A DNA stretch of 51,817 bases from IMG/VR virus record IMGVR_UViG_3300044822_000145, positions 1-51,817 of that record, one strand, 5' to 3'. Positions 1-51,817 of this stretch are shown here, piece by piece. The position numbers and the translations under genes are program-made. Each line of letters opens with the position of its first letter. The stretch's first letter is position 1. The DNA is from a virus. The notes beneath the pieces are model-generated. The model ran no database searches and was not told the origin of the DNA. It saw only the letters and a list, made by a program, of their open reading frames with translations.

Positions 1-637
1 CGCGGACCTCAGCCGCGCGGACCTCAGCCGCGCGTACCTCAGCGGCGCGGACCTCAGCAGCGCGTACCTCCGCGGCGCGTACCTCCGCGGCGCGTACCTC
101 CGCGGCGCGGACCTCAGCAGCGCGTACCTCCGCGGCGCGGACCTCATCGGCGCGGACCTCAGCAGCGCGTACCTCCGCGGCGCGGACCTCATCGGCGCGG
201 ACCTCAGCGGCGCGGACCTCAGCCGCGCGGACCTCAGCCGCGCGGACCTCCGCGGCGCGGACCTCAGCCGCGCGGACCTCAGCCGCGCGGACCTCAGCCG
301 CGCGGACCTCGAACCAATTCGCGAAGACTTTCGCCTTGTTCTCGATGCGGCGAAGCCTGAAGTTCCCGCGCTACTGCAAGCGATCAAAGACGGCAAGGTT
401 GACGGCTCAACATACACGGGTCCATGTGCGTGCCTCGTCGGCACGATCGCCAACGCACGCGGCGTCGATTATCGGCACGTCGTCGGATTGGATCCAGATT
501 TATCGCGCCCGGCAGAGCGATTCTTTCTCGCGATTCGTAAAGGCGATACGCCGGAGAATAATCAGATAGCGGCAATCGCGGCGCAGTGGATTGAGGATTT
601 TTTAGCAGATCAGTCAACGACGGCGGAAGCGATCTAA
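1..637 (+). CDS. Pentapeptide-repeat protein, 3' part (continues from 51503)
   Basis: The frame starting at base 2 gives 20 consecutive five-residue units of the form A(D/Y)L(S/R)(R/G/S), then about 108 non-repeat residues up to TAA at 635-637. Pentapeptide repeats fold into a right-handed square beta-helix. The C-terminal part (motifs GPCACLVGTIANARG and LDPDLSRPAERFFLAIRKGD) resembles a domain I recall from other phage pentapeptide proteins of unknown role. The 5' part lies at 51503-51817 on the other contig end, so the gene probably spans the junction of a circular molecule. Joining the ends directly adds one base and breaks the frame; overlapping the terminal C restores it. The repeats are nearly identical at DNA level, so the copy number given by the assembly is doubtful. 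The function is unknown; DNA mimicry, as in Qnr/MfpA, is possible but not shown. Confidence 0.8.
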   Translation, partial: ADLSRADLSRAYLSGADLSSAYLRGAYLRGAYLRGADLSSAYLRGADLIGADLSSAYLRGADLIGADLSGADLSRADLSRADLRGADLSRADLSRADLSRADLEPIREDFRLVLDAAKPEVPALLQAIKDGKVDGSTYTGPCACLVGTIANARGVDYRHVVGLDPDLSRPAERFFLAIRKGDTPENNQIAAIAAQWIEDFLADQSTTAEAI

Positions 638-638
638 T

Positions 639-797
639 ATGCCCGTTTCCAAGGCTTGCGCCGTCATAACCAAGCGCGACAAACCCTGCGAGCTACCCGC
701 GATCCGGGAAGTGAACGGCAAGCGCGTATGCAGGTCACATGCCTCCCACATCAAGGCCGGGAAGACGCTGAAGTTCGCTGAGGAGATAACCGTATGA
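639..797 (+). CDS. Small cysteine-containing protein, 52 aa
   Basis: ATG at 639 lies two bases after the TAA of the pentapeptide gene, and the TGA overlaps the next ATG (ATGA at 794). The protein is basic and begins MPVSKACAVITKRDKPCEL. Cysteines at residues 7, 17 and 31 with a nearby histidine (VCRSHASH) suggest a small metal knuckle. The tight spacing on both sides supports translation in the early operon. No family is recognised. Confidence 0.5.
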   Translation: MPVSKACAVITKRDKPCELPAIREVNGKRVCRSHASHIKAGKTLKFAEEITV

Positions 798-1138
798 CGT
801 TACGCGAGGAGATAGCACAGTGCATACATTATCATCGCGACCGCCCATGTTCTGACGGAGACTTTGTTCGCTTGAGCGACGTGCTCGCGATTATCGACAG
901 TTGGACGGCCAACGGCACGCCGCTTCTCACGTATGGCGCAGTTGACGACAAACCGGCCGCACCGTCGAGCGAGGAACGCCCCGCGCGGGATGAATTTAGA
1001 GTCGTCCTTGCGCGCTTGCCCCGCGAAACCGACGCAAGCCTTTCGCCGACGATCGGAAGCGCACTCTTGACAGGCATCGAAGCAATCCTCGAATCCATCG
1101 ACGCGAACACGGCGGCGATACGCGAAACGCGCACATGA
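794..1138 (+). CDS. Hypothetical early protein, 114 aa
   Basis: The gene starts with MTLREEIAQCIHYHRDRP and is coupled by ATGA overlaps to the genes on both sides. The N-terminal 40 residues look helical, and the middle is Pro/Ala/Ser-rich and probably a linker. The C-terminal 35 residues form an amphipathic helix (GIEAILESIDANTAAIRE). There is no signal peptide or membrane segment, and no family is recognised. The operon position suggests early, non-structural expression. Confidence 0.55.
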   Translation: MTLREEIAQCIHYHRDRPCSDGDFVRLSDVLAIIDSWTANGTPLLTYGAVDDKPAAPSSEERPARDEFRVVLARLPRETDASLSPTIGSALLTGIEAILESIDANTAAIRETRT

Positions 1139-1419
1139 AAATTAAGACCAAAGACGGCAGCGTTATCGACCTCGAAGACATACGCAAAGAGCAAGTTTTC
1201 ATCGGCAACCCGTATGCGGTCGATAACGCGATACTCATCAAGCACAACATCGCGCTTTTGGATGCGCTCGAAGCAGCGTTGAATATAACAGACATGGAGC
1301 CGCAACCATCCAAGCGCGCATCGGAACGGCAAGAAGCATGGGCGTCCGGTTTTAAGGGCGCAACGCATGCTGTTCGTAGCGCCATCGGATTGATCGAGGA
1401 GAACCCCGTTGCCGACTAA
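1135..1419 (+). CDS. Hypothetical early protein, 94 aa
   Basis: ATG at 1135 overlaps the preceding TGA (ATGA), and the 3' end overlaps the next gene by 11 bases. The protein is a mix of short strands (MKIKTKDGSVIDLEDI) and a C-terminal helical half, with no cysteine motif, membrane segment or known domain. It sits in a chain of small same-strand genes typical of phage early regions. Confidence 0.5.
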   Translation: MKIKTKDGSVIDLEDIRKEQVFIGNPYAVDNAILIKHNIALLDALEAALNITDMEPQPSKRASERQEAWASGFKGATHAVRSAIGLIEENPVAD

Positions 1420-1984
1420 ACCGAAACTCGAAACCTGCTCCCTGTGCAAGCGCGTCGGCGATCACGCGAAGCATTGCCCGAATCGCCAATGCCATATGTG
1501 CGGTGTCATCGGCGGCAAGCATACTGATGACTGCTTCATGATTCGCGATGCGATCAAACCCGTACAGCGCATGGAAGTCAACGGCGAAACAGCGCGCATC
1601 ATTCGCTCGCGCGACATCGCAAACGCGCCCGCGTTCGGGCCTGTGCCGATCAAGATCGAGTGGGTACGCCGACTGCAAGAACAATTCGACATGGGCAAGA
1701 TCACGATCCCCGGCGTAACATCCGACGATCATTGCCGCGTGAAAGAATCGCGCCCGTACAAAGGCGGGGCCGTCGAGGTCAATTGTCCTCATCGCGCCGT
1801 GCTGCGCGAAACGGAGAAGACGACGTGCAACGCCTGCAACAGTCACAAGACGAGTACGATCGTCTACCTGTGCTTACTGCACGCGATCACGCATCACGGA
1901 AACGGCGCTCCGATTGCCGACATGGGGCCGTTGTTTGTCGATTCCGAAGCCGTCGCGGAATCGAGGGACTCGCATGACGCATGA
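1409..1984 (+). CDS. Zinc-finger-like protein, 191 aa
   Basis: The likely start is TTG at 1409, inside the end of the previous gene; no ATG precedes the cysteine motifs. Residues 9-45 hold a Cys/His cluster (CSLCKRVGDHAKHCPN followed by CHMCGVIGGKHTDDC), suggesting two zinc knuckles. A second set (CPHRAVLRETEKTTCNAC) lies around residue 125, followed by a strand-rich stretch ending in histidines. Such proteins usually bind nucleic acid or protein, but no named family is recognised. The 3' end overlaps the next gene by 11 bases. Confidence 0.55.
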   Translation: MPTKPKLETCSLCKRVGDHAKHCPNRQCHMCGVIGGKHTDDCFMIRDAIKPVQRMEVNGETARIIRSRDIANAPAFGPVPIKIEWVRRLQEQFDMGKITIPGVTSDDHCRVKESRPYKGGAVEVNCPHRAVLRETEKTTCNACNSHKTSTIVYLCLLHAITHHGNGAPIADMGPLFVDSEAVAESRDSHDA

Positions 1985-2276
1985 TATCGATTTTGAACGC
2001 AAAACGGCCGAGATACTCAATCAAGAAGCGCAATTTCCTGCTGGCTGGTGGTGGTGCTCCTTTGTTGATAAAGACGGCTTTCTCGGCGTTGCAATCGTTT
2101 GGGCACGCGGCATTCTCACCGCGACGAAAGAAGCGAGAAGACGCGGCATCAATCCGGGCGGTCAAGTGCTTGCGTATGAAATCGCCGAACCTCCCGAGCA
2201 ATACCGGAACAGGCTTCTCGATAGGGCTGAAACACTGGAGGCAAAGAACATCATAGAGAAAGGCAAGAAGCCGTGA
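1974..2276 (+). CDS. Hypothetical early protein, 100 aa
   Basis: I chose ATG at 1974 (MTHDIDFERKTAEIL), which overlaps the upstream stop by 11 bases, over an upstream in-frame start lying deep inside the previous gene. The protein has a WWWCSFVDKDGFLGV core and a helical charged C-terminus. It looks soluble and small, possibly a compact alpha/beta fold. The family is unknown. The stop codon overlaps the GTG of the next gene. Confidence 0.55.
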   Translation: MTHDIDFERKTAEILNQEAQFPAGWWWCSFVDKDGFLGVAIVWARGILTATKEARRRGINPGGQVLAYEIAEPPEQYRNRLLDRAETLEAKNIIEKGKKP

Positions 2277-2566
2277 GCGATACTGCGATTGTGACGGATG
2301 AAAAAATTACGATCATACTTCCGAAGAATATATCCATCGGAGTTCTTGCATCCGATGAATCCGATGCGCCAGCCTTCGTGATTATCCATTTCAATGAAAG
2401 CAGCAAAGGATTCGGATTCGGAGATACGACCGACGCAACGCGAGCGTTGGCAATCATGGCTTTCCGATGCGCCGACGAAGCCGACCGCGTGAACGGCGTA
2501 TTCTCCCCAAAGAAAACCGAGAACGCACTACGAAAATATCTCGCGGAGATGAAGGCGAAACGATGA
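2273..2566 (+). CDS. Hypothetical early protein, 97 aa
   Basis: GTG at 2273 overlaps the preceding TGA, and the TGA at the end overlaps the next ATG. The sequence reads as alternating strands (AIVTDEKITIILPKN, PAFVIIHFNE) with a C-terminal helix (LRKYLAEMKAKR). No motif of known function is seen. Confidence 0.5.
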   Translation: MSDTAIVTDEKITIILPKNISIGVLASDESDAPAFVIIHFNESSKGFGFGDTTDATRALAIMAFRCADEADRVNGVFSPKKTENALRKYLAEMKAKR

Positions 2567-2889
2567 ACGATACGCCCAAGAAAAAACCGCCGATAACCAC
2601 TGCGGAAGCCGGGCATCTCGGCGGTACGAAAGTCAAGAACCTCTACGGCACCGGGTTCTATGAGGCTATCGGCAAGAAAGGCGGCGAGGCAACGAAGGCA
2701 TCCCACGGCCTGGAGTTTTACGAGATGATCGGGAGAAAAGGCGGCAAGAAAGGCGGCGACGCAACGCGCGATAAGCACGGAAGCCCATTTTACGAAGCAA
2801 TCGGCGCGAAAGGCGGCGCGAAGGTGAAAGCGATTATCGCAGCCGGGAAGAAAGCATTGGCGGATGAGGCGAAGAAAAACGAGACGTGA
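2563..2889 (+). CDS. KGG-repeat (con-10-like) protein, 108 aa
   Basis: ATG at 2563 overlaps the previous TGA (ATGA). The protein is basic and rich in Gly and Lys. A repeat of the form G-x-x-FYE-x-IG-x-KGG occurs three times, near residues 29-41, 49-61 and 73-85, after a degenerate first unit (AGHLGG at 16-21). This matches the stress-induced KGG motif of bacterial small hydrophilic proteins and fungal con-10, whose biochemical role is poorly defined. It is probably intrinsically disordered or nucleic-acid associated. The longer upstream reading of this frame lies inside the preceding gene and is not used. Confidence 0.75.
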   Translation: MNDTPKKKPPITTAEAGHLGGTKVKNLYGTGFYEAIGKKGGEATKASHGLEFYEMIGRKGGKKGGDATRDKHGSPFYEAIGAKGGAKVKAIIAAGKKALADEAKKNET

Positions 2890-3125
2890 GTTCATCGCCG
2901 CGCGTTATCTCGGAAATCATCGAACGCTTGTCGTCGGAAATCGACCATGCGCGTGAAAAGCATCCGGGCGGTGATAGGTTCGTCGCTTTGACTTGTGAGT
3001 TCCTAGAATTGACGCGCGCCATACAGGCCGGGGAATCCAAGGAGAATATCCGACAAGAAGCTCTTCAGGTTGCATGCACGGCGATTCGGTTCGTCGAGGA
3101 AAATCTCGATGGTCATCACCATTGA
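2886..3125 (+). CDS. MazG-like all-alpha NTP-PPase-type small protein, 79 aa
   Basis: GTG at 2886 overlaps the previous stop. The protein is all-helical. The pattern IDHAREKHPGGDRFVAL, then EFLELTRAIQAGE, then RQEALQVACTAIR resembles short phage MazG-like proteins of the all-alpha NTP pyrophosphohydrolase fold, where acidic residues in paired helices bind magnesium. The E-x-x-E signature is degenerate (CEFLEL), so catalysis is uncertain. If active it would hydrolyse NTPs or an alarmone. The assignment is by remembered family pattern only. Confidence 0.5.
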   Translation: MSSSPRVISEIIERLSSEIDHAREKHPGGDRFVALTCEFLELTRAIQAGESKENIRQEALQVACTAIRFVEENLDGHHH

Positions 3126-3618
3126 AGTCCCCGGCGCTCCGGTAAGCAAGAACCAGGGGATGCGTATCGACCCGCGGCGCCCCGGCATGCCGATGTTCCG
3201 CCCGCAGGAGGCAACGGATTGGATGCGCCGGATTCGCCATGAGGCGCAGCGCGTTGCAAATGCCGCGAAGTGGCCTGACCCGTTCCTCTGTGCCGAGGTG
3301 GCGATCGACTTCCGCAAGTATAATAGCCGGCACGATTCGGGCGCCGGGAACGAGTACGTTTTCGATGCCTTGCAAATTCCCACAACGCGCGATATGGTGC
3401 GATTCAAGTCTTCCTGGGGGCTGTACTATCGCGACAAGGACGCATGGTGCAGAGAATCCCCCATGCCCGTTCACGACGATGGTGCGCGCCGATGCGTGTT
3501 CATCGCCGAACTCCTACGAACGCGAGATCCCGAAGAAGCCGACCGTCTGCGCGGGCTTTGGCTGGCCTCCATACGACGCGCGCATATAAAATCACACACG
3601 CCCAAGAAAGATGCCTAA
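3109..3618 (+). CDS. RusA-like Holliday junction resolvase candidate, 169 aa
   Basis: ATG at 3109 overlaps the preceding gene by 17 bases and gives MVITIEVPGAPVSKNQ, a typical RusA-like first strand followed by a basic loop. A central acidic segment (RHDSGAGNEYVFDALQ) and a later Y-x-D-K-D-AW resemble the DxD...DAL...DD layout of RusA, which cuts four-way junctions with metal ions. The exact catalytic aspartates are not conserved as in the E. coli enzyme, so activity is uncertain. In phages such nucleases resolve branched DNA before packaging. The stop and the next start overlap as TAATG. Confidence 0.5.
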   Translation: MVITIEVPGAPVSKNQGMRIDPRRPGMPMFRPQEATDWMRRIRHEAQRVANAAKWPDPFLCAEVAIDFRKYNSRHDSGAGNEYVFDALQIPTTRDMVRFKSSWGLYYRDKDAWCRESPMPVHDDGARRCVFIAELLRTRDPEEADRLRGLWLASIRRAHIKSHTPKKDA

Positions 3619-3926
3619 TGCCACCTCGCACAAAAACCGCCGTCAAGAAGAAGCGTTCGCTTCCGACGAAGGCCAAGAAAGTCACCAAACGCGCCGCCAA
3701 GCACCGGGAAACGCCCCTCGAAAAGCTTGCCTTCCGCGTCTCGATCCTCGAAGAGGGGTTTAACGCTCTCGAAAAAGACCTCCGCGACTTGAGGCGTTCT
3801 TATGGCGAGCATGTCGTTCTTAAACTCGTTGAATCCGAGATAACCGACGTTGCGCCGGAGCCTGCGAAGATGCTTGACGAATCCTCCGCACACACGGAAC
3901 CTGTACTAAGCGACGATGAACTCTGA
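3618..3926 (+). CDS. Basic-tail coiled-coil protein, 102 aa
   Basis: ATG at 3618 shares a base with the preceding TAA. The first 33 residues are very basic (KTAVKKKRSLPTKAKKVTKR), the middle forms a coiled coil (FRVSILEEGFNALEKDLRDL), and the last 25 residues are acidic. The basic tail suggests DNA binding or charge neutralisation. The function is unknown. Confidence 0.55.
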   Translation: MPPRTKTAVKKKRSLPTKAKKVTKRAAKHRETPLEKLAFRVSILEEGFNALEKDLRDLRRSYGEHVVLKLVESEITDVAPEPAKMLDESSAHTEPVLSDDEL

Positions 3927-4239
3927 AGAGTTCATAAAGCGCGCGGCAAGAACCGACGGGGACAGCCTCTATGCCTCATGCAAAACATGCAGCGAAGTCG
4001 CCTCATGGGTTCCGTACAAGGCAGGCGGGGAGTGGGAATGCCAAGCCTGCCGCGTCGGAACGCGCCAGTTTGGGCGTGCCGATCGCGAAAAGTACCTGCT
4101 CGGAAAAATTGGGCCGGCCGAGCGGCGCGAGCGCGTTATCCGCACGACCATGAAGATGATCGCGTTCGCCATCGGTGCGTTTCTAACGTGGGAAGTCCTC
4201 AAATACTGCTTTCCGATCATCTTGCCGGCCGGGAGCTAG
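3916..4239 (+). CDS. Zinc-ribbon protein with C-terminal membrane segment, 107 aa
   Basis: The gene overlaps the previous one by 11 bases. Residues 22-43 hold two paired cysteines (CKTCSEVASWVPYKAG then CQAC), a rubredoxin-like zinc ribbon. Near the C-terminus MKMIAFAIGAFLTWEVLKYC is a single hydrophobic helix, giving a tail-anchored layout with the ribbon in the cytoplasm. The role is unknown; position just before the glycosidase gene may indicate envelope-related work. Confidence 0.5.
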   Translation: MNSEEFIKRAARTDGDSLYASCKTCSEVASWVPYKAGGEWECQACRVGTRQFGRADREKYLLGKIGPAERRERVIRTTMKMIAFAIGAFLTWEVLKYCFPIILPAGS

Positions 4240-4292
4240 GAATGACGGTGCTTTTGGAGGAGCCCACGAACGGATAGACCAGGAGGCATATC

Positions 4293-5513
4293 ATGTCAAA
4301 CCGTCGCGGTCACAATCCCACGCCTGCGCCCACGCCGACCCCGGTTCCCACGCCCGTCGCTTCAAGCGTCGGCATGGCGGACGCCTTCGTAAGCTCGATC
4401 GGCGTCAACACGCAAATCGACTATACGAACACCGTCTACTACACGAACTGGCCTGCGATCTGGACGCTCTTGCAAGCTTCAGGCATTCGCAACGTGCGCG
4501 ACGGGCTCAACGACGACGGCGCATGGTACTACGAGCGTCTCTCCTCAATTATCGCCGCCGGCATATCGCTCGATCTCGTCTCCACGCCGGGACAAACGTC
4601 CGCATGGGTTTCCGGCTTCTCGAAATTGGTACCGGGCATCTTGTCGATTGAGGGCGCGAACGAGTGGGATGCAAACGGCGGAACCGGATGGGTCGCAGCC
4701 GATATCGCATGGCAAGAGCTGGTCTTCAAGGCCGTTAATAAGACGCTCCCGGTGCTAGGTCCCTCGCTCGCTTCAAGCGCGTCGTATCCGTTGCTCGGTT
4801 CCGGCGCGCTGCCGTATCAAAACTACGGCAACCTCCACATGTACTTCGATAATTACAATCCTGGCAATACCGGCTACGGCGATGCGTTTGCGCCCTACGG
4901 CACGTTCGGCACGATGAGTTTTTGGCTCAACTTGGTCAAGAGCATATCCGGCACGCAGCCGATCATCATCACCGAAACCGGATACGATCAAGAGGCCGGA
5001 TTCATCGACGCAGCGACCGTCGCGAAGTATCTCGTACGCACACTGCTCATGACCTGGAATGCCGGGGTCTCCAAGACATTTATTTATGAGTTCGCCGATG
5101 AAGGCGGGAGCGCCGGCAACTTCGGTCTCGTCACGGCAAGCGCAGCGCCCAAGCCCGCGTACGTCGCGATTAAATCGCTCATTGCCGCGCTCGCCGATCC
5201 GGGCGCGACATTCGCGACGACGCCGCTGTCGTACACGATAAGCGGCGCATCGACAATGCAAAGCACGCTGCTGCAAAAACGCAACGGCACGTACATCCTC
5301 GCGATCTGGAATGAAGTTCCGTCGTGGAACACATCGACGAACGTCGAAATCGTCGTCCCGCCGCAAACGGTTACGCTTACATTCACGAAGGCTCCGACGA
5401 GCATCAGCGCCCTCGCATTCAACGCCGCCGGCAATCTCGTTGCATCGCCGGTCTCTGCGACGCATTCGCTTGCGATAACGGATACCGTGACGCTGGTCAC
5501 GATAACGCCCTAA
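4293..5513 (+). CDS. Glycoside hydrolase, clan GH-A-like, with Pro-rich leader, 406 aa
   Basis: A strong ribosome site (GGAGG, 7 bases before ATG) marks the start. Residues 9-22 are a Pro/Thr linker (PTPAPTPTPVPTP). Residues about 30-300 look like a TIM-barrel glycosidase: IEGANEWD places a candidate acid/base Glu at 124 after Asn123, and IIITETGYD places a candidate nucleophile Glu at 228, the spacing and motifs of clan GH-A. Residues 300-406 form a beta-sandwich. It probably cleaves an envelope or capsule polysaccharide; the exact family and substrate cannot be read. No signal peptide is seen. It is the last gene of the early unit, before a terminator. Confidence 0.65.
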   Translation: MSNRRGHNPTPAPTPTPVPTPVASSVGMADAFVSSIGVNTQIDYTNTVYYTNWPAIWTLLQASGIRNVRDGLNDDGAWYYERLSSIIAAGISLDLVSTPGQTSAWVSGFSKLVPGILSIEGANEWDANGGTGWVAADIAWQELVFKAVNKTLPVLGPSLASSASYPLLGSGALPYQNYGNLHMYFDNYNPGNTGYGDAFAPYGTFGTMSFWLNLVKSISGTQPIIITETGYDQEAGFIDAATVAKYLVRTLLMTWNAGVSKTFIYEFADEGGSAGNFGLVTASAAPKPAYVAIKSLIAALADPGATFATTPLSYTISGASTMQSTLLQKRNGTYILAIWNEVPSWNTSTNVEIVVPPQTVTLTFTKAPTSISALAFNAAGNLVASPVSATHSLAITDTVTLVTITP

Positions 5514-5520
5514 CGCAAAA

Positions 5521-5547
5521 AGCCCCGCCTTTTTTTTCAGCGGGGCT
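5521..5547. terminator. Bidirectional Rho-independent terminator
   Basis: An 8-bp GC-rich stem (AGCCCCGC / GCGGGGCT) with an 11-base loop is flanked by A's on the left and T's on the right. It separates the rightward early unit (glycosidase stop at 5513) from the leftward lysis unit (last stop at 5599), so it can end transcripts from both sides. Confidence 0.9.
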
Positions 5548-5598
5548 TTTCGTGCGTAATGCAGGTATGTAGTTCTTGAAATATGGGTACGCGGCGTA

Positions 5599-5784
5599 TT
5601 ACGCCTTCTTTGCCGGTTGAACCTTTAGCTTTAGCGCTTGCGACGCCGCCTCACGAGCGGACTCAAGCGTCTTCTTGGCCTCGGCGATATCAGATGCGAC
5701 GCCGTGCGTTGCGACGGCTTGCGCAGCCGTAACGAGCGCCTTGGTTGCGGCGATGAATTCTGCGAGGACATCAGGAATTGGCAT
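5599..5784 (-). CDS. Small helical Ala/Lys-rich protein, 61 aa
   Basis: The minus-strand start has a good ribosome site (AAGGAG, about 5 bases upstream). The sequence is a single amphipathic, Ala-rich helical run (FIAATKALVTAAQAVATHG) ending in a basic tail (VQPAKKA). It is the last gene of the leftward endolysin unit. It is not hydrophobic enough to be a clear holin. The function is unknown. Confidence 0.6.
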   Translation of the reverse strand: MPIPDVLAEFIAATKALVTAAQAVATHGVASDIAEAKKTLESAREAASQALKLKVQPAKKA

Positions 5785-5827
5785 GGGACTCCTTCGATAA
5801 GGGTGAAAGTTGTCGCGAATTTCCGCG

Positions 5828-6127
5828 TTATTGGGACGGCTCCTGGTACACGGTAATCGGCGGAATATCGGTTATCTTCGTGATCGTGACTTGAAAGATG
5901 TCGTCGCTTCCTACGGGAACGCGAAACACTCCGGGCTGACCGCTCGCGATCGTTGCCGCGATCAATCCGGCCGCAGCGAACGAGAACCCAGGCGCCGCAG
6001 GCTTCCCGCTCATCGAAACGATCGCGATATTAAAATGCACGCCTTTGATCGTCTGCACAAATGAATGAGAACGATGCACGAAGAGTTGCAAGAATGCGGA
6101 TGTGTATGCGCTTAGATTTTTAATCAC
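5828..6127 (-). CDS. Hypothetical protein of lysis unit, 99 aa
   Basis: GTG at 6127 overlaps the endolysin stop (GTGA), a sign of translational coupling. The protein is predicted beta-rich: HFNIAIVSMSGKPAAPG, a glycine/alanine turn region, then VTITKITDIPPITVYQEP. No signal peptide or clear membrane helix is seen. A longer upstream version of this frame is only the shadow of the endolysin gene. No family is recognised. Confidence 0.5.
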   Translation of the reverse strand: MIKNLSAYTSAFLQLFVHRSHSFVQTIKGVHFNIAIVSMSGKPAAPGFSFAAAGLIAATIASGQPGVFRVPVGSDDIFQVTITKITDIPPITVYQEPSQ

Positions 6128-6693
6128 GATGCTTCTTTCACGTATTGACTCCATGCGACATCGACGTTCAATGAGACCGCCGAAAAGTTTATCCAGTCTT
6201 GGAAGACTGAAGCACCATAGTTCTGTCCCGTCGTCCACGCATCCGGGCTGACATGCTCGGCCAGCTCCAAGCCGACGCCCTGGATTCCCAAGTTGTAGGC
6301 AGCGAACGCGGCGATGTGATCGTTCGGGTACTTGTGAAGCGCGGGTTCGAGAAACTCGTGCGCGGCGACGCGCAGGTTCGTGAGAGGGTCCATGAGGTTG
6401 CCGTAGCCGGGATAGCTTGGAAACACCCCGCGCCATTGGACGCCGAAGGTAATCTGACAAATTCCGGCACCCACCCCCGGCCCAGGTATCATCCCACGCT
6501 GCAAGATATTCTCGCCACCTGATTCTCTGTCCACGATCGCCGCGAGCATGCACGGCTCCGTAAGCGCGCAACCGGCAACGGCTTCCGTATAGAGCGGCGC
6601 GTAGGCCATGAGCGCCTTGCGCCACGGCACCGCAAATGCGGGCTTCTTTTGAGCCGCGAGCGCGGCGACTTGCTGCACCGTGAGGAGTCCCAT
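6124..6693 (-). CDS. Endolysin, SLT-like lytic transglycosylase, 189 aa
   Basis: The chosen start is ATG at 6693 (MGLLTVQQVAALAAQ); longer starts would run over the divergent promoter and gene at 6743. The fold is lysozyme-like: AIVDRESGGEN puts the catalytic Glu at 57, followed by a glycine-rich turn (GPGVGAGICQITFG) and AFAAYNLGIQG, the usual third motif of transglycosylase SLT domains. Such enzymes cleave the MurNAc-GlcNAc bond of peptidoglycan. No signal or SAR anchor is seen, so release needs a holin; the best holin candidate lies far away at 47039. Confidence 0.8.
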   Translation of the reverse strand: MGLLTVQQVAALAAQKKPAFAVPWRKALMAYAPLYTEAVAGCALTEPCMLAAIVDRESGGENILQRGMIPGPGVGAGICQITFGVQWRGVFPSYPGYGNLMDPLTNLRVAAHEFLEPALHKYPNDHIAAFAAYNLGIQGVGLELAEHVSPDAWTTGQNYGASVFQDWINFSAVSLNVDVAWSQYVKEAS

Positions 6694-6726
6694 GCCCGAG
6701 GCCTTCAGGAGCGCGGCGCGAACGCC

Positions 6727-6742
6727 TGGTATAATGGGGCCA
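6727..6742 (+). promoter_or_regulatory. Extended -10 promoter for the late unit, leaderless
   Basis: TGGTATAAT (perfect TATAAT at 6730-6735 with a TG extension) is followed by 7 bases and then the ATG at 6743. The predicted transcription start is at or within a base or two of the ATG. No clear -35 is seen, which fits an extended -10 promoter. Confidence 0.65.
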
Positions 6743-7234
6743 ATGCTACATGAGATACGAGAGATGCCCGTAAGCGAACTCAAAGCCGCGCCGTACAATC
6801 CGCGTAGGATCGACGCGGCTGCGATGGCGGCGCTTACCAAAAGCATCGAACGATTCGGCTATGTGGAACCGATCGTATTCAACAAGCGCAGCGGCTTCGT
6901 TGTCGGAGGTCACCAACGGCTCAAGGTGTTGCGCGCAAGTAAGATCAAGGAAGTCCCGGTCGTGATCGTTGACCTCGCCGAGAACGAAGAGAAGGCGCTC
7001 AACGTCGCGCTGAATTCGCCGACTCTCGCCGGTGAGTTCACGGATGATCTTCAAGCTATGCTTCAGGATATTCAATTAAAAGATGAATCGTTATTCGAAA
7101 GCCTTTTGTTCGATAAACTCTTGGGTGAAGGCGCGCCTACCTTCGAACCGGAGAATATAGAATCGTTAAAACGTCTTGACGAGAAAAAGATGATCGTCTG
7201 CCCGAACTGTCAACATGAATTCTCTCAATCCTAG
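6743..7234 (+). CDS. ParB/Srx-fold N-terminal-domain protein, 163 aa
   Basis: The start at 6743 gives MLHEIREMPVSELKAAPYNPR, the standard first strand of ParB-like phage proteins; starts further upstream lie in the promoter. Residues 35-75 carry EPIVFNKRSGFVVGGHQRL, where GGHQR is the conserved ParB/sulfiredoxin nucleotide-binding box. The C-terminus ends in CPNCQHEF, half of a zinc ribbon. Phage relatives are often next to DNA methylases or other modification genes; here the Mom gene overlaps by 20 bases. The biochemical role (CTP binding, nuclease or adaptor) is not settled for this family. Confidence 0.8.
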   Translation: MLHEIREMPVSELKAAPYNPRRIDAAAMAALTKSIERFGYVEPIVFNKRSGFVVGGHQRLKVLRASKIKEVPVVIVDLAENEEKALNVALNSPTLAGEFTDDLQAMLQDIQLKDESLFESLLFDKLLGEGAPTFEPENIESLKRLDEKKMIVCPNCQHEFSQS

Positions 7235-7856
7235 TCTTCACATAGCGCCATGCACGTTAGAAGCCGCTGAATACGCATGTAAGAATTATCATTATAGCGG
7301 AAAATTGGCAGGTAAAGGACTATCAACTGTCCCATTCGGCGTTTGGGAAAACGGTATTTTTGTAGGTTCAATTATGTATGGCCTTGGAGCAACGGGAAAT
7401 ATCGGAAAACCGTTCGGGCTCGTAAAAGGCGAAATTTGTGAACTCGTTCGAATCGCGTTAAAAAAACATGAGACACCGGTATCTCGAATGCTCGCAATTA
7501 CAGTAAAAATGCTGCATAAGAGCTCTAATGGTCTTCGTATGATCGTAAGCTTTGCCGATTCGGGACAAGGCCATCACGGCGGAATTTATCAAGCATGCGG
7601 ATGGATATATCTCGGGAAAACTTCAGGGAATGGATATTTTTTTATACGAGGAAGAATCGTACACTCAAGGAGTATTCATGGTAAATATGGGAGCGGCACT
7701 CAATCTCTCTCATGGATACGAAAGAATCTTGACCCAAAGGCAACACCCGTTCAAACAGGAGCAAAACATAAATATGTTTGGTGTTACGACGAAAGATTAA
7801 AAAGGAAAATAACCGCTATATCTCTTCCATATCCAAAACGTGCGCAGGGAGCATGA
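7215..7856 (+). CDS. mom: Mom-family DNA adenine hypermodification protein, 213 aa
   Basis: The sequence matches the Mu Mom family: CKNYHYSGKLAGKG near residue 23, GVWENGIFVGSIMYGLGA, then KPFGLVKGEICELVRIAL, HETPVSRMLAI and SFADSGQGHHGGIYQA. Mom has a GNAT-like fold and in Mu turns adenine in DNA into N6-methylcarbamoyl adenine, protecting DNA from host restriction enzymes. The gene is clearly richer in A+T than its neighbours, a sign of separate acquisition. It overlaps the ParB-like gene upstream and the tRNA downstream. Mu controls mom with the zinc protein Com; no separate com gene is seen here. Confidence 0.88.
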   Translation: MNSLNPSLHIAPCTLEAAEYACKNYHYSGKLAGKGLSTVPFGVWENGIFVGSIMYGLGATGNIGKPFGLVKGEICELVRIALKKHETPVSRMLAITVKMLHKSSNGLRMIVSFADSGQGHHGGIYQACGWIYLGKTSGNGYFFIRGRIVHSRSIHGKYGSGTQSLSWIRKNLDPKATPVQTGAKHKYVWCYDERLKRKITAISLPYPKRAQGA

Positions 7857-7915
7857 TGGTAATGTGCAGTCATTCCATGATTGAGAAGGCCGTTCGAATC
7901 GGACCTCTGCGCTCC
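7842..7915 (+). tRNA. tRNA-Gly (anticodon UCC), slightly degenerate
   Basis: A full cloverleaf can be drawn: acceptor 7842-7848 with 7906-7912 (7 pairs), D-stem GCAT/ATGT with loop GATGGTA, anticodon stem 7867-7871/7879-7883 with loop ATTCCAT (anticodon TCC at 7874-7876), and T-loop TTCGAAT after a conserved G. Position 73 is T, as in bacterial tRNA-Gly, followed by CC but no encoded final A. Odd points: the T-stem has a one-base bulge (A at 7903), and the normally conserved U8 is G. It overlaps the last 15 bases of the Mom gene. It may be functional or decaying. Confidence 0.75.
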
Positions 7916-7962
7916 GATCCCCGTATAAAGGCAAGCATAAACGGTAAAGAAAGCTAGATGTC

Positions 7963-8388
7963 ATGGCTGGAAGACCTAAAGGCACATTCGGAACGAAGAG
8001 AATTACAAAAGAACTTACGAAAAACATATGCGACCTAATAGAAATAGGTATGCCTCCGCATTATGCAGCACAGGAACAAGGCATATCTGAAAGACTATTT
8101 CAGATATGGATGCAACTAGGACGACAAGCACAAGAAAAAGACGAATGGATTAAGTCCTATTCCGATTTTTTTTCGGAGATAGCGCGCGCCCGCGCGCGTT
8201 GCATAAAAAGGATGCTTGTGCGGGCTCATACTGGTGAGAAGGGAAGTAGTACGGCTATGTGGGTTCTCGAAAAACAGTACAGAGAAGAATTCGGCTCATC
8301 AAAGCCCGATGACGGAAAGCAACAAATAGAGATCGTCGTTAAAAATGCCATACGCGAGCGCGATAGTGAGAGCGAATGCCAACAATAA
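7963..8388 (+). CDS. terS: Terminase small subunit, 141 aa
   Basis: The N-terminal region is basic (MAGRPKGTFGTKR), followed by a helix-turn-helix (PPHYAAQEQGISERLFQIW) that would bind the packaging site, then a long helical oligomerisation region and an acidic C-terminus. The gene lies directly before and overlaps terL by 13 bases, the usual arrangement. Its base composition is lower in GC than the following genes. Confidence 0.75.
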   Translation: MAGRPKGTFGTKRITKELTKNICDLIEIGMPPHYAAQEQGISERLFQIWMQLGRQAQEKDEWIKSYSDFFSEIARARARCIKRMLVRAHTGEKGSSTAMWVLEKQYREEFGSSKPDDGKQQIEIVVKNAIRERDSESECQQ

Positions 8389-9641
8389 CGCTGCCCAGGC
8401 TGCATGGTGGACAGAATGACATCCTCGCGGGCGAAGGGCGTTTCAGAGCCGTGCGGTGCGGTCGCCGCTTTGGGAAAACCTATCTCGCATCCACGCTAAT
8501 ATGCGACGGCGCAGCATCGGGAGAATCATGGGGGCTCTTTGCGCCTGATTACAAGATTCTTTCGGAAACGTATCGTGAGATACATGAAATACTTGATCCG
8601 ATTATTCTTTCATCCTCCAAAATAGACGGCGTAATCCGCGTTCTCGGCGGCGGGCGCGTGGATTTTTGGACCTTGAATAATCCTCGCGCTGGACGCTCGC
8701 GCAAGTATCACGGCGTTATGATCGACGAAGCAGCGTTCGCGGATAAAGACATGGAATCGTTGTGGACGAAATCTATTAAGCCGACGCTGCTCGATTACGG
8801 CGGCATTGCATGGGCGCTATCAACACCCGCAGGCAAAGACGAAGACAACTGGTTCTACCAAATCTGCAACGACAAGAGCCTCGGCTTCGTCGAGTTCCAC
8901 GCGCCGACCGAAAACAACCCGTACCTACCGCGCGAAGAAGTCGCCAAGCTCAAGGATGAAAACTCACCCGAAGTTTACCGCCAGGAATACCTCGCGGAGT
9001 TCGTGGATTGGTCCGGCGTCGCGTTCTTCTCGATTGACGCGCTTCTCGTTGACGGTAAGCCTGTTCCGATGCCGACGATGTGCTATACGGTATTCGCCGT
9101 AATCGATACCGCGATCAAAAGTGGCGAGGAGCACGATAGTACCGGCGTCGTTTACGTTGCATACAATCCCCTCATAAAGCCGTGTACAGTCCTCTTGGAT
9201 TGGGACATTCTCAGCATAGAGGGTGCGCTCCAAGAAGTATGGCTATTGACCGTCTATGAGCGGTGCGAACAGCTAGCGCGCCAATGCGGCGCACTGAAAG
9301 GCTCTATGGGCGCGTTCATCGAGGATAAGGCGACGGGCAGCGTCCTCATCCAGCAGGCCAAGAACAAGGGCAGGCCCGCGTCTGAGATCGACTCCAAACT
9401 CACCGCGATGGGCAAGGACGAACGCGCTATCGCGGCGTCTCCCTACGTGTACGCGGGCGACATCAAAATCGCGGATGAGGCGTTCAATAAGGTTAAGGTA
9501 CATAAAAGAATTTCCGCCAATCACCTCGTCAAGCAAGTCACGGGCTTTCGCATCGGCGACAAGGGGACGGGCAAACTGGACCTGCTCGACTGCTTCACTT
9601 ACTCCATCATCATCACGCGAAACAAGCTTTGGCCGAGGTAG
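8376..9641 (+). CDS. terL: Terminase large subunit, 421 aa
   Basis: The ATPase that drives DNA into the prohead. Walker A is CGRRFGKT at residues 28-35. Walker B with the catalytic Glu is GVMIDEAAF (Asp117-Glu118), followed by the coupling motif LSTPAG. The C-terminal RNase H-like nuclease carries AVIDTA and FIEDKATG with the expected acidic residues. Length is normal for the family. It starts inside terS. Confidence 0.95.
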   Translation: MPTITLPRLHGGQNDILAGEGRFRAVRCGRRFGKTYLASTLICDGAASGESWGLFAPDYKILSETYREIHEILDPIILSSSKIDGVIRVLGGGRVDFWTLNNPRAGRSRKYHGVMIDEAAFADKDMESLWTKSIKPTLLDYGGIAWALSTPAGKDEDNWFYQICNDKSLGFVEFHAPTENNPYLPREEVAKLKDENSPEVYRQEYLAEFVDWSGVAFFSIDALLVDGKPVPMPTMCYTVFAVIDTAIKSGEEHDSTGVVYVAYNPLIKPCTVLLDWDILSIEGALQEVWLLTVYERCEQLARQCGALKGSMGAFIEDKATGSVLIQQAKNKGRPASEIDSKLTAMGKDERAIAASPYVYAGDIKIADEAFNKVKVHKRISANHLVKQVTGFRIGDKGTGKLDLLDCFTYSIIITRNKLWPR

Positions 9642-9667
9642 AGGTGGGAACTAAAAATGAGGGTATC

Positions 9668-9673
9668 TATAAT
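9668..9673 (+). promoter_or_regulatory. TATAAT -10 element before the Ig-like protein gene
   Basis: A perfect TATAAT lies 5 bases upstream of the ATG at 9679, so the transcript would begin about at the start codon. No convincing -35 is seen. The AGGGA between them could also act as a weak ribosome site for the downstream in-frame ATG at 9736 if transcription starts further upstream. Confidence 0.4.
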
Positions 9674-9678
9674 AGGGA

Positions 9679-10272
9679 ATGTTCAAGAAGTACGTCACAG
9701 AATCTTTAGCTCGCATTGAAGGGATACTACTTACCATGGCTACAGCCCAGATCAATAACCAGGCAGCACTCGACGCGGCAATCGCCGCCGTACAGGCAGC
9801 CGTAACGCAGCTCGGTGCGGATCAGACGACCGCGATTGCCGCGCTCCTCGCGAAGATCGCGACGCTTCCCACGGGCGCCGGCGGCACGACCGATTTCACC
9901 CCGGAAGTAACGTCGCTTCAGACGATCGCGGCGAAGCTCACCTCCTTGGACGCTTCAGCCGTCGCCGCGAACCCTGCTGGAACCACGGGCACAGGCACGG
10001 GAACCGGAACAGGCGCGATCGTCGCCAATCCGGCAACGCTCACGATCGCCGGAGGCGCAGGCGCGACCGGCACGTTTTCCGTCACCGAAGCGGCGAACCC
10101 GTCGGCGACGTTCACGGCAGTAAGCTCGGCTCCGAACATCGCGACGGTCACCCCGGCCAATACCGCCGGCTCGTTCACCGTCACGGTCGTAGCCAAGGGC
10201 ACCGCAACGATCAATGTCTCGGACAACGCGACCCCGCCCAACACGGCGACCGTAGCAGTCACCGCCTCCTAA
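9679..10272 (+). CDS. Coiled-coil plus Ig-like domain protein, probably virion-associated, 197 aa
   Basis: Residues about 1-90 are helical and Ala-rich (NNQAALDAAIAAVQAAVTQL), resembling a coiled-coil stalk. A Gly/Thr linker (GTTGTGTGTGTG) follows, then a bacterial Ig-like (Big_2-type) domain with strands such as TFTAVSSAPNIATVTP and ATINVSDN. Such small stalk-plus-Ig proteins in phages are usually surface decoration or fibre proteins that bind carbohydrate weakly. A second start at 9736 (MATAQINN) is possible. Confidence 0.65.
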   Translation: MFKKYVTESLARIEGILLTMATAQINNQAALDAAIAAVQAAVTQLGADQTTAIAALLAKIATLPTGAGGTTDFTPEVTSLQTIAAKLTSLDASAVAANPAGTTGTGTGTGTGAIVANPATLTIAGGAGATGTFSVTEAANPSATFTAVSSAPNIATVTPANTAGSFTVTVVAKGTATINVSDNATPPNTATVAVTAS

Positions 10273-10497
10273 CCCGTTCCCTACAAGCGAGGCGAGCGAG
10301 GAAGCATCAGGGCGTCGGGCAACCCGCGCTCTTTTGTTTTTCCTCGTCCTATTGTTGCTTCCGGCTCCAGCGAGGATGCGACCGCAGTCGCACCGCAGTC
10401 GGAGCCCCCCGCGCCCATCGGGTGCGGCTTTCAACAAATCGGCGGCACGCCGATTCTCCTTATTGGTATGATAGTCGCGCACGTTTACGCACAACCG

Positions 10498-10606
10498 TGT
10501 CTCCCCTGAAACTCCCAGGGGAGACATACGTGTGTCTCCCCTCAGGGGAGCTAGAATCTGTCTCCCCGTAGCAAGCGAGCAGGGGAGACAATAGGGTGTC
10601 TCCCCT
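10498..10606. repeat. Seven alternating inverted repeats TGTCTCCCCT / AGGGGAGACA
   Basis: Copies lie at 10498-10507 (+), 10517-10526 (-), 10533-10542 (+), 10544-10550 (-, shortened), 10559-10567 (+), 10581-10590 (-) and 10597-10606 (+). The strict alternation lets neighbouring copies pair into hairpins. The array abuts the stop codon (10608-10610) of the leftward HTH gene. By analogy with iterons beside replication initiators it may be a binding array or a replication origin; tandem terminator hairpins are another reading. Confidence 0.85.
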
Positions 10607-10607
10607 A

Positions 10608-10958
10608 TCAGGCTCCTCTCTGCAATCGGTATTCCGATCCGAGGTGCGCCGAGCGCGTGGTTTTCGTAAGGAATCCGCCCTTCTCTAGCGAGACTAGCGC
10701 GCGTTGAACGCTGCGCTCCGATACGAGGGCGTCATTAGCTATCGTCTTTTTCTTGGGATGACAAAAGCCGTTCACGTCGGCGTATGACGCGAGAACGAGA
10801 AGCACTTTCAATTCAAGGTGCGTTCGTACGTTGCGCTGCCATGATCGCGGCACGCATCCAAACGGCTCGCCGATGCAATGCACCGGGCGGCGAGATGTCG
10901 TGTCCGCGTAACTCTGATATGTCGTAGGGCCGGGCTTCCTGCCCGTAGTATCATTCAT
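10608..10958 (-). CDS. HTH_36-type initiator-like protein, possibly truncated, 116 aa
   Basis: The start at 10958 (MNDTTGRKPGP) has AGGA upstream. Residues about 45-110 form a winged helix-turn-helix of the phage replication-initiator type (LKVLLVLASYADVNGFCHP, KKTIANDALVSERSVQRAL, LEKGGFLTKTT). The protein ends right after the wing, where the repeat array begins. A +1 frame stays open through the array for about 47 codons and encodes repeated GDT and SP motifs, so the gene may have lost a longer C-terminus by frameshift. It resembles the HTH of the gene at 49943. It lies antisense inside the late unit. Confidence 0.65.
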   Translation of the reverse strand: MNDTTGRKPGPTTYQSYADTTSRRPVHCIGEPFGCVPRSWQRNVRTHLELKVLLVLASYADVNGFCHPKKKTIANDALVSERSVQRALVSLEKGGFLTKTTRSAHLGSEYRLQRGA

Positions 10959-10988
10959 GGGCATTCCTATGGCGGGCATGCGTGGATG

Positions 10989-11022
10989 AAAAGCGCCTGG
11001 CTTGATCGTTTAGGCGCTTTTT
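10989..11022. terminator. Bidirectional hairpin terminator
   Basis: A 10-bp stem AAAAGCGCCT / AGGCGCTTTT with a 13-base loop and a following T run reads as a terminator on both strands. It lies just upstream of the leftward HTH gene and before the rightward gene at 11092, so it may insulate the HTH gene or act as its attenuator. Confidence 0.8.
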
Positions 11023-11091
11023 GTATTTAGGTTGAGACGAAGAACGCTCCTAGCGAACGGAGGCGTACTCGTCCGCGCGGAAGGTGCGCCT

Positions 11092-11259
11092 ATGAGATTG
11101 CTTGACGATCCCGAGCAAAAGGAAGACGGAACCGTACTCCTGGGCTTGCGCCAGGTGCTTCCAGATAACTCCGATCGCTACGTTGGAATCGAGTTCTCTC
11201 GCGAGGAAGCGAAGGAATACGGCGGCATTCTCATAGAGGCTGCGTCGCACTATGCGTAG
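11092..11259 (+). CDS. Hypothetical protein, 55 aa
   Basis: The start is ATG at 11092 (MRLLDDPEQKEDG), with GGAAGG 7 bases upstream; a TTG at 11032 is possible but has no ribosome site. The protein is a small acidic alpha/beta piece (TVLLGLRQVLPDNSDRYVGI) with no known motif. It overlaps the next gene by 8 bases and precedes the portal gene. Confidence 0.5.
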   Translation: MRLLDDPEQKEDGTVLLGLRQVLPDNSDRYVGIEFSREEAKEYGGILIEAASHYA

Positions 11260-11449
11260 ACCTATCGAAGCCCTTGCTCGCGAACTTTCGAAAGAGACAG
11301 ACTTGAGCGTTACGGCTGGAGATATGGCGGACAAGCATCGAGAAACTCCCGAGCGAATCATGGATGCGTGGCAAGTACTCAAGATTCTTGAAATAACTGA
11401 CATGCTGGATGAAAAGCCGCTTACCTACATAGGGGGCAGTCATGTATAA
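11252..11449 (+). CDS. Hypothetical helical protein, 65 aa
   Basis: ATG at 11252 lies inside the previous gene, and the end overlaps the portal start by 8 bases. The protein is all-helical with a possible helix-turn-helix (VTAGDMADKHRETPERIMDA). It may bind DNA or be a small assembly factor; no family is recognised. Confidence 0.5.
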   Translation: MRRPIEALARELSKETDLSVTAGDMADKHRETPERIMDAWQVLKILEITDMLDEKPLTYIGGSHV

Positions 11450-12926
11450 CTCCAGCCCGGAGCAGAGCGATACGCCGTCAACGGTCTCCGTGGGCGGGCA
11501 ACTTGGCTCCGTGCTTACGAATCTGCTCATGTGCGGAGAGATTGTGCCGGGCTCTCCGATTGGGTACGAATTGTGCAAACAGTTGCATGCGTTTCACGTA
11601 TTAGGGGCTCTCCTTACCGATGCGCCGATAACGCGCGCACAGAGCAAGAAGCGTGAAATTAGCGTTCCCGTCATTCTCGGAGAGCAACGCATCGTCGAGC
11701 AATTCGAGAAAACGTATCGTGAATTAGGCAAAGTCGGCGCAACGGTTGTCATACACAACCTTGTTAAGACGAGCCGCATCTATGGCATTGCATCGCTTGC
11801 TGTGGGCGAACGCGGGAAGGGCACGAACACGCCGCTCGACCTCGCGAAAATAGCCGAATCCGACTTGTATTTCAACGTACTCGACCCGCTCAACACGGCG
11901 GGAAGCCTCGTTCTCAACCAAGATCCCAACAGCCCTGACTTCCTCAAACCTGACGACAACGTGCATGTGCAAGGGCAAGCATGGCATCATTCTCGCCTCT
12001 TCGTCAAAATGAACGAGCAGCCGATTTATATTGAGTGGTCTGCATCGGCTTTTGGTTTTGTAGGTCGCAGTATTTATCAGCGTGCGCTATACCCGCTGAA
12101 ATCATTCATCCAATCCATGCTAACGGACGACATGGTAACGCGCAAAGCCGGGCTCCTCATTGCGAAAATGGAATCCCCCGGCAGCATCATCGACAACATC
12201 ATGGGCTCCATGTTCAACTCGAAGCGCGCGAAGATCAAGGAAGGCGTAACGAATCAAGTCGCATCAATCGGCGTAACCGAAGACATTCAAACGCTCAACA
12301 TGCAGAACCTCGATAAAGCGTTTTCCGCAGCGCGTACGAACATCCTCAAAAACATTGCAACCGCAGCGGGAATGCCCGCGTCAATCATCGCGCAAGAAAC
12401 CATGACCGAAGGCTTCGGAGAAGGCGTTGAGGACGCGAAGAAAGAGGTCGCATACCTCAACTACATCCGCGAGGACATGCAGCCTGCGTATGACTTCGTG
12501 GATAAGATCGTCATGCGCCAAGCGTGGACGAAAGAGTTCTATGATTCGCTCAAGCCTGATTACCCGAAGTTAGCGCCGTATGAGACATGGCTGTACGAGT
12601 GCATTCACGCCTTCAAGGCGGAATGGCCGAACCTCATGGAAGAAGCGGATAGCGAGAAAAGCAAAACCGAGAAGGTGAAAATGGAAGCGGTCATCGCGGT
12701 CGCCGAAGCCGTTGCAACGCAGTGCGATCCCAAGAACAAAGCCAAAGTCCTCGCCTGGATCGCCGATAACGTCAACGCATGCGAGAACCTCTTCGCGGGC
12801 AGGCTCGACATCGACGAAGACGACCTCGCGGAATGGGCGGAAGAGAACGAAGCGGCGCAGCAAGAGGCGGAAACCGCAGCGGATAAGCCCGCAGGGCGAC
12901 CGAGGCCGTTCTCGGCGGCGTCCTAG
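11442..12926 (+). CDS. Portal protein (DUF1073-like), 494 aa
   Basis: Portal proteins form the dodecameric DNA gate at one capsid vertex. Length, position between terminase and head-morphogenesis genes, and patterns such as SRIYGIASLAVGER, SIYQRALYPLKSFIQSM, then AAGMPASIIAQETMTEGFGEG fit the DUF1073 portal family. The C-terminus is acidic, then Ala/Pro-rich, and probably faces the scaffold. Translation is coupled to the upstream small gene. Confidence 0.85.
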   Translation: MYNSSPEQSDTPSTVSVGGQLGSVLTNLLMCGEIVPGSPIGYELCKQLHAFHVLGALLTDAPITRAQSKKREISVPVILGEQRIVEQFEKTYRELGKVGATVVIHNLVKTSRIYGIASLAVGERGKGTNTPLDLAKIAESDLYFNVLDPLNTAGSLVLNQDPNSPDFLKPDDNVHVQGQAWHHSRLFVKMNEQPIYIEWSASAFGFVGRSIYQRALYPLKSFIQSMLTDDMVTRKAGLLIAKMESPGSIIDNIMGSMFNSKRAKIKEGVTNQVASIGVTEDIQTLNMQNLDKAFSAARTNILKNIATAAGMPASIIAQETMTEGFGEGVEDAKKEVAYLNYIREDMQPAYDFVDKIVMRQAWTKEFYDSLKPDYPKLAPYETWLYECIHAFKAEWPNLMEEADSEKSKTEKVKMEAVIAVAEAVATQCDPKNKAKVLAWIADNVNACENLFAGRLDIDEDDLAEWAEENEAAQQEAETAADKPAGRPRPFSAAS

Positions 12927-12929
12927 CGC

Positions 12930-13742
12930 GTGAGCAAGTCCTTTCGCGCGTTCCTCATCGAGGCGCTCCGGGAATTTTCCGAACGCGGCTACGTATCAGA
13001 ATCCGACCTCCAGCAGTGGACCGCACGCCTGCACGCCATGATCGAGAGCGAACTCCCCACAGACGAGGAGAGCCGGGAAGTCCTCGCGGGGATACTTGGG
13101 AGCGTTTATGCGCGTGAATACCGCTCAGGGATCGCCAAGCGCGTTCCGGGCGTTTCTCGCTACACCGTGGACCGCGTTGCCCCCCATTTACGCGCGGAAC
13201 TCGACAAGCGCATCTTCGCTTCCGCCGACCTCATCCGCATTCGAAAGCGCGAGACGGTAGACAAAACCCTCGCGCGCTTCTCCGGCTGGGCATCGTCTGT
13301 CCCGCCGACAGGGACGTTCGACTTCTCCCCGCGAGCGCTCTCCAAGCACATAACCAAGGACTTAGTATCATTCAAGTACGAGCGGCGGCGCGTTGCCATT
13401 GATCAAGGCCATAAGCTAGTCAGTAATATCTCGCATGTCGTTGCAATGAACGAAGGCGCAATAGCCGCTACGTGGTATGATCGCGGAGAAGACGATCACG
13501 GATACGATGCGCGCCCGGATCATCTCAAGCGCAGCGGCAAACTCTTTCTCGTCAAAGATAGCTGGGCAATGAACGAAGGGCTCATCCGCAGAGGCGCGGC
13601 TCCTTACACGGATAGCGTAACGCAGCCGGGCGAAGAAGTGTACTGCTCGTGCTTCTGGACATGGATCGTGCATCCGCAAGACTTGCCTGAAACATTCCTA
13701 ACCGCCAAGGGGCGCGCTTACATAAGACCCATCGCGAGCTAG
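12930..13742 (+). CDS. Mu F / SPP1 gp7-like head morphogenesis protein, 270 aa
   Basis: GTG at 12930 follows the portal stop by 3 bases. The C-terminal third has the family signature: RGEDDHGYDARPDHLKRSG, SWAMNEGLIRRGAAPYTDS, then GEEVYCSCFWTW, where His, Asp and two Cys make a likely metal site. These minor head proteins attach to portals and take part in DNA ejection. The N-terminal two thirds are helical. Confidence 0.8.
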   Translation: MSKSFRAFLIEALREFSERGYVSESDLQQWTARLHAMIESELPTDEESREVLAGILGSVYAREYRSGIAKRVPGVSRYTVDRVAPHLRAELDKRIFASADLIRIRKRETVDKTLARFSGWASSVPPTGTFDFSPRALSKHITKDLVSFKYERRRVAIDQGHKLVSNISHVVAMNEGAIAATWYDRGEDDHGYDARPDHLKRSGKLFLVKDSWAMNEGLIRRGAAPYTDSVTQPGEEVYCSCFWTWIVHPQDLPETFLTAKGRAYIRPIAS

Positions 13743-14017
13743 TCTTCCTTCGGACGACAATGATTTTTTATCGCATCTGCTTTCGTGCCTGAATTCCCAG
13801 AAGCAAACCTCGCCCATTGGCAATTTTCCGCCGCAAGCATGAATCCAACGTCCCTAGCTTTTTCAATCGCGTCGACCTCGGTTTCGCATATCAATCCAAG
13901 AAAGTATTTCGTGAGACCATGAACTATCTCGCCGTTTATTGAGCGAATGTTCTCCTCGGCCTGCGCCTTGATTTTCTCCGCGAGGACATCGGGTATGCGG
14001 ATGTGCAGGTCGGTCAT
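13739..14017 (-). CDS. Ribbon-helix-helix (Arc/CopG-like) DNA-binding protein, 92 aa
   Basis: ATG at 14017 gives MTDLHIRIPDVLAEKIKAQA then a helix with SINGEIVHGLTKYF, the strand-helix-helix layout of Arc-family repressors, which bind DNA as dimers through the N-terminal strand. The C-terminal 50 residues are specific to this protein and of unknown role. It is the last gene of a three-gene leftward cassette within the head region, converging with the Mu F-like gene (4-base overlap). Confidence 0.7.
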   Translation of the reverse strand: MTDLHIRIPDVLAEKIKAQAEENIRSINGEIVHGLTKYFLGLICETEVDAIEKARDVGFMLAAENCQWARFASGNSGTKADAIKNHCRPKED

Positions 14018-14181
14018 AGCGATATGCCTTCGGATGAAAAATCGGCTTCCCACTCATAGTGGTAGAATTCAGGTTTTGCCTCGCGGCAATCCCCATTTGC
14101 CTCAGTTACGTGGATGTCTATGTCATCGCCATGCTCTTTTGCGAGATTCTCAAGCGCGTCGATCAATTCGCGGATTTTCAT
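14014..14181 (-). CDS. Small acidic protein, 55 aa
   Basis: The start and stop overlap the neighbouring leftward genes (ATGA on both sides). The protein begins MKIRELIDALENLAKEHG and continues DDIDIHVTEANGD, a helix-strand pattern often seen in small phage proteins of unknown function. It is the middle gene of the leftward cassette. Confidence 0.55.
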   Translation of the reverse strand: MKIRELIDALENLAKEHGDDIDIHVTEANGDCREAKPEFYHYEWEADFSSEGISL

Positions 14182-14363
14182 AATCCGTACCTCGATGGTA
14201 CTTCTTCATTAAATTGACAGTATGAAAACATACATCTCGATATTTCAATTTGAGCGTAATCAGTCGCGTCTTTCTCAAGATACCTTTTTGTAAGCGCAAG
14301 CGCATCCTCAAGTTCCAGAGTGGCGATATTTTTTCCAGCAAACTTAACGTGAAAATGATCCAC
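14178..14363 (-). CDS. Hypothetical protein, 61 aa
   Basis: The first gene of the leftward cassette; the stop overlaps the next ATG. It begins MDHFHVKFAGKNIATLELED and contains two cysteines (CMFSYCQF) near residue 45. No ribosome site is obvious. A TAGAAT sequence about 13 bases upstream of the ATG may be a -10. No family is recognised. Confidence 0.5.
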   Translation of the reverse strand: MDHFHVKFAGKNIATLELEDALALTKRYLEKDATDYAQIEISRCMFSYCQFNEEVPSRYGL

Positions 14364-14516
14364 GGGATGATTCTACCCCACAATGGGACTATATGCAAGA
14401 ACCGGGCCGTTCTCGCAGGGAGTACGCACGATCCTCGCGGAAATAAAGCAAGGTAGCCAAGCACGTTCAGGCGCTCGACTACCTTTAACGCTCGAAACCT
14501 CTCATGAAGGCTACGA

Positions 14517-15224
14517 ATGCTGCCTACATCTTCCGAAAATTCTTATGTCGTCCCTTCGCGGGTATGTGAATTATGTGGAATCCCTCTTGTCGGAAATCTT
14601 AACGGAAGGCCGATAAAGCGATTCTGTTCATCAAGTTGTTATCAAAGGAATAGGCGGGGACTCCCTCCTCTCCTCAAAGAGCGCGCATGTGATATTTGCG
14701 GGAAAGTATTTCCCGTTCTAACTTCCAAGAAATTTGTCTGTTCCAAAAAATGCAAAGAAAAAAAGCGCGCACAAAAGCCCGTTCGCCGAGAGTCCCAGCG
14801 AAAGCACGCGAAAACATATTACTTGAAACACAAAGATAAAATAAAAAAGGCTAATCGCGAATGGATCAGTTCTCATATGGATAGAATGCGTGAACTCCAA
14901 AAGGCGTTTCGCTTAAAAGATATGGATATGACCAGACAAAGAGGACGCCTTTATGCAATTCGGCGACGAGCAAGGAATCGCGGAGCGCAGGGTTCTCACA
15001 CGATAGATGAATTCAAATCAATATGCAAAAAGCAAGGAAACAGGTGCGCGCACTGCAACAAGAAATGCAAGTTAACCATAGATCACGTCATGCCGCTTGT
15101 AGCGGGCGGGACAAATTACGCGTTTAACCTGCAAGGTTTGTGCCTTCCATGCAATATAGCCAAAGGCGCGAAAATTCTGCTTTACGCTCACCCGTCGCTA
15201 TTCGATAAGCGAGTGCCGGTCTAG
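14517..15224 (+). CDS. HNH homing-type endonuclease, 235 aa
   Basis: The N-terminal half carries two treble-clef-like zinc knuckles (CELCGIPL...C and CDICGKVF...C-x-x-K-C), then a very basic coil. The C-terminal HNH core is CAHCNKKCKLTIDHVMPLV, with a later N and CLPCNIAKG supplying the closing zinc ligands; DH is the catalytic pair. Base composition is lower in GC than the flanking head genes, fitting a mobile gene. It lies between the Mu F-like gene and the protease-scaffold gene. Such enzymes cut one or both strands and spread themselves among phages. Confidence 0.85.
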   Translation: MLPTSSENSYVVPSRVCELCGIPLVGNLNGRPIKRFCSSSCYQRNRRGLPPLLKERACDICGKVFPVLTSKKFVCSKKCKEKKRAQKPVRRESQRKHAKTYYLKHKDKIKKANREWISSHMDRMRELQKAFRLKDMDMTRQRGRLYAIRRRARNRGAQGSHTIDEFKSICKKQGNRCAHCNKKCKLTIDHVMPLVAGGTNYAFNLQGLCLPCNIAKGAKILLYAHPSLFDKRVPV

Positions 15225-15256
15225 GAGCTACCCTCTCGCATCCGAAGATTACGTGA

Positions 15257-16729
15257 ATGGCAAATGAGGCCGAGGAAAAGTTAGCCCGAGGCGAGCTTAC
15301 CGATCACGAAGCCGCCGAGGCCGTGAGGGACGGCCTCCTCCCAAGTCCTACGAAGTTTGGGGAATTTTGGCTTTTCGCTCTTCGTGTAACCGGCACGGGA
15401 GCTGCCTTTCGAGACCAATTAGAAGAGTATGCCTATCGACATAAAGAGTTATGGACCTCGCCTGCGTTCCTGGAACGCGCTGCCTCTATCCCGATTATCT
15501 GGGGCCATCCAGAGAAAAGCGGCTTAACCTCGGATGAGTACAGGGAGCGCAGCATCGGTAATGCGGTCCTTAGTTATGTCGAAGGCGACTCCGTTTGGTG
15601 TGTGGCTAAGATATTCGATGCCGATTCCGCAAAACTGATGGAAAACGGCTCTTTTCGGAGTACGAGCCCCGGAGTAACTCCGCCCAAAGGTGCGGAGGCC
15701 ACTAAGTTGGAAGGCGACGAAGGGAAGCGGATTCTGAATGAACCACTTCCGCTCGTTCTCGATCACTTGGCGATCTGCGAGCAAGGCGTGTGGGACGCTG
15801 GCGGCCCCCCAGTCGGCGTAAAACTATCCGCCCTAATTGAGGAGCAATCTGTGACCAAAGAAGAGGAAGAGAAGCTCGCAAAGGAACGCGATGATGCGCG
15901 TTCTCGTGCCGACGCCGCCGAATCGAAGCTGAAGCAGTATGAGGACGCCCGTAAGGACGCCGAGGCCAAGGCAAAAAAGGACGCCGAGGAAGAGAAAGAG
16001 CGCGCCGACAAATCGAAGCGCGACGCGGAAGAGACCGAGCGCCAGGCCGTAGAGAAGGCTGAAAAAGAAAAAGCCGATGCCAAGCGCGACGCCCGCAAGA
16101 GTCGCCACGATTCCGAAAAGCACGACGGAGCGCACAATGACTGCTCCCGGTGCGACGCCTTTGAGAAAGGCGAAGTAGAAGATAAGAAAAAGGATGCTGC
16201 CGCCGCAGTTGAGACCGTGAACCCGGAAATCGACAAGCTGCACGATGCGCGCCGGGCCGATTCCAAGCGAATCGAAGAGCTTGCAGCGGAAATCGCCGCG
16301 CTCAAGAAGCAGCCGACTATGGATGATGCAAATGCGATCGCGACGGCGTACCACCGCTACGATTCGATTTATCAGATGCTTGGCGAGCGGGTACCGCAGC
16401 ATATGCCCGGCGAGTCGCCGATTGCATATCGCCGCCGATTGGCGGACGGCCTTCGCAAGCATACGAAGACCTGGAAAGAGCATGTATTGCACGACGCCGT
16501 GACCGGCCCGGCATTCGACATGCTCGAAGATTCGATTATCAACGAGGCGCTTGCCGAGGCGAAGAACCCGACGCGCACCGATGCGAACGCGGGTCGGCTC
16601 ATCGAGCGAACGACCGAGCAGAACGGGAAGACGCGCACCGAGTTTTACGGAGATTCATCCGTAGCGTTCGCGCCGTTCGAGGCTCCGGTCATGTCGTTCA
16701 AGTTCAAGAAGCCTTCGAAGGCGGCGTAA
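15257..16729 (+). CDS. DUF2213-like prohead protease fused to scaffold, 490 aa
   Basis: Residues about 35-200 resemble DUF2213 prohead protease/scaffold proteins: IPIIWGHPEKSGLTSDEY, IGNAVLSYVEGDSVW, GSFRSTSPGVTPP and LDHLAICEQGVW. Residues about 205-360 are an extended highly charged coiled coil (repeats of KKDAEEEKERA type), the usual scaffold part. A CSRC pair interrupts the coil near residue 297. The last 130 residues are helical and may bind the capsid protein. Cleavage of the scaffold would precede DNA packaging. Confidence 0.75.
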   Translation: MANEAEEKLARGELTDHEAAEAVRDGLLPSPTKFGEFWLFALRVTGTGAAFRDQLEEYAYRHKELWTSPAFLERAASIPIIWGHPEKSGLTSDEYRERSIGNAVLSYVEGDSVWCVAKIFDADSAKLMENGSFRSTSPGVTPPKGAEATKLEGDEGKRILNEPLPLVLDHLAICEQGVWDAGGPPVGVKLSALIEEQSVTKEEEEKLAKERDDARSRADAAESKLKQYEDARKDAEAKAKKDAEEEKERADKSKRDAEETERQAVEKAEKEKADAKRDARKSRHDSEKHDGAHNDCSRCDAFEKGEVEDKKKDAAAAVETVNPEIDKLHDARRADSKRIEELAAEIAALKKQPTMDDANAIATAYHRYDSIYQMLGERVPQHMPGESPIAYRRRLADGLRKHTKTWKEHVLHDAVTGPAFDMLEDSIINEALAEAKNPTRTDANAGRLIERTTEQNGKTRTEFYGDSSVAFAPFEAPVMSFKFKKPSKAA

Positions 16730-17335
16730 ATGAGCAGCATTTCCTTTAATCCGACCATCACGACGAACATATCCGGCGGATTCGTCCTCTCTACTGAAGG
16801 CTACGTCCAGGGCGTCTTTCTCGACGATCCCTCGATGCGCACGCAGCTTGAGGGCGGGCAAGTCGGCAGCGGCGTTACGCAGCCCCTCTGGGGCGGAATA
16901 GCCGTCGCGCTCAACGTGCAGGCGGTCGGCGCGAACGCGCAGGGATCGACCGTGGTTCCCGCCACAAGCGCGGGCACGATCGACGGCTGGACGCTTTTCA
17001 ATCAGGGCATGGCGGGTATCATAACGCCGAGTTCGACGGTTCCATTATATGCGGCGGGTGCATCGATCAACTTCGCGCGTAACGGTTCGCTTCTTCGCGT
17101 TGCGGTCGCGGTGGAAAACACCACGATTCTCAACGCTCTCGCGAATGCGGCAGCGAACGTCGCGCTCTATTGGGACCCGACGAACCTGTGCATCACCAAT
17201 AGCGCAGGCGGGAACTACGCGCTACCGGCGGCTACGCAGTTGCTAGCACTGAGCGCGACGAGCAAGACGGTAACATACAGCGGCGGCAACGCAACCTGGA
17301 ATGCGACCGGCCCGGCCGCGATCATTCGGATATAG
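16730..17335 (+). CDS. Putative capsid decoration/cement protein, 201 aa
   Basis: ATG at 16730 follows the scaffold stop directly. The protein is beta-rich with low charge and many Ala/Gly/Thr residues (GGFVLSTEGYVQGVFLDDP; SINFARNGSLLRVAVAVEN). Its place between scaffold and major capsid genes is the usual site for a structural head protein. The call rests on position and composition only. Confidence 0.6.
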   Translation: MSSISFNPTITTNISGGFVLSTEGYVQGVFLDDPSMRTQLEGGQVGSGVTQPLWGGIAVALNVQAVGANAQGSTVVPATSAGTIDGWTLFNQGMAGIITPSSTVPLYAAGASINFARNGSLLRVAVAVENTTILNALANAAANVALYWDPTNLCITNSAGGNYALPAATQLLALSATSKTVTYSGGNATWNATGPAAIIRI

Positions 17336-17349
17336 GAGCGCATTAAAAC

Positions 17350-18366
17350 ATGCCAGTAATTGCACCGGCCCGCGTCCTCGTTCATCCGAATCGCATTGAG
17401 CCGAACCTGATAATCACGATTGCGCAGCCGTCCGGCTTTATGCAGGGATTGGGCGGGAAGAAGCTTCGGCAGTTGTTATCCGACAACGATAAGGTCGTCT
17501 ATCAAAACCATGTCGATGTACGCACCGCCGTTGCCGCGCAGCAGGCCGCAGCGAACGTGTTGCCCTCCGCGACGATCACGCTGGACTACATTCAGACGCT
17601 CACCTACCTGATTCGTACGCGCCAGGACTACAACGAACTCGACGTTGCCGATGCGGGCGAATATAACGTCGCCCTTCCGGCGGCGTATCGTCTCGCGGCG
17701 CGGCAGGGGATCTATCAGTTCATCCGTGCGGCCTTCCTCTATGGCGTGAATGCTTCCAATTCCGAAGGCATTATCAACACTCCGAACGCGACGGCGGTTA
17801 CGTTGCCTCCCGATACCTTCGGCGACACGACGCTACGAACATACGACGCGGGGCAGCTCGCGATATGGTTTAACTCGCAGATTCAGGGTGCGCTCCAATC
17901 CATGTTCCGCCTCGGCATGCCGGGTCGCGTGGTCCTGCTCGGGCCGCAACGCATCATCGGTACGCTCCAATGGCAAGATATCGTGCAGGTTACGTCCTAC
18001 CAGCGCCCCGGTGCGGGTACGGCGACGACGGGGCAAGTCGTCTCCAAGATCGGCGATGAGAACGACGTCACGATTGATTGGGCATACGACGACACCTTGA
18101 TCGGCAAGGGCGCGGGCGGTACGGACGCCGTGCTCCTACTCGTTCCCGAAGCGGTTGTGCCGACAATCCCCGGCATCAATACGAACGAATTCGCGAAGCT
18201 CTCGCCCACGACGGATGCGATGATCCTTCAATATACCAACGTTGCCGCGCCGATCGAAATCACAACGCCGATTCCCGAAGGGCTCGACGTGGTGAGTATG
18301 CAGCGCATTACCTCGGGCTGGGCGCCCCGTCCGAACGCCGTGAACGTACTTTCGCTGCCCTATTAG
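17350..18366 (+). CDS. Major capsid protein (DUF2184-like), 338 aa
   Basis: A ribosome site (AGGAG) precedes ATG at 17350. Length, position and motifs such as LDYIQTLTYLIRTRQDYNEL, YRLAARQGIYQFIRAAFLYG and AVVPTIPGINTNEFAKLSP fit the DUF2184 major capsid family, which has the HK97 fold. The Arg-rich middle and the C-terminal beta segment (ITSGWAPRPNAVNVL) are typical. A terminator follows after one more small gene. Confidence 0.85.
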   Translation: MPVIAPARVLVHPNRIEPNLIITIAQPSGFMQGLGGKKLRQLLSDNDKVVYQNHVDVRTAVAAQQAAANVLPSATITLDYIQTLTYLIRTRQDYNELDVADAGEYNVALPAAYRLAARQGIYQFIRAAFLYGVNASNSEGIINTPNATAVTLPPDTFGDTTLRTYDAGQLAIWFNSQIQGALQSMFRLGMPGRVVLLGPQRIIGTLQWQDIVQVTSYQRPGAGTATTGQVVSKIGDENDVTIDWAYDDTLIGKGAGGTDAVLLLVPEAVVPTIPGINTNEFAKLSPTTDAMILQYTNVAAPIEITTPIPEGLDVVSMQRITSGWAPRPNAVNVLSLPY

Positions 18367-18367
18367 C

Positions 18368-18637
18368 ATGACGGATGAAGAAAATATCCCTAGGCCGACA
18401 TGCGGGCGTATCGTGCATTACGTTTCACGAAGCGGGACCGGGGATATTTGGGCAGCGATCGTTATGAAGGACCCTGCGGCTCCTCGCGGGTTGCGCGTCG
18501 ATCTTACCGTTTTTGGCCTGACCGGCCCGCGTATAGAAGAAGACGTTCCGTACGATAAAGACAATCATCCGGGTTCTTGGCATTGGATGGCGTACCAGCT
18601 CGGTCAGGCGTCCTTGGGGAAAAAACCGGGGACATGA
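18368..18637 (+). CDS. Small conserved phage protein of unknown function, 89 aa
   Basis: The gene starts one base after the capsid stop. The pattern GRIVHYVSRSGTGDIWAAIV, then DLTVFGLTG, then PGSWHW resembles a small protein found in many tailed phages whose role is unknown; it looks like a compact beta-barrel. A hairpin terminator follows. Confidence 0.6.
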   Translation: MTDEENIPRPTCGRIVHYVSRSGTGDIWAAIVMKDPAAPRGLRVDLTVFGLTGPRIEEDVPYDKDNHPGSWHWMAYQLGQASLGKKPGT

Positions 18638-18648
18638 ATTAGGCATGG

Positions 18649-18678
18649 AACGCCCCGGCAAGTAGTCAGGGCGTTTTT
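18649..18678 (+). terminator. Rho-independent terminator after the capsid gene
   Basis: A stem AACGCCC / GGGCGTT with a 13-base loop is followed by a T run (18674-18678). It sits between the small gene ending at 18637 and the gene starting at 18696, and could lower expression of tail genes relative to capsid. Confidence 0.75.
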
Positions 18679-18695
18679 CTTGAAAGAAGGACTCC

Positions 18696-19220
18696 ATGCA
18701 GCTTCTCGTCGGCAATCCCACGCTCCAGACCGTGCATTTCCATTACCGCGTGCCGGAAGTGGAACGCGCGCTCATTGCCGAGATTCCGCCGGGAAGCCAG
18801 GCGCATCTCATGCCGATGGATCTCAGCGAAGCGCAAATCAAGGCGATCATTCCGCAACTTGAGCGCTACGGCGGCGTGCCCGAATCCGATATCGTGAACA
18901 TGAAAACGGCGCATAGCCTCGTGTTCTCGGTGCGCAAGCCGATAACGGAAAACCAGCTCAACACGGCCCGCGAGAAAGACGAGCAAATCCGCCAAAAAAT
19001 CTCCGACCAGGAAACGGAGAACGCGGGCGTCGCGACGATCCCCTCGGTGCTTCCCCAAGCTATTCAGCAGCGCATGCACCAGACACAGCAGAACTCGACG
19101 TTGCATGTTGAGCAAATCAGTAACTTGGAAGGCGAGCATCCGCAGACGATCAAGGGCGGCGTGAATACGACCGTCACCGTCTCCAAAAAGGCCGGCGCAC
19201 GCGAGCGCAAAGAGGGCTAA
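18696..19220 (+). CDS. Hypothetical structural or assembly protein, 174 aa
   Basis: A ribosome site (AAGGA) precedes the ATG. The first 60 residues are a beta domain (VHFHYRVPEVERALIAEIPPG), followed by a polar helical region and a Gln/Thr-rich C-terminus. Similar proteins follow capsid genes in related phages as I recall, without assigned function. It is expressed after the terminator. Confidence 0.55.
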   Translation: MQLLVGNPTLQTVHFHYRVPEVERALIAEIPPGSQAHLMPMDLSEAQIKAIIPQLERYGGVPESDIVNMKTAHSLVFSVRKPITENQLNTAREKDEQIRQKISDQETENAGVATIPSVLPQAIQQRMHQTQQNSTLHVEQISNLEGEHPQTIKGGVNTTVTVSKKAGARERKEG

Positions 19221-19817
19221 GTGAGCGTCACCGGAACCGGCGCGTCATCTCAGGCCGAGCAGACCGCGAACGGGATCGGTGCGGAGACGCCCACGAACGG
19301 CTTCCTCTGGCCGAATCGACCGAACATTATCGACTTTTGGTTTTGGTTGCAAACGAATGTATCCATCCCGCAGGCCGCGCTTCCCGCGACATCGCCCTAT
19401 CCGCAGTACGCGTTATGGCAGGCGCTCGAACTCGTTCTGTGCGATCGCGGCGTGCCGTTCCGCAATGGGATGAACTTCGAGTATAGCGAGCCTACACCGA
19501 GGAATCTCTGGGGCGGCATTAGCTACACGCTTGCCGTCTATAATTGCGCGACGCATCTTTTATTCGGCATCGCGCCGGATCAGCCGGGACAGAACTTCTT
19601 TACCTCCGCGCGTGCGAACAGCGGATACTCACTCGTGAACCCTTCAACGGGCCTCGTAGCAGCATCGTCCGACGTAACCACAAGCTCGACACTTGCAGCC
19701 CCTGAGTGGGCATCGAGACTTACCGTCGATCAATTGGATTTTTATAAGACGCCGTGGGGGCGCTATTTTCTATCGTACAATCAGAAGTATGGGCCGACAG
19801 TCTGGGGCCTGACCTAG
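19221..19817 (+). CDS. Head-tail region structural protein with GASxQAxQTA motif, 198 aa
   Basis: GTG at 19221 follows the previous stop with no gap. Residues 4-20 carry TGTGASSQAEQTANGIG, a motif shared with three other genes of this genome. The rest is aromatic-rich and globular (FWFWLQTNVSIPQAALPA; NLWGGISYTLAVYNCATHL). Position after the head genes suggests a head-completion or neck protein. Confidence 0.6.
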   Translation: MSVTGTGASSQAEQTANGIGAETPTNGFLWPNRPNIIDFWFWLQTNVSIPQAALPATSPYPQYALWQALELVLCDRGVPFRNGMNFEYSEPTPRNLWGGISYTLAVYNCATHLLFGIAPDQPGQNFFTSARANSGYSLVNPSTGLVAASSDVTTSSTLAAPEWASRLTVDQLDFYKTPWGRYFLSYNQKYGPTVWGLT

Positions 19818-19952
19818 ATGATATGCCAATACTGCTCCACCGAGATGCGCGAGGTGGATCAATGGGTACAAAACGACAGCGGCAGCGGGGAGTATCTCAC
19901 GCGATGGTATGTTTGCGTTAACGCGCGTTGCCCTGGAAGAGAGAGGCGATAA
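19818..19952 (+). CDS. Small zinc-ribbon-like protein, 44 aa
   Basis: ATG at 19818 directly follows the previous TAG. The protein begins MICQYCSTEMREVDQW and ends with VCVNARCPGRERR, giving CxxC and a second C-x4-C pair, a compact zinc ribbon. It is likely real because it is tightly packed between genes in the same direction. Confidence 0.5.
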   Translation: MICQYCSTEMREVDQWVQNDSGSGEYLTRWYVCVNARCPGRERR

Positions 19953-20108
19953 ATGCAGCTACATGATGAATCCCCAATCGTCTCCGTCTGGTGGACCTGT
20001 GTAGCTTCCCGAACGAACGAATGCGGCGACTTCCTGGCGCTTGCAAGCGAAGATACGCCTTCATGTCCTGACTGCGGAGAGACGGCATGTGAAAGGATTA
20101 TGTACTAG
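19953..20108 (+). CDS. Small Cys-rich protein, 51 aa
   Basis: ATG at 19953 directly follows the previous TAA, and the TAG at 20106-20108 directly precedes the next ATG. Six cysteines include CPDCGETAC near the C-terminus, suggesting zinc binding. No family is recognised. Confidence 0.5.
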   Translation: MQLHDESPIVSVWWTCVASRTNECGDFLALASEDTPSCPDCGETACERIMY

Positions 20109-20624
20109 ATGCCAACCTTACACTTGGGCGTTTTGGATATGCATTATTCCGACGCGAACGGCGGCGATCCATCGCAGACCACGGGCGAAGTCGCGGAGAA
20201 ACTTGAGAAAAAGTACCACATCATGGAAATCTTCTATGAGTCGCGCAAGCATTCGATAGCGGATTATCTCGCGGAAGACATGGCGCATTCGCTAGAGCGC
20301 ATCATCAAGGGCAAAGGCATCGCAGGCAGCAAGGGCGCGTCTTTCTCAAACAAGTATCACGGTATCAGCGAGATCTACGAACGCTCAAGCCTAACGTACG
20401 GCGCGGATCAAAAGATCGAACGCGACTTCCGCAAGTTCATCTTCTCGAATGAATTGCAAAAGTTGAGCCTTGCGCTTACGGGCGCACCGATCTCGCAAGC
20501 GGCGGCAAGCGGCGTGAATCATCGCTTTAAACGGCCCTATGCGAAGAAGAATCGCGCGAGAATTGCGTTTGTAGATACGGGGTTGTTCGTAAGTAGTTTT
20601 AGATCATGGGTTAGCAAGACGTAA
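20109..20624 (+). CDS. Neck/tail-completion-like protein, 171 aa
   Basis: Helical N-terminal half (GEVAEKLEKKYHIMEIFYES) and a basic C-terminal half ending FVDTGLFVSSFRSWV. The DTG-L-x-x-SF-R-x-W ending is common to tail-completion or neck proteins that bridge head and tail in myoviruses as I recall. Its position between head and tail genes supports this. Confidence 0.55.
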   Translation: MPTLHLGVLDMHYSDANGGDPSQTTGEVAEKLEKKYHIMEIFYESRKHSIADYLAEDMAHSLERIIKGKGIAGSKGASFSNKYHGISEIYERSSLTYGADQKIERDFRKFIFSNELQKLSLALTGAPISQAAASGVNHRFKRPYAKKNRARIAFVDTGLFVSSFRSWVSKT

Positions 20625-21688
20625 TGCCGAGCGCGCAAGAAGCGAGCGGACAACAATCAGCGATTCAATCTGCCCTGGACGCAGGCCTGAATTCAATTGC
20701 GCAGCGGCAGCAGGTGCAGTTTCAACGGTACACGCGCATTGCTCTCGCGTCGGACGGCAGCGTATTCTGGGTTGCGCAACAGGCCGTCGTCATGACCGCG
20801 ATCGGTTCGCTTCATTACGCGACGGACAGAGAACAATCGGAAACCAGCACCCTCGGCTTATCGGATGTGATCTTCAGTAGTGAATCGGAGATAACGCAAT
20901 TCTCGGCGATTGCTCCCGATTTTATGTGGATTGGGCGATGGGATATTCCGAACGCGCCGCCGTTGCGCGTCGCATTTTCGCATCTCGGCAACCTCTTCCG
21001 AGAAGCGGAAATTTTTCATTACACCGGCACGGCGATCACGGCGCTCATGCTGCCGAACATCATCGACAATCCCGCCGACATCCCCGCAGGTCCAATCGTA
21101 AGCAATAGCCTGCCGATATGGCTTTCGATGGGACAGATTACCGGACAAACTGTCCCTTGCTTCGCCTCATTTTTAGTGCCGGAAAATTTGCCCCCACCGT
21201 ATATCTCCGTGCATATCGAGCCTACCATGACCGAGGCGCTCGCAGCGGCTCCCCTTATCGGCCCTTGGCCGGGCGCTACGGAACCAAACAGCGGCGATTC
21301 GCCCCTCCATGACCTCGCCGGCTCTCAGCTTTGCCGCGACGATGTGACGCTCACGCTCTATGGCTTCAGTAACGATGCCGCATGGCAATATCTCGTCGCG
21401 ATCTACGAGGCATCGTATAACGGGACGATGGGGTTCGGATTCGCAAACTCCCCTGCGATTCAGGATGAAAAGCATCTTTCCAGAGAATTGGCGGCAATCG
21501 CGCAAAAGAAAACCTTGCATATCAGCGCCAACTACCTACAAGGCACCGCCGACGCGGTAGCTCGCAGGCTCATCCTCTCCGCTATGCTTTCGAACATCGA
21601 GGTCATCGGGGGCGTGACGCCGACCGGGACAGGGGCAAGCACGCAGGCGCCGCAAACGGCTTCGGGAGTGGGAAGCGTTTATGAATGA
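20624..21688 (+). CDS. Structural (fibre-type) protein, upstream part of an HNH-split gene, 354 aa
   Basis: The stop and start overlap with the previous gene. The body is a beta-rich structural protein with no recognised enzymatic motif. It ends TPTGTGASTQAPQTASGVG plus five residues, and then a stop. In the protein at 24101 the same motif continues directly into a C-terminal beta domain beginning DAGGY; here that domain is found in a separate reading frame at 22439 after an HNH gene. The gene was therefore probably longer (about 450 residues) and was split by the insertion. Confidence 0.7.
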   Translation: MPSAQEASGQQSAIQSALDAGLNSIAQRQQVQFQRYTRIALASDGSVFWVAQQAVVMTAIGSLHYATDREQSETSTLGLSDVIFSSESEITQFSAIAPDFMWIGRWDIPNAPPLRVAFSHLGNLFREAEIFHYTGTAITALMLPNIIDNPADIPAGPIVSNSLPIWLSMGQITGQTVPCFASFLVPENLPPPYISVHIEPTMTEALAAAPLIGPWPGATEPNSGDSPLHDLAGSQLCRDDVTLTLYGFSNDAAWQYLVAIYEASYNGTMGFGFANSPAIQDEKHLSRELAAIAQKKTLHISANYLQGTADAVARRLILSAMLSNIEVIGGVTPTGTGASTQAPQTASGVGSVYE

Positions 21689-21738
21689 CATGTGCGACAG
21701 TGGGAAGCATTCGATCCGTTGTCTAATCCATTTATGTC

Positions 21739-22431
21739 ATGCCAAAAAAAGCAATCGACCCTATTGTGAGATTTTTTCAGTATGTAGATAAAAATGGTCC
21801 GATTCGAAATGCCTCTCGGTGTTGGCTATGGACCGGAGCAAGAACTTATATTCCTGGAAAGCCGGCAAGTAGCGGATATGGAAGATTTGGATTAGGCGGC
21901 AAAAATCGGCATGCCCATATTGTTTCTTGGGAACTTTTTCGCGGGCCAACTAACGGAGCATGGGTACTTCATCGGTGCGACAATCCGCCATGCGTCAACC
22001 CAGATCACTTATTTTTAGGTGACAATACCGCCAATCAAACAGATAGCCTTCTCAAGGGTCGTAGCAGAGCGGCTATGCTCGCCAGTGCTACCCATTGCAA
22101 GCGCGGTCATGAATTCACCCCAGAAAATACCCTGCACGTTAAGCGGTCTGATGACTCTAGCAAATGGATGAGGCAATGCAAAACTTGTGGGCGAATGCGG
22201 GGACGAGTACATGACGCAAAACGTAGACCTCGGATTAGGGTACGCAAGCCATGCGTAAAGCGTCCGCCTATTACGCATTGCAAGCATGGGCATGAATTCA
22301 CCCCCGAGAATACTATTTTATGGGGGCTCAATGATGGATCTGAAAAACTATGGAGACAATGCAGAACTTGTCAACGAGTTAGGGGGCGTGAGTTTGCCAT
22401 GAAGTACAGATTCCGAATGCGCCATAACTAG
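21739..22431 (+). CDS. HNH endonuclease (HNH_3 type) inside a split structural gene, 230 aa
   Basis: The HNH core is at residues about 55-95: RHAHIVSWELFRGP, then WVLHRCDNPPCVNPDHLFLG, where the paired histidines and the terminal N/H are the catalytic and metal residues. Two copies of a zinc unit (CKRGHEFTPENT and CKHGHEFTPENT, each with a later CKTC or CRTC) follow at about 119 and 180, a known tail of phage homing nucleases. The composition is more A+T-rich than its surroundings. Only about 50 bases upstream and 7 downstream separate it from the split halves, too little for a group I intron. Confidence 0.9.
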   Translation: MPKKAIDPIVRFFQYVDKNGPIRNASRCWLWTGARTYIPGKPASSGYGRFGLGGKNRHAHIVSWELFRGPTNGAWVLHRCDNPPCVNPDHLFLGDNTANQTDSLLKGRSRAAMLASATHCKRGHEFTPENTLHVKRSDDSSKWMRQCKTCGRMRGRVHDAKRRPRIRVRKPCVKRPPITHCKHGHEFTPENTILWGLNDGSEKLWRQCRTCQRVRGREFAMKYRFRMRHN

Positions 22432-22438
22432 CGGCGAC

Positions 22439-22720
22439 GTGGGGCCGATCCTCCTGATTGACGCGGGCGGCTATTCGCTCACGGGTTCCACCTGCACCCT
22501 TCTCGCCGCGCCCGGCCGCTGGAAGAAGCTTCTCGGTCGCCCTACGACGTTCTCGCCGGTTGTCGTCTCGCAAGACGGCCTGAGCGGAGCGTACACCCAG
22601 AACGGGAACGACTTCACGACGAGCGGGCCTTGGACGATTGAACTGCAAGTACAGACGCAGGACGGCCAAACGATCACCTCGCCGCCTGGATATATTTTCG
22701 TGTTTCCTAGAATTGCCTGA
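22439..22720 (+). CDS. C-terminal beta domain, downstream part of an HNH-split gene, 93 aa
   Basis: The frame is open slightly upstream of the GTG at 22439. It encodes ILLIDAGGYSLTGSTCTLL..., co-linear with the C-terminus of the 24101 protein (AIVMDAGGYDMTGCTATLI...), including QDGLSGAYTQNGNDF against NNGLTGVYREMNEEF and TSPPG near the end. This resembles the N-terminal/Ig-like fold of BppU-type baseplate or fibre proteins. Whether this fragment is still translated from the GTG or is a remnant is unknown. Confidence 0.65.
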   Translation: MGPILLIDAGGYSLTGSTCTLLAAPGRWKKLLGRPTTFSPVVVSQDGLSGAYTQNGNDFTTSGPWTIELQVQTQDGQTITSPPGYIFVFPRIA

Positions 22721-22742
22721 CCTTGAGGAGAGCAACCCTGAC

Positions 22743-23777
22743 ATGAGCATGATCGACGCGTTTCATCCCTGGGGCGGGAACGGGAAACAACTTCGCAATG
22801 GTATCGAGGACATACGCGAAGACGTTGCGCTCATGACGCGCGGCGTGCTCGATGCGAAGAGTCTGTGGAGCGGATACACGCGCGTCAAGAATCCGGTTGA
22901 AGTCCGCGTCTTCGAGGGCCGGAAAATGGAGAAGCTCGGCGCGCGCATGATCGCGGATCGTGTGATCGATGATCTCGGAAATGTGGATCGCGCGCATTGG
23001 CGATTTCGCGGGGATCGCGTCGATTTTAACGATCCGCGCTGGTCGTCCGCGATCAATCAAATTCGGCGTACGCACAATCTGCAAGTTACCATGGGCATAA
23101 ACCAATGGCTTCGCAGCTTGTGCTTCGGTGATGTCACGGCAAATTCCACAAGCTACACGGGCGTCACCGGGACGGCGACTTCTACATCTGCAACCTCACT
23201 CACGAACACGGGCGCAGCTTTTCCGACGACGGGCGGCGTGAATACGGGGCTTCCTGGGCATGTTGTGTATTGCCCCGCAGCAGGCGTTTACGGCGTGATA
23301 ACGGCGAACACAGCGACCGTTCTCACCGTCGATCAGTGGACCTCGCAGAGCAGCGCAACGGGTGCAGCAGGGTCAACCCCCGCAGGCACGGCGATCTATT
23401 CCATTTGCCCCGGCGCGGGAATCGCCGGATGGATTGGCCTCTCGACCAATTCTGCCGCAGCCGCAGCAGGCGACGTACTGCGTACGGCAGACGGCCTTTT
23501 TGCCGACGGCACAACGGGCGCGGCGGCGACGGAGCAAACGACGAACGGGCTGTCACGCGCGTACGTGCAAGCAACGCTTCCAGCTAGCACGCAGTCGCAG
23601 TTCGCCTATACCTGGACATACACAGGCTCTACAACCGTCGCAATTGCGAAAGCAGTTTTGTGCAACAGTAAGGCCGCAGCGGGTTCTTTGCTTGTCCTAG
23701 AAACGCTTTTGAGCGCAGTGGCAACCGTGGCAGCTTCAGGCGACACATGTGCTTTGACCTGGGTAATCACCGTTTAG
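22743..23777 (+). CDS. Tail-fibre or adsorption-apparatus protein, 344 aa
   Basis: ATG at 22743 has GAGGAG upstream; the longer upstream frame only shadows the previous gene. Residues 1-120 are polar and mixed (DAFHPWGGNGKQLRNG; WRFRGDRVDFNDPRWSSA), and the rest is Ala/Thr/Gly-rich beta sequence (AGIAGWIGLSTNSAAAAAGD) typical of fibre shafts or tips. No enzyme motif is seen. Confidence 0.6.
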   Translation: MSMIDAFHPWGGNGKQLRNGIEDIREDVALMTRGVLDAKSLWSGYTRVKNPVEVRVFEGRKMEKLGARMIADRVIDDLGNVDRAHWRFRGDRVDFNDPRWSSAINQIRRTHNLQVTMGINQWLRSLCFGDVTANSTSYTGVTGTATSTSATSLTNTGAAFPTTGGVNTGLPGHVVYCPAAGVYGVITANTATVLTVDQWTSQSSATGAAGSTPAGTAIYSICPGAGIAGWIGLSTNSAAAAAGDVLRTADGLFADGTTGAAATEQTTNGLSRAYVQATLPASTQSQFAYTWTYTGSTTVAIAKAVLCNSKAAAGSLLVLETLLSAVATVAASGDTCALTWVITV

Positions 23778-23801
23778 TAGTATTTAGGAAAGAGGATGAG
23801 A

Positions 23802-24038
23802 ATGCCTGACCCTTACAAGATCACCGTCGAATCCACGCCGACGCAGCAAACCGATCTCAACGAGACGCATCGGACCTTGCTCTCGTCGATTGCCGAACGC
23901 TTTGCGGCGCTCGGGCATACGGTGCATCGCATTCGCTTGGATCACGGCTCGCTACGCGGCGGCGCGAAAACCTGGAAGCCCGGAGACGATGCGCCGACGG
24001 ATGAGCTTGTCGCGCATGTGACGCCAGCCCCCCACTAA
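23802..24038 (+). CDS. Hypothetical protein, 78 aa
   Basis: AGGAAAGAGG abuts the in-frame ATG at 23796 but is 6 bases from the ATG at 23802, so 23802 is the likely start (MPDPYKITVESTPTQQTD). It has a helical centre and a basic C-terminal half (RIRLDHGSLRGGAKTWKPGD). It is probably a small structural or assembly protein; no family is known. Confidence 0.55.
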   Translation: MPDPYKITVESTPTQQTDLNETHRTLLSSIAERFAALGHTVHRIRLDHGSLRGGAKTWKPGDDAPTDELVAHVTPAPH

Positions 24039-24052
24039 GTCCTATGGATACA

Positions 24053-24084
24053 GGCGCACTCGTTGCATCGATGAACGATGCGCC
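24053..24084 (+). promoter_or_regulatory. Hairpin upstream of the repeat-fibre gene
   Basis: GGCGCACTCGT pairs with ACGATGCGCC (one mismatch) around an 11-base loop, ending 16 bases before the ATG at 24101. No T run follows at once, though GGTTTTAA comes shortly after. It may be a weak terminator or an mRNA structure regulating the fibre gene, which has no clear ribosome site. Confidence 0.4.
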
Positions 24085-24100
24085 TCATCGGCGGTTTTAA

Positions 24101-27004
24101 ATGGCGAATCCTGCGATAGTTCAAACGGGGACGGCTGTTATTACGAATGGGACTAGCGGGACGATATCTCTAAGCACAACTCTTCCTTCTGCTCCGTCGA
24201 GTTCTAATGTTTTAATTGCGATGCTAAGCATTCAAACAAACGGCGGAGGCAGCGGCATAACGCCGCCGTCTGGGTGGACATTATATTCAACAAGCGGTAG
24301 TTTAGTATCATCGCAACCACAAACATGGGTTTATTTTATTACCGGGCAAACTGCGACAAGTTATACGTGGCAATTCGCAACAGGTGGCTATCATGTAATT
24401 TTTGACGGTCAAATAATAGAAGTATCTGGGACAAGTACGACAAGTCCGTTCTTGGCTCAGACATCTTCTATTGGTAACGCTTCTGCTACGACAACTCTTG
24501 CAAGCGGAACAGTTGTTGCCGGAGCCGCAAATCTTTTACCGATAGCGTTTGTATCATTTTTAAATCCCAGTACAGCCGTTCCTGGAGCACCTTCGTCGTA
24601 TACGACAGGATGGTCAGGACTAGGGAATGTTTCTTTTACATTTACAGGAGGATTTCAAGGCGGAGCACTTACATCGTCTATAGGTCCATTGACGACGAGC
24701 GGGCAAAGCGTCTCGGTAACATACACGTATGGATCTAATCTTAGTGTCAATGACGTTTATGTTTTTTTCATTGGATTATTACAACCGCCGTTCACCGCAA
24801 TATCGTCCGTTCAGACAACCGCGAGTGGAACGTCTGCGGCGTCAACGTCTCTGGTTCTCACGTACGGACTGACGCCGACAAGTGGGAATAAACTCATTGC
24901 ATTTATCGCGCAGGGTGCGAATGCCGTTGCTTCCACAGGTCCTACCGGGTGGGTGCTCGCGCAAAGCGAGTATTCTACGGATGCGCTTGAACTTTGGTAT
25001 AAGGATGCAGGCGCATCCGAACCTACGACATACACTTGGACGCTCTCGACATCGACGGCAGTCGGCGATGCGACGGGATATGAATATCATAATGTCGCAA
25101 GCGGCTCAACAGGAATAAACGCAAGCGCAGCATCGACGGGGACGGGCACAAGCCTTGCCACTGGTTCTGTTACGCCGTCTGTTCTCCATACGCAGCCTGT
25201 CGCAGCGTGGAGCGGCATTGTCACGAGTTGGTCAACGCTTACAACGGGATGGACGATCGGTACGACGGCGACAAGTACGTCGTACTCTTGTCAGCAGGCA
25301 TCGCAGAATACGCTTACGGGCGACACCACTACGGCGATAAGCGCATCAAACAAAAGCGCATCCGGCAGTTTGCGAAAACTGAGCATCATCGTTTTGCTTG
25401 CTCCAAGCGCGGGCGGTAATTTCAATGTCGTCACGGCTTCGGATTCCTTTGCCGCGATAACCGATAGCCTATCGAGAACGATCACGTTCACGCGTACATT
25501 GTCAGATTCTCCGTCCGTATGGTCTGATTCGCTCGCACGTATAGTTTCGCTTCCTCGCGCGATAAGCGATACCACGGCAGCGTTTACAGACGCCCTCTCA
25601 CGCCTTGTAGGACTGCCTCGCTCGCCTTCTGATACGCTTGCAGGATGGATCGATACGGCGACGCGAGGGGCAATGCCGTTCACGCGCACAGCCTCGGATA
25701 GTTTCTCGGCGATTACCGATTCCGTCGCGAGGACCGTCTCTTTGCCGCGTACGGCAACGGATACGCCCGCAGCATGGTCGGACACCCTCGCGCGCGGATC
25801 ACAAGCATTCACGCGAACGGCATCCGATTCTCCGGCTGCATGGGCGGATACCGCTTCGCGAGAGGTCGTCCTTGTGCGCGTCGTGAGCGATACGAACGCG
25901 TCATGGTCGGATAGCGTCTCGCGAAACGTTGTCTCACCCAGGACGGCGGCAGATACCGTCTCGGGGTTCTCCGATACGCTCTCGCGTTCGCCTATGGCAT
26001 TTGCGCGCACGGCGAGCGATAGCACATCCGCATGGTCAGATTCGATCTCTCGTGCCGTCGCTTTCGCGCGTACAGCAAGCGATAGCGTCTTGGGATGGTC
26101 GGATACGCTCGCGCGCAGCATTCGCCTCCCACGATCCATCTCCGATACGTTCACGGCATGGTCGGACATCGTATCGACCGGGAAAGCGTACTTCCTCACC
26201 GCGTCTGATACGCTCGCATCATGGTCGGATTCTTTGTCGCGTGGACCTATATCGTTTGCGCGCTCCGCTTCAGATTCGCTCTCGTCATGGCTCGATGTCC
26301 CCTCGCGCATCGCGTCGTTCTCGCGCAGCGCATCCGACGTGCTCGGCGGATTCTCCGACGTTGCCTCGCGGGTTTTCGGCGCTCACCGTAGCGCGACGGA
26401 CAGCATCGCGGCGATAACGGATATGGCGAGCAAGCGACAAGGCTTCTCGCGCACGGCTTCCGACACGTTCGCGGCTCCCACGGAATCCCTAACCCGTGTC
26501 GTATCGGCACCTCGAAGCGCATCCGACACGCTCTCGGCCTGGGGCGAATCGATCGGGCGCATCCTCCGCCTCCCGCGCGGGATCTCGGATACGGTCGCCT
26601 CGTGGATCGATGTCCTCCTCAATATCCCGCATATCATCGGTATCGGCGCGTCTACCCAGGCTTCCCAAACCGCCGCAGGCTTCATCGTCGTTGAGAACCT
26701 GGGCCTCGGACGCGCGATCGTCATGGATGCGGGCGGCTACGATATGACGGGTTGCACTGCGACGCTCATCGCCGTCCCCGGCCCCTTCGACGCACAGGGC
26801 GAGAAACTGCGATTGACGCCCGTGGGGATACTCAATAATGGCCTCACCGGCGTCTACCGCGAGATGAACGAGGAATTCGCGATCGGCGGAGAGTGGAGTC
26901 TTCAGCTTGAACTCCTTCTTCCGACCGGCCTCATCTACACGTCGCCGCCCGGCCAGGTCTTTTTCCCGCCGATTCTGGAGACAGACGAAGAGGAGTTTGA
27001 GTGA
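24101..27004 (+). CDS. Long tail fibre with 19 tandem 21-aa repeats, 967 aa
   Basis: Three parts are seen. Residues 1-440 are two beta-sandwich-like, Ser/Thr-rich domains (ITPPSGWTLYSTSG; GPTGWVLAQSEYSTDALEL), resembling adhesin modules; this part is more A+T-rich. Residues about 445-840 are 19 tandem units of about 21 residues, consensus R-[TS]-x-SD-x(4)-W-SD-x(2)-SR-x(5). The C-terminus (about 848-967) has the motif GIGASTQASQTAAG and a beta domain starting DAGGYDMTG, shared with the split gene at 20624/22439. It is probably a fibre that contacts the host, with the C-terminus as an attachment or tip domain. Confidence 0.75.
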   Translation: MANPAIVQTGTAVITNGTSGTISLSTTLPSAPSSSNVLIAMLSIQTNGGGSGITPPSGWTLYSTSGSLVSSQPQTWVYFITGQTATSYTWQFATGGYHVIFDGQIIEVSGTSTTSPFLAQTSSIGNASATTTLASGTVVAGAANLLPIAFVSFLNPSTAVPGAPSSYTTGWSGLGNVSFTFTGGFQGGALTSSIGPLTTSGQSVSVTYTYGSNLSVNDVYVFFIGLLQPPFTAISSVQTTASGTSAASTSLVLTYGLTPTSGNKLIAFIAQGANAVASTGPTGWVLAQSEYSTDALELWYKDAGASEPTTYTWTLSTSTAVGDATGYEYHNVASGSTGINASAASTGTGTSLATGSVTPSVLHTQPVAAWSGIVTSWSTLTTGWTIGTTATSTSYSCQQASQNTLTGDTTTAISASNKSASGSLRKLSIIVLLAPSAGGNFNVVTASDSFAAITDSLSRTITFTRTLSDSPSVWSDSLARIVSLPRAISDTTAAFTDALSRLVGLPRSPSDTLAGWIDTATRGAMPFTRTASDSFSAITDSVARTVSLPRTATDTPAAWSDTLARGSQAFTRTASDSPAAWADTASREVVLVRVVSDTNASWSDSVSRNVVSPRTAADTVSGFSDTLSRSPMAFARTASDSTSAWSDSISRAVAFARTASDSVLGWSDTLARSIRLPRSISDTFTAWSDIVSTGKAYFLTASDTLASWSDSLSRGPISFARSASDSLSSWLDVPSRIASFSRSASDVLGGFSDVASRVFGAHRSATDSIAAITDMASKRQGFSRTASDTFAAPTESLTRVVSAPRSASDTLSAWGESIGRILRLPRGISDTVASWIDVLLNIPHIIGIGASTQASQTAAGFIVVENLGLGRAIVMDAGGYDMTGCTATLIAVPGPFDAQGEKLRLTPVGILNNGLTGVYREMNEEFAIGGEWSLQLELLLPTGLIYTSPPGQVFFPPILETDEEEFE
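25433..26625 (+). repeat. 19 tandem ~63-bp units within the fibre gene
   Basis: Each unit encodes 20-22 residues with SD near the start, a second D about seven residues later, usually after W, F or I, and an R three to five residues after that. Units differ in DNA sequence, so they are old relative to recent slippage. The regular Ser-Asp pairs suggest a repeated beta-turn or calcium-type loop, but no known repeat family was identified with confidence. Confidence 0.85.
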
Positions 27005-27414
27005 GCGTAGTAGTCAATCTCAGCGATGTCGCAGCGAACGCCCAAGCGAACGCCGCCGCCGCGCTGCTCAATAGCGGCACGATCCAGATTTACTCGGGTA
27101 CGCAGCCGGTAAACGCGAATACCGCGCTTTCGGGGAACACGCTACTTGCCACTCTGACCCTCGGGAGCACGGCTTTCGGAACATCCGTAGCGGGCGTCAT
27201 CACGGCGAATCCGATCACCTCGGGAACGGCGGTAGCAACCGGCACGGCGACATTCGCACGCTGGTTCGAAGCGAATGGCACGACGGTTGTGTGGGACGAA
27301 CAAGTCGGCGTAACCGGCGCGGCGCTGAATCTCAACATCGTTGAAATCGTAACGGGCGGATTGGTGAGTTGCACAAGTTACGCGCATCAAGTACCCGAAC
27401 AGGCGCCGACGTAA
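27001..27414 (+). CDS. Conserved phage tail-associated protein, 137 aa
   Basis: GTG at 27001 overlaps the fibre stop. The pattern TIQIYSGTQPVNAN, LLATLTLGSTAFG and ATFARWFEANGTTV matches a common phage protein near tail fibres whose role is unknown; it looks like a compact beta-sandwich. No active-site motif is seen. Confidence 0.65.
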   Translation: MSVVVNLSDVAANAQANAAAALLNSGTIQIYSGTQPVNANTALSGNTLLATLTLGSTAFGTSVAGVITANPITSGTAVATGTATFARWFEANGTTVVWDEQVGVTGAALNLNIVEIVTGGLVSCTSYAHQVPEQAPT

Positions 27415-27415
27415 C

Positions 27416-29752
27416 ATGCCGACTACAACGCAGTATGCTTATGCAAACAATGTAAGCACGACGCTCGCTACTGCAATCAGCTCATCGGCGACGACGATCA
27501 CGCTTGCATCAAGCGCGAATTTCCCAACGATTCCCACGGGATTCGTGTGGGCAGTCACCCTCAACGATCACGCGACACAATCAATCTTCGAGATTGTATA
27601 TGTGACCGCGACCTCGGGAGCCAATCTCACGGTTCTACGCGGCCAAGAAGGCACGGCCGCACGCGCTTGGAACGTCGGCGATTACGTCTTTGCTCCTGAT
27701 ACTGCGGGCATTCTCAATAGCTTCGTCGATCAAGCGTATTTGAATTCGTTAGGCTTATTGACGTACGCCGGGTTATTCAATCCGCGTAATTATGGAGCAT
27801 TAGGCAACGGCTCAACTAACGACGCGGCAGCATTTACCGCAGCGAATACGGCATCAGCAGGTTCTCAGATATACGTTCCACCTGGGAACTATTTAATTTC
27901 CAGCAGCATCGCTATTACGTCGCCTATTATTTTCGCCGCTGGCGCAAAACTTATACTATCGGGAAGCGCAACGGCTACATTTACATATACGCCGCAAGCG
28001 GGACGCTATCAGATATTCGCCGGGACGGCGCTCACATCGAGAGCCGTATTCATGTTTACATCGGCAGCGGCAGTCGATCCGCTATATCCCGAGTGGTGGG
28101 GCGCGCAAGTCGCTCCTAGCAGTATTGATAATGGCCCTGCGTTTACTTGGTGCGCACAGGCGCTTGCGGCATTGCAAGGCGGATCGGTTTCGCTGGCTTC
28201 AGGCAATTACACGTTTGCTTCATCAGTAGTTTGGACTGGATTAAACGGCTTATCTGTGTTCGGACAGGGAGGCAATGCGACAACTTTAAGTTGGCCGAAC
28301 GGCTTTACCGGACAAGGCATAACGATCGGAGGCGCAACGTCCGGCGCTCCCTGTTACAATATAAGACTCGGCGGTTTTCAAATTTATCAGGATTTTGGTA
28401 CAGGCCCAATCGGACCGACAACCGGCGTATCAGGTCTTTATGTGCAATATGCCATTAGCACGATTCTCGAAAATATCATCGTTCAGAATTGGGCAGGCGG
28501 CGTTTATTATAAATCCGTGACGGATTGCTTCTCGAAGAACGTCTCATCGTTCACGAGCTATGCACAATACCAATCATTCGGGTTTTATTGCGACGGAACC
28601 GTTTCACAGAATGCTAGCTTATACTTTGAATTTTGCTTGTGCTCTCATGGATCGCCGCTTAGCTCGATCACAACATACGGTCTTTACTCCTTTTGCGGTT
28701 CTGGAACAGGGCAAAGCGTTGCCGACCTTTACATTGCAAACTGCGAGTTCGATCAGTGCAATTACGGCGTGTACGTAAACGGCGCAGGCTCTACCTACAC
28801 ATACGGCGCGATAGATATTCGCCTATATGGAGTGGTTTGCGATAACAATAAGCTTACCGGCTTTTTCTTCAATAATCTTTTCGGAGATGCGTCGGTAAAA
28901 GTCACCGATTGCTATGTCGAGTTTGCGTCTGGAACAGTAACGGGGAACGGCGTTATAGCCCAAAACTCATCCGGCGTCAAGATCACGAATCTGGAAGCAT
29001 TCGCTCCTACGTCAACGTCGGGCTCATACTACGCCGTCAATCTCGTAAATTCGCCCTCCTGCCAAGTTCACGGCCTCATCATTCGCGGATATTTTCAGTA
29101 TGGCGTCTTTGTGCAATCGGGTTCGCACTTCGCGACGATCACGAACGGCGATCTCCGTACGGACGCGACAGTCACATCATCAAACGCAATCGGCGTCATC
29201 GGCGCGACGAACGCAATCATCGCGAACAATCATATTTATGGAACGGGATCGGCGACCTGGGGAACGGGCATTGATATTGCAGGGGCTTCGGACTACTACC
29301 GCATTTCCAACAACGATGTAGAGCAAGCCTTTGTCTCGGGCTTTCCGTACCTGCTCCTTTCGACTCTTCTCAACGGGTATGTCGATTATCAAACCGCGCC
29401 CGCATGGACTATCACAGATCAGAGTGGCGCGGCGCTAGCGATCACGGTAAACTCCAATTGGTACGTCAAAATCGGCAGATTCGTCTCCTACCAGTTCGAC
29501 ATCACCTACCCAACAAACTCGAATGCGTCTTCCGCGCGCATAAACGCGCCGACTAACTCTCCGGGGAGTAATTTTCCAGGCGCAACCGTTGCTCCGCCGC
29601 TAACGTCCGGAGGAAGCTCGACGATTACCGGCGTGGTAACAGCTGGGCTTATCATCTTTTCTCCGCAGTCGTCCGGCGCATCACAGTTCGCCAATCTGAA
29701 TCTATCAGGATTCAGAATCACGGTGTCCGGTACATACGAGTCCGCATACTAA
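27416..29752 (+). CDS. Tailspike-like protein with pectin-lyase-type beta-helix, 778 aa
   Basis: The start directly follows the previous stop. Residues 1-115 form an adaptor (ITLASSANFPTIPTGFVWAV; LTVLRGQEGTAARAWNVGD) common to myophage fibres and spikes. From about 125 the pattern NPRNYGALGNGSTNDAAAF and IYVPPGNYLISSSI begins a right-handed parallel beta-helix, seen as repeated strand-turn units to about residue 640. The C-terminus is a beta domain. It is likely a receptor-binding or polysaccharide-degrading spike; catalytic residues cannot be fixed by eye. Confidence 0.8.
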   Translation: MPTTTQYAYANNVSTTLATAISSSATTITLASSANFPTIPTGFVWAVTLNDHATQSIFEIVYVTATSGANLTVLRGQEGTAARAWNVGDYVFAPDTAGILNSFVDQAYLNSLGLLTYAGLFNPRNYGALGNGSTNDAAAFTAANTASAGSQIYVPPGNYLISSSIAITSPIIFAAGAKLILSGSATATFTYTPQAGRYQIFAGTALTSRAVFMFTSAAAVDPLYPEWWGAQVAPSSIDNGPAFTWCAQALAALQGGSVSLASGNYTFASSVVWTGLNGLSVFGQGGNATTLSWPNGFTGQGITIGGATSGAPCYNIRLGGFQIYQDFGTGPIGPTTGVSGLYVQYAISTILENIIVQNWAGGVYYKSVTDCFSKNVSSFTSYAQYQSFGFYCDGTVSQNASLYFEFCLCSHGSPLSSITTYGLYSFCGSGTGQSVADLYIANCEFDQCNYGVYVNGAGSTYTYGAIDIRLYGVVCDNNKLTGFFFNNLFGDASVKVTDCYVEFASGTVTGNGVIAQNSSGVKITNLEAFAPTSTSGSYYAVNLVNSPSCQVHGLIIRGYFQYGVFVQSGSHFATITNGDLRTDATVTSSNAIGVIGATNAIIANNHIYGTGSATWGTGIDIAGASDYYRISNNDVEQAFVSGFPYLLLSTLLNGYVDYQTAPAWTITDQSGAALAITVNSNWYVKIGRFVSYQFDITYPTNSNASSARINAPTNSPGSNFPGATVAPPLTSGGSSTITGVVTAGLIIFSPQSSGASQFANLNLSGFRITVSGTYESAY

Positions 29753-29904
29753 TGCCGGAACCGATCACGGGCGTCGGCGCTAGCTCCCAAGCGCCGCAGA
29801 CCGCGAGCGGCACCGGGAATATGGGCGAGGTCGTCTGCATTCGCCTGCCGATTGTGCCGATCACGCGGATCACGCTGGCGATTACGCCGCCGCATAACTG
29901 CTAA
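29752..29904 (+). CDS. Short peptide with GASxQAxQTA motif, 50 aa
   Basis: ATG at 29752 shares a base with the previous TAA (TAATG). After MPEP comes ITGVGASSQAPQTASGTG, the motif also found in the genes at 19221, 20624 and 24101. The remaining 26 residues are hydrophobic strands (RLPIVPITRITLAITPP). It may be a stand-alone attachment peptide or a degenerate C-terminal domain. It is too short for most gene callers. Confidence 0.6.
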   Translation: MPEPITGVGASSQAPQTASGTGNMGEVVCIRLPIVPITRITLAITPPHNC

Positions 29905-30025
29905 CGATGCTCCCCTCGTATGCGCATAATCGTCTCTCCAAGAAACTCCGTTTTCCTCAAGGGTCCTCACTTCTTAGCCGACGAAGGGCGTTCTTCTTAG
30001 CAGGTTTGTGCCTCGGAGGATGCCA

Positions 30026-30601
30026 GTGGCTTCACAAAACCCATACGCGCCGAATCTATCGCTCGGACAGTATGCCAACGCCGGGAACGGAATTAGCGGA
30101 CAGCTTTTCCAGGGCGGCAATCAGGCGGTCGTAGCGACGGCGCTATCAGCCGGGCTTCCGACAACGTACACCGGCGGCCTCGTATTGGCGAATCCGCCGA
30201 CAAGCACGGTGAACGTGCGCCTCCAAAAGGCAACAGCCATTTTCATCATCGCGCAGACGAACGTGTCAGTCATCGGCCTGGGCATCGGCTTCTCCGCAAC
30301 GGCGCTTACGGGGACGCTTACGGCAGTAGCATCGCTACCGGGCAATCCGGGCTCCTCTGCCGTCGCGCAGGGCCTGCTGTACTCATCGGCGAGCATCACG
30401 CTCCCCGCAGCGCCCTACCTCACGCGCGTCATCGGCCTTGCCGAGACCGGCGCGGTCACGACCGGCGTCGCGACGGGCGGCCTCTCACTCGACCTTCAGG
30501 GCAGCATCATTCTTCCGCCGGGCGGGTACGCTGTGTTCACCAGCTCGGCGGCAGGCACCGCGTCGTCGTTCATCGGCTCCTTCGTGTGGGTCGAAGCCTA
30601 A
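30026..30601 (+). CDS. Tail-region structural protein, 191 aa
   Basis: CGGAGG lies 6 bases before GTG at 30026, which is why I prefer this start over the GTG at 30008 or the ATG at 30020 that abuts the site. The protein is beta-rich and Ala/Gly/Thr-rich (ATAIFIIAQTNVSVIGLGIG; GGYAVFTSSAAGTASSF), typical of virion proteins. It directly precedes the sheath gene. Exact role unknown. Confidence 0.6.
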   Translation: MASQNPYAPNLSLGQYANAGNGISGQLFQGGNQAVVATALSAGLPTTYTGGLVLANPPTSTVNVRLQKATAIFIIAQTNVSVIGLGIGFSATALTGTLTAVASLPGNPGSSAVAQGLLYSSASITLPAAPYLTRVIGLAETGAVTTGVATGGLSLDLQGSIILPPGGYAVFTSSAAGTASSFIGSFVWVEA

Positions 30602-30604
30602 AAT

Positions 30605-31705
30605 ATGCCGACGATTACGTCGCAGATCGTAACCGTAAACGCGATCGTATCGGTCGCGCCGACGCCCTCGCAGCTTCAGCAGAGCGGCGCGTTGGTATCA
30701 ATCGGCGGCACGACGCAAACCGTAGGCACGTACACGTACTACGGGACGCTCGCGGGAGTAACGGCGGCTCTTAGTTCCACGGGGAACTTCCAAGAGATCG
30801 ACAACATGGCGACGACGTTCTTTTCGCAAGGGAACGCGGTCGGCGTCTATGTCCTCGAATTGGGCGTCGAAGGCTCGACGGCAGCGGGAATCACGTCCCT
30901 GGGAACGTGGATCACGGCGAACCCCGGCAACTTCTACGCCTACCTCACGCCCGCCGCATGGGATGCTTCAGGCGCCGCGCTCAACACGCTTGCGGCGAAC
31001 TATTCCAGTCCGACCGGCAAAACGTACTTCTTCGTCACGACGACGTCTTCGACGCTCAGCGCGTACGCGGTAACGAATAAGGCGATCTTCGCGACGGTTC
31101 CAAGCCCAACGGCGGCCTCGACCGAGTTTCAGGCCGCAGCGTTCTTCTACCAATGGCTCTCGAATAATCCGTCCGCAACGTCGCCGGCCCCGCCGATGGG
31201 ATTCCGCTTCCTCTTCGGCGTCACGCCCTGGGTACAAAACGGCAATCAGACGACGATCAACACGATCCTTACCGAATACGGGAACATCGTCGGAACCGGC
31301 GCAGAAGGCGGTATTTCGACGGCGACGACCTTTCGCGGCACGACGCAGGACGGCGAGCAAGCCATGGGATGGTGGGCGATCGATTGGGTGCAAATCCAGG
31401 CGAAGCGCCAGCTCGCAGCCGCGATCATCGACGGCAGCAACGAGAATCCGCCGCTGTACTACAACCAAAACGGCATTAACCAATTGCTAGCGATCCTAAC
31501 AGACATTGGAAGCACGGGCATCTCGTACGGGCTTCTTCAGGCCGCAACGTTCGCAGCCGTTCCGTTCGCAACGTACATCGCGCAGAATCCGGGCAATTAC
31601 CCGGCGGGAATCTACAACGGCTTGAGCGCAACGGTCACGCCGCAGTACGGATTCGAGCAGATCACCTTCAATGTCTCGGCGATTGACTTCGGGAGCGGCG
31701 CATGA
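30605..31705 (+). CDS. Tail sheath protein, 366 aa
   Basis: The contractile sheath subunit. The sequence has the usual layout: an N-terminal strand domain (TSQIVTVNAIVSVAPTPSQL), the central domain with YVLELGVEGSTAAGITSLGTW, and the conserved C-terminal arm domain ending ATVTPQYGFEQITFNVSAI. Position before the tube gene confirms it. This protein is the main evidence that the phage is a myovirus. Confidence 0.85.
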   Translation: MPTITSQIVTVNAIVSVAPTPSQLQQSGALVSIGGTTQTVGTYTYYGTLAGVTAALSSTGNFQEIDNMATTFFSQGNAVGVYVLELGVEGSTAAGITSLGTWITANPGNFYAYLTPAAWDASGAALNTLAANYSSPTGKTYFFVTTTSSTLSAYAVTNKAIFATVPSPTAASTEFQAAAFFYQWLSNNPSATSPAPPMGFRFLFGVTPWVQNGNQTTINTILTEYGNIVGTGAEGGISTATTFRGTTQDGEQAMGWWAIDWVQIQAKRQLAAAIIDGSNENPPLYYNQNGINQLLAILTDIGSTGISYGLLQAATFAAVPFATYIAQNPGNYPAGIYNGLSATVTPQYGFEQITFNVSAIDFGSGA

Positions 31706-32151
31706 GTTTCAATCCAATGGTCCGACAGGGATTGCTCAATCGCGTTCTCACGAGCGTTGTCGTTACAAATTATCCACAGCTTACCGTTACCGCACCGTTC
31801 ATGTCGAAAAATCTTTCGGAGATTACCTTCGACGGTGCAGCGGTCGATCAAATCGGAACAGCAACCGGGATTGTGAATTCGCCGATGCCGTACATAATGG
31901 CGGAGATAAACTGCAATTTGCTTCGTTCGCAAGCGACCGTCGCGGCGTACGTCGCGCAATGGCAGCAGCAGGCGTACATCGGAAGCGTTACGATATACAC
32001 CGACTCCACGCAGCTTCCGCAATTTACCCTCGTGAATTGCTCGATCCTGAACATCACGCCGGGCGCATTTGACGGGCAGGACCCAACGACGAAGGTCCAA
32101 TTTAAGGGCGTTTATTATATTAATAACATCATGTGGAGTGGCACTGTCTGA
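31702..32151 (+). CDS. Tail tube protein, 149 aa
   Basis: ATG at 31702 overlaps the sheath stop. A small beta-barrel-like protein (SEITFDGAAVDQIGTATG; LRSQATVAAYVAQWQQQA) of the size and position of tube proteins in this myovirus group, immediately between the sheath and the tail chaperone. It would stack as hexameric rings inside the sheath. Confidence 0.8.
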   Translation: MSFNPMVRQGLLNRVLTSVVVTNYPQLTVTAPFMSKNLSEITFDGAAVDQIGTATGIVNSPMPYIMAEINCNLLRSQATVAAYVAQWQQQAYIGSVTIYTDSTQLPQFTLVNCSILNITPGAFDGQDPTTKVQFKGVYYINNIMWSGTV

Positions 32152-32729
32152 TAATTAACGACGCGCTGAACCTCGTTCTGCCTGTACGCTCGAACGAGGA
32201 CGGCGAACCGCTTATCTGGGCGCATCATACGCCGATAAGCACCGATGTATTCCGCGCGAATTATCGCATCATCGCCGAGACGAACGCCGCGATATGGGGC
32301 AAGGGAATCAAGTACGCCGCAACCGCAGGCGCACGGATCGCGAACCTCACGCTGCTCGACATATCCAAAGCCGACGCGCAAGAACACGGCATCGAGGACG
32401 CGGGACCTACGCTTCTCGCGGAGATAAAGCGATTGACGCTCATCCTAGCGCCGGGCGCGAATGGATTCGAGACGCTGCCCGTTGACGTTGCTATCGCGCG
32501 TAAAGTAATCGACGCAGACGATTGGGATGAGGCGGAAGGATCGCTTTGTTTTTTTACTGCCGCCTTCCACCTGGCGAAGAGGGCGGGACGAAAGAAGTTC
32601 TCGGAACTCATAGCATCGGTTATCGCGGGATCGACGACATCTCTGGGGCCTTCGGAATACGGAAGTTCCTTAGCCGCGTCGACTCCGGTCAACGATTCAA
32701 TCGAAATACTATCGTCGGAGCCGTCTTAG
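32133..32729 (+). CDS. Tail assembly chaperone, zero-frame product, 198 aa
   Basis: GTG at 32133 lies inside the tube gene. The protein is a soluble alpha/beta chaperone (MEWHCLIINDALNLVLPV; TLLAEIKRLTLILAPGANG). Its place between tube and tape measure, and the frameshift site at 32549, match the lambda G/GT arrangement, in which the short and extended forms coat the tape measure during tail assembly. Without frameshift it ends at 32729. Confidence 0.7.
   Translation: MEWHCLIINDALNLVLPVRSNEDGEPLIWAHHTPISTDVFRANYRIIAETNAAIWGKGIKYAATAGARIANLTLLDISKADAQEHGIEDAGPTLLAEIKRLTLILAPGANGFETLPVDVAIARKVIDADDWDEAEGSLCFFTAAFHLAKRAGRKKFSELIASVIAGSTTSLGPSEYGSSLAASTPVNDSIEILSSEPS
32549..32582 (+). promoter_or_regulatory. 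-1 programmed ribosomal frameshift site
   Basis: Seven T's at 32549-32555 are read T TTT TTT in the zero frame, a perfect X XXY YYZ slippery site, followed by ACT. Starting about 5 bases later, CCGCC and GGCGG can form a stem that would stall the ribosome. Slippage moves reading into the -1 frame, which stays open to 32866. Confidence 0.75.
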
Positions 32730-32866
32730 GATGGGCGGCGCAAGAAGGCTTCCACGAGGTCTTCTCACGGCACGGGATCGACCAATTCAATTCCGCGCAT
32801 GCGTACCGTAATCGATACATCCTAGAACTTACGCGCGGGCTTAAGGGGCTAGTAGGAGGCGGCTGA
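32555..32866 (+). CDS. T-like -1 frameshift extension of the tail chaperone
   Basis: After slippage at the T run the -1 frame continues YCRLPPGEEGGTKEVLG and runs to TGA at 32864-32866. It has no start codon or ribosome site of its own in the right place, and its length and order match the T part of G-T chaperones. The fused product (32133 to 32866) is about 244 residues. The charged, Arg-rich end (HAYRNRYILELTRGL) could bind the tape measure. Confidence 0.7.
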   Translation, partial: YCRLPPGEEGGTKEVLGTHSIGYRGIDDISGAFGIRKFLSRVDSGQRFNRNTIVGAVLGWAAQEGFHEVFSRHGIDQFNSAHAYRNRYILELTRGLKGLVGGG

Positions 32867-33041
32867 AGCCCTGTTACGCGAATTGCTTGGGGCCGGTTGG
32901 GTTTGGACTCCGCGTAAACTTTGCTCGGTAAGCGCGGAGGGCGAACGGTTCCGGTTTGCAGCATCAAGGGTCGGCGCAATGCGTCGGCTCTTGTTGTATT
33001 GTTTCCTGGAACTTACGCGCGGGCTCAAAAGGGTTAGTCAG
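32822..33041 (+). repeat. Imperfect direct duplication of the chaperone 3' end
   Basis: GAACTTACGCGCGGGCT occurs exactly at 32825-32841 and again at 33009-33025; similarity extends over about 43 bases on both copies. Both copies encode LELTRGLK. The 184 bases between hold an open reading frame of unclear status. The duplication may mark an old insertion at the junction with the leftward secreted-protein gene. Confidence 0.75.
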
Positions 33042-33098
33042 CGGCGGTTAATTCTTTGGACACATATAAAATCGAACATGCACGCATGTTCCAACTAG
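32883..33098 (+). CDS. Doubtful small ORF between repeats, 71 aa
   Basis: A TTG-started frame reads MLGAGWVWTPRKLCSVSAEG and ends after the second LELTRGLK copy. It overlaps the 3' end of the leftward gene 33048-33392 by 51 bases and has no ribosome site. The C-terminal part repeats the peptide ending of the frameshift product, so this is probably a duplicated remnant rather than a gene. Confidence 0.25.
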   Translation: MLGAGWVWTPRKLCSVSAEGERFRFAASRVGAMRRLLLYCFLELTRGLKRVSQRRLILWTHIKSNMHACSN

Positions 33099-33392
33099 CA
33101 TCCACCGTGGAAATTTTGACGGAAGAGAATCTACACCGGTTTCCGCCTGCACTTCGTTAAGGCATTTTCTCGAAACAAACGCAAGTTCCACATACCAGGG
33201 CGATCCGTCCTGAGCATCCGGCATAGACGTTCCCGCCATACTAAGCATAGAGTGACATGATGCGTCCTCGGATGCGCTCGTTGTCTGAAACGCCGCAAGC
33301 GCTGGATAGTACTCGCGATCGAAAGCGGCGTCCGCGAGCGCCGGAGATACGCACATCGCCGCGAGAATCAAAGTGAGGATCGTCTTCTTCAT
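33048..33392 (-). CDS. Secreted cysteine-containing protein (moron candidate), 114 aa
   Basis: The leftward protein begins with a classical signal peptide (MKKTILTLILAAMCVSPALA, cleavage after ALA or ADA). The mature part of about 92 residues is polar with four cysteines (CHSMLSM..., KCLNEV, GTCVHV, YMCPKN), suggesting two disulfides in the periplasm. It is inserted antisense within the tail genes between chaperone and tape measure, with its own upstream region; that is the usual layout of a moron, a gene serving the host cell or excluding other phages. No known family is recognised. Confidence 0.7.
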   Translation of the reverse strand: MKKTILTLILAAMCVSPALADAAFDREYYPALAAFQTTSASEDASCHSMLSMAGTSMPDAQDGSPWYVELAFVSRKCLNEVQAETGVDSLPSKFPRWMLVGTCVHVRFYMCPKN

Positions 33393-33865
33393 TTAGGTTG
33401 CCTTATAGAGAGAGAGTTTACTCTCGTAGTATATGCCAATAATCCTTAGAACCGCTGATAGGAAGCGGACTCTTTACACGCCTTACGGTTGCCTTATATG
33501 GCAATGTTACCGTTAACGGAAATTAACGGAAATTAACGCCGCATTTGCGGAGGGAAAAGCGGAAGTCCGTGCAAGCGGAAAGGCAGAGCCGAACGCACTG
33601 AGCGGGCGTCCTAACGGGCGCGTTATCCCTCCTGCGCGGTACAAAAATGTAATGAAAAACCCGGCAAGCATTACTGCGAACCGGGTTCCTCACGACAAGT
33701 TGAAGCCGTCTGAGGAATATACTACATCATCGCCGGGACGGCGCCCTAGCAATACAAGCAGCTATGGCGCACAAGGTCCCTCGGACATCCGCCGATGCGC
33801 AAGCCAATGCGCTTCCCCCACTCTCTTCGATGTAGCGGACCGAATCGAGAAACCTCAATCCTGAC
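33393..33865. other. Gene-poor regulatory region with repeats
   Basis: No convincing gene. Contents: the inverted repeat GAGAGTTTACTCTC at 33412-33425; GGTTGCCTTATA as a direct repeat at 33396-33407 and 33487-33498; a tandem 10-mer CGGAAATTAA with flanks at 33513-33538; CCGCATTTGCGG, a short hairpin, at about 33539-33550; and AAGCGGA in three places. GGAGGGA and TCCCTCC about 72 bases apart could close a larger RNA fold. It most likely holds the promoter and operator of the leftward secreted-protein gene. Confidence 0.6.
33655..33687 (-). terminator. Leftward Rho-independent terminator
   Basis: AACCCGG and CCGGGTT form a 7-bp stem around a loop of about 19 bases. The A run on the left (33651-33656 region) becomes a T run on the minus strand, so it ends leftward transcripts, for example from the possible gene at 33866-34093. 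There is no T run on the plus strand. Confidence 0.65.
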
Positions 33866-34093
33866 CTAACGGGATTGAACAGCGTCCCCCTTCAACGGGT
33901 GCGCCGAGGTAGAATCATCCGAGGCGTAGCGCTGGTGTGTATGATGACGCCGTTCCTTGGACGCGCGGCGAATCTGCGCCACCTGACCCATGCAATGCAA
34001 CGTACAGCCAACCGCCGTTGCGCTTGAGCATGGAATGACGATTCCTTCCGAAGCGACGGCGACGGAGACAGAAGTCATAAGGGTTCCCGACAT
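33866..34093 (-). CDS. Possible small leftward gene, 75 aa
   Basis: ATG at 34093 has AAGG at ribosome-site distance. The protein has a weakly hydrophobic N-terminal stretch (MTSVSVAVASEGIVIPCSSA, starting at a second Met at 34078), then a His/Arg-rich polar part. No rightward gene competes for this interval, and a leftward terminator lies downstream at 33655-33687. There is no family match, so it stays tentative. Confidence 0.35.
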   Translation of the reverse strand: MSGTLMTSVSVAVASEGIVIPCSSATAVGCTLHCMGQVAQIRRASKERRHHTHQRYASDDSTSAHPLKGDAVQSR

Positions 34094-34171
34094 CCGGGCA
34101 CCTTTATGCCCCAACCTCGCTCTTGCTCAAGAGATGAGGGCTCCTAGAGCGCACGAACGAAACGGTAGCTT

Positions 34172-36073
34172 GTGCCGACAAAAAGCATTATCAGTGTCGA
34201 TGTTGACTCAAGTTCTTTCGAAAGCTTCCACGAGAAGTTCAAATCCTACCTGGGCGAACTCGACTCTCAGCAAGAGAAGTGGGAAAAAGCGGGCGCTGCT
34301 ATAGGGATGTCCGGCGAGGCGCTCGCGGGCGGCGCGCTCAACGCGAAGGATGCCCTCGCGGTAGCGGCGGCGCAAGCCGGGGTCATCTCCGAGGCGATAG
34401 CCAAGGCCGTCAAGGCCCAGAACGACCTGGGCAGCGCAACGAAGCGCAGCGGCGATCACATGGGCAAGCTCCACACGGCAGCTAAGGGCGTCGGCGGGGC
34501 AATCGCGAGCATCGGAGGCTGGATCGTCAAGATCGCGGCCTTTGGCGGATTGGGAGGCATCCTCTCAGGGCTGGGGATTGCCGACTTAGCCGGGGCGACG
34601 CTCCAGCGTTCGCGCGCGGCGGGGCGGCTCAATATGAGTACTGGCGAGCTGGCGAGCTTCGGGGCAACCCTCCAACAGTTTCTCGGTACGGGCGACCTCC
34701 AGAATGCCGTCATGGCGCAAAATACCGTCGCGGGAGTAGGGGGCCTCTCCATGCTCGGGATTAACCCGCAGCGTGCGCAAGGCATGAACCCAGGCGATCT
34801 GGCTATCGAGGAACTCAGGGCCGCAACGAAGATATACCTCGGCGACAAGGCGAGCGGTATGAAATATCCGCTCAGCGATCCGCGTCTCAAGAACGTATTT
34901 CAGGGGATGCTCGGCGGCGATATTCAGAGCGTTCTTCTTGCTGCACAACCTGGAGGATTGGCTGAATTAGATAAAAGACAACGCGCATTTCATCAAAATA
35001 TCGCTGGGAATCAAATAGGAAAAAAACAACAAGATGAATGGAATAATCTCGCCATTACGCTTGGGCTCGCGGGAACGAAAATCCAAACACTGTTCATCGA
35101 CAAATTATCCGGGCTTGCGGGACCGATAGGAAAACTCACGGACGCATTCGTAGGGCTCGTCGGAAAGGTTCTCGGAAGTGACGGCGCTACGAGGGCAATC
35201 GACGCGATCTCAAAAGACTTAGATCAGTTCGGAACCTATTTAACCGGCCCGAAATTTCAAACAGATATGCAGTCAATGCAGAAGAATTTTCATGACTTCA
35301 GCGGCGAACTTGCGGTTATCGTGGACAAGTTTCGTTTTTTGCTTCCGCAGCCGGATGCTAAAATTCCTGATTTAGCTGGAACGCCGGATAAGTACGGCAA
35401 TCTTCCGAACCTCGGGGGCACAGGGCCGCGACATGACAATTCCTCTCCCTTGTTCAGTAGTAGCCAGATAAACACCGCGAAGAAAATCGCGGCTATAGCT
35501 CTAGAATTTGGTGTCGATCCCAGGTTAGCAGTTGCAACGGCAATGCGCGAATCGGGATTGAATCCGTTTGCCAAGGGAGACTTTGATAAAAAAGGACGCG
35601 CTACATCGTTCGGTCCATTTCAGCTTCATGAGGGCGGAGAACTTGGAAACCTCACGCCGAAACAAGCCTATGATGTCGGCATCAATACGAGAACGGCATT
35701 AAGCGAATTCGTATTGACCGGGAAATGGAGCAAGGAGAAGCAACTCAATCAGTTTTCTAAAGCCGTGCGATACGCAATGACGCACTACGACGAGAAGGGA
35801 AAGCAATTCGGGCCGACCGTATCGCATAACGACATCATGGCTCTTTTCGGATCGGGAGGAGTGCATTCGGCTATCTCGCAGCGGCCATCCGATCCATATG
35901 ACTATGCAAGAGACATAAATAATAACATGAAAGCTTTGGCGCAACAGGCTCGTACCGCTCCTAAACCCGCGCAGAAGACTGTCCCGCATGTGCCTCCGCC
36001 GACTAAAATTCACATCGTAAACCAAACGCAATCGCGCGTCGTCGTGCAAGCAAACGCGGCGGCTTACGGATGA
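34172..36073 (+). CDS. Tape measure protein with lytic-transglycosylase-like domain, 633 aa
   Basis: GTG at 34172 gives MPTKSIISVDVDSSSF. Residues about 1-150 are helical with an Ala-rich coiled coil and a hydrophobic glycine-rich stretch (IGGWIVKIAAFGGLGGILSG). Residues about 430-560 look like an SLT/lysozyme-like domain: GVDPRLAVATAMRESGLNPF with a candidate catalytic Glu, then ATSFGPFQLHEGG. The C-terminus is Pro-rich then beta (VPPPTKIHIVNQTQSRVVV). Tape measures set tail length; 633 residues is short for a myovirus and predicts a tail on the order of 95 nm. Confidence 0.8.
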   Translation: MPTKSIISVDVDSSSFESFHEKFKSYLGELDSQQEKWEKAGAAIGMSGEALAGGALNAKDALAVAAAQAGVISEAIAKAVKAQNDLGSATKRSGDHMGKLHTAAKGVGGAIASIGGWIVKIAAFGGLGGILSGLGIADLAGATLQRSRAAGRLNMSTGELASFGATLQQFLGTGDLQNAVMAQNTVAGVGGLSMLGINPQRAQGMNPGDLAIEELRAATKIYLGDKASGMKYPLSDPRLKNVFQGMLGGDIQSVLLAAQPGGLAELDKRQRAFHQNIAGNQIGKKQQDEWNNLAITLGLAGTKIQTLFIDKLSGLAGPIGKLTDAFVGLVGKVLGSDGATRAIDAISKDLDQFGTYLTGPKFQTDMQSMQKNFHDFSGELAVIVDKFRFLLPQPDAKIPDLAGTPDKYGNLPNLGGTGPRHDNSSPLFSSSQINTAKKIAAIALEFGVDPRLAVATAMRESGLNPFAKGDFDKKGRATSFGPFQLHEGGELGNLTPKQAYDVGINTRTALSEFVLTGKWSKEKQLNQFSKAVRYAMTHYDEKGKQFGPTVSHNDIMALFGSGGVHSAISQRPSDPYDYARDINNNMKALAQQARTAPKPAQKTVPHVPPPTKIHIVNQTQSRVVVQANAAAYG

Positions 36074-36816
36074 GTAATCTTCCGCCGACCGTGCAAACGT
36101 CCGAATCGCCCGCGCAGTCCAATCGCTCGGCATTCGATTTATCTTTTCAAATTTCACCAATTTTGCTCCAAAATGGAATCGTTACCGCGCAGGGCAATAT
36201 CGCGCCGATCACCGATTACACCGGAGGTTCTCCGGCTTCACTAGACGACGCCTTCGCGCGGTATCTTCCGATGCCGGGATCGACTCTTATCTCTCAAACC
36301 GTTGCGACATATCCCTTTGCGAATCAAGCCGTTGCAGCGAACGCGACGATTCAGCAGCCGCTTACGATCTCGCTTATGATGATCGTGCCGGTGAACACGC
36401 CGGGCGGTTATTTGAAAAAATTATCGCTCTTTTCGGGCCTCCAGGCTTCGCTTCAGCAGCACAACGCTGCGGGCGGGACCTATATTATCGCGACGCCTGC
36501 ATTCGTCTATTCGTATGTAATCATGGTCTCTATGACGGACGTAACGCCGCAAGTTTCAGCGGACGGAAACAAGCAACTTCAATCGGCTTACCAGCTTGAT
36601 TTCATACAGCCGCTAGTGACAAGTGCGGCGCTCGCGGCGCAGCAAGGCGCGCTCTTTCAAGCTGTTACGAACGGGAATAAGATCGTAGGTCCTCCGTCGT
36701 ACTCGGGCAATCCGTCGTCGTCTCCCGCGAATCAAACCGGCGTCACCGCGTCGCTCGGAAACGTAACGGCAGCGGGTTCATCCTTCGGCATTCCGACACC
36801 GAGCGCGGCGACATGA
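36070..36816 (+). CDS. Tail/baseplate junction protein, 248 aa
   Basis: ATG at 36070 overlaps the tape measure stop. The beta-rich sequence (TLISQTVATYPFANQAVAAN; PLTISLMMIVPVNTPGGYL; AYQLDFIQPLVTSAALAAQ) and the position directly after the tape measure fit the proximal baseplate protein that binds the tube tip in related myoviruses. The C-terminal 40 residues are a Ser/Pro linker. Confidence 0.65.
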   Translation: MSNLPPTVQTSESPAQSNRSAFDLSFQISPILLQNGIVTAQGNIAPITDYTGGSPASLDDAFARYLPMPGSTLISQTVATYPFANQAVAANATIQQPLTISLMMIVPVNTPGGYLKKLSLFSGLQASLQQHNAAGGTYIIATPAFVYSYVIMVSMTDVTPQVSADGNKQLQSAYQLDFIQPLVTSAALAAQQGALFQAVTNGNKIVGPPSYSGNPSSSPANQTGVTASLGNVTAAGSSFGIPTPSAAT

Positions 36817-37097
36817 GTACGACGCTGCTTGCGTTCACGCCGAGCCCCGTCGCAGCGCCGCCGTTTAGTGCGGTCGTAACGCTCGATGGCGCGAGTTATA
36901 CGCTTGCAACGGCTTGGAATTTTTACGGAAGTCGGTGGTATTATAGTCTGAGCGATCAATTCGGGAATATCACGATCAACGCTCCACTCGTCGGCTCCCC
37001 TCCGAATGCAAACATTTATCTTGCGCCGGGCATCTTCACGGCAACGACGTTGCTCTTTCGTACAAGCACGCAAAACTTTGAAATAACGACGACGTGA
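36813..37097 (+). CDS. Baseplate plug-like protein (Pam3 gp18-like), 94 aa
   Basis: ATG at 36813 overlaps the previous stop. A compact beta protein: FSAVVTLDGASYTLATAWNF, RWYYSLSDQFGNITI and NIYLAPGIFTATTLLF. This arrangement resembles the small domain named after the cyanophage Pam3 baseplate plug, as I recall it. Its place between the tail junction protein and the hub agrees. Confidence 0.65.
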   Translation: MSTTLLAFTPSPVAAPPFSAVVTLDGASYTLATAWNFYGSRWYYSLSDQFGNITINAPLVGSPPNANIYLAPGIFTATTLLFRTSTQNFEITTT

Positions 37098-38056
37098 GAT
37101 ATTATTCGATAAGCGTTTTCCCGCAAGCAACGAATTCAACGCCGAGCAAAACATGGTCATCGTATCCCAACGGCAAGATCGACCCCGGCGCGCTGCAAGT
37201 GGAATTCGACATACTCGGCAGCTTTCTCGGCATACCAGGCGGAGACGTAGGCGCATGCTCCGTTACGATACATGGCATTCCGCTTTCCGACTTGCGCCAA
37301 GCGCAGAACTATTACGGCTCGACTATCTCAGTACGCGGCGGATTCCAGAAGGGGCTTCCGCTGGCAAATCCCTCGCAAGCGGGACTGCTCGTGCAAGGGA
37401 AGGTATGGCAATCGTTTAGTAATTGGATCGGCGACGATATGAGCCTGACATTCGTCCTCGTCCCCTCCGTGGCGATTCTCGACAATCCGGGAAACTTTTC
37501 TTTTACCTGGGCGAAAGGACAACCGATTTCTGCCGCGATCCAAACAACGTTGCAAACCGTGTATCCGTCGCCCCCGTACAAAATCAACATGGCGATCGGC
37601 AACTATTCAACGCCGCAGGCCATACCCAATCACTGCTCAACACTCACCGAATTCTCACAGTTCATCTATTCGCAAACAAAAGGACTCGTGAATATATTCA
37701 TGTGGGACGGCGTGAATGTATGGGTAGTTGACGGTTCTGTAACGCCAAAGCCCAAGAGCCTCAATTTCACCGATCTTATCGGGCAACCGAAATGGGTCGG
37801 ATTCAATATCATGCAATTCATGACGCCGATGCGCGCAGACATTCAAATAAATACCATGATAAAAATGCCGCAAGGACTTCCTAACGCGCCCGGAACGGTG
37901 ACGACGACCGCTGTATCAGCGCCTTCGCAAGCGAAGTATCAATCGGCATTCCAAGGAACTTTCACCGTGCAATCGGTGCGGCACGTCGGCAACTTCCGTG
38001 ATCCTGACGGCGCATCGTGGGCGAGCATCTTCGAGGCGTATCCGAATGCCGTCTAA
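37094..38056 (+). CDS. Baseplate hub protein, 320 aa
   Basis: GTG at 37094 overlaps the previous stop. The beta-rich sequence (ALQVEFDILGSFLGIPGGDV; CSVTIHGIPLSDLRQAQNYYG; ISVRGGFQKGLPL) matches the layout of T4 gp27/Mu gp44-type hubs that connect tube and spike. It ends within the spike gene start. Confidence 0.7.
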   Translation: MRYYSISVFPQATNSTPSKTWSSYPNGKIDPGALQVEFDILGSFLGIPGGDVGACSVTIHGIPLSDLRQAQNYYGSTISVRGGFQKGLPLANPSQAGLLVQGKVWQSFSNWIGDDMSLTFVLVPSVAILDNPGNFSFTWAKGQPISAAIQTTLQTVYPSPPYKINMAIGNYSTPQAIPNHCSTLTEFSQFIYSQTKGLVNIFMWDGVNVWVVDGSVTPKPKSLNFTDLIGQPKWVGFNIMQFMTPMRADIQINTMIKMPQGLPNAPGTVTTTAVSAPSQAKYQSAFQGTFTVQSVRHVGNFRDPDGASWASIFEAYPNAV

Positions 38057-38660
38057 CGATAACAATACACTATGGTTTCAGCGATCATTAAATAAGCAGT
38101 CTGCAAATCAAGCGCGCATGGCTATTGCACGAACGGGGCGCGCATTGCCGTGCGTCGTTACCGCCGTTAATGGGTCTCTTGTTACCGTTTCGTTTCAGGT
38201 GCAGTCATCGCAGCCGTACACCTTACCGCAGCTAACGCTTCCGAAGGCGGAAGGGCCGTGGATTCGTTCCCCCACGGCTGTTGGGGACTACGGAATAACA
38301 ATTTCCGCAGATACCAGCATCGGCGGAATAAATGGCGCAGGCGCGGGCGTTGCACAAGTCTCAACGAATTACGGGAACCTCAGCTCGCTCGTGTGGATTC
38401 CTGTCGCATCTTCTGCATTCCCGGCTGCTCCGAACGCAAATCAGGCATGGGTAAACGGGCCTGCTGGAGCGATTCTCTCGGACGAAGCGCAAACGGCATC
38501 CGTTACCGTGAGCGCGAATCTCGTAACGATTAAGGCCGGTGGTTCTACGTGGACGTTTGCGCCTGGGGCGTTCACACTCTCGACTGGAATCATTGCGGAA
38601 TCTCACCAGCATGGCGGGGTCGCGAGCGGCTCAAGCGATACCGGGCCACCGATAGTATGA
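38046..38660 (+). CDS. Baseplate spike with gp138-like N-terminus, 204 aa
   Basis: ATG at 38046 overlaps the hub stop; the earlier in-frame start is inside the hub gene. Residues 30-110 look like an OB-fold (ALPCVVTAVNGSLVTVSFQV; WIRSPTAVGDYGITISADT). Residues 150-180 are beta-helix-like. The C-terminus ESHQHGGVASGSSDTGPP includes a HxH pair as in membrane-piercing spike tips that bind iron. Confidence 0.75.
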   Translation: MPSNDNNTLWFQRSLNKQSANQARMAIARTGRALPCVVTAVNGSLVTVSFQVQSSQPYTLPQLTLPKAEGPWIRSPTAVGDYGITISADTSIGGINGAGAGVAQVSTNYGNLSSLVWIPVASSAFPAAPNANQAWVNGPAGAILSDEAQTASVTVSANLVTIKAGGSTWTFAPGAFTLSTGIIAESHQHGGVASGSSDTGPPIV

Positions 38661-38673
38661 CGGAGGATTCATA

Positions 38674-39027
38674 GTGCGAACTTGGGGCCGTATAAATGGC
38701 GGTGTTAATGGCGTCGGTGGAACATGGATTGAGGTAAGTACCGATTCCGCAGGATTCAACTGTTCGGTGCAATTAACGACGTTATGTCAAACGCTCAAGC
38801 TCGCGAGCGGCGAGGACCCGCTTAACGCAAATCTCGGCATACCTGGCCTCCAAAGTATCACACAACAGTTGGTGCCGGACGCCGCCGCCGCCGCCGTTCA
38901 AGCGCAATATGCCCCCTCGTTTGCATCGCTTACCGTGGCGCGCATACAAGGCTCATTTCCGCCGACCTATTCGGTGAATTGCGTTTTCCCACCGGGGGCC
39001 GTCCTGCCGTCCGTCGTAGCCCAATAG
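38674..39027 (+). CDS. Sheath initiator / gp25-like baseplate protein, 117 aa
   Basis: GTG at 38674 has GGAGG 7 bases upstream. The sequence LKLASGEDPLNANLGIPGL in the middle resembles gp25-like wedge proteins, and the order spike, gp25-like, J-like, I-like is standard. It has a beta-rich start and ends with a Pro/Val stretch. The call combines position and a weak motif. Confidence 0.6.
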   Translation: MRTWGRINGGVNGVGGTWIEVSTDSAGFNCSVQLTTLCQTLKLASGEDPLNANLGIPGLQSITQQLVPDAAAAAVQAQYAPSFASLTVARIQGSFPPTYSVNCVFPPGAVLPSVVAQ

Positions 39028-39028
39028 C

Positions 39029-40234
39029 GTGAGCCTTCTCCCTCCGCTTCTCTTCTCCGCATCAGGCGCACCGATCGCGACGCCTCCGGCGACCTTGAAC
39101 GCGCAACTTATCGCGCTTGCAGAAACGTTGTCTCCCGGCCTAACGATTTTGCCATCGGGGCTTATTTCGGACCTCGCGAGCACGGCAACCGGCGCATTAG
39201 TCACGCTCGATCAGGCTCGCGTCGAGGCCGTGAACGCCGTCGATCCCGGAACTGCGAACCCGTACATCCTCGCGCAGCTTGGCGCGCAGTTTGGTCTTCC
39301 GCAGGGATTGCCGTCGAACGCATCCGTCTACGTCGTGTTTGCCGGCAGCGCGGGCTACGTGATACCGCCGGGCTTCTTGGTCTCGGACGGCGTAAATCAA
39401 TATCAGATACAAGACGGCGGTGCTATCGCCACGGGCGGCACATCTTCGCCGCTGTACGCGGTTTGCACGGACTCGAATGTTTTTGCGATCCCGATTTCAA
39501 CCGTTACGATCGTGGTGACATCCGTCCCGAGCCCGTACACGTTGACGGTAACAAATCTCGTCGCGGGCGTACCGGCGCAAGCGGGAGAGACGATTGAATC
39601 GTATCGCTCCCGGCTCTTACAAGCATTCCAGGTCACGACAACCGGCACGCAAGCATATCTAAAGACGCTGCTTCTTGCCGTTCCCGGCGTAAATTCGCGT
39701 CTTATTGCCGTAAACGTCAACGGTGCGGCCTTCACGGTTGTGTGTGCCTCCGGCGATCCTTATCAGGTCGCACAAGCAATTTATGCAGGCGTAAGCAATA
39801 TCGGGATGTTGACGGGCTCCGCAGTAAGTTCCGGGAGAAACGTTACCGTCTCGCTTTACGATGCGCCGAATACCTATAGCGTGGTATTCGTGACCCCGCC
39901 GCAAGCAGTAGTGACCGTGGCCGCACTTTGGAATACGACGCTCACAAGCTTTACTTCCTCTTTGGTGATAAATGCTTACATTGTCGCAGCAATTCAAGCG
40001 TATATAAACGGGATATTAGTCGGGCAGCCGATCAATCTTCTCGTTTTGCAAGAGGCAATTCAGGTTGCTTGTGCTCCGATACTGGCTCCTATAAATTTAA
40101 CGACGCTCCAATTCACCGTAACGATCAATTCGGTAACGGCGACGCCGACGGCAGGTACGTCGATTATTCCTGCGCCGGATAACGAGACGTACTTGTATAT
40201 TTCGCCTAGCGGCGCAACGAGCGCGCAGGGGTGA
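39029..40234 (+). CDS. Baseplate wedge protein J-like (Mu gp47 type), 401 aa
   Basis: GTG at 39029 follows the previous stop by one base. The family features are visible: PYILAQLGAQFGLPQGLPSN, then VYVVFAGSAGYVIPPGFLVS, IPISTVTIVVTSVPSPYTLT, and the highly conserved AGETIESYRSRLLQAFQVTT, with a C-terminal strand region. J-like proteins form the wedges that link hub and sheath. Confidence 0.85.
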   Translation: MSLLPPLLFSASGAPIATPPATLNAQLIALAETLSPGLTILPSGLISDLASTATGALVTLDQARVEAVNAVDPGTANPYILAQLGAQFGLPQGLPSNASVYVVFAGSAGYVIPPGFLVSDGVNQYQIQDGGAIATGGTSSPLYAVCTDSNVFAIPISTVTIVVTSVPSPYTLTVTNLVAGVPAQAGETIESYRSRLLQAFQVTTTGTQAYLKTLLLAVPGVNSRLIAVNVNGAAFTVVCASGDPYQVAQAIYAGVSNIGMLTGSAVSSGRNVTVSLYDAPNTYSVVFVTPPQAVVTVAALWNTTLTSFTSSLVINAYIVAAIQAYINGILVGQPINLLVLQEAIQVACAPILAPINLTTLQFTVTINSVTATPTAGTSIIPAPDNETYLYISPSGATSAQG

Positions 40235-40235
40235 A

Positions 40236-40886
40236 ATGAGCGACTCAATTGCCGCGCCCACGCTGCCATTGCAGAATATATTGCCTGCATACCCCTACCA
40301 GCAATATGCCGACGACGTAAACATTTGCGCCTTCTTCACGGCATACAATACCATCGCAAGTAGCTATCTCGCATGGCAAAACCAAGTCCCCTGGAGCGTG
40401 TACACGAACGCGGGCGTGAACGGCCCGCTGCTTGATTGGATCGGACAAGGCATCTACGGTATACCGCGCCCTGTGTTCTCGACGCTTGCGACGTTCTTTC
40501 GCGGTGCCGCCCTTGACGCCGTGCCGCTTGATACGATAGCGATTGACGGAAGCAGCATCTCCGAGACGGGGACGGCGATCACGGCAACGGACGACTACTA
40601 CAAGCGCGTGCTTACGTGGTTTACATATATCGGCGACGGTCAGCATTTCAACGCGATGGTGCTTCGTCGTAAAATCGCGCGCTTTCTGTACGGCGTGAAC
40701 GGCACGGACATAACCCTAAGTCAGGTGCAAACGGTAAGCATCGCAGTGCAGACGACGCCGACGCTAGAGTACATCATCACGATTCCCTCTGCGGCGAATC
40801 CGGCTTCTCTGTACTTTCAGGATGCGTACAATTCCGGCGTCTTGATGCTTCCGTTCATGGTTGCCGCTACGGTGAATATCGTTTGA
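40236..40886 (+). CDS. Baseplate wedge protein I-like (Mu gp48 type), 216 aa
   Basis: ATG at 40236 follows the J-like gene by one base. The sequence (SVYTNAGVNGPLLDWIGQGIY; TATDDYYKRVLTWFTYIGDG) matches the tail protein I-like position and pattern, the peripheral wedge component that accepts fibres. It is the last gene of the late unit and converges on the leftward unit with only a 3-base gap. Confidence 0.7.
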   Translation: MSDSIAAPTLPLQNILPAYPYQQYADDVNICAFFTAYNTIASSYLAWQNQVPWSVYTNAGVNGPLLDWIGQGIYGIPRPVFSTLATFFRGAALDAVPLDTIAIDGSSISETGTAITATDDYYKRVLTWFTYIGDGQHFNAMVLRRKIARFLYGVNGTDITLSQVQTVSIAVQTTPTLEYIITIPSAANPASLYFQDAYNSGVLMLPFMVAATVNIV

Positions 40887-40889
40887 GCA

Positions 40890-41249
40890 TCACGTCTTCA
40901 TGCTCGGAACCGCTTGCATGTCGCCTTCCGTATGTCCGTGCGGTCCCATTTCCATATCGACAATCCCATTCAGCGCATGCAAAGGCGATTTCCGAATATA
41001 GATAGCAGCGTTTCCCTTGCCGACAAAATGCAATCCGTGAATATAGCATCGGATATTTTCGTTAACGAGAATCTTCACATTATATATCGTGGGATTATCA
41101 TTGCCTACGGCTTGGCATGCCGCAACTTGCTCCGTCGTCAAAGAAAACAACACGCACCAAGCAAGACGCAACCGCTCCCAAATGCCTAGATTGATCTCCG
41201 GTTCAATCGTGTTGCCGTCATCGTCGATACGCTTCGTGTCGAATTGCAT
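40890..41249 (-). CDS. Hypothetical protein, 119 aa
   Basis: The leftward start has GGAGG 9 bases upstream. The protein has an acidic start (TKRIDDDGNTIEPEINLG), a helical middle (WERLRLAWCVLFSLTTEQVA) and a His/Met-rich C-terminus (MEMGPHGHTEGDMQAV). It is the last gene of the leftward unit. No family is recognised. Confidence 0.55.
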   Translation of the reverse strand: MQFDTKRIDDDGNTIEPEINLGIWERLRLAWCVLFSLTTEQVAACQAVGNDNPTIYNVKILVNENIRCYIHGLHFVGKGNAAIYIRKSPLHALNGIVDMEMGPHGHTEGDMQAVPSMKT

Positions 41250-41263
41250 GTATGAAAACCTCC

Positions 41264-42172
41264 TTAGATGAGCGTGAGCTGGCGTTCGAGGTCGAAGACG
41301 GCGGCTTCGAGGTTCGCCTTGGCCTGCGCGAAGTACGAGCCCTTGAGTTCGATGCCCGCGAATCGGCGCTTTTCCTCAATCGCAACGACGCCGGTGCTTC
41401 CGATTCCCATGAACGGATCGAGTACAATATCCCCCGGATTGCTCCACAGGAACATCGCACGTTCGATGATGTCGAAGGCTAACGGGGTCAGGTGGCGCTC
41501 GTCTTCGTCTTCCCGCGCCGATGTCGCGTTCAATGTTCGCGTAAGGCGAATATCCATCCATACCGGAGAAGCGTATCTCTCCCATCGTTTTTGCTCGACG
41601 TTTTCGCTATCGCGCGTCGTCGGCTCATCCTCGCCGATAAAGTATTCGATTCCCTTTTCGTGCTTAATCGGCACGGCGTTCTCGCCGGGTTTACGGAAGG
41701 CGAGAAGGTACTGAGGGATACCCGCGCGCGACATGGATGAATCTTTGCAGAGTTGCTTGTGCAACAGGCCGATTGCCTTTGTTCTCGTCACGTCGATGAG
41801 CGGGTCTTTCCAAATGCAATGCTCGCTATGGAAAATGAATCCGGCTTGTATGAATCCGCGTATGAGATCGCCCCGGAAATCTTTTAAGCCGATGTACCCG
41901 TCGCGGCCTTTCATGGCCGGTACGTTCAAGCAATCAATCGCGACGAGACGGCCAGGTTTGGTAACGCGAAAGAGTCCGTCCATAACGAATTTGAAATGTT
42001 CCCAAAATTCTTCATCGGTAGCACAATTTCCGATGTCGCGTTCGGAATCGCTGTAAACGTATAACGACATATAAGGGGGTGACGAAACAGTGAAGTCTAT
42101 GGAGTTTTCGTCCATACTCGCGAGAACATCCACACAATCGCCGTGATGAATTTTAAACGGTTTACTTTCCAT
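41264..42172 (-). CDS. DNA methyltransferase, N4-cytosine/N6-adenine type, 302 aa
   Basis: Motif IV is SPPY at residues 31-34 after HHGDCVDVLASMDENSIDF. The SAM-binding motif I, DPFMGIGSTG, is at 252-261 near the C-terminus, so the order is that of the beta class. The target recognition region lies between, including DVTRTKAIGLLHKQL. SPPY is common in N4-cytosine and also seen in N6-adenine enzymes, so the base is not certain. It overlaps the helicase gene by 11 bases; no restriction nuclease is adjacent, fitting protective or regulatory methylation of phage DNA. Confidence 0.88.
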   Translation of the reverse strand: MESKPFKIHHGDCVDVLASMDENSIDFTVSSPPYMSLYVYSDSERDIGNCATDEEFWEHFKFVMDGLFRVTKPGRLVAIDCLNVPAMKGRDGYIGLKDFRGDLIRGFIQAGFIFHSEHCIWKDPLIDVTRTKAIGLLHKQLCKDSSMSRAGIPQYLLAFRKPGENAVPIKHEKGIEYFIGEDEPTTRDSENVEQKRWERYASPVWMDIRLTRTLNATSAREDEDERHLTPLAFDIIERAMFLWSNPGDIVLDPFMGIGSTGVVAIEEKRRFAGIELKGSYFAQAKANLEAAVFDLERQLTLI

Positions 42173-43469
42173 GAACGGCGTCCACCATCGCCCCGACCAT
42201 CTTCTCCGCGTCGGCTTGTTTTCGTTTCAGGTTCAAGATAATCTCTCCCTCGAATTCGGATGTCACGATATGCACGTTGACGGGATGCGTTTGGCCGAAG
42301 CGATAGCAGCGGCGAATTGCTTGATAAAATCGTTCGAATGAGTTCGACACACCGCAGAAGATTACATCATGGCAATGCTGCCAATTCAATCCATGACCAG
42401 CGACGCTCGGCTTGGTGACTAAAACGCGAATCATTCCGTCTGCGAAACCATCTAACGCTTTCTCCTTATGTTCATCGTCGTCCGCTCCGCTTATTTGCAC
42501 GGAATCGGGAATCGCTTTTGTAAGCGCGTCGCCCTCCACGTTTAGATCACACCATGCGATCACGGGAGAATCAAGCGCGTTCGCAATCTCCGCGCACTTC
42601 GCAACGCGCGCGTCAATCGTGGAACGCCGCACGTCCCTTTGATCGGATAACGTCTTCGCGAATTCCGGGATGAGAACGCCGGATGCGTGAATCTCTTCCT
42701 GGGATGCGGGGATGACGTGATGATGATAGCGCAGCGGCGGGAGAATGTATCCGTCATCGTTATAGTCGCCGATGTCCGAGGGCAGGCGCGCCGTGATCGC
42801 CCATGAGGATACCCATTTCCAGAAGTCCTTTTGCGCGTGTCCTTTCAATCTCCAATCGCCTGTATGGGTCATATCGTTTATGAAGTACATGGAGAGCATT
42901 TCCGTTTGCGTCATGACACCGAGGAATTGCGCGTGATTGCCTAGCTCGACGTAATCGTTCGGCGCGGGCGTTGCCGTGAGCGCCAATCGCCAGGGCGTAC
43001 GCGAGAACGCTTCGATGATCGCGCATCGGGTTTTCGAGTCCATGGATTTGAGGATGCTCGATTCGTCCAAGGCAACGCCCGCGAATTGCGTCGGATCGAA
43101 CTTATGAAGCTTCTGATAGTTCGTGATGTTTATGCCGTTGACGACTTGCGAATCGTCGGAGGCGATGTTCACCGTGACGCCGAGCTTCTTTGCTTCCTTC
43201 GCGAATTGATGGGACACTGCGAGCGGCGCGAGCAGAAGCACGGGCTTATTTTCCAATGCGTGAACATGCCGAAGCCATTCAAGTGCGATGAACCCCTTAC
43301 CTAATCCCGTATCGCAGAAGGTCGCGCATTGTCCGCGTTCTAACGCCTTAAGAACGATGTCCCGTTGGAACTCGAAAAGCATCGGGCTAATGGAATCGCG
43401 GGGAACCGTCTTCCCATGAGAACGTGCGCGCCGTGTTTTCGACGCGAGAAACTCTTCGTAGCTCACCAT
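42162..43469 (-). CDS. DEAD/SNF2-like helicase, 435 aa
   Basis: Superfamily 2 motifs: QRDIVLKALERGQ (Q-like), Walker A DTGLGKGF at 53-60, Walker B variant DESS at 135-138, motif III TATPAPN from 165, and motif VI QAIRRCYRFGQTHPV near the C-terminus. Walker A has GKG where GKT/GKS is usual. The gene overlaps the methyltransferase gene and a small gene upstream, so they are co-translated. Phage helicases of this type move on duplex DNA and may help recombination or counter host defence. Confidence 0.85.
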   Translation of the reverse strand: MVSYEEFLASKTRRARSHGKTVPRDSISPMLFEFQRDIVLKALERGQCATFCDTGLGKGFIALEWLRHVHALENKPVLLLAPLAVSHQFAKEAKKLGVTVNIASDDSQVVNGINITNYQKLHKFDPTQFAGVALDESSILKSMDSKTRCAIIEAFSRTPWRLALTATPAPNDYVELGNHAQFLGVMTQTEMLSMYFINDMTHTGDWRLKGHAQKDFWKWVSSWAITARLPSDIGDYNDDGYILPPLRYHHHVIPASQEEIHASGVLIPEFAKTLSDQRDVRRSTIDARVAKCAEIANALDSPVIAWCDLNVEGDALTKAIPDSVQISGADDDEHKEKALDGFADGMIRVLVTKPSVAGHGLNWQHCHDVIFCGVSNSFERFYQAIRRCYRFGQTHPVNVHIVTSEFEGEIILNLKRKQADAEKMVGAMVDAVHGK

Positions 43470-43645
43470 GCGCGTTTATGCGCGGGATTGAAGTCGATAA
43501 GCACATTGCGCCGTGCAATGATGACGTTCACGATGTCCGTGGTAAGCGCGTGCTTATCGAGTAGCTCGTTGCCGATGAGAAACAGGTCCTTCGTCGTTTG
43601 CGCCGCTTCGATGCGGGCGAGGATTGCCGGGTCGATACCGCTCAC
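43463..43645 (-). CDS. Small helical protein, 60 aa
   Basis: The stop overlaps the helicase start by 7 bases and the ATG overlaps the previous stop. All-helical (DPAILARIEAAQTTKDLFLI), with a basic C-terminal tail (FNPAHKRAW). Its function is unknown. Confidence 0.55.
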   Translation of the reverse strand: MSGIDPAILARIEAAQTTKDLFLIGNELLDKHALTTDIVNVIIARRNVLIDFNPAHKRAW

Positions 43646-43779
43646 ATTTTCCCTTTGATATAATCACCCATAAACTTCAGTATATCCGTTTGCCCCTTGA
43701 AGAGAGATGTGAATGATATGAGCGTCACGCATGTATTTAGGACGCAGAAGCCTATAACGACAAGCTCGAATACATTCAT
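43642..43779 (-). CDS. Small membrane protein, 45 aa
   Basis: I chose ATG at 43779 (MNVFELVVIGFCVLNTCVTL), which overlaps the upstream stop; earlier in-frame starts lie in the neighbouring gene. One N-terminal hydrophobic segment of about 20 residues is followed by a polar, basic tail (DYIKGKM). The function is unknown. Confidence 0.55.
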   Translation of the reverse strand: MNVFELVVIGFCVLNTCVTLISFTSLFKGQTDILKFMGDYIKGKM

Positions 43780-44048
43780 GCTTTCCCGCAATGCGCGCAG
43801 CGCGCTCCGGCCTTCGCGATGTGCCCGCAATGCGAACAGACGGCAATCGTGAAGTCGTCCTGCTTGTAGAGAGCGTACAGCTTTTCGACTATTTCCGGCG
43901 GCAACGTCGCGAGATCGTGCTCCGCTTCGTTGAGGAGTGGGACGATGATGCCGACGTGATGCGCTGCCGTGCGCTGCGAGACGTGCGCCTCTTTCCTCGC
44001 GTGTTGTAGGGCGCTTGCGTGGGCTTTGCCGCCGCCGACCGTCGTCAT
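43776..44048 (-). CDS. Helical protein with C-terminal zinc ribbon, 90 aa
   Basis: Start ATG at 44048 (MTTVGGGKAHASALQHARKE) follows the upstream gene by 8 bases. The body is helical (LPPEIVEKLYALYKQDD) and the end CSHCGHIAKAGARCAHCG is a zinc ribbon. Possibly a small DNA-binding regulator; no family is recognised. Confidence 0.55.
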   Translation of the reverse strand: MTTVGGGKAHASALQHARKEAHVSQRTAAHHVGIIVPLLNEAEHDLATLPPEIVEKLYALYKQDDFTIAVCSHCGHIAKAGARCAHCGKA

Positions 44049-44056
44049 AACGCGGC

Positions 44057-44251
44057 TCACCGATGCACGTCGTTGCTTTTGCACCATACTTCGTGCGTGC
44101 TTATCATGCGCTGCTCGTAATCCGGCGATGATATCGTTGCAATGGCGCCGCAGTTGCACGTCGCTCGGGCGAGGATTCTTGCGCGCTGCTTCGCGTCATC
44201 GTCTTCGAGTTTTTGGACTTCGCTTTGCAGGTTCTCGAACCACGTACTCAT
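44057..44251 (-). CDS. Small Cys-containing protein, 64 aa
   Basis: ATG at 44251 overlaps the previous stop (ATGA). A coiled-coil N-terminal half (WFENLQSEVQKLEDDDAKQR) leads to CNCGAIATI and a later Cys near residue 58, which may bind zinc. Unknown function. Confidence 0.55.
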   Translation of the reverse strand: MSTWFENLQSEVQKLEDDDAKQRARILARATCNCGAIATISSPDYEQRMISTHEVWCKSNDVHR

Positions 44252-44406
44252 TTGACATACATCCCATAAAGTAGGCGGCGCGCGACGCCGGGAGGCAAAT
44301 AGGGGGCTTGGCTTATGAGCGCGTCTTCGCGTTGCTCCTGGGCCGTGCGCGGGGCGTTTATGGCGCGCTTGGCCTGCATGGCGAGGGCGAAGAGTGAAGC
44401 ATCCAT
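44248..44406 (-). CDS. First gene of the leftward early unit, 52 aa
   Basis: ATG at 44406 lies 6 bases after the leftward -10 (TATACT), so the mRNA should be leaderless. The protein begins MDASLFALAMQAKRAINAP and ends LPPGVARRLLYGMYVK; it is helical and basic. The stop overlaps the next ATG. Too short for most gene finders, but the promoter and coupling support it. Confidence 0.65.
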   Translation of the reverse strand: MDASLFALAMQAKRAINAPRTAQEQREDALISQAPYLPPGVARRLLYGMYVK

Positions 44407-44463
44407 GCCTCTAGTATATCATAGGGTGCTTACAAAGTCTATTAAATATGGTACCATAGAGGC
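44407..44463. promoter_or_regulatory. Divergent early switch with two leaderless promoters and operator
   Basis: Leftward: TATACT (44413-44418 complement) plus AGAGGC then ATGGAT. Rightward: TACCAT (44452-44457) plus the same AGAGGC then ATGGAT. A rightward -35-like TTACAA lies 16 bases upstream of TACCAT. The perfect 12-bp palindrome TATGGTACCATA (44447-44458) covers the rightward -10 and is the likely operator of the Cro-like protein at 44464. The two genes start as mirror images. Confidence 0.75.
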
Positions 44464-44718
44464 ATGGATACGCGCTTCGCGGCTCTCATCTCTCGCGTTT
44501 CGACCGGCAAGCTTGCCTTGGCTGTTAAGGTAACGCCTACTACGGTCTCCAAGTGGAAGGCCGCCGCTTGGCTACCCCGCCCGCAGTACTACGAGTCCAT
44601 TGCTTCGGCATGCAAACTCACCGTAGACGAGATCGCCGCCGCCGTCTCATCCGATCATATCGAGCGATACCGCGCGCGTCGCGCCGCCAATCTCACCTCA
44701 CCGTCTCAGGAGTCCTAA
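44464..44718 (+). CDS. Cro/YdaS-like HTH regulator, 84 aa
   Basis: The helix-turn-helix reads GKLALAVKVTPTTVSKWKAA followed by WLPRPQYYESIASACKLT, the Cro/YdaS type. The C-terminal part is basic and Ser-rich. It is the first rightward gene from the divergent switch and probably represses its own promoter through the palindrome at 44447-44458. The stop overlaps the next ATG (TAATG). Confidence 0.75.
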   Translation: MDTRFAALISRVSTGKLALAVKVTPTTVSKWKAAAWLPRPQYYESIASACKLTVDEIAAAVSSDHIERYRARRAANLTSPSQES

Positions 44719-46172
44719 TGGATACATCCATCGCAAAGCCCGATCCGGCGCAACTCTCCGTATGGACGCCGACATTCGTTTCATCTCCGAATGAAATGAA
44801 GGCGCGCGTCCAAGCAAAGCGCGCATTCTACAAAGACGTGATGACGGTAGAGCAGCATTACGGCAAGATTCCCGGCTCCGAGAAGGACGTACTATTTAAG
44901 CCGGGCGCGGAACTGCTTCTCTCCTCGATGGGACTTTTCGCCGACCTCGTTGACGCGCAAGTGATTCAGGATTACGACGGCAGCGCGCACGGCGGCGAAC
45001 CGCTTATCGCGTATCGTCGCGCGTGCCTCATTTATCGGCAAACGGGGCCGACCGAGAATGAGCGCGTTCGGATCGCTCGGGCTGAGGGCTTCTGTTCGAG
45101 CCGCGAAAAAAAGTATAGATACCGCGATTCCAAGCCTGAATGTCCCTTGTGCGGTAAACAGGCGATCTTCATTAGCAAGAAGGACGACGGTGCGTTCTTC
45201 TGCTGGAAGAAGGAGGGCGGATGCGGCGTCAATTTCAACGCGAACGATGAACGCATAACAAAACAACCGCAGGGTAAGGTATGGAACCCTGAGATTTACG
45301 ACCTTGAAAACACGATACTGAAAATGGCCGATAAGCGGGCATACGTGGCCGCTACGCTACTTGCGACCGGATGCAGCGACATCTTTACCCAGGACCTCGA
45401 AGACGATCATCACGAGCCCAGGAACGTCACGCCCAAGGACGCGCCGCGCAATGGTAACGGCAGCGGCGAGAGTGATGACAAGAAGTTGCACGATGCCCGC
45501 GCGGCGACCAAGGCGCTCATCGCCGAGAAGAAAATCCCGGCAAAAGATGTCGCGGTACTATGGGCCGACCTTATCGGCGACTTCCTCATGGATTATCCGA
45601 TATGGGAGTCCGGCGATATTAGCATGATTCGCGGCATGTATAAGGCGATCAAATCATGGGAAGCCCCCAAAGAGACGCCGCCCGAGCCGACGCGCGCCGA
45701 TGCGCTTCTTGCCAAGATGCAAGGCGTTATCCCCGCTGAAGACCATCCTGGAGACCATTTCGGATCTCCCACGCTGCCGCAAGAAACCGAGCCGGTCAAT
45801 AATGCTGAAATTACGCTTGACATGGTAACGCATCAAGCGAAGCGCAAAGGACTCGACAAGGACGACTTCAAGGTTCTCGTCGCAAAGGCAACCGGATCGC
45901 CTAAGCTTACGGCTGAGAATATCCCGAAAGTTTATGACGCGCTCACCGCATATCCGCTGCCCATGATCTCGGATGATGACCTCGAAAAGATCGCGGGGAA
46001 TGTGCCTCCGCCTGACATGCGTGCGCTCGCGGTGCAGGCGAATAAGTGCGGCATGGACATGCGCGATGTCTCGGCGCTTATCGGCGAGCTTGCGCTATCG
46101 ACCCCGTTGACAGCGGATAGCTACAAGCAGCTTCTCGGCGAGATTGATGCTCGCGTGGCGGCTGCGGTATGA
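44718..46172 (+). CDS. Recombination/ssDNA-associated zinc-ribbon protein, 484 aa
   Basis: ATG at 44718 shares the stop of the regulator. Residues about 55-120 form an alpha/beta start (ELLLSSMGLFADLVDAQVIQ), a zinc ribbon follows at about 135-175 (CPLCGKQAIFI... FFCWKKEGGCG), then LENTILKMADKRAYVAATLLATGCSD, similar to a segment I recall in phage single-strand-annealing or repair proteins. The second half is a helical, Pro-rich tail. With the YqaJ exonuclease at 48349 it may form a Red-like pair. The role is inferred. Confidence 0.5.
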   Translation: MDTSIAKPDPAQLSVWTPTFVSSPNEMKARVQAKRAFYKDVMTVEQHYGKIPGSEKDVLFKPGAELLLSSMGLFADLVDAQVIQDYDGSAHGGEPLIAYRRACLIYRQTGPTENERVRIARAEGFCSSREKKYRYRDSKPECPLCGKQAIFISKKDDGAFFCWKKEGGCGVNFNANDERITKQPQGKVWNPEIYDLENTILKMADKRAYVAATLLATGCSDIFTQDLEDDHHEPRNVTPKDAPRNGNGSGESDDKKLHDARAATKALIAEKKIPAKDVAVLWADLIGDFLMDYPIWESGDISMIRGMYKAIKSWEAPKETPPEPTRADALLAKMQGVIPAEDHPGDHFGSPTLPQETEPVNNAEITLDMVTHQAKRKGLDKDDFKVLVAKATGSPKLTAENIPKVYDALTAYPLPMISDDDLEKIAGNVPPPDMRALAVQANKCGMDMRDVSALIGELALSTPLTADSYKQLLGEIDARVAAAV

Positions 46173-46408
46173 CGATTCAAGAGATCAATCTCCTTTCTGA
46201 AGAACGCGAGAAAGCGGAAGCTGCGTATCGCGGGTATATCTCGATCATGCGCTACGTGAACGAACTTGAGCGCCGGTATGAATTGCCTGAAACGCATGTC
46301 CAAGGCAAAGACCTTGACGAGTCCATTACATTGATTACGGAGGAAATGTCTAGTATTGAAGGGCGCCTGACTGTTCTCGTAGGGAAACTAAGGAGGATAT
46401 TCGCATAA
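46169..46408 (+). CDS. Coiled-coil protein, 79 aa
   Basis: ATG at 46169 overlaps the previous TGA. Nearly all helical (EINLLSEEREKAEAAYRGY; LITEEMSSIEGRLTVLVGKL), probably a coiled coil. Function unknown. Confidence 0.55.
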   Translation: MTIQEINLLSEEREKAEAAYRGYISIMRYVNELERRYELPETHVQGKDLDESITLITEEMSSIEGRLTVLVGKLRRIFA

Positions 46409-46581
46409 TGGGCGACTTTTTGGCAATCAATGGGCGCGACGTCGGCATAGCGGCATTTCCTCTTAGAAAGGATGCGTACCAAAACGAAGCATACGGCGAC
46501 GAGGCCATCTTCTGGTATCTCGCATTCTCAACATCCGAAGACGCGCGCGAATGGTACGACATAAGCGCAATGGAGTTTTGA
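46408..46581 (+). CDS. Small hypothetical protein, 57 aa
   Basis: ATG at 46408 overlaps the previous TAA, with AGGAGG upstream at about 12 bases. Reads MGDFLAINGRDVGIAAFPL and ends FSTSEDAREWYDISAMEF, a compact alpha/beta piece. The TGA overlaps the next ATG. Confidence 0.55.
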   Translation: MGDFLAINGRDVGIAAFPLRKDAYQNEAYGDEAIFWYLAFSTSEDAREWYDISAMEF

Positions 46582-46931
46582 TGAGCGCTACGATTCCGAT
46601 TGAGGAATGGCGATGGTTCGGATCGCCCATGCACTGTATCGTCGGCCCGAAATGCAGGTTTCACTTAGGAACGCAAGTCGGGAATTATCTCATAAGTACT
46701 ATCGGCGAATACTACCCCAACGGCCCATATGAAGCGACGGAAGCGCTCGGGCACAATCGGTACTACGAGCTTATGGTCTTTCCCCTCGCACCTGGAAAAT
46801 TGAATTGCGGTTGCCCGATAGTCGATTCATGGAGCACCATCGACGGGAACGGCTGGCCGGAAAACACACCTCACGAAGAAGTTAGCGCTGGTCATCTTGA
46901 AATGTGCCGCAAGTACGCGGAGATGCCATGA
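46581..46931 (+). CDS. Hypothetical protein, 116 aa
   Basis: ATG at 46581 overlaps the previous TGA (TGATG). The mixed alpha/beta sequence contains a CIVGPKCRFHLGTQVG start, a C-x-C (LNCGCPIVDSW) near 76, and a His-rich end. These could bind metal. No family is recognised. Confidence 0.55.
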   Translation: MSATIPIEEWRWFGSPMHCIVGPKCRFHLGTQVGNYLISTIGEYYPNGPYEATEALGHNRYYELMVFPLAPGKLNCGCPIVDSWSTIDGNGWPENTPHEEVSAGHLEMCRKYAEMP

Positions 46932-47032
46932 GCGCGCTCGCGTGCAAACACTGCGGCATGGGCTGGCGGGAAGCCGTCTTCAGGCCGTGCGCCAAGGCGA
47001 CGAATCACGAGTTCGCGCCGCAAATGCTATAA
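46928..47032 (+). CDS. Tiny zinc-knuckle peptide, 34 aa
   Basis: ATG at 46928 overlaps the previous TGA. CKHCG near the start and a second Cys and His later (PCAKATNHEF) suggest one zinc knuckle. The stop TAA lies inside the TATAAT of the next gene's promoter. Confidence 0.4.
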   Translation: MSALACKHCGMGWREAVFRPCAKATNHEFAPQML

Positions 47033-47038
47033 TGAACC
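47025..47038 (+). promoter_or_regulatory. Extended -10 promoter, leaderless, for the membrane gene at 47039
   Basis: TGCTATAAT (TATAAT at 47028-47033 with TG extension) ends 5 bases before the ATG at 47039, so transcription should begin at or near the start codon. No -35 is evident. Confidence 0.6.
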
Positions 47039-47233
47039 ATGCCGCCGTTGACGCCGGATGAAGTAGATTCGTGGATAAGCGCTATTCGACGTTTTGCGCT
47101 CGCGCTTATCGGCATTGGCGGATTGACTATTGTAGTGGTCCGCTTTGCACAGACGGGAGATGTATCACTTCCGATCTTCGCGGCGTTTGCAGGCATACTA
47201 GGATTAAACATTTTGAACATAGGAAAGGAGTAA
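47039..47233 (+). CDS. Small two-helix membrane protein, holin candidate, 64 aa
   Basis: After a polar start (MPPLTPDEVDSWISAIRRF) come two hydrophobic segments (ALALIGIGGLTIVVV and LPIFAAFAGILGLNILNIG). Size and topology fit class II holins. The gene has its own leaderless promoter. It is far from the endolysin, so the holin role is tentative. Confidence 0.55.
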   Translation: MPPLTPDEVDSWISAIRRFALALIGIGGLTIVVVRFAQTGDVSLPIFAAFAGILGLNILNIGKE

Positions 47234-47237
47234 CCTC

Positions 47238-47597
47238 ATGATGCGTATCAAGCCGTTTCTCGTAATCCCGTATATTATTTTGCTCGGTATTATTATTGTT
47301 TGCTTCACCGTATTACAACGGGATCAATTACAAATTGAGCAAGTGGCCGAACGAGATTGCACGATCCAAAAGAATATGTATGCAATCATCGCCAGAGGCT
47401 TACGCAATCAAGCAAGTATCGAGCGGTCCCTTCCGCCGCCACCGCAAAAAGGTGACGCACAATCGCTGCGCTCAAATGCACTTCTCCTAGAGGCGCACGA
47501 AATGGACATGGGCGCAAAGTCATTGCCCAACTGCGCGAACCGTCCACTTCAATCGCATCCGCAAATTCTACCTTCGCCAAAGAAAGCACAATCATGA
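47238..47597 (+). CDS. Single-pass membrane protein, possible spanin-like, 119 aa
   Basis: AAAGGAG lies upstream of the ATG at 47238. The N-terminal segment FLVIPYIILLGIIIVCFTVL is one membrane helix, followed by a polar, helical periplasmic-looking region (IEQVAERDCTIQKNMYAIIA) and a Pro-rich end. The topology is that of an i-spanin, but no lipoprotein partner is seen. It follows the holin candidate by 4 bases. Confidence 0.55.
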   Translation: MMRIKPFLVIPYIILLGIIIVCFTVLQRDQLQIEQVAERDCTIQKNMYAIIARGLRNQASIERSLPPPPQKGDAQSLRSNALLLEAHEMDMGAKSLPNCANRPLQSHPQILPSPKKAQS

Positions 47598-48352
47598 ATA
47601 GCGAAATCGCTCCGGGTTTTTGTCAGTGCGGATGCGGAGAGAAGACAGCAGTCCCTGATAAAAGCTGTGCATCTAGGGGTCTTATCAAGGGCGTCCCTAA
47701 GCGATTTGCTCATGGGCACAACGGACGGCTCCAGGAAAAGAAGCCGAGAAAGCGCATCGTCCGCGAAAGAAGCGAGCATCTCTGCGAATGCGGATGCGGA
47801 GAGAAAACTTTTCTTATGCCGTGGACAAATAAAAGCGTGGGATGGATAAAAGGGAATCCATCGCAATTTATTACGGGACATAACGCAAGGCTATTAGATC
47901 ATGAAACGGGTTTCCCAAAAGGAGCTTTGGTTGATCCTGAATTTATGTACCTCGAATACAAATATACTTGGTGCATTCGCGCCGGTTATGTCGTAGGCGA
48001 GCATACGCGAAATGGTGAAAAAGAAGAAGTTCGCTTACATCGGATTGTGACCGGAGCATTGCCAGGCCAAGAAGTCGATCATATCAATAGAATAAGAACC
48101 GACAATCGAAAAGAAAATCTTCGCGTTGTAACGCATGCCGAAAACTGCCAGAACCTTCCTCCAGAAGGGCACGGTGGTATATCTGGAATACGCGGTGTAA
48201 GTTGGGAATCTCAGACAAGGAAATGGAAAGCTCAAGCGGTGATTCGCGATAAACATTTTAGTCTCGGTCGATTCTCCACGATAGAAGAAGCCGCTCACAT
48301 TGTGCAAGCGTTCCGGGCTGCAAATATGCCATTCTCGGAGGATGCACAATGA
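47594..48352 (+). CDS. HNH endonuclease with AP2-like DNA-binding domain, 252 aa
   Basis: Two Cys-rich N-terminal repeats (CQCGCGEKTAVP; CECGCGEKTFLM) with GHNARLL tails come first. The HNH_3 core is RLHRIVTGALPGQEVDHINR then RTDNRKENLRVVTHAENCQN. The C-terminal part (GIRGVSWESQTRKWKAQAVI) is AP2-like and would give site recognition. The gene overlaps both neighbours by ATGA, which is unusually tight for a mobile nuclease, and could have been inserted precisely or be retained for a phage function. Confidence 0.88.
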   Translation: MNSEIAPGFCQCGCGEKTAVPDKSCASRGLIKGVPKRFAHGHNGRLQEKKPRKRIVRERSEHLCECGCGEKTFLMPWTNKSVGWIKGNPSQFITGHNARLLDHETGFPKGALVDPEFMYLEYKYTWCIRAGYVVGEHTRNGEKEEVRLHRIVTGALPGQEVDHINRIRTDNRKENLRVVTHAENCQNLPPEGHGGISGIRGVSWESQTRKWKAQAVIRDKHFSLGRFSTIEEAAHIVQAFRAANMPFSEDAQ

Positions 48353-49293
48353 ACGATGATGAGCGCAAGGAATGGGTTCGCGCGCGCCGCCTCGGGCTCG
48401 GCGGTTCAGACGCCGCTGCTGCATTAGGATTCAGCCCATATACGACGCCCTACGAGCTTTACTTGGAGAAGCGAGGCGAAGTTCCAGACAAAGACCTCTC
48501 GGACAATCCGTTCGTGGAGTGGGGTTCCCGTCTCGAAGACGTTATTAGCGATGCCTATAGTGAGAAGACGGGGCAAAAGGTTCATCGCGTCAATCGCATT
48601 CTGAAACACCCTGAGCACCCGTGGATGCTTGCGAATCTTGATCGTCGCATTGTCGGCGACAAGCGCGGGCTGGAAGTCAAAACCGCGAACGCATGGTCCG
48701 GGAGAGACGCGGAAACTTGGGGAGCGAGCGGTACGGATATCGTTCCGGAGCATTATCTACTGCAATGCGCTCATTACCTCGCAGTCACTGGCTACACTGC
48801 ATTCGACCTATGCGTTTTAATCGGTGGAAACGATCTGAGAATCTATACCATCGCGCGGAACGAGGCATTGATCGCGCATCTCATCGAAGGCGAATCGGCC
48901 TTCTGGAACCTCGTGAAGACGGGCGTTCCTCCTGCGGCGAAGACGATATCCGATACGCGCGCAAAGTTCCGTACGCACATTGCGAAGACGTACGTGGAGG
49001 CGACGGACGACGTGAAGCCTCTCGTCGAAGAGTACCTTTCGCTTACGGAGCAGTTAAAAGCATTCAAGGCGCTCGACGAACGCAAGGAAGAACTCCAAGC
49101 GCAGATCGGCGACTTCATGGGGATGAACGAGGTTTTGACCGTGAACGATGTAGACAGGCTTTCGTTCAAAGGCCAATCGACCGGGAAGCGTTTGCCGTCG
49201 TCATTCAAGGACGCGGAGCCGGAGATATTCGCGAAGTACGCCGTCGAAGGGCATACGCGCGTGATGCGGATTCTCAAGGATAAGAAGTCATGA
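48349..49293 (+). CDS. YqaJ/lambda-type exonuclease, 314 aa
   Basis: ATG at 48349 overlaps the HNH stop. The domain features are visible: ARRLGLGGSDAAAALGFSPY, a Glu in EWGSRLEDVI, DRRIVGDKRGLEVKTAN (the D...ExK nuclease core), then QCAHYLAVTGY. Such enzymes digest the 5' strand and feed annealing recombination. With the protein at 44718 it may form a Red-like system. The last 100 residues are a helical tail. Confidence 0.85.
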   Translation: MNDDERKEWVRARRLGLGGSDAAAALGFSPYTTPYELYLEKRGEVPDKDLSDNPFVEWGSRLEDVISDAYSEKTGQKVHRVNRILKHPEHPWMLANLDRRIVGDKRGLEVKTANAWSGRDAETWGASGTDIVPEHYLLQCAHYLAVTGYTAFDLCVLIGGNDLRIYTIARNEALIAHLIEGESAFWNLVKTGVPPAAKTISDTRAKFRTHIAKTYVEATDDVKPLVEEYLSLTEQLKAFKALDERKEELQAQIGDFMGMNEVLTVNDVDRLSFKGQSTGKRLPSSFKDAEPEIFAKYAVEGHTRVMRILKDKKS

Positions 49294-49478
49294 CCGATTA
49301 CAATTATCAATATGTCGAGGGGCTGGAGGCCGAAGTTTCCAAATTGCAAGCGCAACTTATTCAAGTCACTTGCGAACTAAAAGACGCGCAACGGGAATTA
49401 GAGCAAGCGAAGAAGGAAACCGCGACATGGTTAGGTTGCGCTGAAAAGCTCGAAAGGGCACTGAACGCAAAGACATGA
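49290..49478 (+). CDS. Coiled-coil protein, 62 aa
   Basis: ATG at 49290 overlaps the exonuclease stop (ATGA). Nearly all heptads (YQYVEGLEAEVSKLQAQLIQ; ELKDAQRELEQAKKETATW). No family is known. Confidence 0.55.
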   Translation: MTDYNYQYVEGLEAEVSKLQAQLIQVTCELKDAQRELEQAKKETATWLGCAEKLERALNAKT

Positions 49479-49615
49479 TTCCCTACGCCTTCCTCGCCTT
49501 TTTCATCCTCGTATGGATGCGCGAGCACGTGCGCGCTATTCGGCTAGAGAATCTGTGCCGCCGTTGCATTGAGGACCTCAAGCGATTCGATTCCAAGGAA
49601 TCGGCGCGCGTGTAG
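49475..49615 (+). CDS. Small membrane-anchored protein, 46 aa
   Basis: ATG at 49475 overlaps the previous TGA. The N-terminal segment MIPYAFLAFFILVWM is hydrophobic, then a basic amphipathic helix follows (REHVRAIRLENLCRRCIEDL) with a CRRC pair. It converges on the leftward RHH gene with a 3-base gap. Confidence 0.5.
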   Translation: MIPYAFLAFFILVWMREHVRAIRLENLCRRCIEDLKRFDSKESARV

Positions 49616-49618
49616 TCC

Positions 49619-49834
49619 CTACTTCCTTCTAGTCTTCGGCGCATCGAGTTCATAATACAGAGGCTCGTTTTTCTCCATGCGCTCGATAATCATACACGCG
49701 AGGAAGTTCCCGCGCGAGGCTCCTATCTCGGTTGCAGCGGCGTCAATCGCAGCGACGACCGACGTGGGTAGCCGGATCGCGATAGTCTCGGTTTTCTCGT
49801 GAACGAATCCATCCCCGCGCACGCCGGTTCTCAT
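49619..49834 (-). CDS. Ribbon-helix-helix (CopG/Arc-like) regulator, 71 aa
   Basis: The pattern TETIAIRLPTSVVAAIDAAA then EIGASRGNFLACMIIERM is a classical strand-helix-helix DNA-binding fold. The start at 49834 adjoins the operator-like repeats at 49836-49876, so it probably regulates itself and perhaps the replication gene at 49943. It is antisense to the early unit. Confidence 0.75.
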   Translation of the reverse strand: MRTGVRGDGFVHEKTETIAIRLPTSVVAAIDAAATEIGASRGNFLACMIIERMEKNEPLYYELDAPKTRRK

Positions 49835-49835
49835 G

Positions 49836-49876
49836 TAGTTGCGTAACTAGTTGCTATCGGCATGGCGCATAGTTGG
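49836..49876. promoter_or_regulatory. Operator-like direct repeats TAGTTGC
   Basis: TAGTTGC at 49836-49842 and 49848-49854 (12 bases apart) and TAGTTGG at 49870-49876 (22 bases further). Direct repeats of one or two helix turns next to a ribbon-helix-helix gene fit cooperative dimers binding one DNA face. Confidence 0.6.
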
Positions 49877-49928
49877 CAACGTGGGAGCTATCCTCCTTGC
49901 GGGGAGTTTTTACGACGACGGGGGAAAC

Positions 49929-49959
49929 AAAAGAGCGGCGCTATGAACGCCGCTCTTTT
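49929..49959. terminator. Perfect 12-bp hairpin before the replication initiator
   Basis: AAAAGAGCGGCG pairs perfectly with CGCCGCTCTTTT around a 7-base loop (CTATGAA). It can end transcripts on both strands and overlaps the possible ATG at 49943 of the initiator gene. It may act as an attenuator and also isolates the leftward RHH gene. Confidence 0.75.
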
Positions 49960-51010
49960 AATCTCTCTCCTGGAAGATCGAGACGCCTTGAAACGTACCA
50001 CAGAACCTACGCAACCCCCTACCTTTTCGGTAGAACGAACAGCCGAGCAACGCAGCATTCGCCCTCGTCGATTCGCAAAATTCGATCCCGAATGGATTCC
50101 GTTTCTCCCGAATCCGACGGCGCAAACCGTCTTTTTGGTATTGCTTTCCCATGCTCGTTCCGATGGGGAGTGCTGGCCGCGACGGACGACGATTGCGAGT
50201 ATGGCGCATATCTCCCTATGCCATGTCAGCGAAGCATTGCGCGCCCTTGAGGGCATCGGAGCGGTGAAAACAATTCATACAAAAGGCAAAAGATCGAGGT
50301 ATAAAGTCATGTTCCACCCTCAAGAATCAGTAGTACCGGATTCCGGTATCACCCCAAATGGAGTGGTACCGGATTTAGATACTACAGTAGTACCGGATTC
50401 CGGTAGTAGTCAGGTATCGGAATCCGGTACTACACGTAACAGACCAGGGAACATATCAATGAACATAACGTCGCGCGTGCGTGCGCGAGACGACGGCGAA
50501 GAAAAAACGACCGACGAGGAAGCAGGGGAAGCATCGGACTTTATTTTGTGGTTTCTCAAATCGGGCGTCGATGCCGGAGTTCTTCGGCAGTCCCTCGATA
50601 TTCATGCCGCAGCGCAGGGCGAATCGCTCCCGCACGCCGAGAAGCTAATCGGCACATGGGGACGCGCCGAATGTGAGGCGCGAACCCTGCGATTCTTTAC
50701 CGCCGTCGATTCGGCTAAATTGCGCCGTGCGCCGACGATCGAGGGATTTGCCGGAGCGTGGGATTGCTCTGCATTGAAGCCCCGCCAATACAAATCGCGC
50801 ACCGAACCGGGATGGCTGGCCTCTGCAATGGATGACGTTCGCAAACGTAAGCAGGCGCAACTTCGAGAACCAACGGACGGCGAGGCGCGCGTCCTAGAGA
50901 TTTGCTATCAATGGCAATGCGGCGTCTCAATCCCTATGCCGCTTGACCTCAAGCCGCTCTTGGATACGATGCGCCTAACGATAGAACTTCCGCGTCGCCC
51001 ACGCACATGA
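49943..51010 (+). CDS. Replication initiator O-like, HTH_36 type, 355 aa
   Basis: The ATG at 49943 lies in the loop of a strong hairpin; TTG at 49987 is an alternative start, and the ATG at 49943 is kept as the longest plausible choice after the upstream operator. Residues about 45-125 are a winged HTH (FLPNPTAQTVFLVLLSHARS, PRRTTIASMAHISLCHVSEA, LEGIGAVKTIHTKGK). Residues 129-165 are encoded by iterons and are low-complexity (VVPDSG repeats). The rest is a helical region (EKLIGTWGRAECEARTLRFF) that may bind a host helicase loader. The layout equals lambda O with the origin inside the gene. Confidence 0.75.
   Translation: MNAALLISLLEDRDALKRTTEPTQPPTFSVERTAEQRSIRPRRFAKFDPEWIPFLPNPTAQTVFLVLLSHARSDGECWPRRTTIASMAHISLCHVSEALRALEGIGAVKTIHTKGKRSRYKVMFHPQESVVPDSGITPNGVVPDLDTTVVPDSGSSQVSESGTTRNRPGNISMNITSRVRARDDGEEKTTDEEAGEASDFILWFLKSGVDAGVLRQSLDIHAAAQGESLPHAEKLIGTWGRAECEARTLRFFTAVDSAKLRRAPTIEGFAGAWDCSALKPRQYKSRTEPGWLASAMDDVRKRKQAQLREPTDGEARVLEICYQWQCGVSIPMPLDLKPLLDTMRLTIELPRRPRT
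50330..50436 (+). repeat. Iterons inside the initiator gene, probable origin
   Basis: The palindrome TACCGGATTCCGGTA occurs at 50334-50348 and 50391-50405, a half copy TACCGGAT at 50367-50374, and a variant TATCGGAATCCGGTA at 50415-50429. Flanks often extend to AGTAGTACC or GGTACTAC. Spaced, partly palindromic repeats within the initiator coding region resemble oriLambda; the nearby sequence is not notably A+T-rich. Confidence 0.75.
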
Positions 51011-51129
51011 ACCACAGAGGCGCGCAATGGGAGGGGGCCTTAGTCCAACTCAGGGCGACGGCTTCGCGCGCTCCTAGGGCAAATGCGGGGCCTTTTCTTG
51101 GATGCCCCACGCCTGCGTCGTTCGCATAG
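51007..51129 (+). CDS. Possible 40-aa peptide after the initiator
   Basis: ATG at 51007 overlaps the initiator TGA (ATGA) and the frame runs to TAG at 51127-51129. It begins MNHRGAQWEGALVQLRATAS and is basic at first, then Gly/Pro-rich. The coupling is the only support. Bases 51130-51173 contain only a GAGGAGG-type ribosome-site-like stretch. Confidence 0.3.
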   Translation: MNHRGAQWEGALVQLRATASRAPRANAGPFLGCPTPASFA

Positions 51130-51173
51130 GGCAAGAGGAGGAACTCTAGGCAAGGAGAGCAAACCTCAGCAGC

Positions 51174-51500
51174 GTGGAATCAAACACGCTCATCCCGCTT
51201 TCCATTCTCGACCGCCATCTTCTCGAAACCGCCGAAGGCAAATGCGACTTCCCCGGATGCGGCAAGGTCCTCACGCGGCGCGGGATGGGCCGGCACAAGG
51301 CGATCCATGCACGCAAGGCTCCGGCGAACCCGAACGACGCGATTGTGGAGAAGCTACGTATCCGGTGCCGGCAACGAGTTGCGGAACTACTCGCGCTCGT
51401 TTCGCATTGGGATAATCCAGAGTTCACCCCTGAGTTACGCGACGTAGTGAAGCATGTTAGAGAACTACATGCCGACCTTGACGTATTGGGAGTTATCTAA
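51174..51500 (+). CDS. C2H2-like zinc-finger protein, 108 aa
   Basis: GTG at 51174. Residues 24-45 read [20 protein letters not shown] then IH, giving C-x4-C-x11-H-x3-H, close to a classical C2H2 finger. The rest is helical ([37 protein letters not shown]). C2H2 fingers are rare in bacterial and phage proteins apart from Ros/MucR-type regulators, so it is probably a DNA-binding protein of the early unit. It lies between the initiator and the pentapeptide gene. Confidence 0.65.
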
Positions 51501-51502
51501 CC

Positions 51503-51817
51503 ATGACAATAGACGACCTCAAAACCATCCTTGCCTCTCATCTCAAGTGGTTAAAGAACGAAGATGGCGGAAGCCGCGCGTACCTCCGCGGCGCGTACCT
51601 CCGCGGCGCGGACCTCAGCCGCGCGTACCTCAGCGGCGCGGACCTCCGCGGCGCGGACCTCAGCAGCGCGTACCTCCGCGGCGCGGACCTCAGCAGCGCG
51701 TACCTCCGCGGCGCGGACCTCCGCGGCGCGGACCTCAGCCGCGCGGACCTCCGCCGCGCGGACCTCAGCCGCGCGTACCTCAGCGGCGCGGACCTCAGCA
51801 GCGCGTACCTCCGCGGC
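51503..51817 (+). CDS. Pentapeptide-repeat protein, 5' part (continues at base 1)
   Basis: ATG at 51503 follows the previous stop by 2 bases. A 25-residue N-terminal segment ([19 protein letters not shown]...) precedes 16 pentapeptide units that run to the contig end; with 20 units at the other end there are at least 36. Only a few codons are used in each position (GCG, GAC or TAC, CTC, AGC or CGC, CGC/GGC/AGC), so the DNA is almost a 15-bp tandem repeat, prone to slippage and to assembly collapse. Confidence 0.85.

Follow-up and report, generated by a model that had tools for sequence, protein, structure and literature searches.

An initiator-like winged-helix protein beside an array of alternating half-sites in an uncultivated phage

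What is the role of a short initiator-like protein whose gene stops at the edge of a cluster of inverted repeats, in a phage that encodes another, O-like initiator elsewhere? The question is raised by a locus in the record of an uncultivated virus, 51,817 bases long, the whole of which was analyzed and is referred to here as the window. A pentapeptide-repeat-type gene with 15-nt periodicity spans both record ends (window 1-400 and 51468-51817). Since both ends lie inside one repeat-rich gene, the record is probably a near-complete genome that was broken within the repeat. The locus is flanked by head genes: a small-terminase candidate (7963-8388), a terminase (8376-9641), and an Ig-like protein (9679-10272) on one side and the portal (11442-12926) on the other. 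Baseplate proteins, a helicase, a RecE-like exonuclease, and the O-like initiator are also encoded in the window. Among named genomes, the best match of the portal is a Candidatus Eremiobacterota MAG (59%), and thus Eremiobacterota may be the host phylum. Shortly ahead of the terminase genes, a Mom-like DNA modification protein (window 7215-7856) adjoins a ParB-like protein (6680-7234).

The HTH_36 gene and its half-site array

The features of the locus are as follows.

10608-10979, minus strand: HTH_36 protein P0001, 123 aa
10597-10606, plus strand: half-site 7, TGTCTCCCCT; N6 dyad with copy 6; the copy 7/6 dyad is missing from the sister phage L016
10581-10590, minus strand: half-site 6, partner of copy 7
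10559-10568, plus strand: half-site 5, one mismatch; N5 dyad with copy 4
10544-10553, minus strand: half-site 4, two mismatches; T variant common to L016
10533-10542, plus strand: half-site 3; N6 dyad with copy 2
10517-10526, minus strand: half-site 2, partner of copy 3
10498-10507, plus strand: half-site 1, single
10425-10474, no strand assigned: 50-nt block adjoining the array, identical in L016
10437-10455, no strand assigned: hairpin AATCGGCG-GCA-CGCCGATT, inside the 50-nt block
10989-11021, no strand assigned: hairpin AAAAGCGCC...GGCGCTTTT, in the gap from the HTH start to the rightward genes; altered but still present in L016

P0001 matched HTH_36 (PF13730) with an E value of 2.6e-11 and 43.6 bits, against a gathering cut-off of 25. 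A start at residue 6 (10964) is likelier than the first ATG, because this upstream ATG is ATA in L016. A preliminary description of the locus had called the gene initiator-like, and the protein does resemble the replication-initiation PHROGs 1032, 270, 4617, and 391 (E values of 1e-8 to 1e-11), over the winged-helix (wHTH) region only. It ends about 13 aa past the wHTH match, without the C-terminal helicase-recruiting domain typical of O-like initiators. In the AlphaFold model (mean pLDDT, 71.5), a confident wHTH occupies approximately residues 45 to 119 and the N-terminus is disordered. Neither the domain search nor the model revealed a nuclease or other second domain within the 123 aa, and a search against the sequences of solved structures gave no match. 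The fold matches were generic wHTH proteins with no clear winner, including DnaD, TubR, and the initiator domain 4pt7 (Z 9.1), which we take to be a domain of pSK41 RepA. Judged from these sequence matches, P0001 is a relative of the O-like phage initiators reduced to the winged-helix DNA-binding domain.

The array comprises seven TGTCTCCCCT half-sites in alternating orientation within 109 bp (10498-10606), as first described. Read on the gene strand, it runs AGGGGAGACA-N6-TGTCTCCCCT (copies 7/6), CGGGGAGACA-N5-TAGCTCCCCT (copies 5/4), AGGGGAGACA-N6-TGTCTCCCCT (copies 3/2), and a lone AGGGGAGACA (copy 1), i.e., three AGGGGAGACA-N5/6-TGTCTCCCCT dyads and one single site. The P0001 stop codon (10608-10610) is separated by 1 bp from the nearest half-site, which ends at 10606, so the gene had been correctly placed against the array to within that base. 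When the array itself was shuffled, a mean of 0.37 and a maximum of 3 half-sites were obtained versus the 7 observed, and when the 1.5 kb around it was shuffled, no stretch of 109 bp held more than 2. No further TGTCTCCCCT site with 0-1 mismatch was found anywhere in the 51.8 kb. Upstream of 10979, near the P0001 gene, there was no half-site within 2 mismatches; an ordinary autorepressor with an upstream operator was rejected for this reason.

Comparison with the sister phage L016

In L016, the portal, Ig-like, and HTH genes follow the same order as in the window, and the HTH protein, at the same locus, is 58% identical to P0001. The dN/dS of the HTH pair is 0.15, with synonymous changes near saturation, a value that cannot date selection to after the truncation. 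By this measure, purifying selection is shown to act on the P0001 protein. L016 has the same module in the same position, which does not fit a freshly captured replicon, and neither a phage nor a plasmid donor was identified. In searches of viral and genome contigs, plasmids, and related phage records, no P0001 homologue closer than that of L016 was detected, and within the collections searched L016 was the only array-bearing one; the DNA of the locus had no match in the phage collection. An alignment of diverse wHTH sequences proved too weak to be used for scanning. The exact dyad (20 specified bases) occurred in 8 viral contigs and a relaxed form in 81, the latter being close to chance expectation by a rough estimate; it was always a single palindrome and never an array. 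The sole HTH_36-like match in these dyad-bearing loci, in L069, lies kilobases from its dyad.

The L016 array aligns with the window array copy for copy and in register, with the N5 and N6 spacers kept, and the window has one extra dyad on the gene side. The half-site sequence itself has changed: where the window has AGGGGAGACA, L016 reads AGACCGGCCA on one arm and AGGGCGGCCA on the opposite arm. Each of the five shared copies differs at positions 5, 6, and 8; positions 1, 2, 7, 9, and 10 are kept wherever copies are comparable. None of 200,000 shuffles reached this pattern of parallel change. Both phages also retain the private T of copy 4 at position 9, which argues against simple homogenization of the copies. 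On the protein side, the HTH helices (residues 81-97, as placed by AlphaFold) are the most diverged part, with 6 of 17 residues identical versus 44 of 62 elsewhere from residue 41 (Fisher p 0.01, for a split picked after the alignment was seen). Taken together, the diverged helices and the parallel change of sites at fixed spacing point to a working protein-site pair, as judged from the single comparison of the window and L016.

The end of the gene differs between the two phages. The L016 HTH frame reads across the first dyad and meets a stop where the second one adjoins, and the peptide SYHTNKEN that follows resembles the post-iteron SYITSKEN of mEp010 O. Relative to L016, a net 5-nt indel shifts the window frame just ahead of the array, where P0001 ends; followed in the window, the L016 frame is open across the whole array. 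An alternative frame open through the array had been noted in the preliminary description and taken as a sign that the iterons had once been part of the coding sequence. The frame is indeed open, but so are two of the three minus-strand frames, which makes this weak evidence by itself. The former in-gene position is plausible in view of the L016 frame crossing the first dyad, although open frames alone prove little.

Three further relatives, L010, L011, and L012, have the flanking genes in common with the window, with a different sequence between them and no HTH. The absence of the HTH gene and array from these phages marks the module as optional cargo between head genes rather than core. In L010 (4960-5960), about 1 kb of extra sequence, missing from the window, lies between the terminase and the Ig-like gene. 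The next minus-strand gene past the array in L016 (L016:3227-3511) encodes a small protein with a weak match, below the Pfam cut-off, to the Acb2/Tad1 hairpin domain. It is possibly an anti-defense cargo gene beside the HTH-array module; the window has the array without this gene.

Iteron placement in relatives and known systems

The second initiator gene of the window provides an internal comparison.

49943-51010, plus strand: main O-like initiator P0002; likely start 49943
50330-50433, plus strand: P0002 iterons (TACCGGATTCCGGTA type), within the gene; sequence unrelated to the 10498-10606 array

The arrangement at P0001 had been described as a copy of that at P0002 with a different repeat sequence. 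The repeats do differ, and in both cases they lie 3' of the wHTH, but those of P0002 are inside its reading frame and those of P0001 begin just after the stop. A hairpin common to both loci, offered as a mark of initiator modules, does not serve as one: the element at 49929-49959 belongs to an approximately 90-nt element (window 49874-49963), with a terminator-like hairpin, which lies upstream of P0002 and recurs at G001:5925-6014 away from any initiator.

Most of the O-like relatives examined have iteron-like repeats immediately 3' of the wHTH. The repeats come after the wHTH-coding part, within the gene, in mEp010 O, L025, L026, L028, L029, and P0002, and likewise in a 221-aa protein of G001, L192, L197, L198, and L202. 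For P0001, P0002, L025, L030, L033, L192, and L198, the array score (160 bp) exceeded that of nearly all control windows; it was weaker in the remaining relatives and at background for several HTH_36 proteins (e.g., L199, L200, and L201). The sole control window to equal the score of P0001 presumably came from the pentapeptide-repeat gene. The closest full-length relatives of P0001 are L197 and L198 (336 and 327 aa), from Eremiobacterota genomes, which have repeats right behind the wHTH and a common C-terminal domain; residues 35-259 of L197 match the O-like PHROG 391. These two are homologues with an extended C-terminus, of the kind that the proposed search was meant to find. The viral contigs yielded no partner replicon with AGGGGAGACA iterons. 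The 221-aa protein (G001:33318-33983, equivalent to L033:2319-2984) is the product of the only HTH_36 gene found in G001 and bears iterons without a long C-terminal domain. Its gene appears to sit amid structural genes.

The C-terminal domain of lambda O recruits P-DnaB. Lambda O forms dimers and has iterons that are inverted repeats (PMC7466680). As at the P0001 locus, an N-terminal wHTH is followed directly 3' by inverted-repeat iterons in lambda O/ori-lambda and in mEp010 O, and the overall arrangement is a variant of this known layout. Lambda O-type genes differ in having an AT-rich region beside in-gene iterons, whereas P0001 ends ahead of its array, beside which no clear AT-rich region was seen. 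As reported previously, the RepA_N initiators of the pSK41 type have an N-terminal DNA-binding domain and Rep boxes in the center of the rep gene (PMC5703833). They belong to another sequence family, however, and unlike P0001 the full-length Rep has a primase-interaction domain; their likeness by fold (4pt7, Z 9.1) is equaled by that of many unrelated wHTH folds.

Shorter stand-alone proteins are also known. ValentiniPuff gp90 and proteins of the fecal contigs MT839936 and MT836036 are, like P0001, short HTH_36 proteins (85-106 aa wHTH). In ValentiniPuff (L027:2411-2894), CTGTGGAAA repeats follow the stop, with an array score not above background, and this could be an independent case. The MT839936 and MT836036 examples have only a terminator-like hairpin, unlike the P0001 array. 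Replication can be disturbed by iterons or by the DNA-binding portions of initiators, as precedents at other loci illustrate. In pIGRK, the shorter RepR' is an antagonistic short Rep protein (PMC6854812). Odn of phage ICP1 uses an initiator-type DNA-binding domain to target iterons and acts against PLE origins (PMC8263062). It differs from P0001 in having a nuclease domain and in attacking the iterons of another element, whereas P0001 lies beside its own array. Plasmids with oop-iteron sequences exclude rep-lambda phages, although the authors of that study doubted that the effect comes from handcuffing or titration (PMC3349717).

Possible roles of the module

The explanation that we favor, with a probability of about 0.6, is that P0001 is an initiator-derived protein consisting of the DNA-binding domain only, which together with its own cognate iteron array likely modulates or blocks replication. 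The seven half-sites would be its cognate iterons, placed where O-like initiators carry theirs. P0001 would bind the dyads, as its co-variation with the array indirectly suggests, probably in the form of dimers like lambda O, and the bound dimers might build an O-some-like complex that, with the C-terminal domain missing, would be unable to load a helicase alone. The likeliest use would be as a competitor, occupying or titrating origins and initiators that share its specificity, or in tuning the replication of the phage itself. As P0001 has no C-terminal domain and its array has no clear AT-rich opening region, a modulator or competitor is more likely than a free-standing origin. A more specific proposal, which we hold only tentatively, is an anti-competitor module in which the truncated initiator and the array block rival phages or plasmids of the same iteron specificity, with helices and sites changing along with their targets.

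The matching of initiators to iterons is already known. Here, all shared array copies have switched alongside the DNA-contacting helices at fixed spacing, and this natural protein-array pair would allow a direct test of how replication specificity shifts. Should the truncated protein block replication, the phage, which has an initiator of its own, would be carrying an interference device as cargo, in a logic akin to that of Odn against PLE.

A working secondary origin, at which P0001 would open the array DNA and helicase loading would be borrowed from the host or the main phage machinery, is an unlikely alternative that draws on the iteron-like layout and position of the array. The 221-aa protein of G001 indicates that a short initiator may suffice, but P0001 lacks the C-terminal domain altogether and the DNA adjoining the array is at most 53% AT per 40 bp, versus 60-70% beside the iterons of mEp010, P0002, and L033. 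GC skew, proposed earlier as a check for a second origin, showed no clear switch at 10.5 kb and was weak genome-wide, and close relatives lack the module at this locus.

It is rather doubtful that P0001 is a transcription regulator whose operator array controls an accessory neighbor or read-through from the convergent head gene. Folds of the wHTH type are frequent among regulators, and the Acb2-like gene, itself a weak Pfam match, lies next past the L016 array; yet the array is kept in the window without that gene, and the upstream side of the HTH gene carries no half-site. A search for sigma-70-like promoters from 10200 to 11500 found none, for a consensus that may not be that of the host, and the sequence similarity is to replication initiators rather than repressor families.

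The frame-shifting indel, the open L016 frame, and the SYHTNKEN peptide would also be expected of a decaying relic, i.e., a truncated initiator gene whose old iterons are being lost. We consider this improbable, given the dN/dS of 0.15, the parallel change of all shared copies with their geometry kept, and the identity in L016 of the 50-nt block beside the array. Still less probable is a role in packaging (cos/pac) or partition, the array being the site and P0001 the protein that binds it: the position between terminase and portal and the TubR chain in the fold list would suit it, but a small-terminase candidate is already present, the absence of the module from L010, L011, and L012 means that it is not essential, and no partition ATPase was recognized among the scanned proteins.

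Repeats acting as terminators or RNA hairpins are the least credible reading: the array RNA folds strongly in the window (z -6.0) but unremarkably in L016 (z -1.0), no T-tract follows any repeat and none was called as a terminator, and the separate hairpin at 10437-10455 is a possible transcript end. The preliminary description had coupled this reading with an HTH protein that normally ends here; the sole array-bearing homologue, in L016, does end close to this point, but the array repeats are not terminator-like. An Rfam search matched nothing in the window, including a GC-rich inverted element, GGCTCC...GGAGCC (window 10363-10406), that is conserved in four related phages (the window phage, L010, L011, and L016) and occurs in L010 and L011 without the HTH gene.

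Follow-up and report, generated by a model that had tools for sequence, protein, structure and literature searches.

The window analysed here is a 51,817-nt stretch of viral DNA (IMG/VR record IMGVR_UViG_3300044822_000145), in which three ORFs follow one another on the plus strand. The upstream gene (20624..21688) encodes a complete protein of 354 aa that matched phrog_6359 (1.2e-60) and ends in GTGASTQAPQTASGVGSVYE, with its native TGA stop codon at 21686-21688. An HNH endonuclease gene (21739..22431) encoding 230 aa lies next to it, flanked by spacers of 50 nt and 7 nt. The downstream gene (22439..22720) encodes, from a GTG, a 93-aa protein with a predicted Ig-like beta-sandwich, referred to here as the DAGGY protein. 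The coordinates, the ORFs, the nuclease gene and both spacers had been given in a preliminary description of the locus, and they were borne out by our reading of the sequence and by the family matches of the nuclease (HNH_3 and phrog_826). The preliminary description took the two outer genes for a single structural gene that the nuclease had split.

The HNH ORF matched Pfam HNH_3 with an E-value of 1.5e-7 (31.4 bits against a cut-off of 24.8) and phrog_826, an HNH endonuclease family (4e-41). Its product consists of the HNH_3 core and two zinc-ribbon-like repeats, HCK(R/H)GHEFTPENT, which are encoded by an internal duplication of 42-nt segments (22089-22130 and 22272-22313, 86% identical). The window nuclease thus shares its sequence family with the phrog_826 endonucleases but differs from them in having the zinc-ribbon-like C-terminal segment in two copies. 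No close relative of the nuclease was found in IMG/VR, the best being about 42-43% identical over most of the length; hence, there was no second insertion of the element to show recurrent homing. As these HNH relatives vary at the C-terminus, comparison with them did not locate the boundaries of the element itself.

IMG/VR relatives of the upstream protein, matching over its full length, were found in L003 (85% identical) and L004 (67-68% identical). Neither carries an HNH gene at the locus, and both have the same two pieces as separate genes: 5001-6065 followed by a 98-aa gene starting at TTG 6058 in L003, and 4836-5897 followed by a 98-aa gene starting at ATG 5894 in L004. Two further DAGGY-bearing loci, L089 and L090, are likewise HNH-free and hold two separate genes. 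The genes overlap by 8 nt in L003 and by 4 nt in L004, L089 and L090. All four relatives with a DAGGY gene at this place therefore carry two overlapping genes rather than one contiguous ORF. A search for an uninterrupted form in HNH-free relatives had been named beforehand in the preliminary description as the test of its claim, and it returned two separate genes in every one of the four, the outcome that the description itself had given as speaking against a split. None of the 51 phrog_6359 loci examined contained an HNH match, and an unrelated gene of about 100 aa comes after the upstream gene in the majority of the more distant loci. When the whole records of L003, L004, L089 and L090 were searched, an HNH relative was detected in L090 only, at another place. 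The site is thus a presence/absence polymorphism, empty in these four relatives.

To map the insertion, we joined the flanks of the nuclease gene. Removal of a 739-bp segment on the plus strand at 21690..22428 (or 21688-22426, as an AC makes the placement ambiguous) brought GGAAGCGTTTATGAATGAC against TAGCGGCGACGTGGGGCCG. The joined flanks, TATGAATGAC followed by TAGCGGCGAC, restored an ATGA stop/start overlap and then MTSGDVGPILLIDAGGY, as in the relatives, and GAATGAC joined to TAGCGGCGAC matched TTTGACTAGCGGCGAC of L003. MTSGDVGPILLIDAGGY, which starts at the overlapping ATG, corresponds to MTSGDRG in L003, MTAGDAG in L089 and MTAGDIG in L090. The closest empty alleles used for this comparison are 67-85% identical at the protein level, not near-identical; the expected joined sequence of an HNH-free allele is ATGACTAGCGGCGAC. 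The insertion point falls 5 nt into the downstream gene (with the 2-bp AC ambiguity), and the ends of the insert rest on one occupied allele. The insert parted the downstream gene from its start codon and took nothing more. The left remnant, the original ATG plus AC (21685..21689), overlaps the upstream stop codon as ATGA. Direct reading showed that the old ATG now starts a 13-codon mini-ORF, MTCATVGSIRSVV (21685..21726), which ends 12 nt before the HNH start, and that the stop codon of the HNH gene, TAG (22429-22431), is target DNA and not part of the insert. The GC content of the insert was 0.478, compared with 0.572 and 0.613 in the flanking genes, and the GC3 of the HNH gene was 0.41, compared with 0.64-0.74, a composition foreign to its surroundings. 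These results indicated a genuine insertion whose position is well mapped.

A 13-nt near-repeat, AGTGGGAAGC(G/A)TT, occurs in the target at 21667-21679 and at the left end of the insert at 21699-21711. It was equalled by 3 of 2000 random pieces of the window and may, on the evidence of one allele, be a duplicated flank.

The upstream gene is complete and was untouched by the insertion. Its SVYE-TGA ending and the C-terminal tail of its product are those of L004. The predicted fold was moderately good up to about residue 322, where it closes, and the tail (residues 324-354) was of low confidence. Foldseek returned weak matches for this protein, mostly to neck and tail-terminator proteins, suggesting that it is possibly of neck/tail-terminator type.

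The DAGGY protein is encoded by a separate gene in L003, L004, L089 and L090 and is 89% identical to the L004 version. Its counterparts are 96-109 aa long, compared with 93 aa in the window. Past the insert, the first common start codon that the downstream frame offers is GTG 22439, and a restart at this internal codon costs five non-core residues. AlphaFold2 predicted the 93-aa protein from the GTG with a pLDDT of 87 and with the first strand (residues 4-8) kept. In Foldseek searches it resembled Ig-like folds, phage baseplate chains among them, with TM scores of 0.62-0.65 to chains of 80alpha, of NF5 and of 4v96, a viral genome injection device; none of the matches reached E<=0.001. No Pfam family scored above its cut-off for this protein, and a search of annotated phages with the DAGGY protein of L004 gave no match.

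A related domain is fused to the C-terminus of the 967-aa protein encoded from 24101 (domain at 26693..26980, plus strand; profile match 4.0e-45). The DAGGY domains are 34-36% identical to one another, and those of the 22439 and 24101 proteins both matched one profile, built with both of them, at E ~1e-44, so their homology is not due to chance. The Ig-like domain is also fused in L003 and L004 proteins. The preliminary description correctly reported that the shared motif and the DAGGY domain are contiguous at the C-terminus of the 24101 protein, and the homology of the domains was confirmed. The 24101 protein is not an intact paralogue of a split gene, however, but a different protein, to whose C-terminus the same Ig-like domain is fused. 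Both the window protein (24101-27004) and an L004 protein (7582-10716) are long and fibre-like, with degenerate 'RTASDSxxAWSDSxSR' repeats and the Ig-like domain at the end.

The motif that had been read as the mark of the split, GASTQ, lies in the upstream protein within the low-confidence tail. Four window proteins contain it, one copy each (19233, 21626, 26639 and 29770), and nine copies occur in L003. This recurrence identifies the motif as a promiscuous linker rather than a suture mark. The wider pattern in the four window proteins is G-x-GAS-x-Q-xx-QTA, to which the nine L003 copies are related.

We then weighed other explanations of the locus. If a single structural gene had been split by the nuclease, its halves might reassemble in the particle, a case like Aeh1 nrdA. 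Motif and domain do follow each other contiguously in L004 7582-10716 as well as in the 24101 protein, and the two pieces are co-linear with the latter. This reading is nevertheless highly unlikely: HNH-free L003, L004, L089 and L090 have two genes, the upstream stop codon precedes the insert and is common to L004, and with the insert removed the downstream ORF is not in the frame of the upstream gene. Each piece, moreover, was predicted as a complete domain rather than as part of one fold, and the motif is a common linker. The split gene was rejected on the four HNH-free relatives and the shared native stop. Programmed frameshifting could instead have normally joined the two genes, with the HNH gene now preventing it. 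In the relatives the DAGGY frame extends without a stop codon for about 20-300 codons ahead of its start and so overlaps the upstream frame. The relative frame in L003 (-8) is unlike that in L004, L089 and L090 (-4), though, so that one single shift cannot serve all of them, and no conserved slippery heptamer was seen at the overlap. We consider such a fusion very improbable and discarded it, as the overlap frame is not conserved.

HNH genes are frequently intron-borne, and the nuclease could in principle lie within a group I intron that is minimal or degenerate, with an RNA core overlapping the ORF. An Rfam cmscan of 18-28 kb gave zero matches at E<=1 and no group I ribozyme core; in addition, with the upstream stop codon ahead of the insert, splicing would leave the reading frames unjoined. 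An intron is thus extremely improbable and was ruled out by the negative Rfam search. The view that the nuclease gene was inserted directly and without an intron held up, given the 739-bp insert, the lack of an Rfam match and flanks that rejoin to a clean empty site. A further explanation accepts the same insertion and supposes that the downstream gene is dead, the Ig-like domain being supplied by the 24101 protein only. Its GTG has no Shine-Dalgarno sequence, and the native ATG now heads the mini-ORF. Against this, the ORF is still open, its dN/dS relative to L004 is 0.11 (mostly reflecting divergence before the insertion), the GTG lies 7 nt past the HNH stop codon, a distance suited to re-initiation, and the predicted fold is intact. 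We regard a dead gene as rather unlikely.

The explanation that we favour is that a free-standing gene of the HNH homing-endonuclease type was inserted at the overlap of two adjacent virion genes, and that no virion protein was split; this is very probably correct. The HNH gene, with neither intron nor intein, would have entered the ATGA overlap of two genes that are probably co-transcribed, cutting the downstream Ig-like gene 5 nt after the start of its ATG and leaving the upstream gene unharmed. The downstream gene is most likely translated from GTG 22439, seven bases past the nuclease stop codon, and ribosomes that finish the nuclease probably re-initiate there, a coupling that we infer. 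No Shine-Dalgarno sequence was found before GTG 22439 or before the HNH ATG, and expression of both genes is putative. Nuclease activity and homing are likewise presumed from knowledge of the family. It is possible, although we hold this only tentatively, that the nuclease gene is accommodated at both ends by the operon's translational coupling, with entry via the old ATGA start and the 13-codon leader and exit via the target-supplied stop codon, which would re-initiate the beheaded gene at the GTG. If so, an insertion at the start codon would be nearly harmless to the phage. With this, one candidate for a split virion protein falls away, and the locus illustrates low-cost settlement of a nuclease at a gene overlap, with a start codon taken, a stop codon borrowed and a possible restart codon left in the neighbour.

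The surroundings are mosaic. Across 20601-21550, the window was mostly nearer L003 than L004 (0.74-0.93 vs 0.63-0.73). Across 21551-21688 it was nearer L004, and past the HNH gene the genes at 22743-24132 are common to L004 only; for those at 22743-24038, no nucleotide counterpart was detected in the L003 phage. The switch in affinity from L003 to L004 thus falls within about 140 nt upstream of the HNH insertion. Homing endonuclease genes (HEGs) have been found at boundaries of genetic exchange in phages (Barth, Dunham, Seed 2023; PMC10448857). The window resembles those cases in having a nuclease beside structural genes within about 140 nt of an affinity switch, but it offers a single locus with a single nuclease rather than a demonstrated HEG island. 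The locus adds one more example of an HNH gene next to a mosaic boundary within a structural module of a phage; the proximity is an association only, as module borders are frequent here.

The preliminary description had compared the locus with T-even mobE in nrdA. The likeness of a directly inserted nuclease stands, but mobE of T4 lies between nrdA and nrdB, with its start overlapping the nrdA stop (UAAUGA), and only Aeh1 mobE splits nrdA (PMC2988022). Aeh1 mobE and T4 mobA in gene 60 each break up a single polypeptide into two parts that are functional (PMC2988022). They share with the window a nuclease gene that was inserted directly and touches coding sequence; in the window, however, the two genes were separate beforehand. 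Aeh1 nrdA is not comparable because its defining feature is one ORF in nuclease-free relatives, and two were found here. T4 mobE is the nearest functional comparison, as an HNH gene without an intron at the junction of two neighbouring genes. The window insert differs from it in lying 5 nt inside the downstream gene, removing the start codon and using a stop codon from target DNA, and its homing is putative. The element is thus of a known kind, a free-standing HNH gene at a gene junction, and its tidy detail lies in the start and stop codons.
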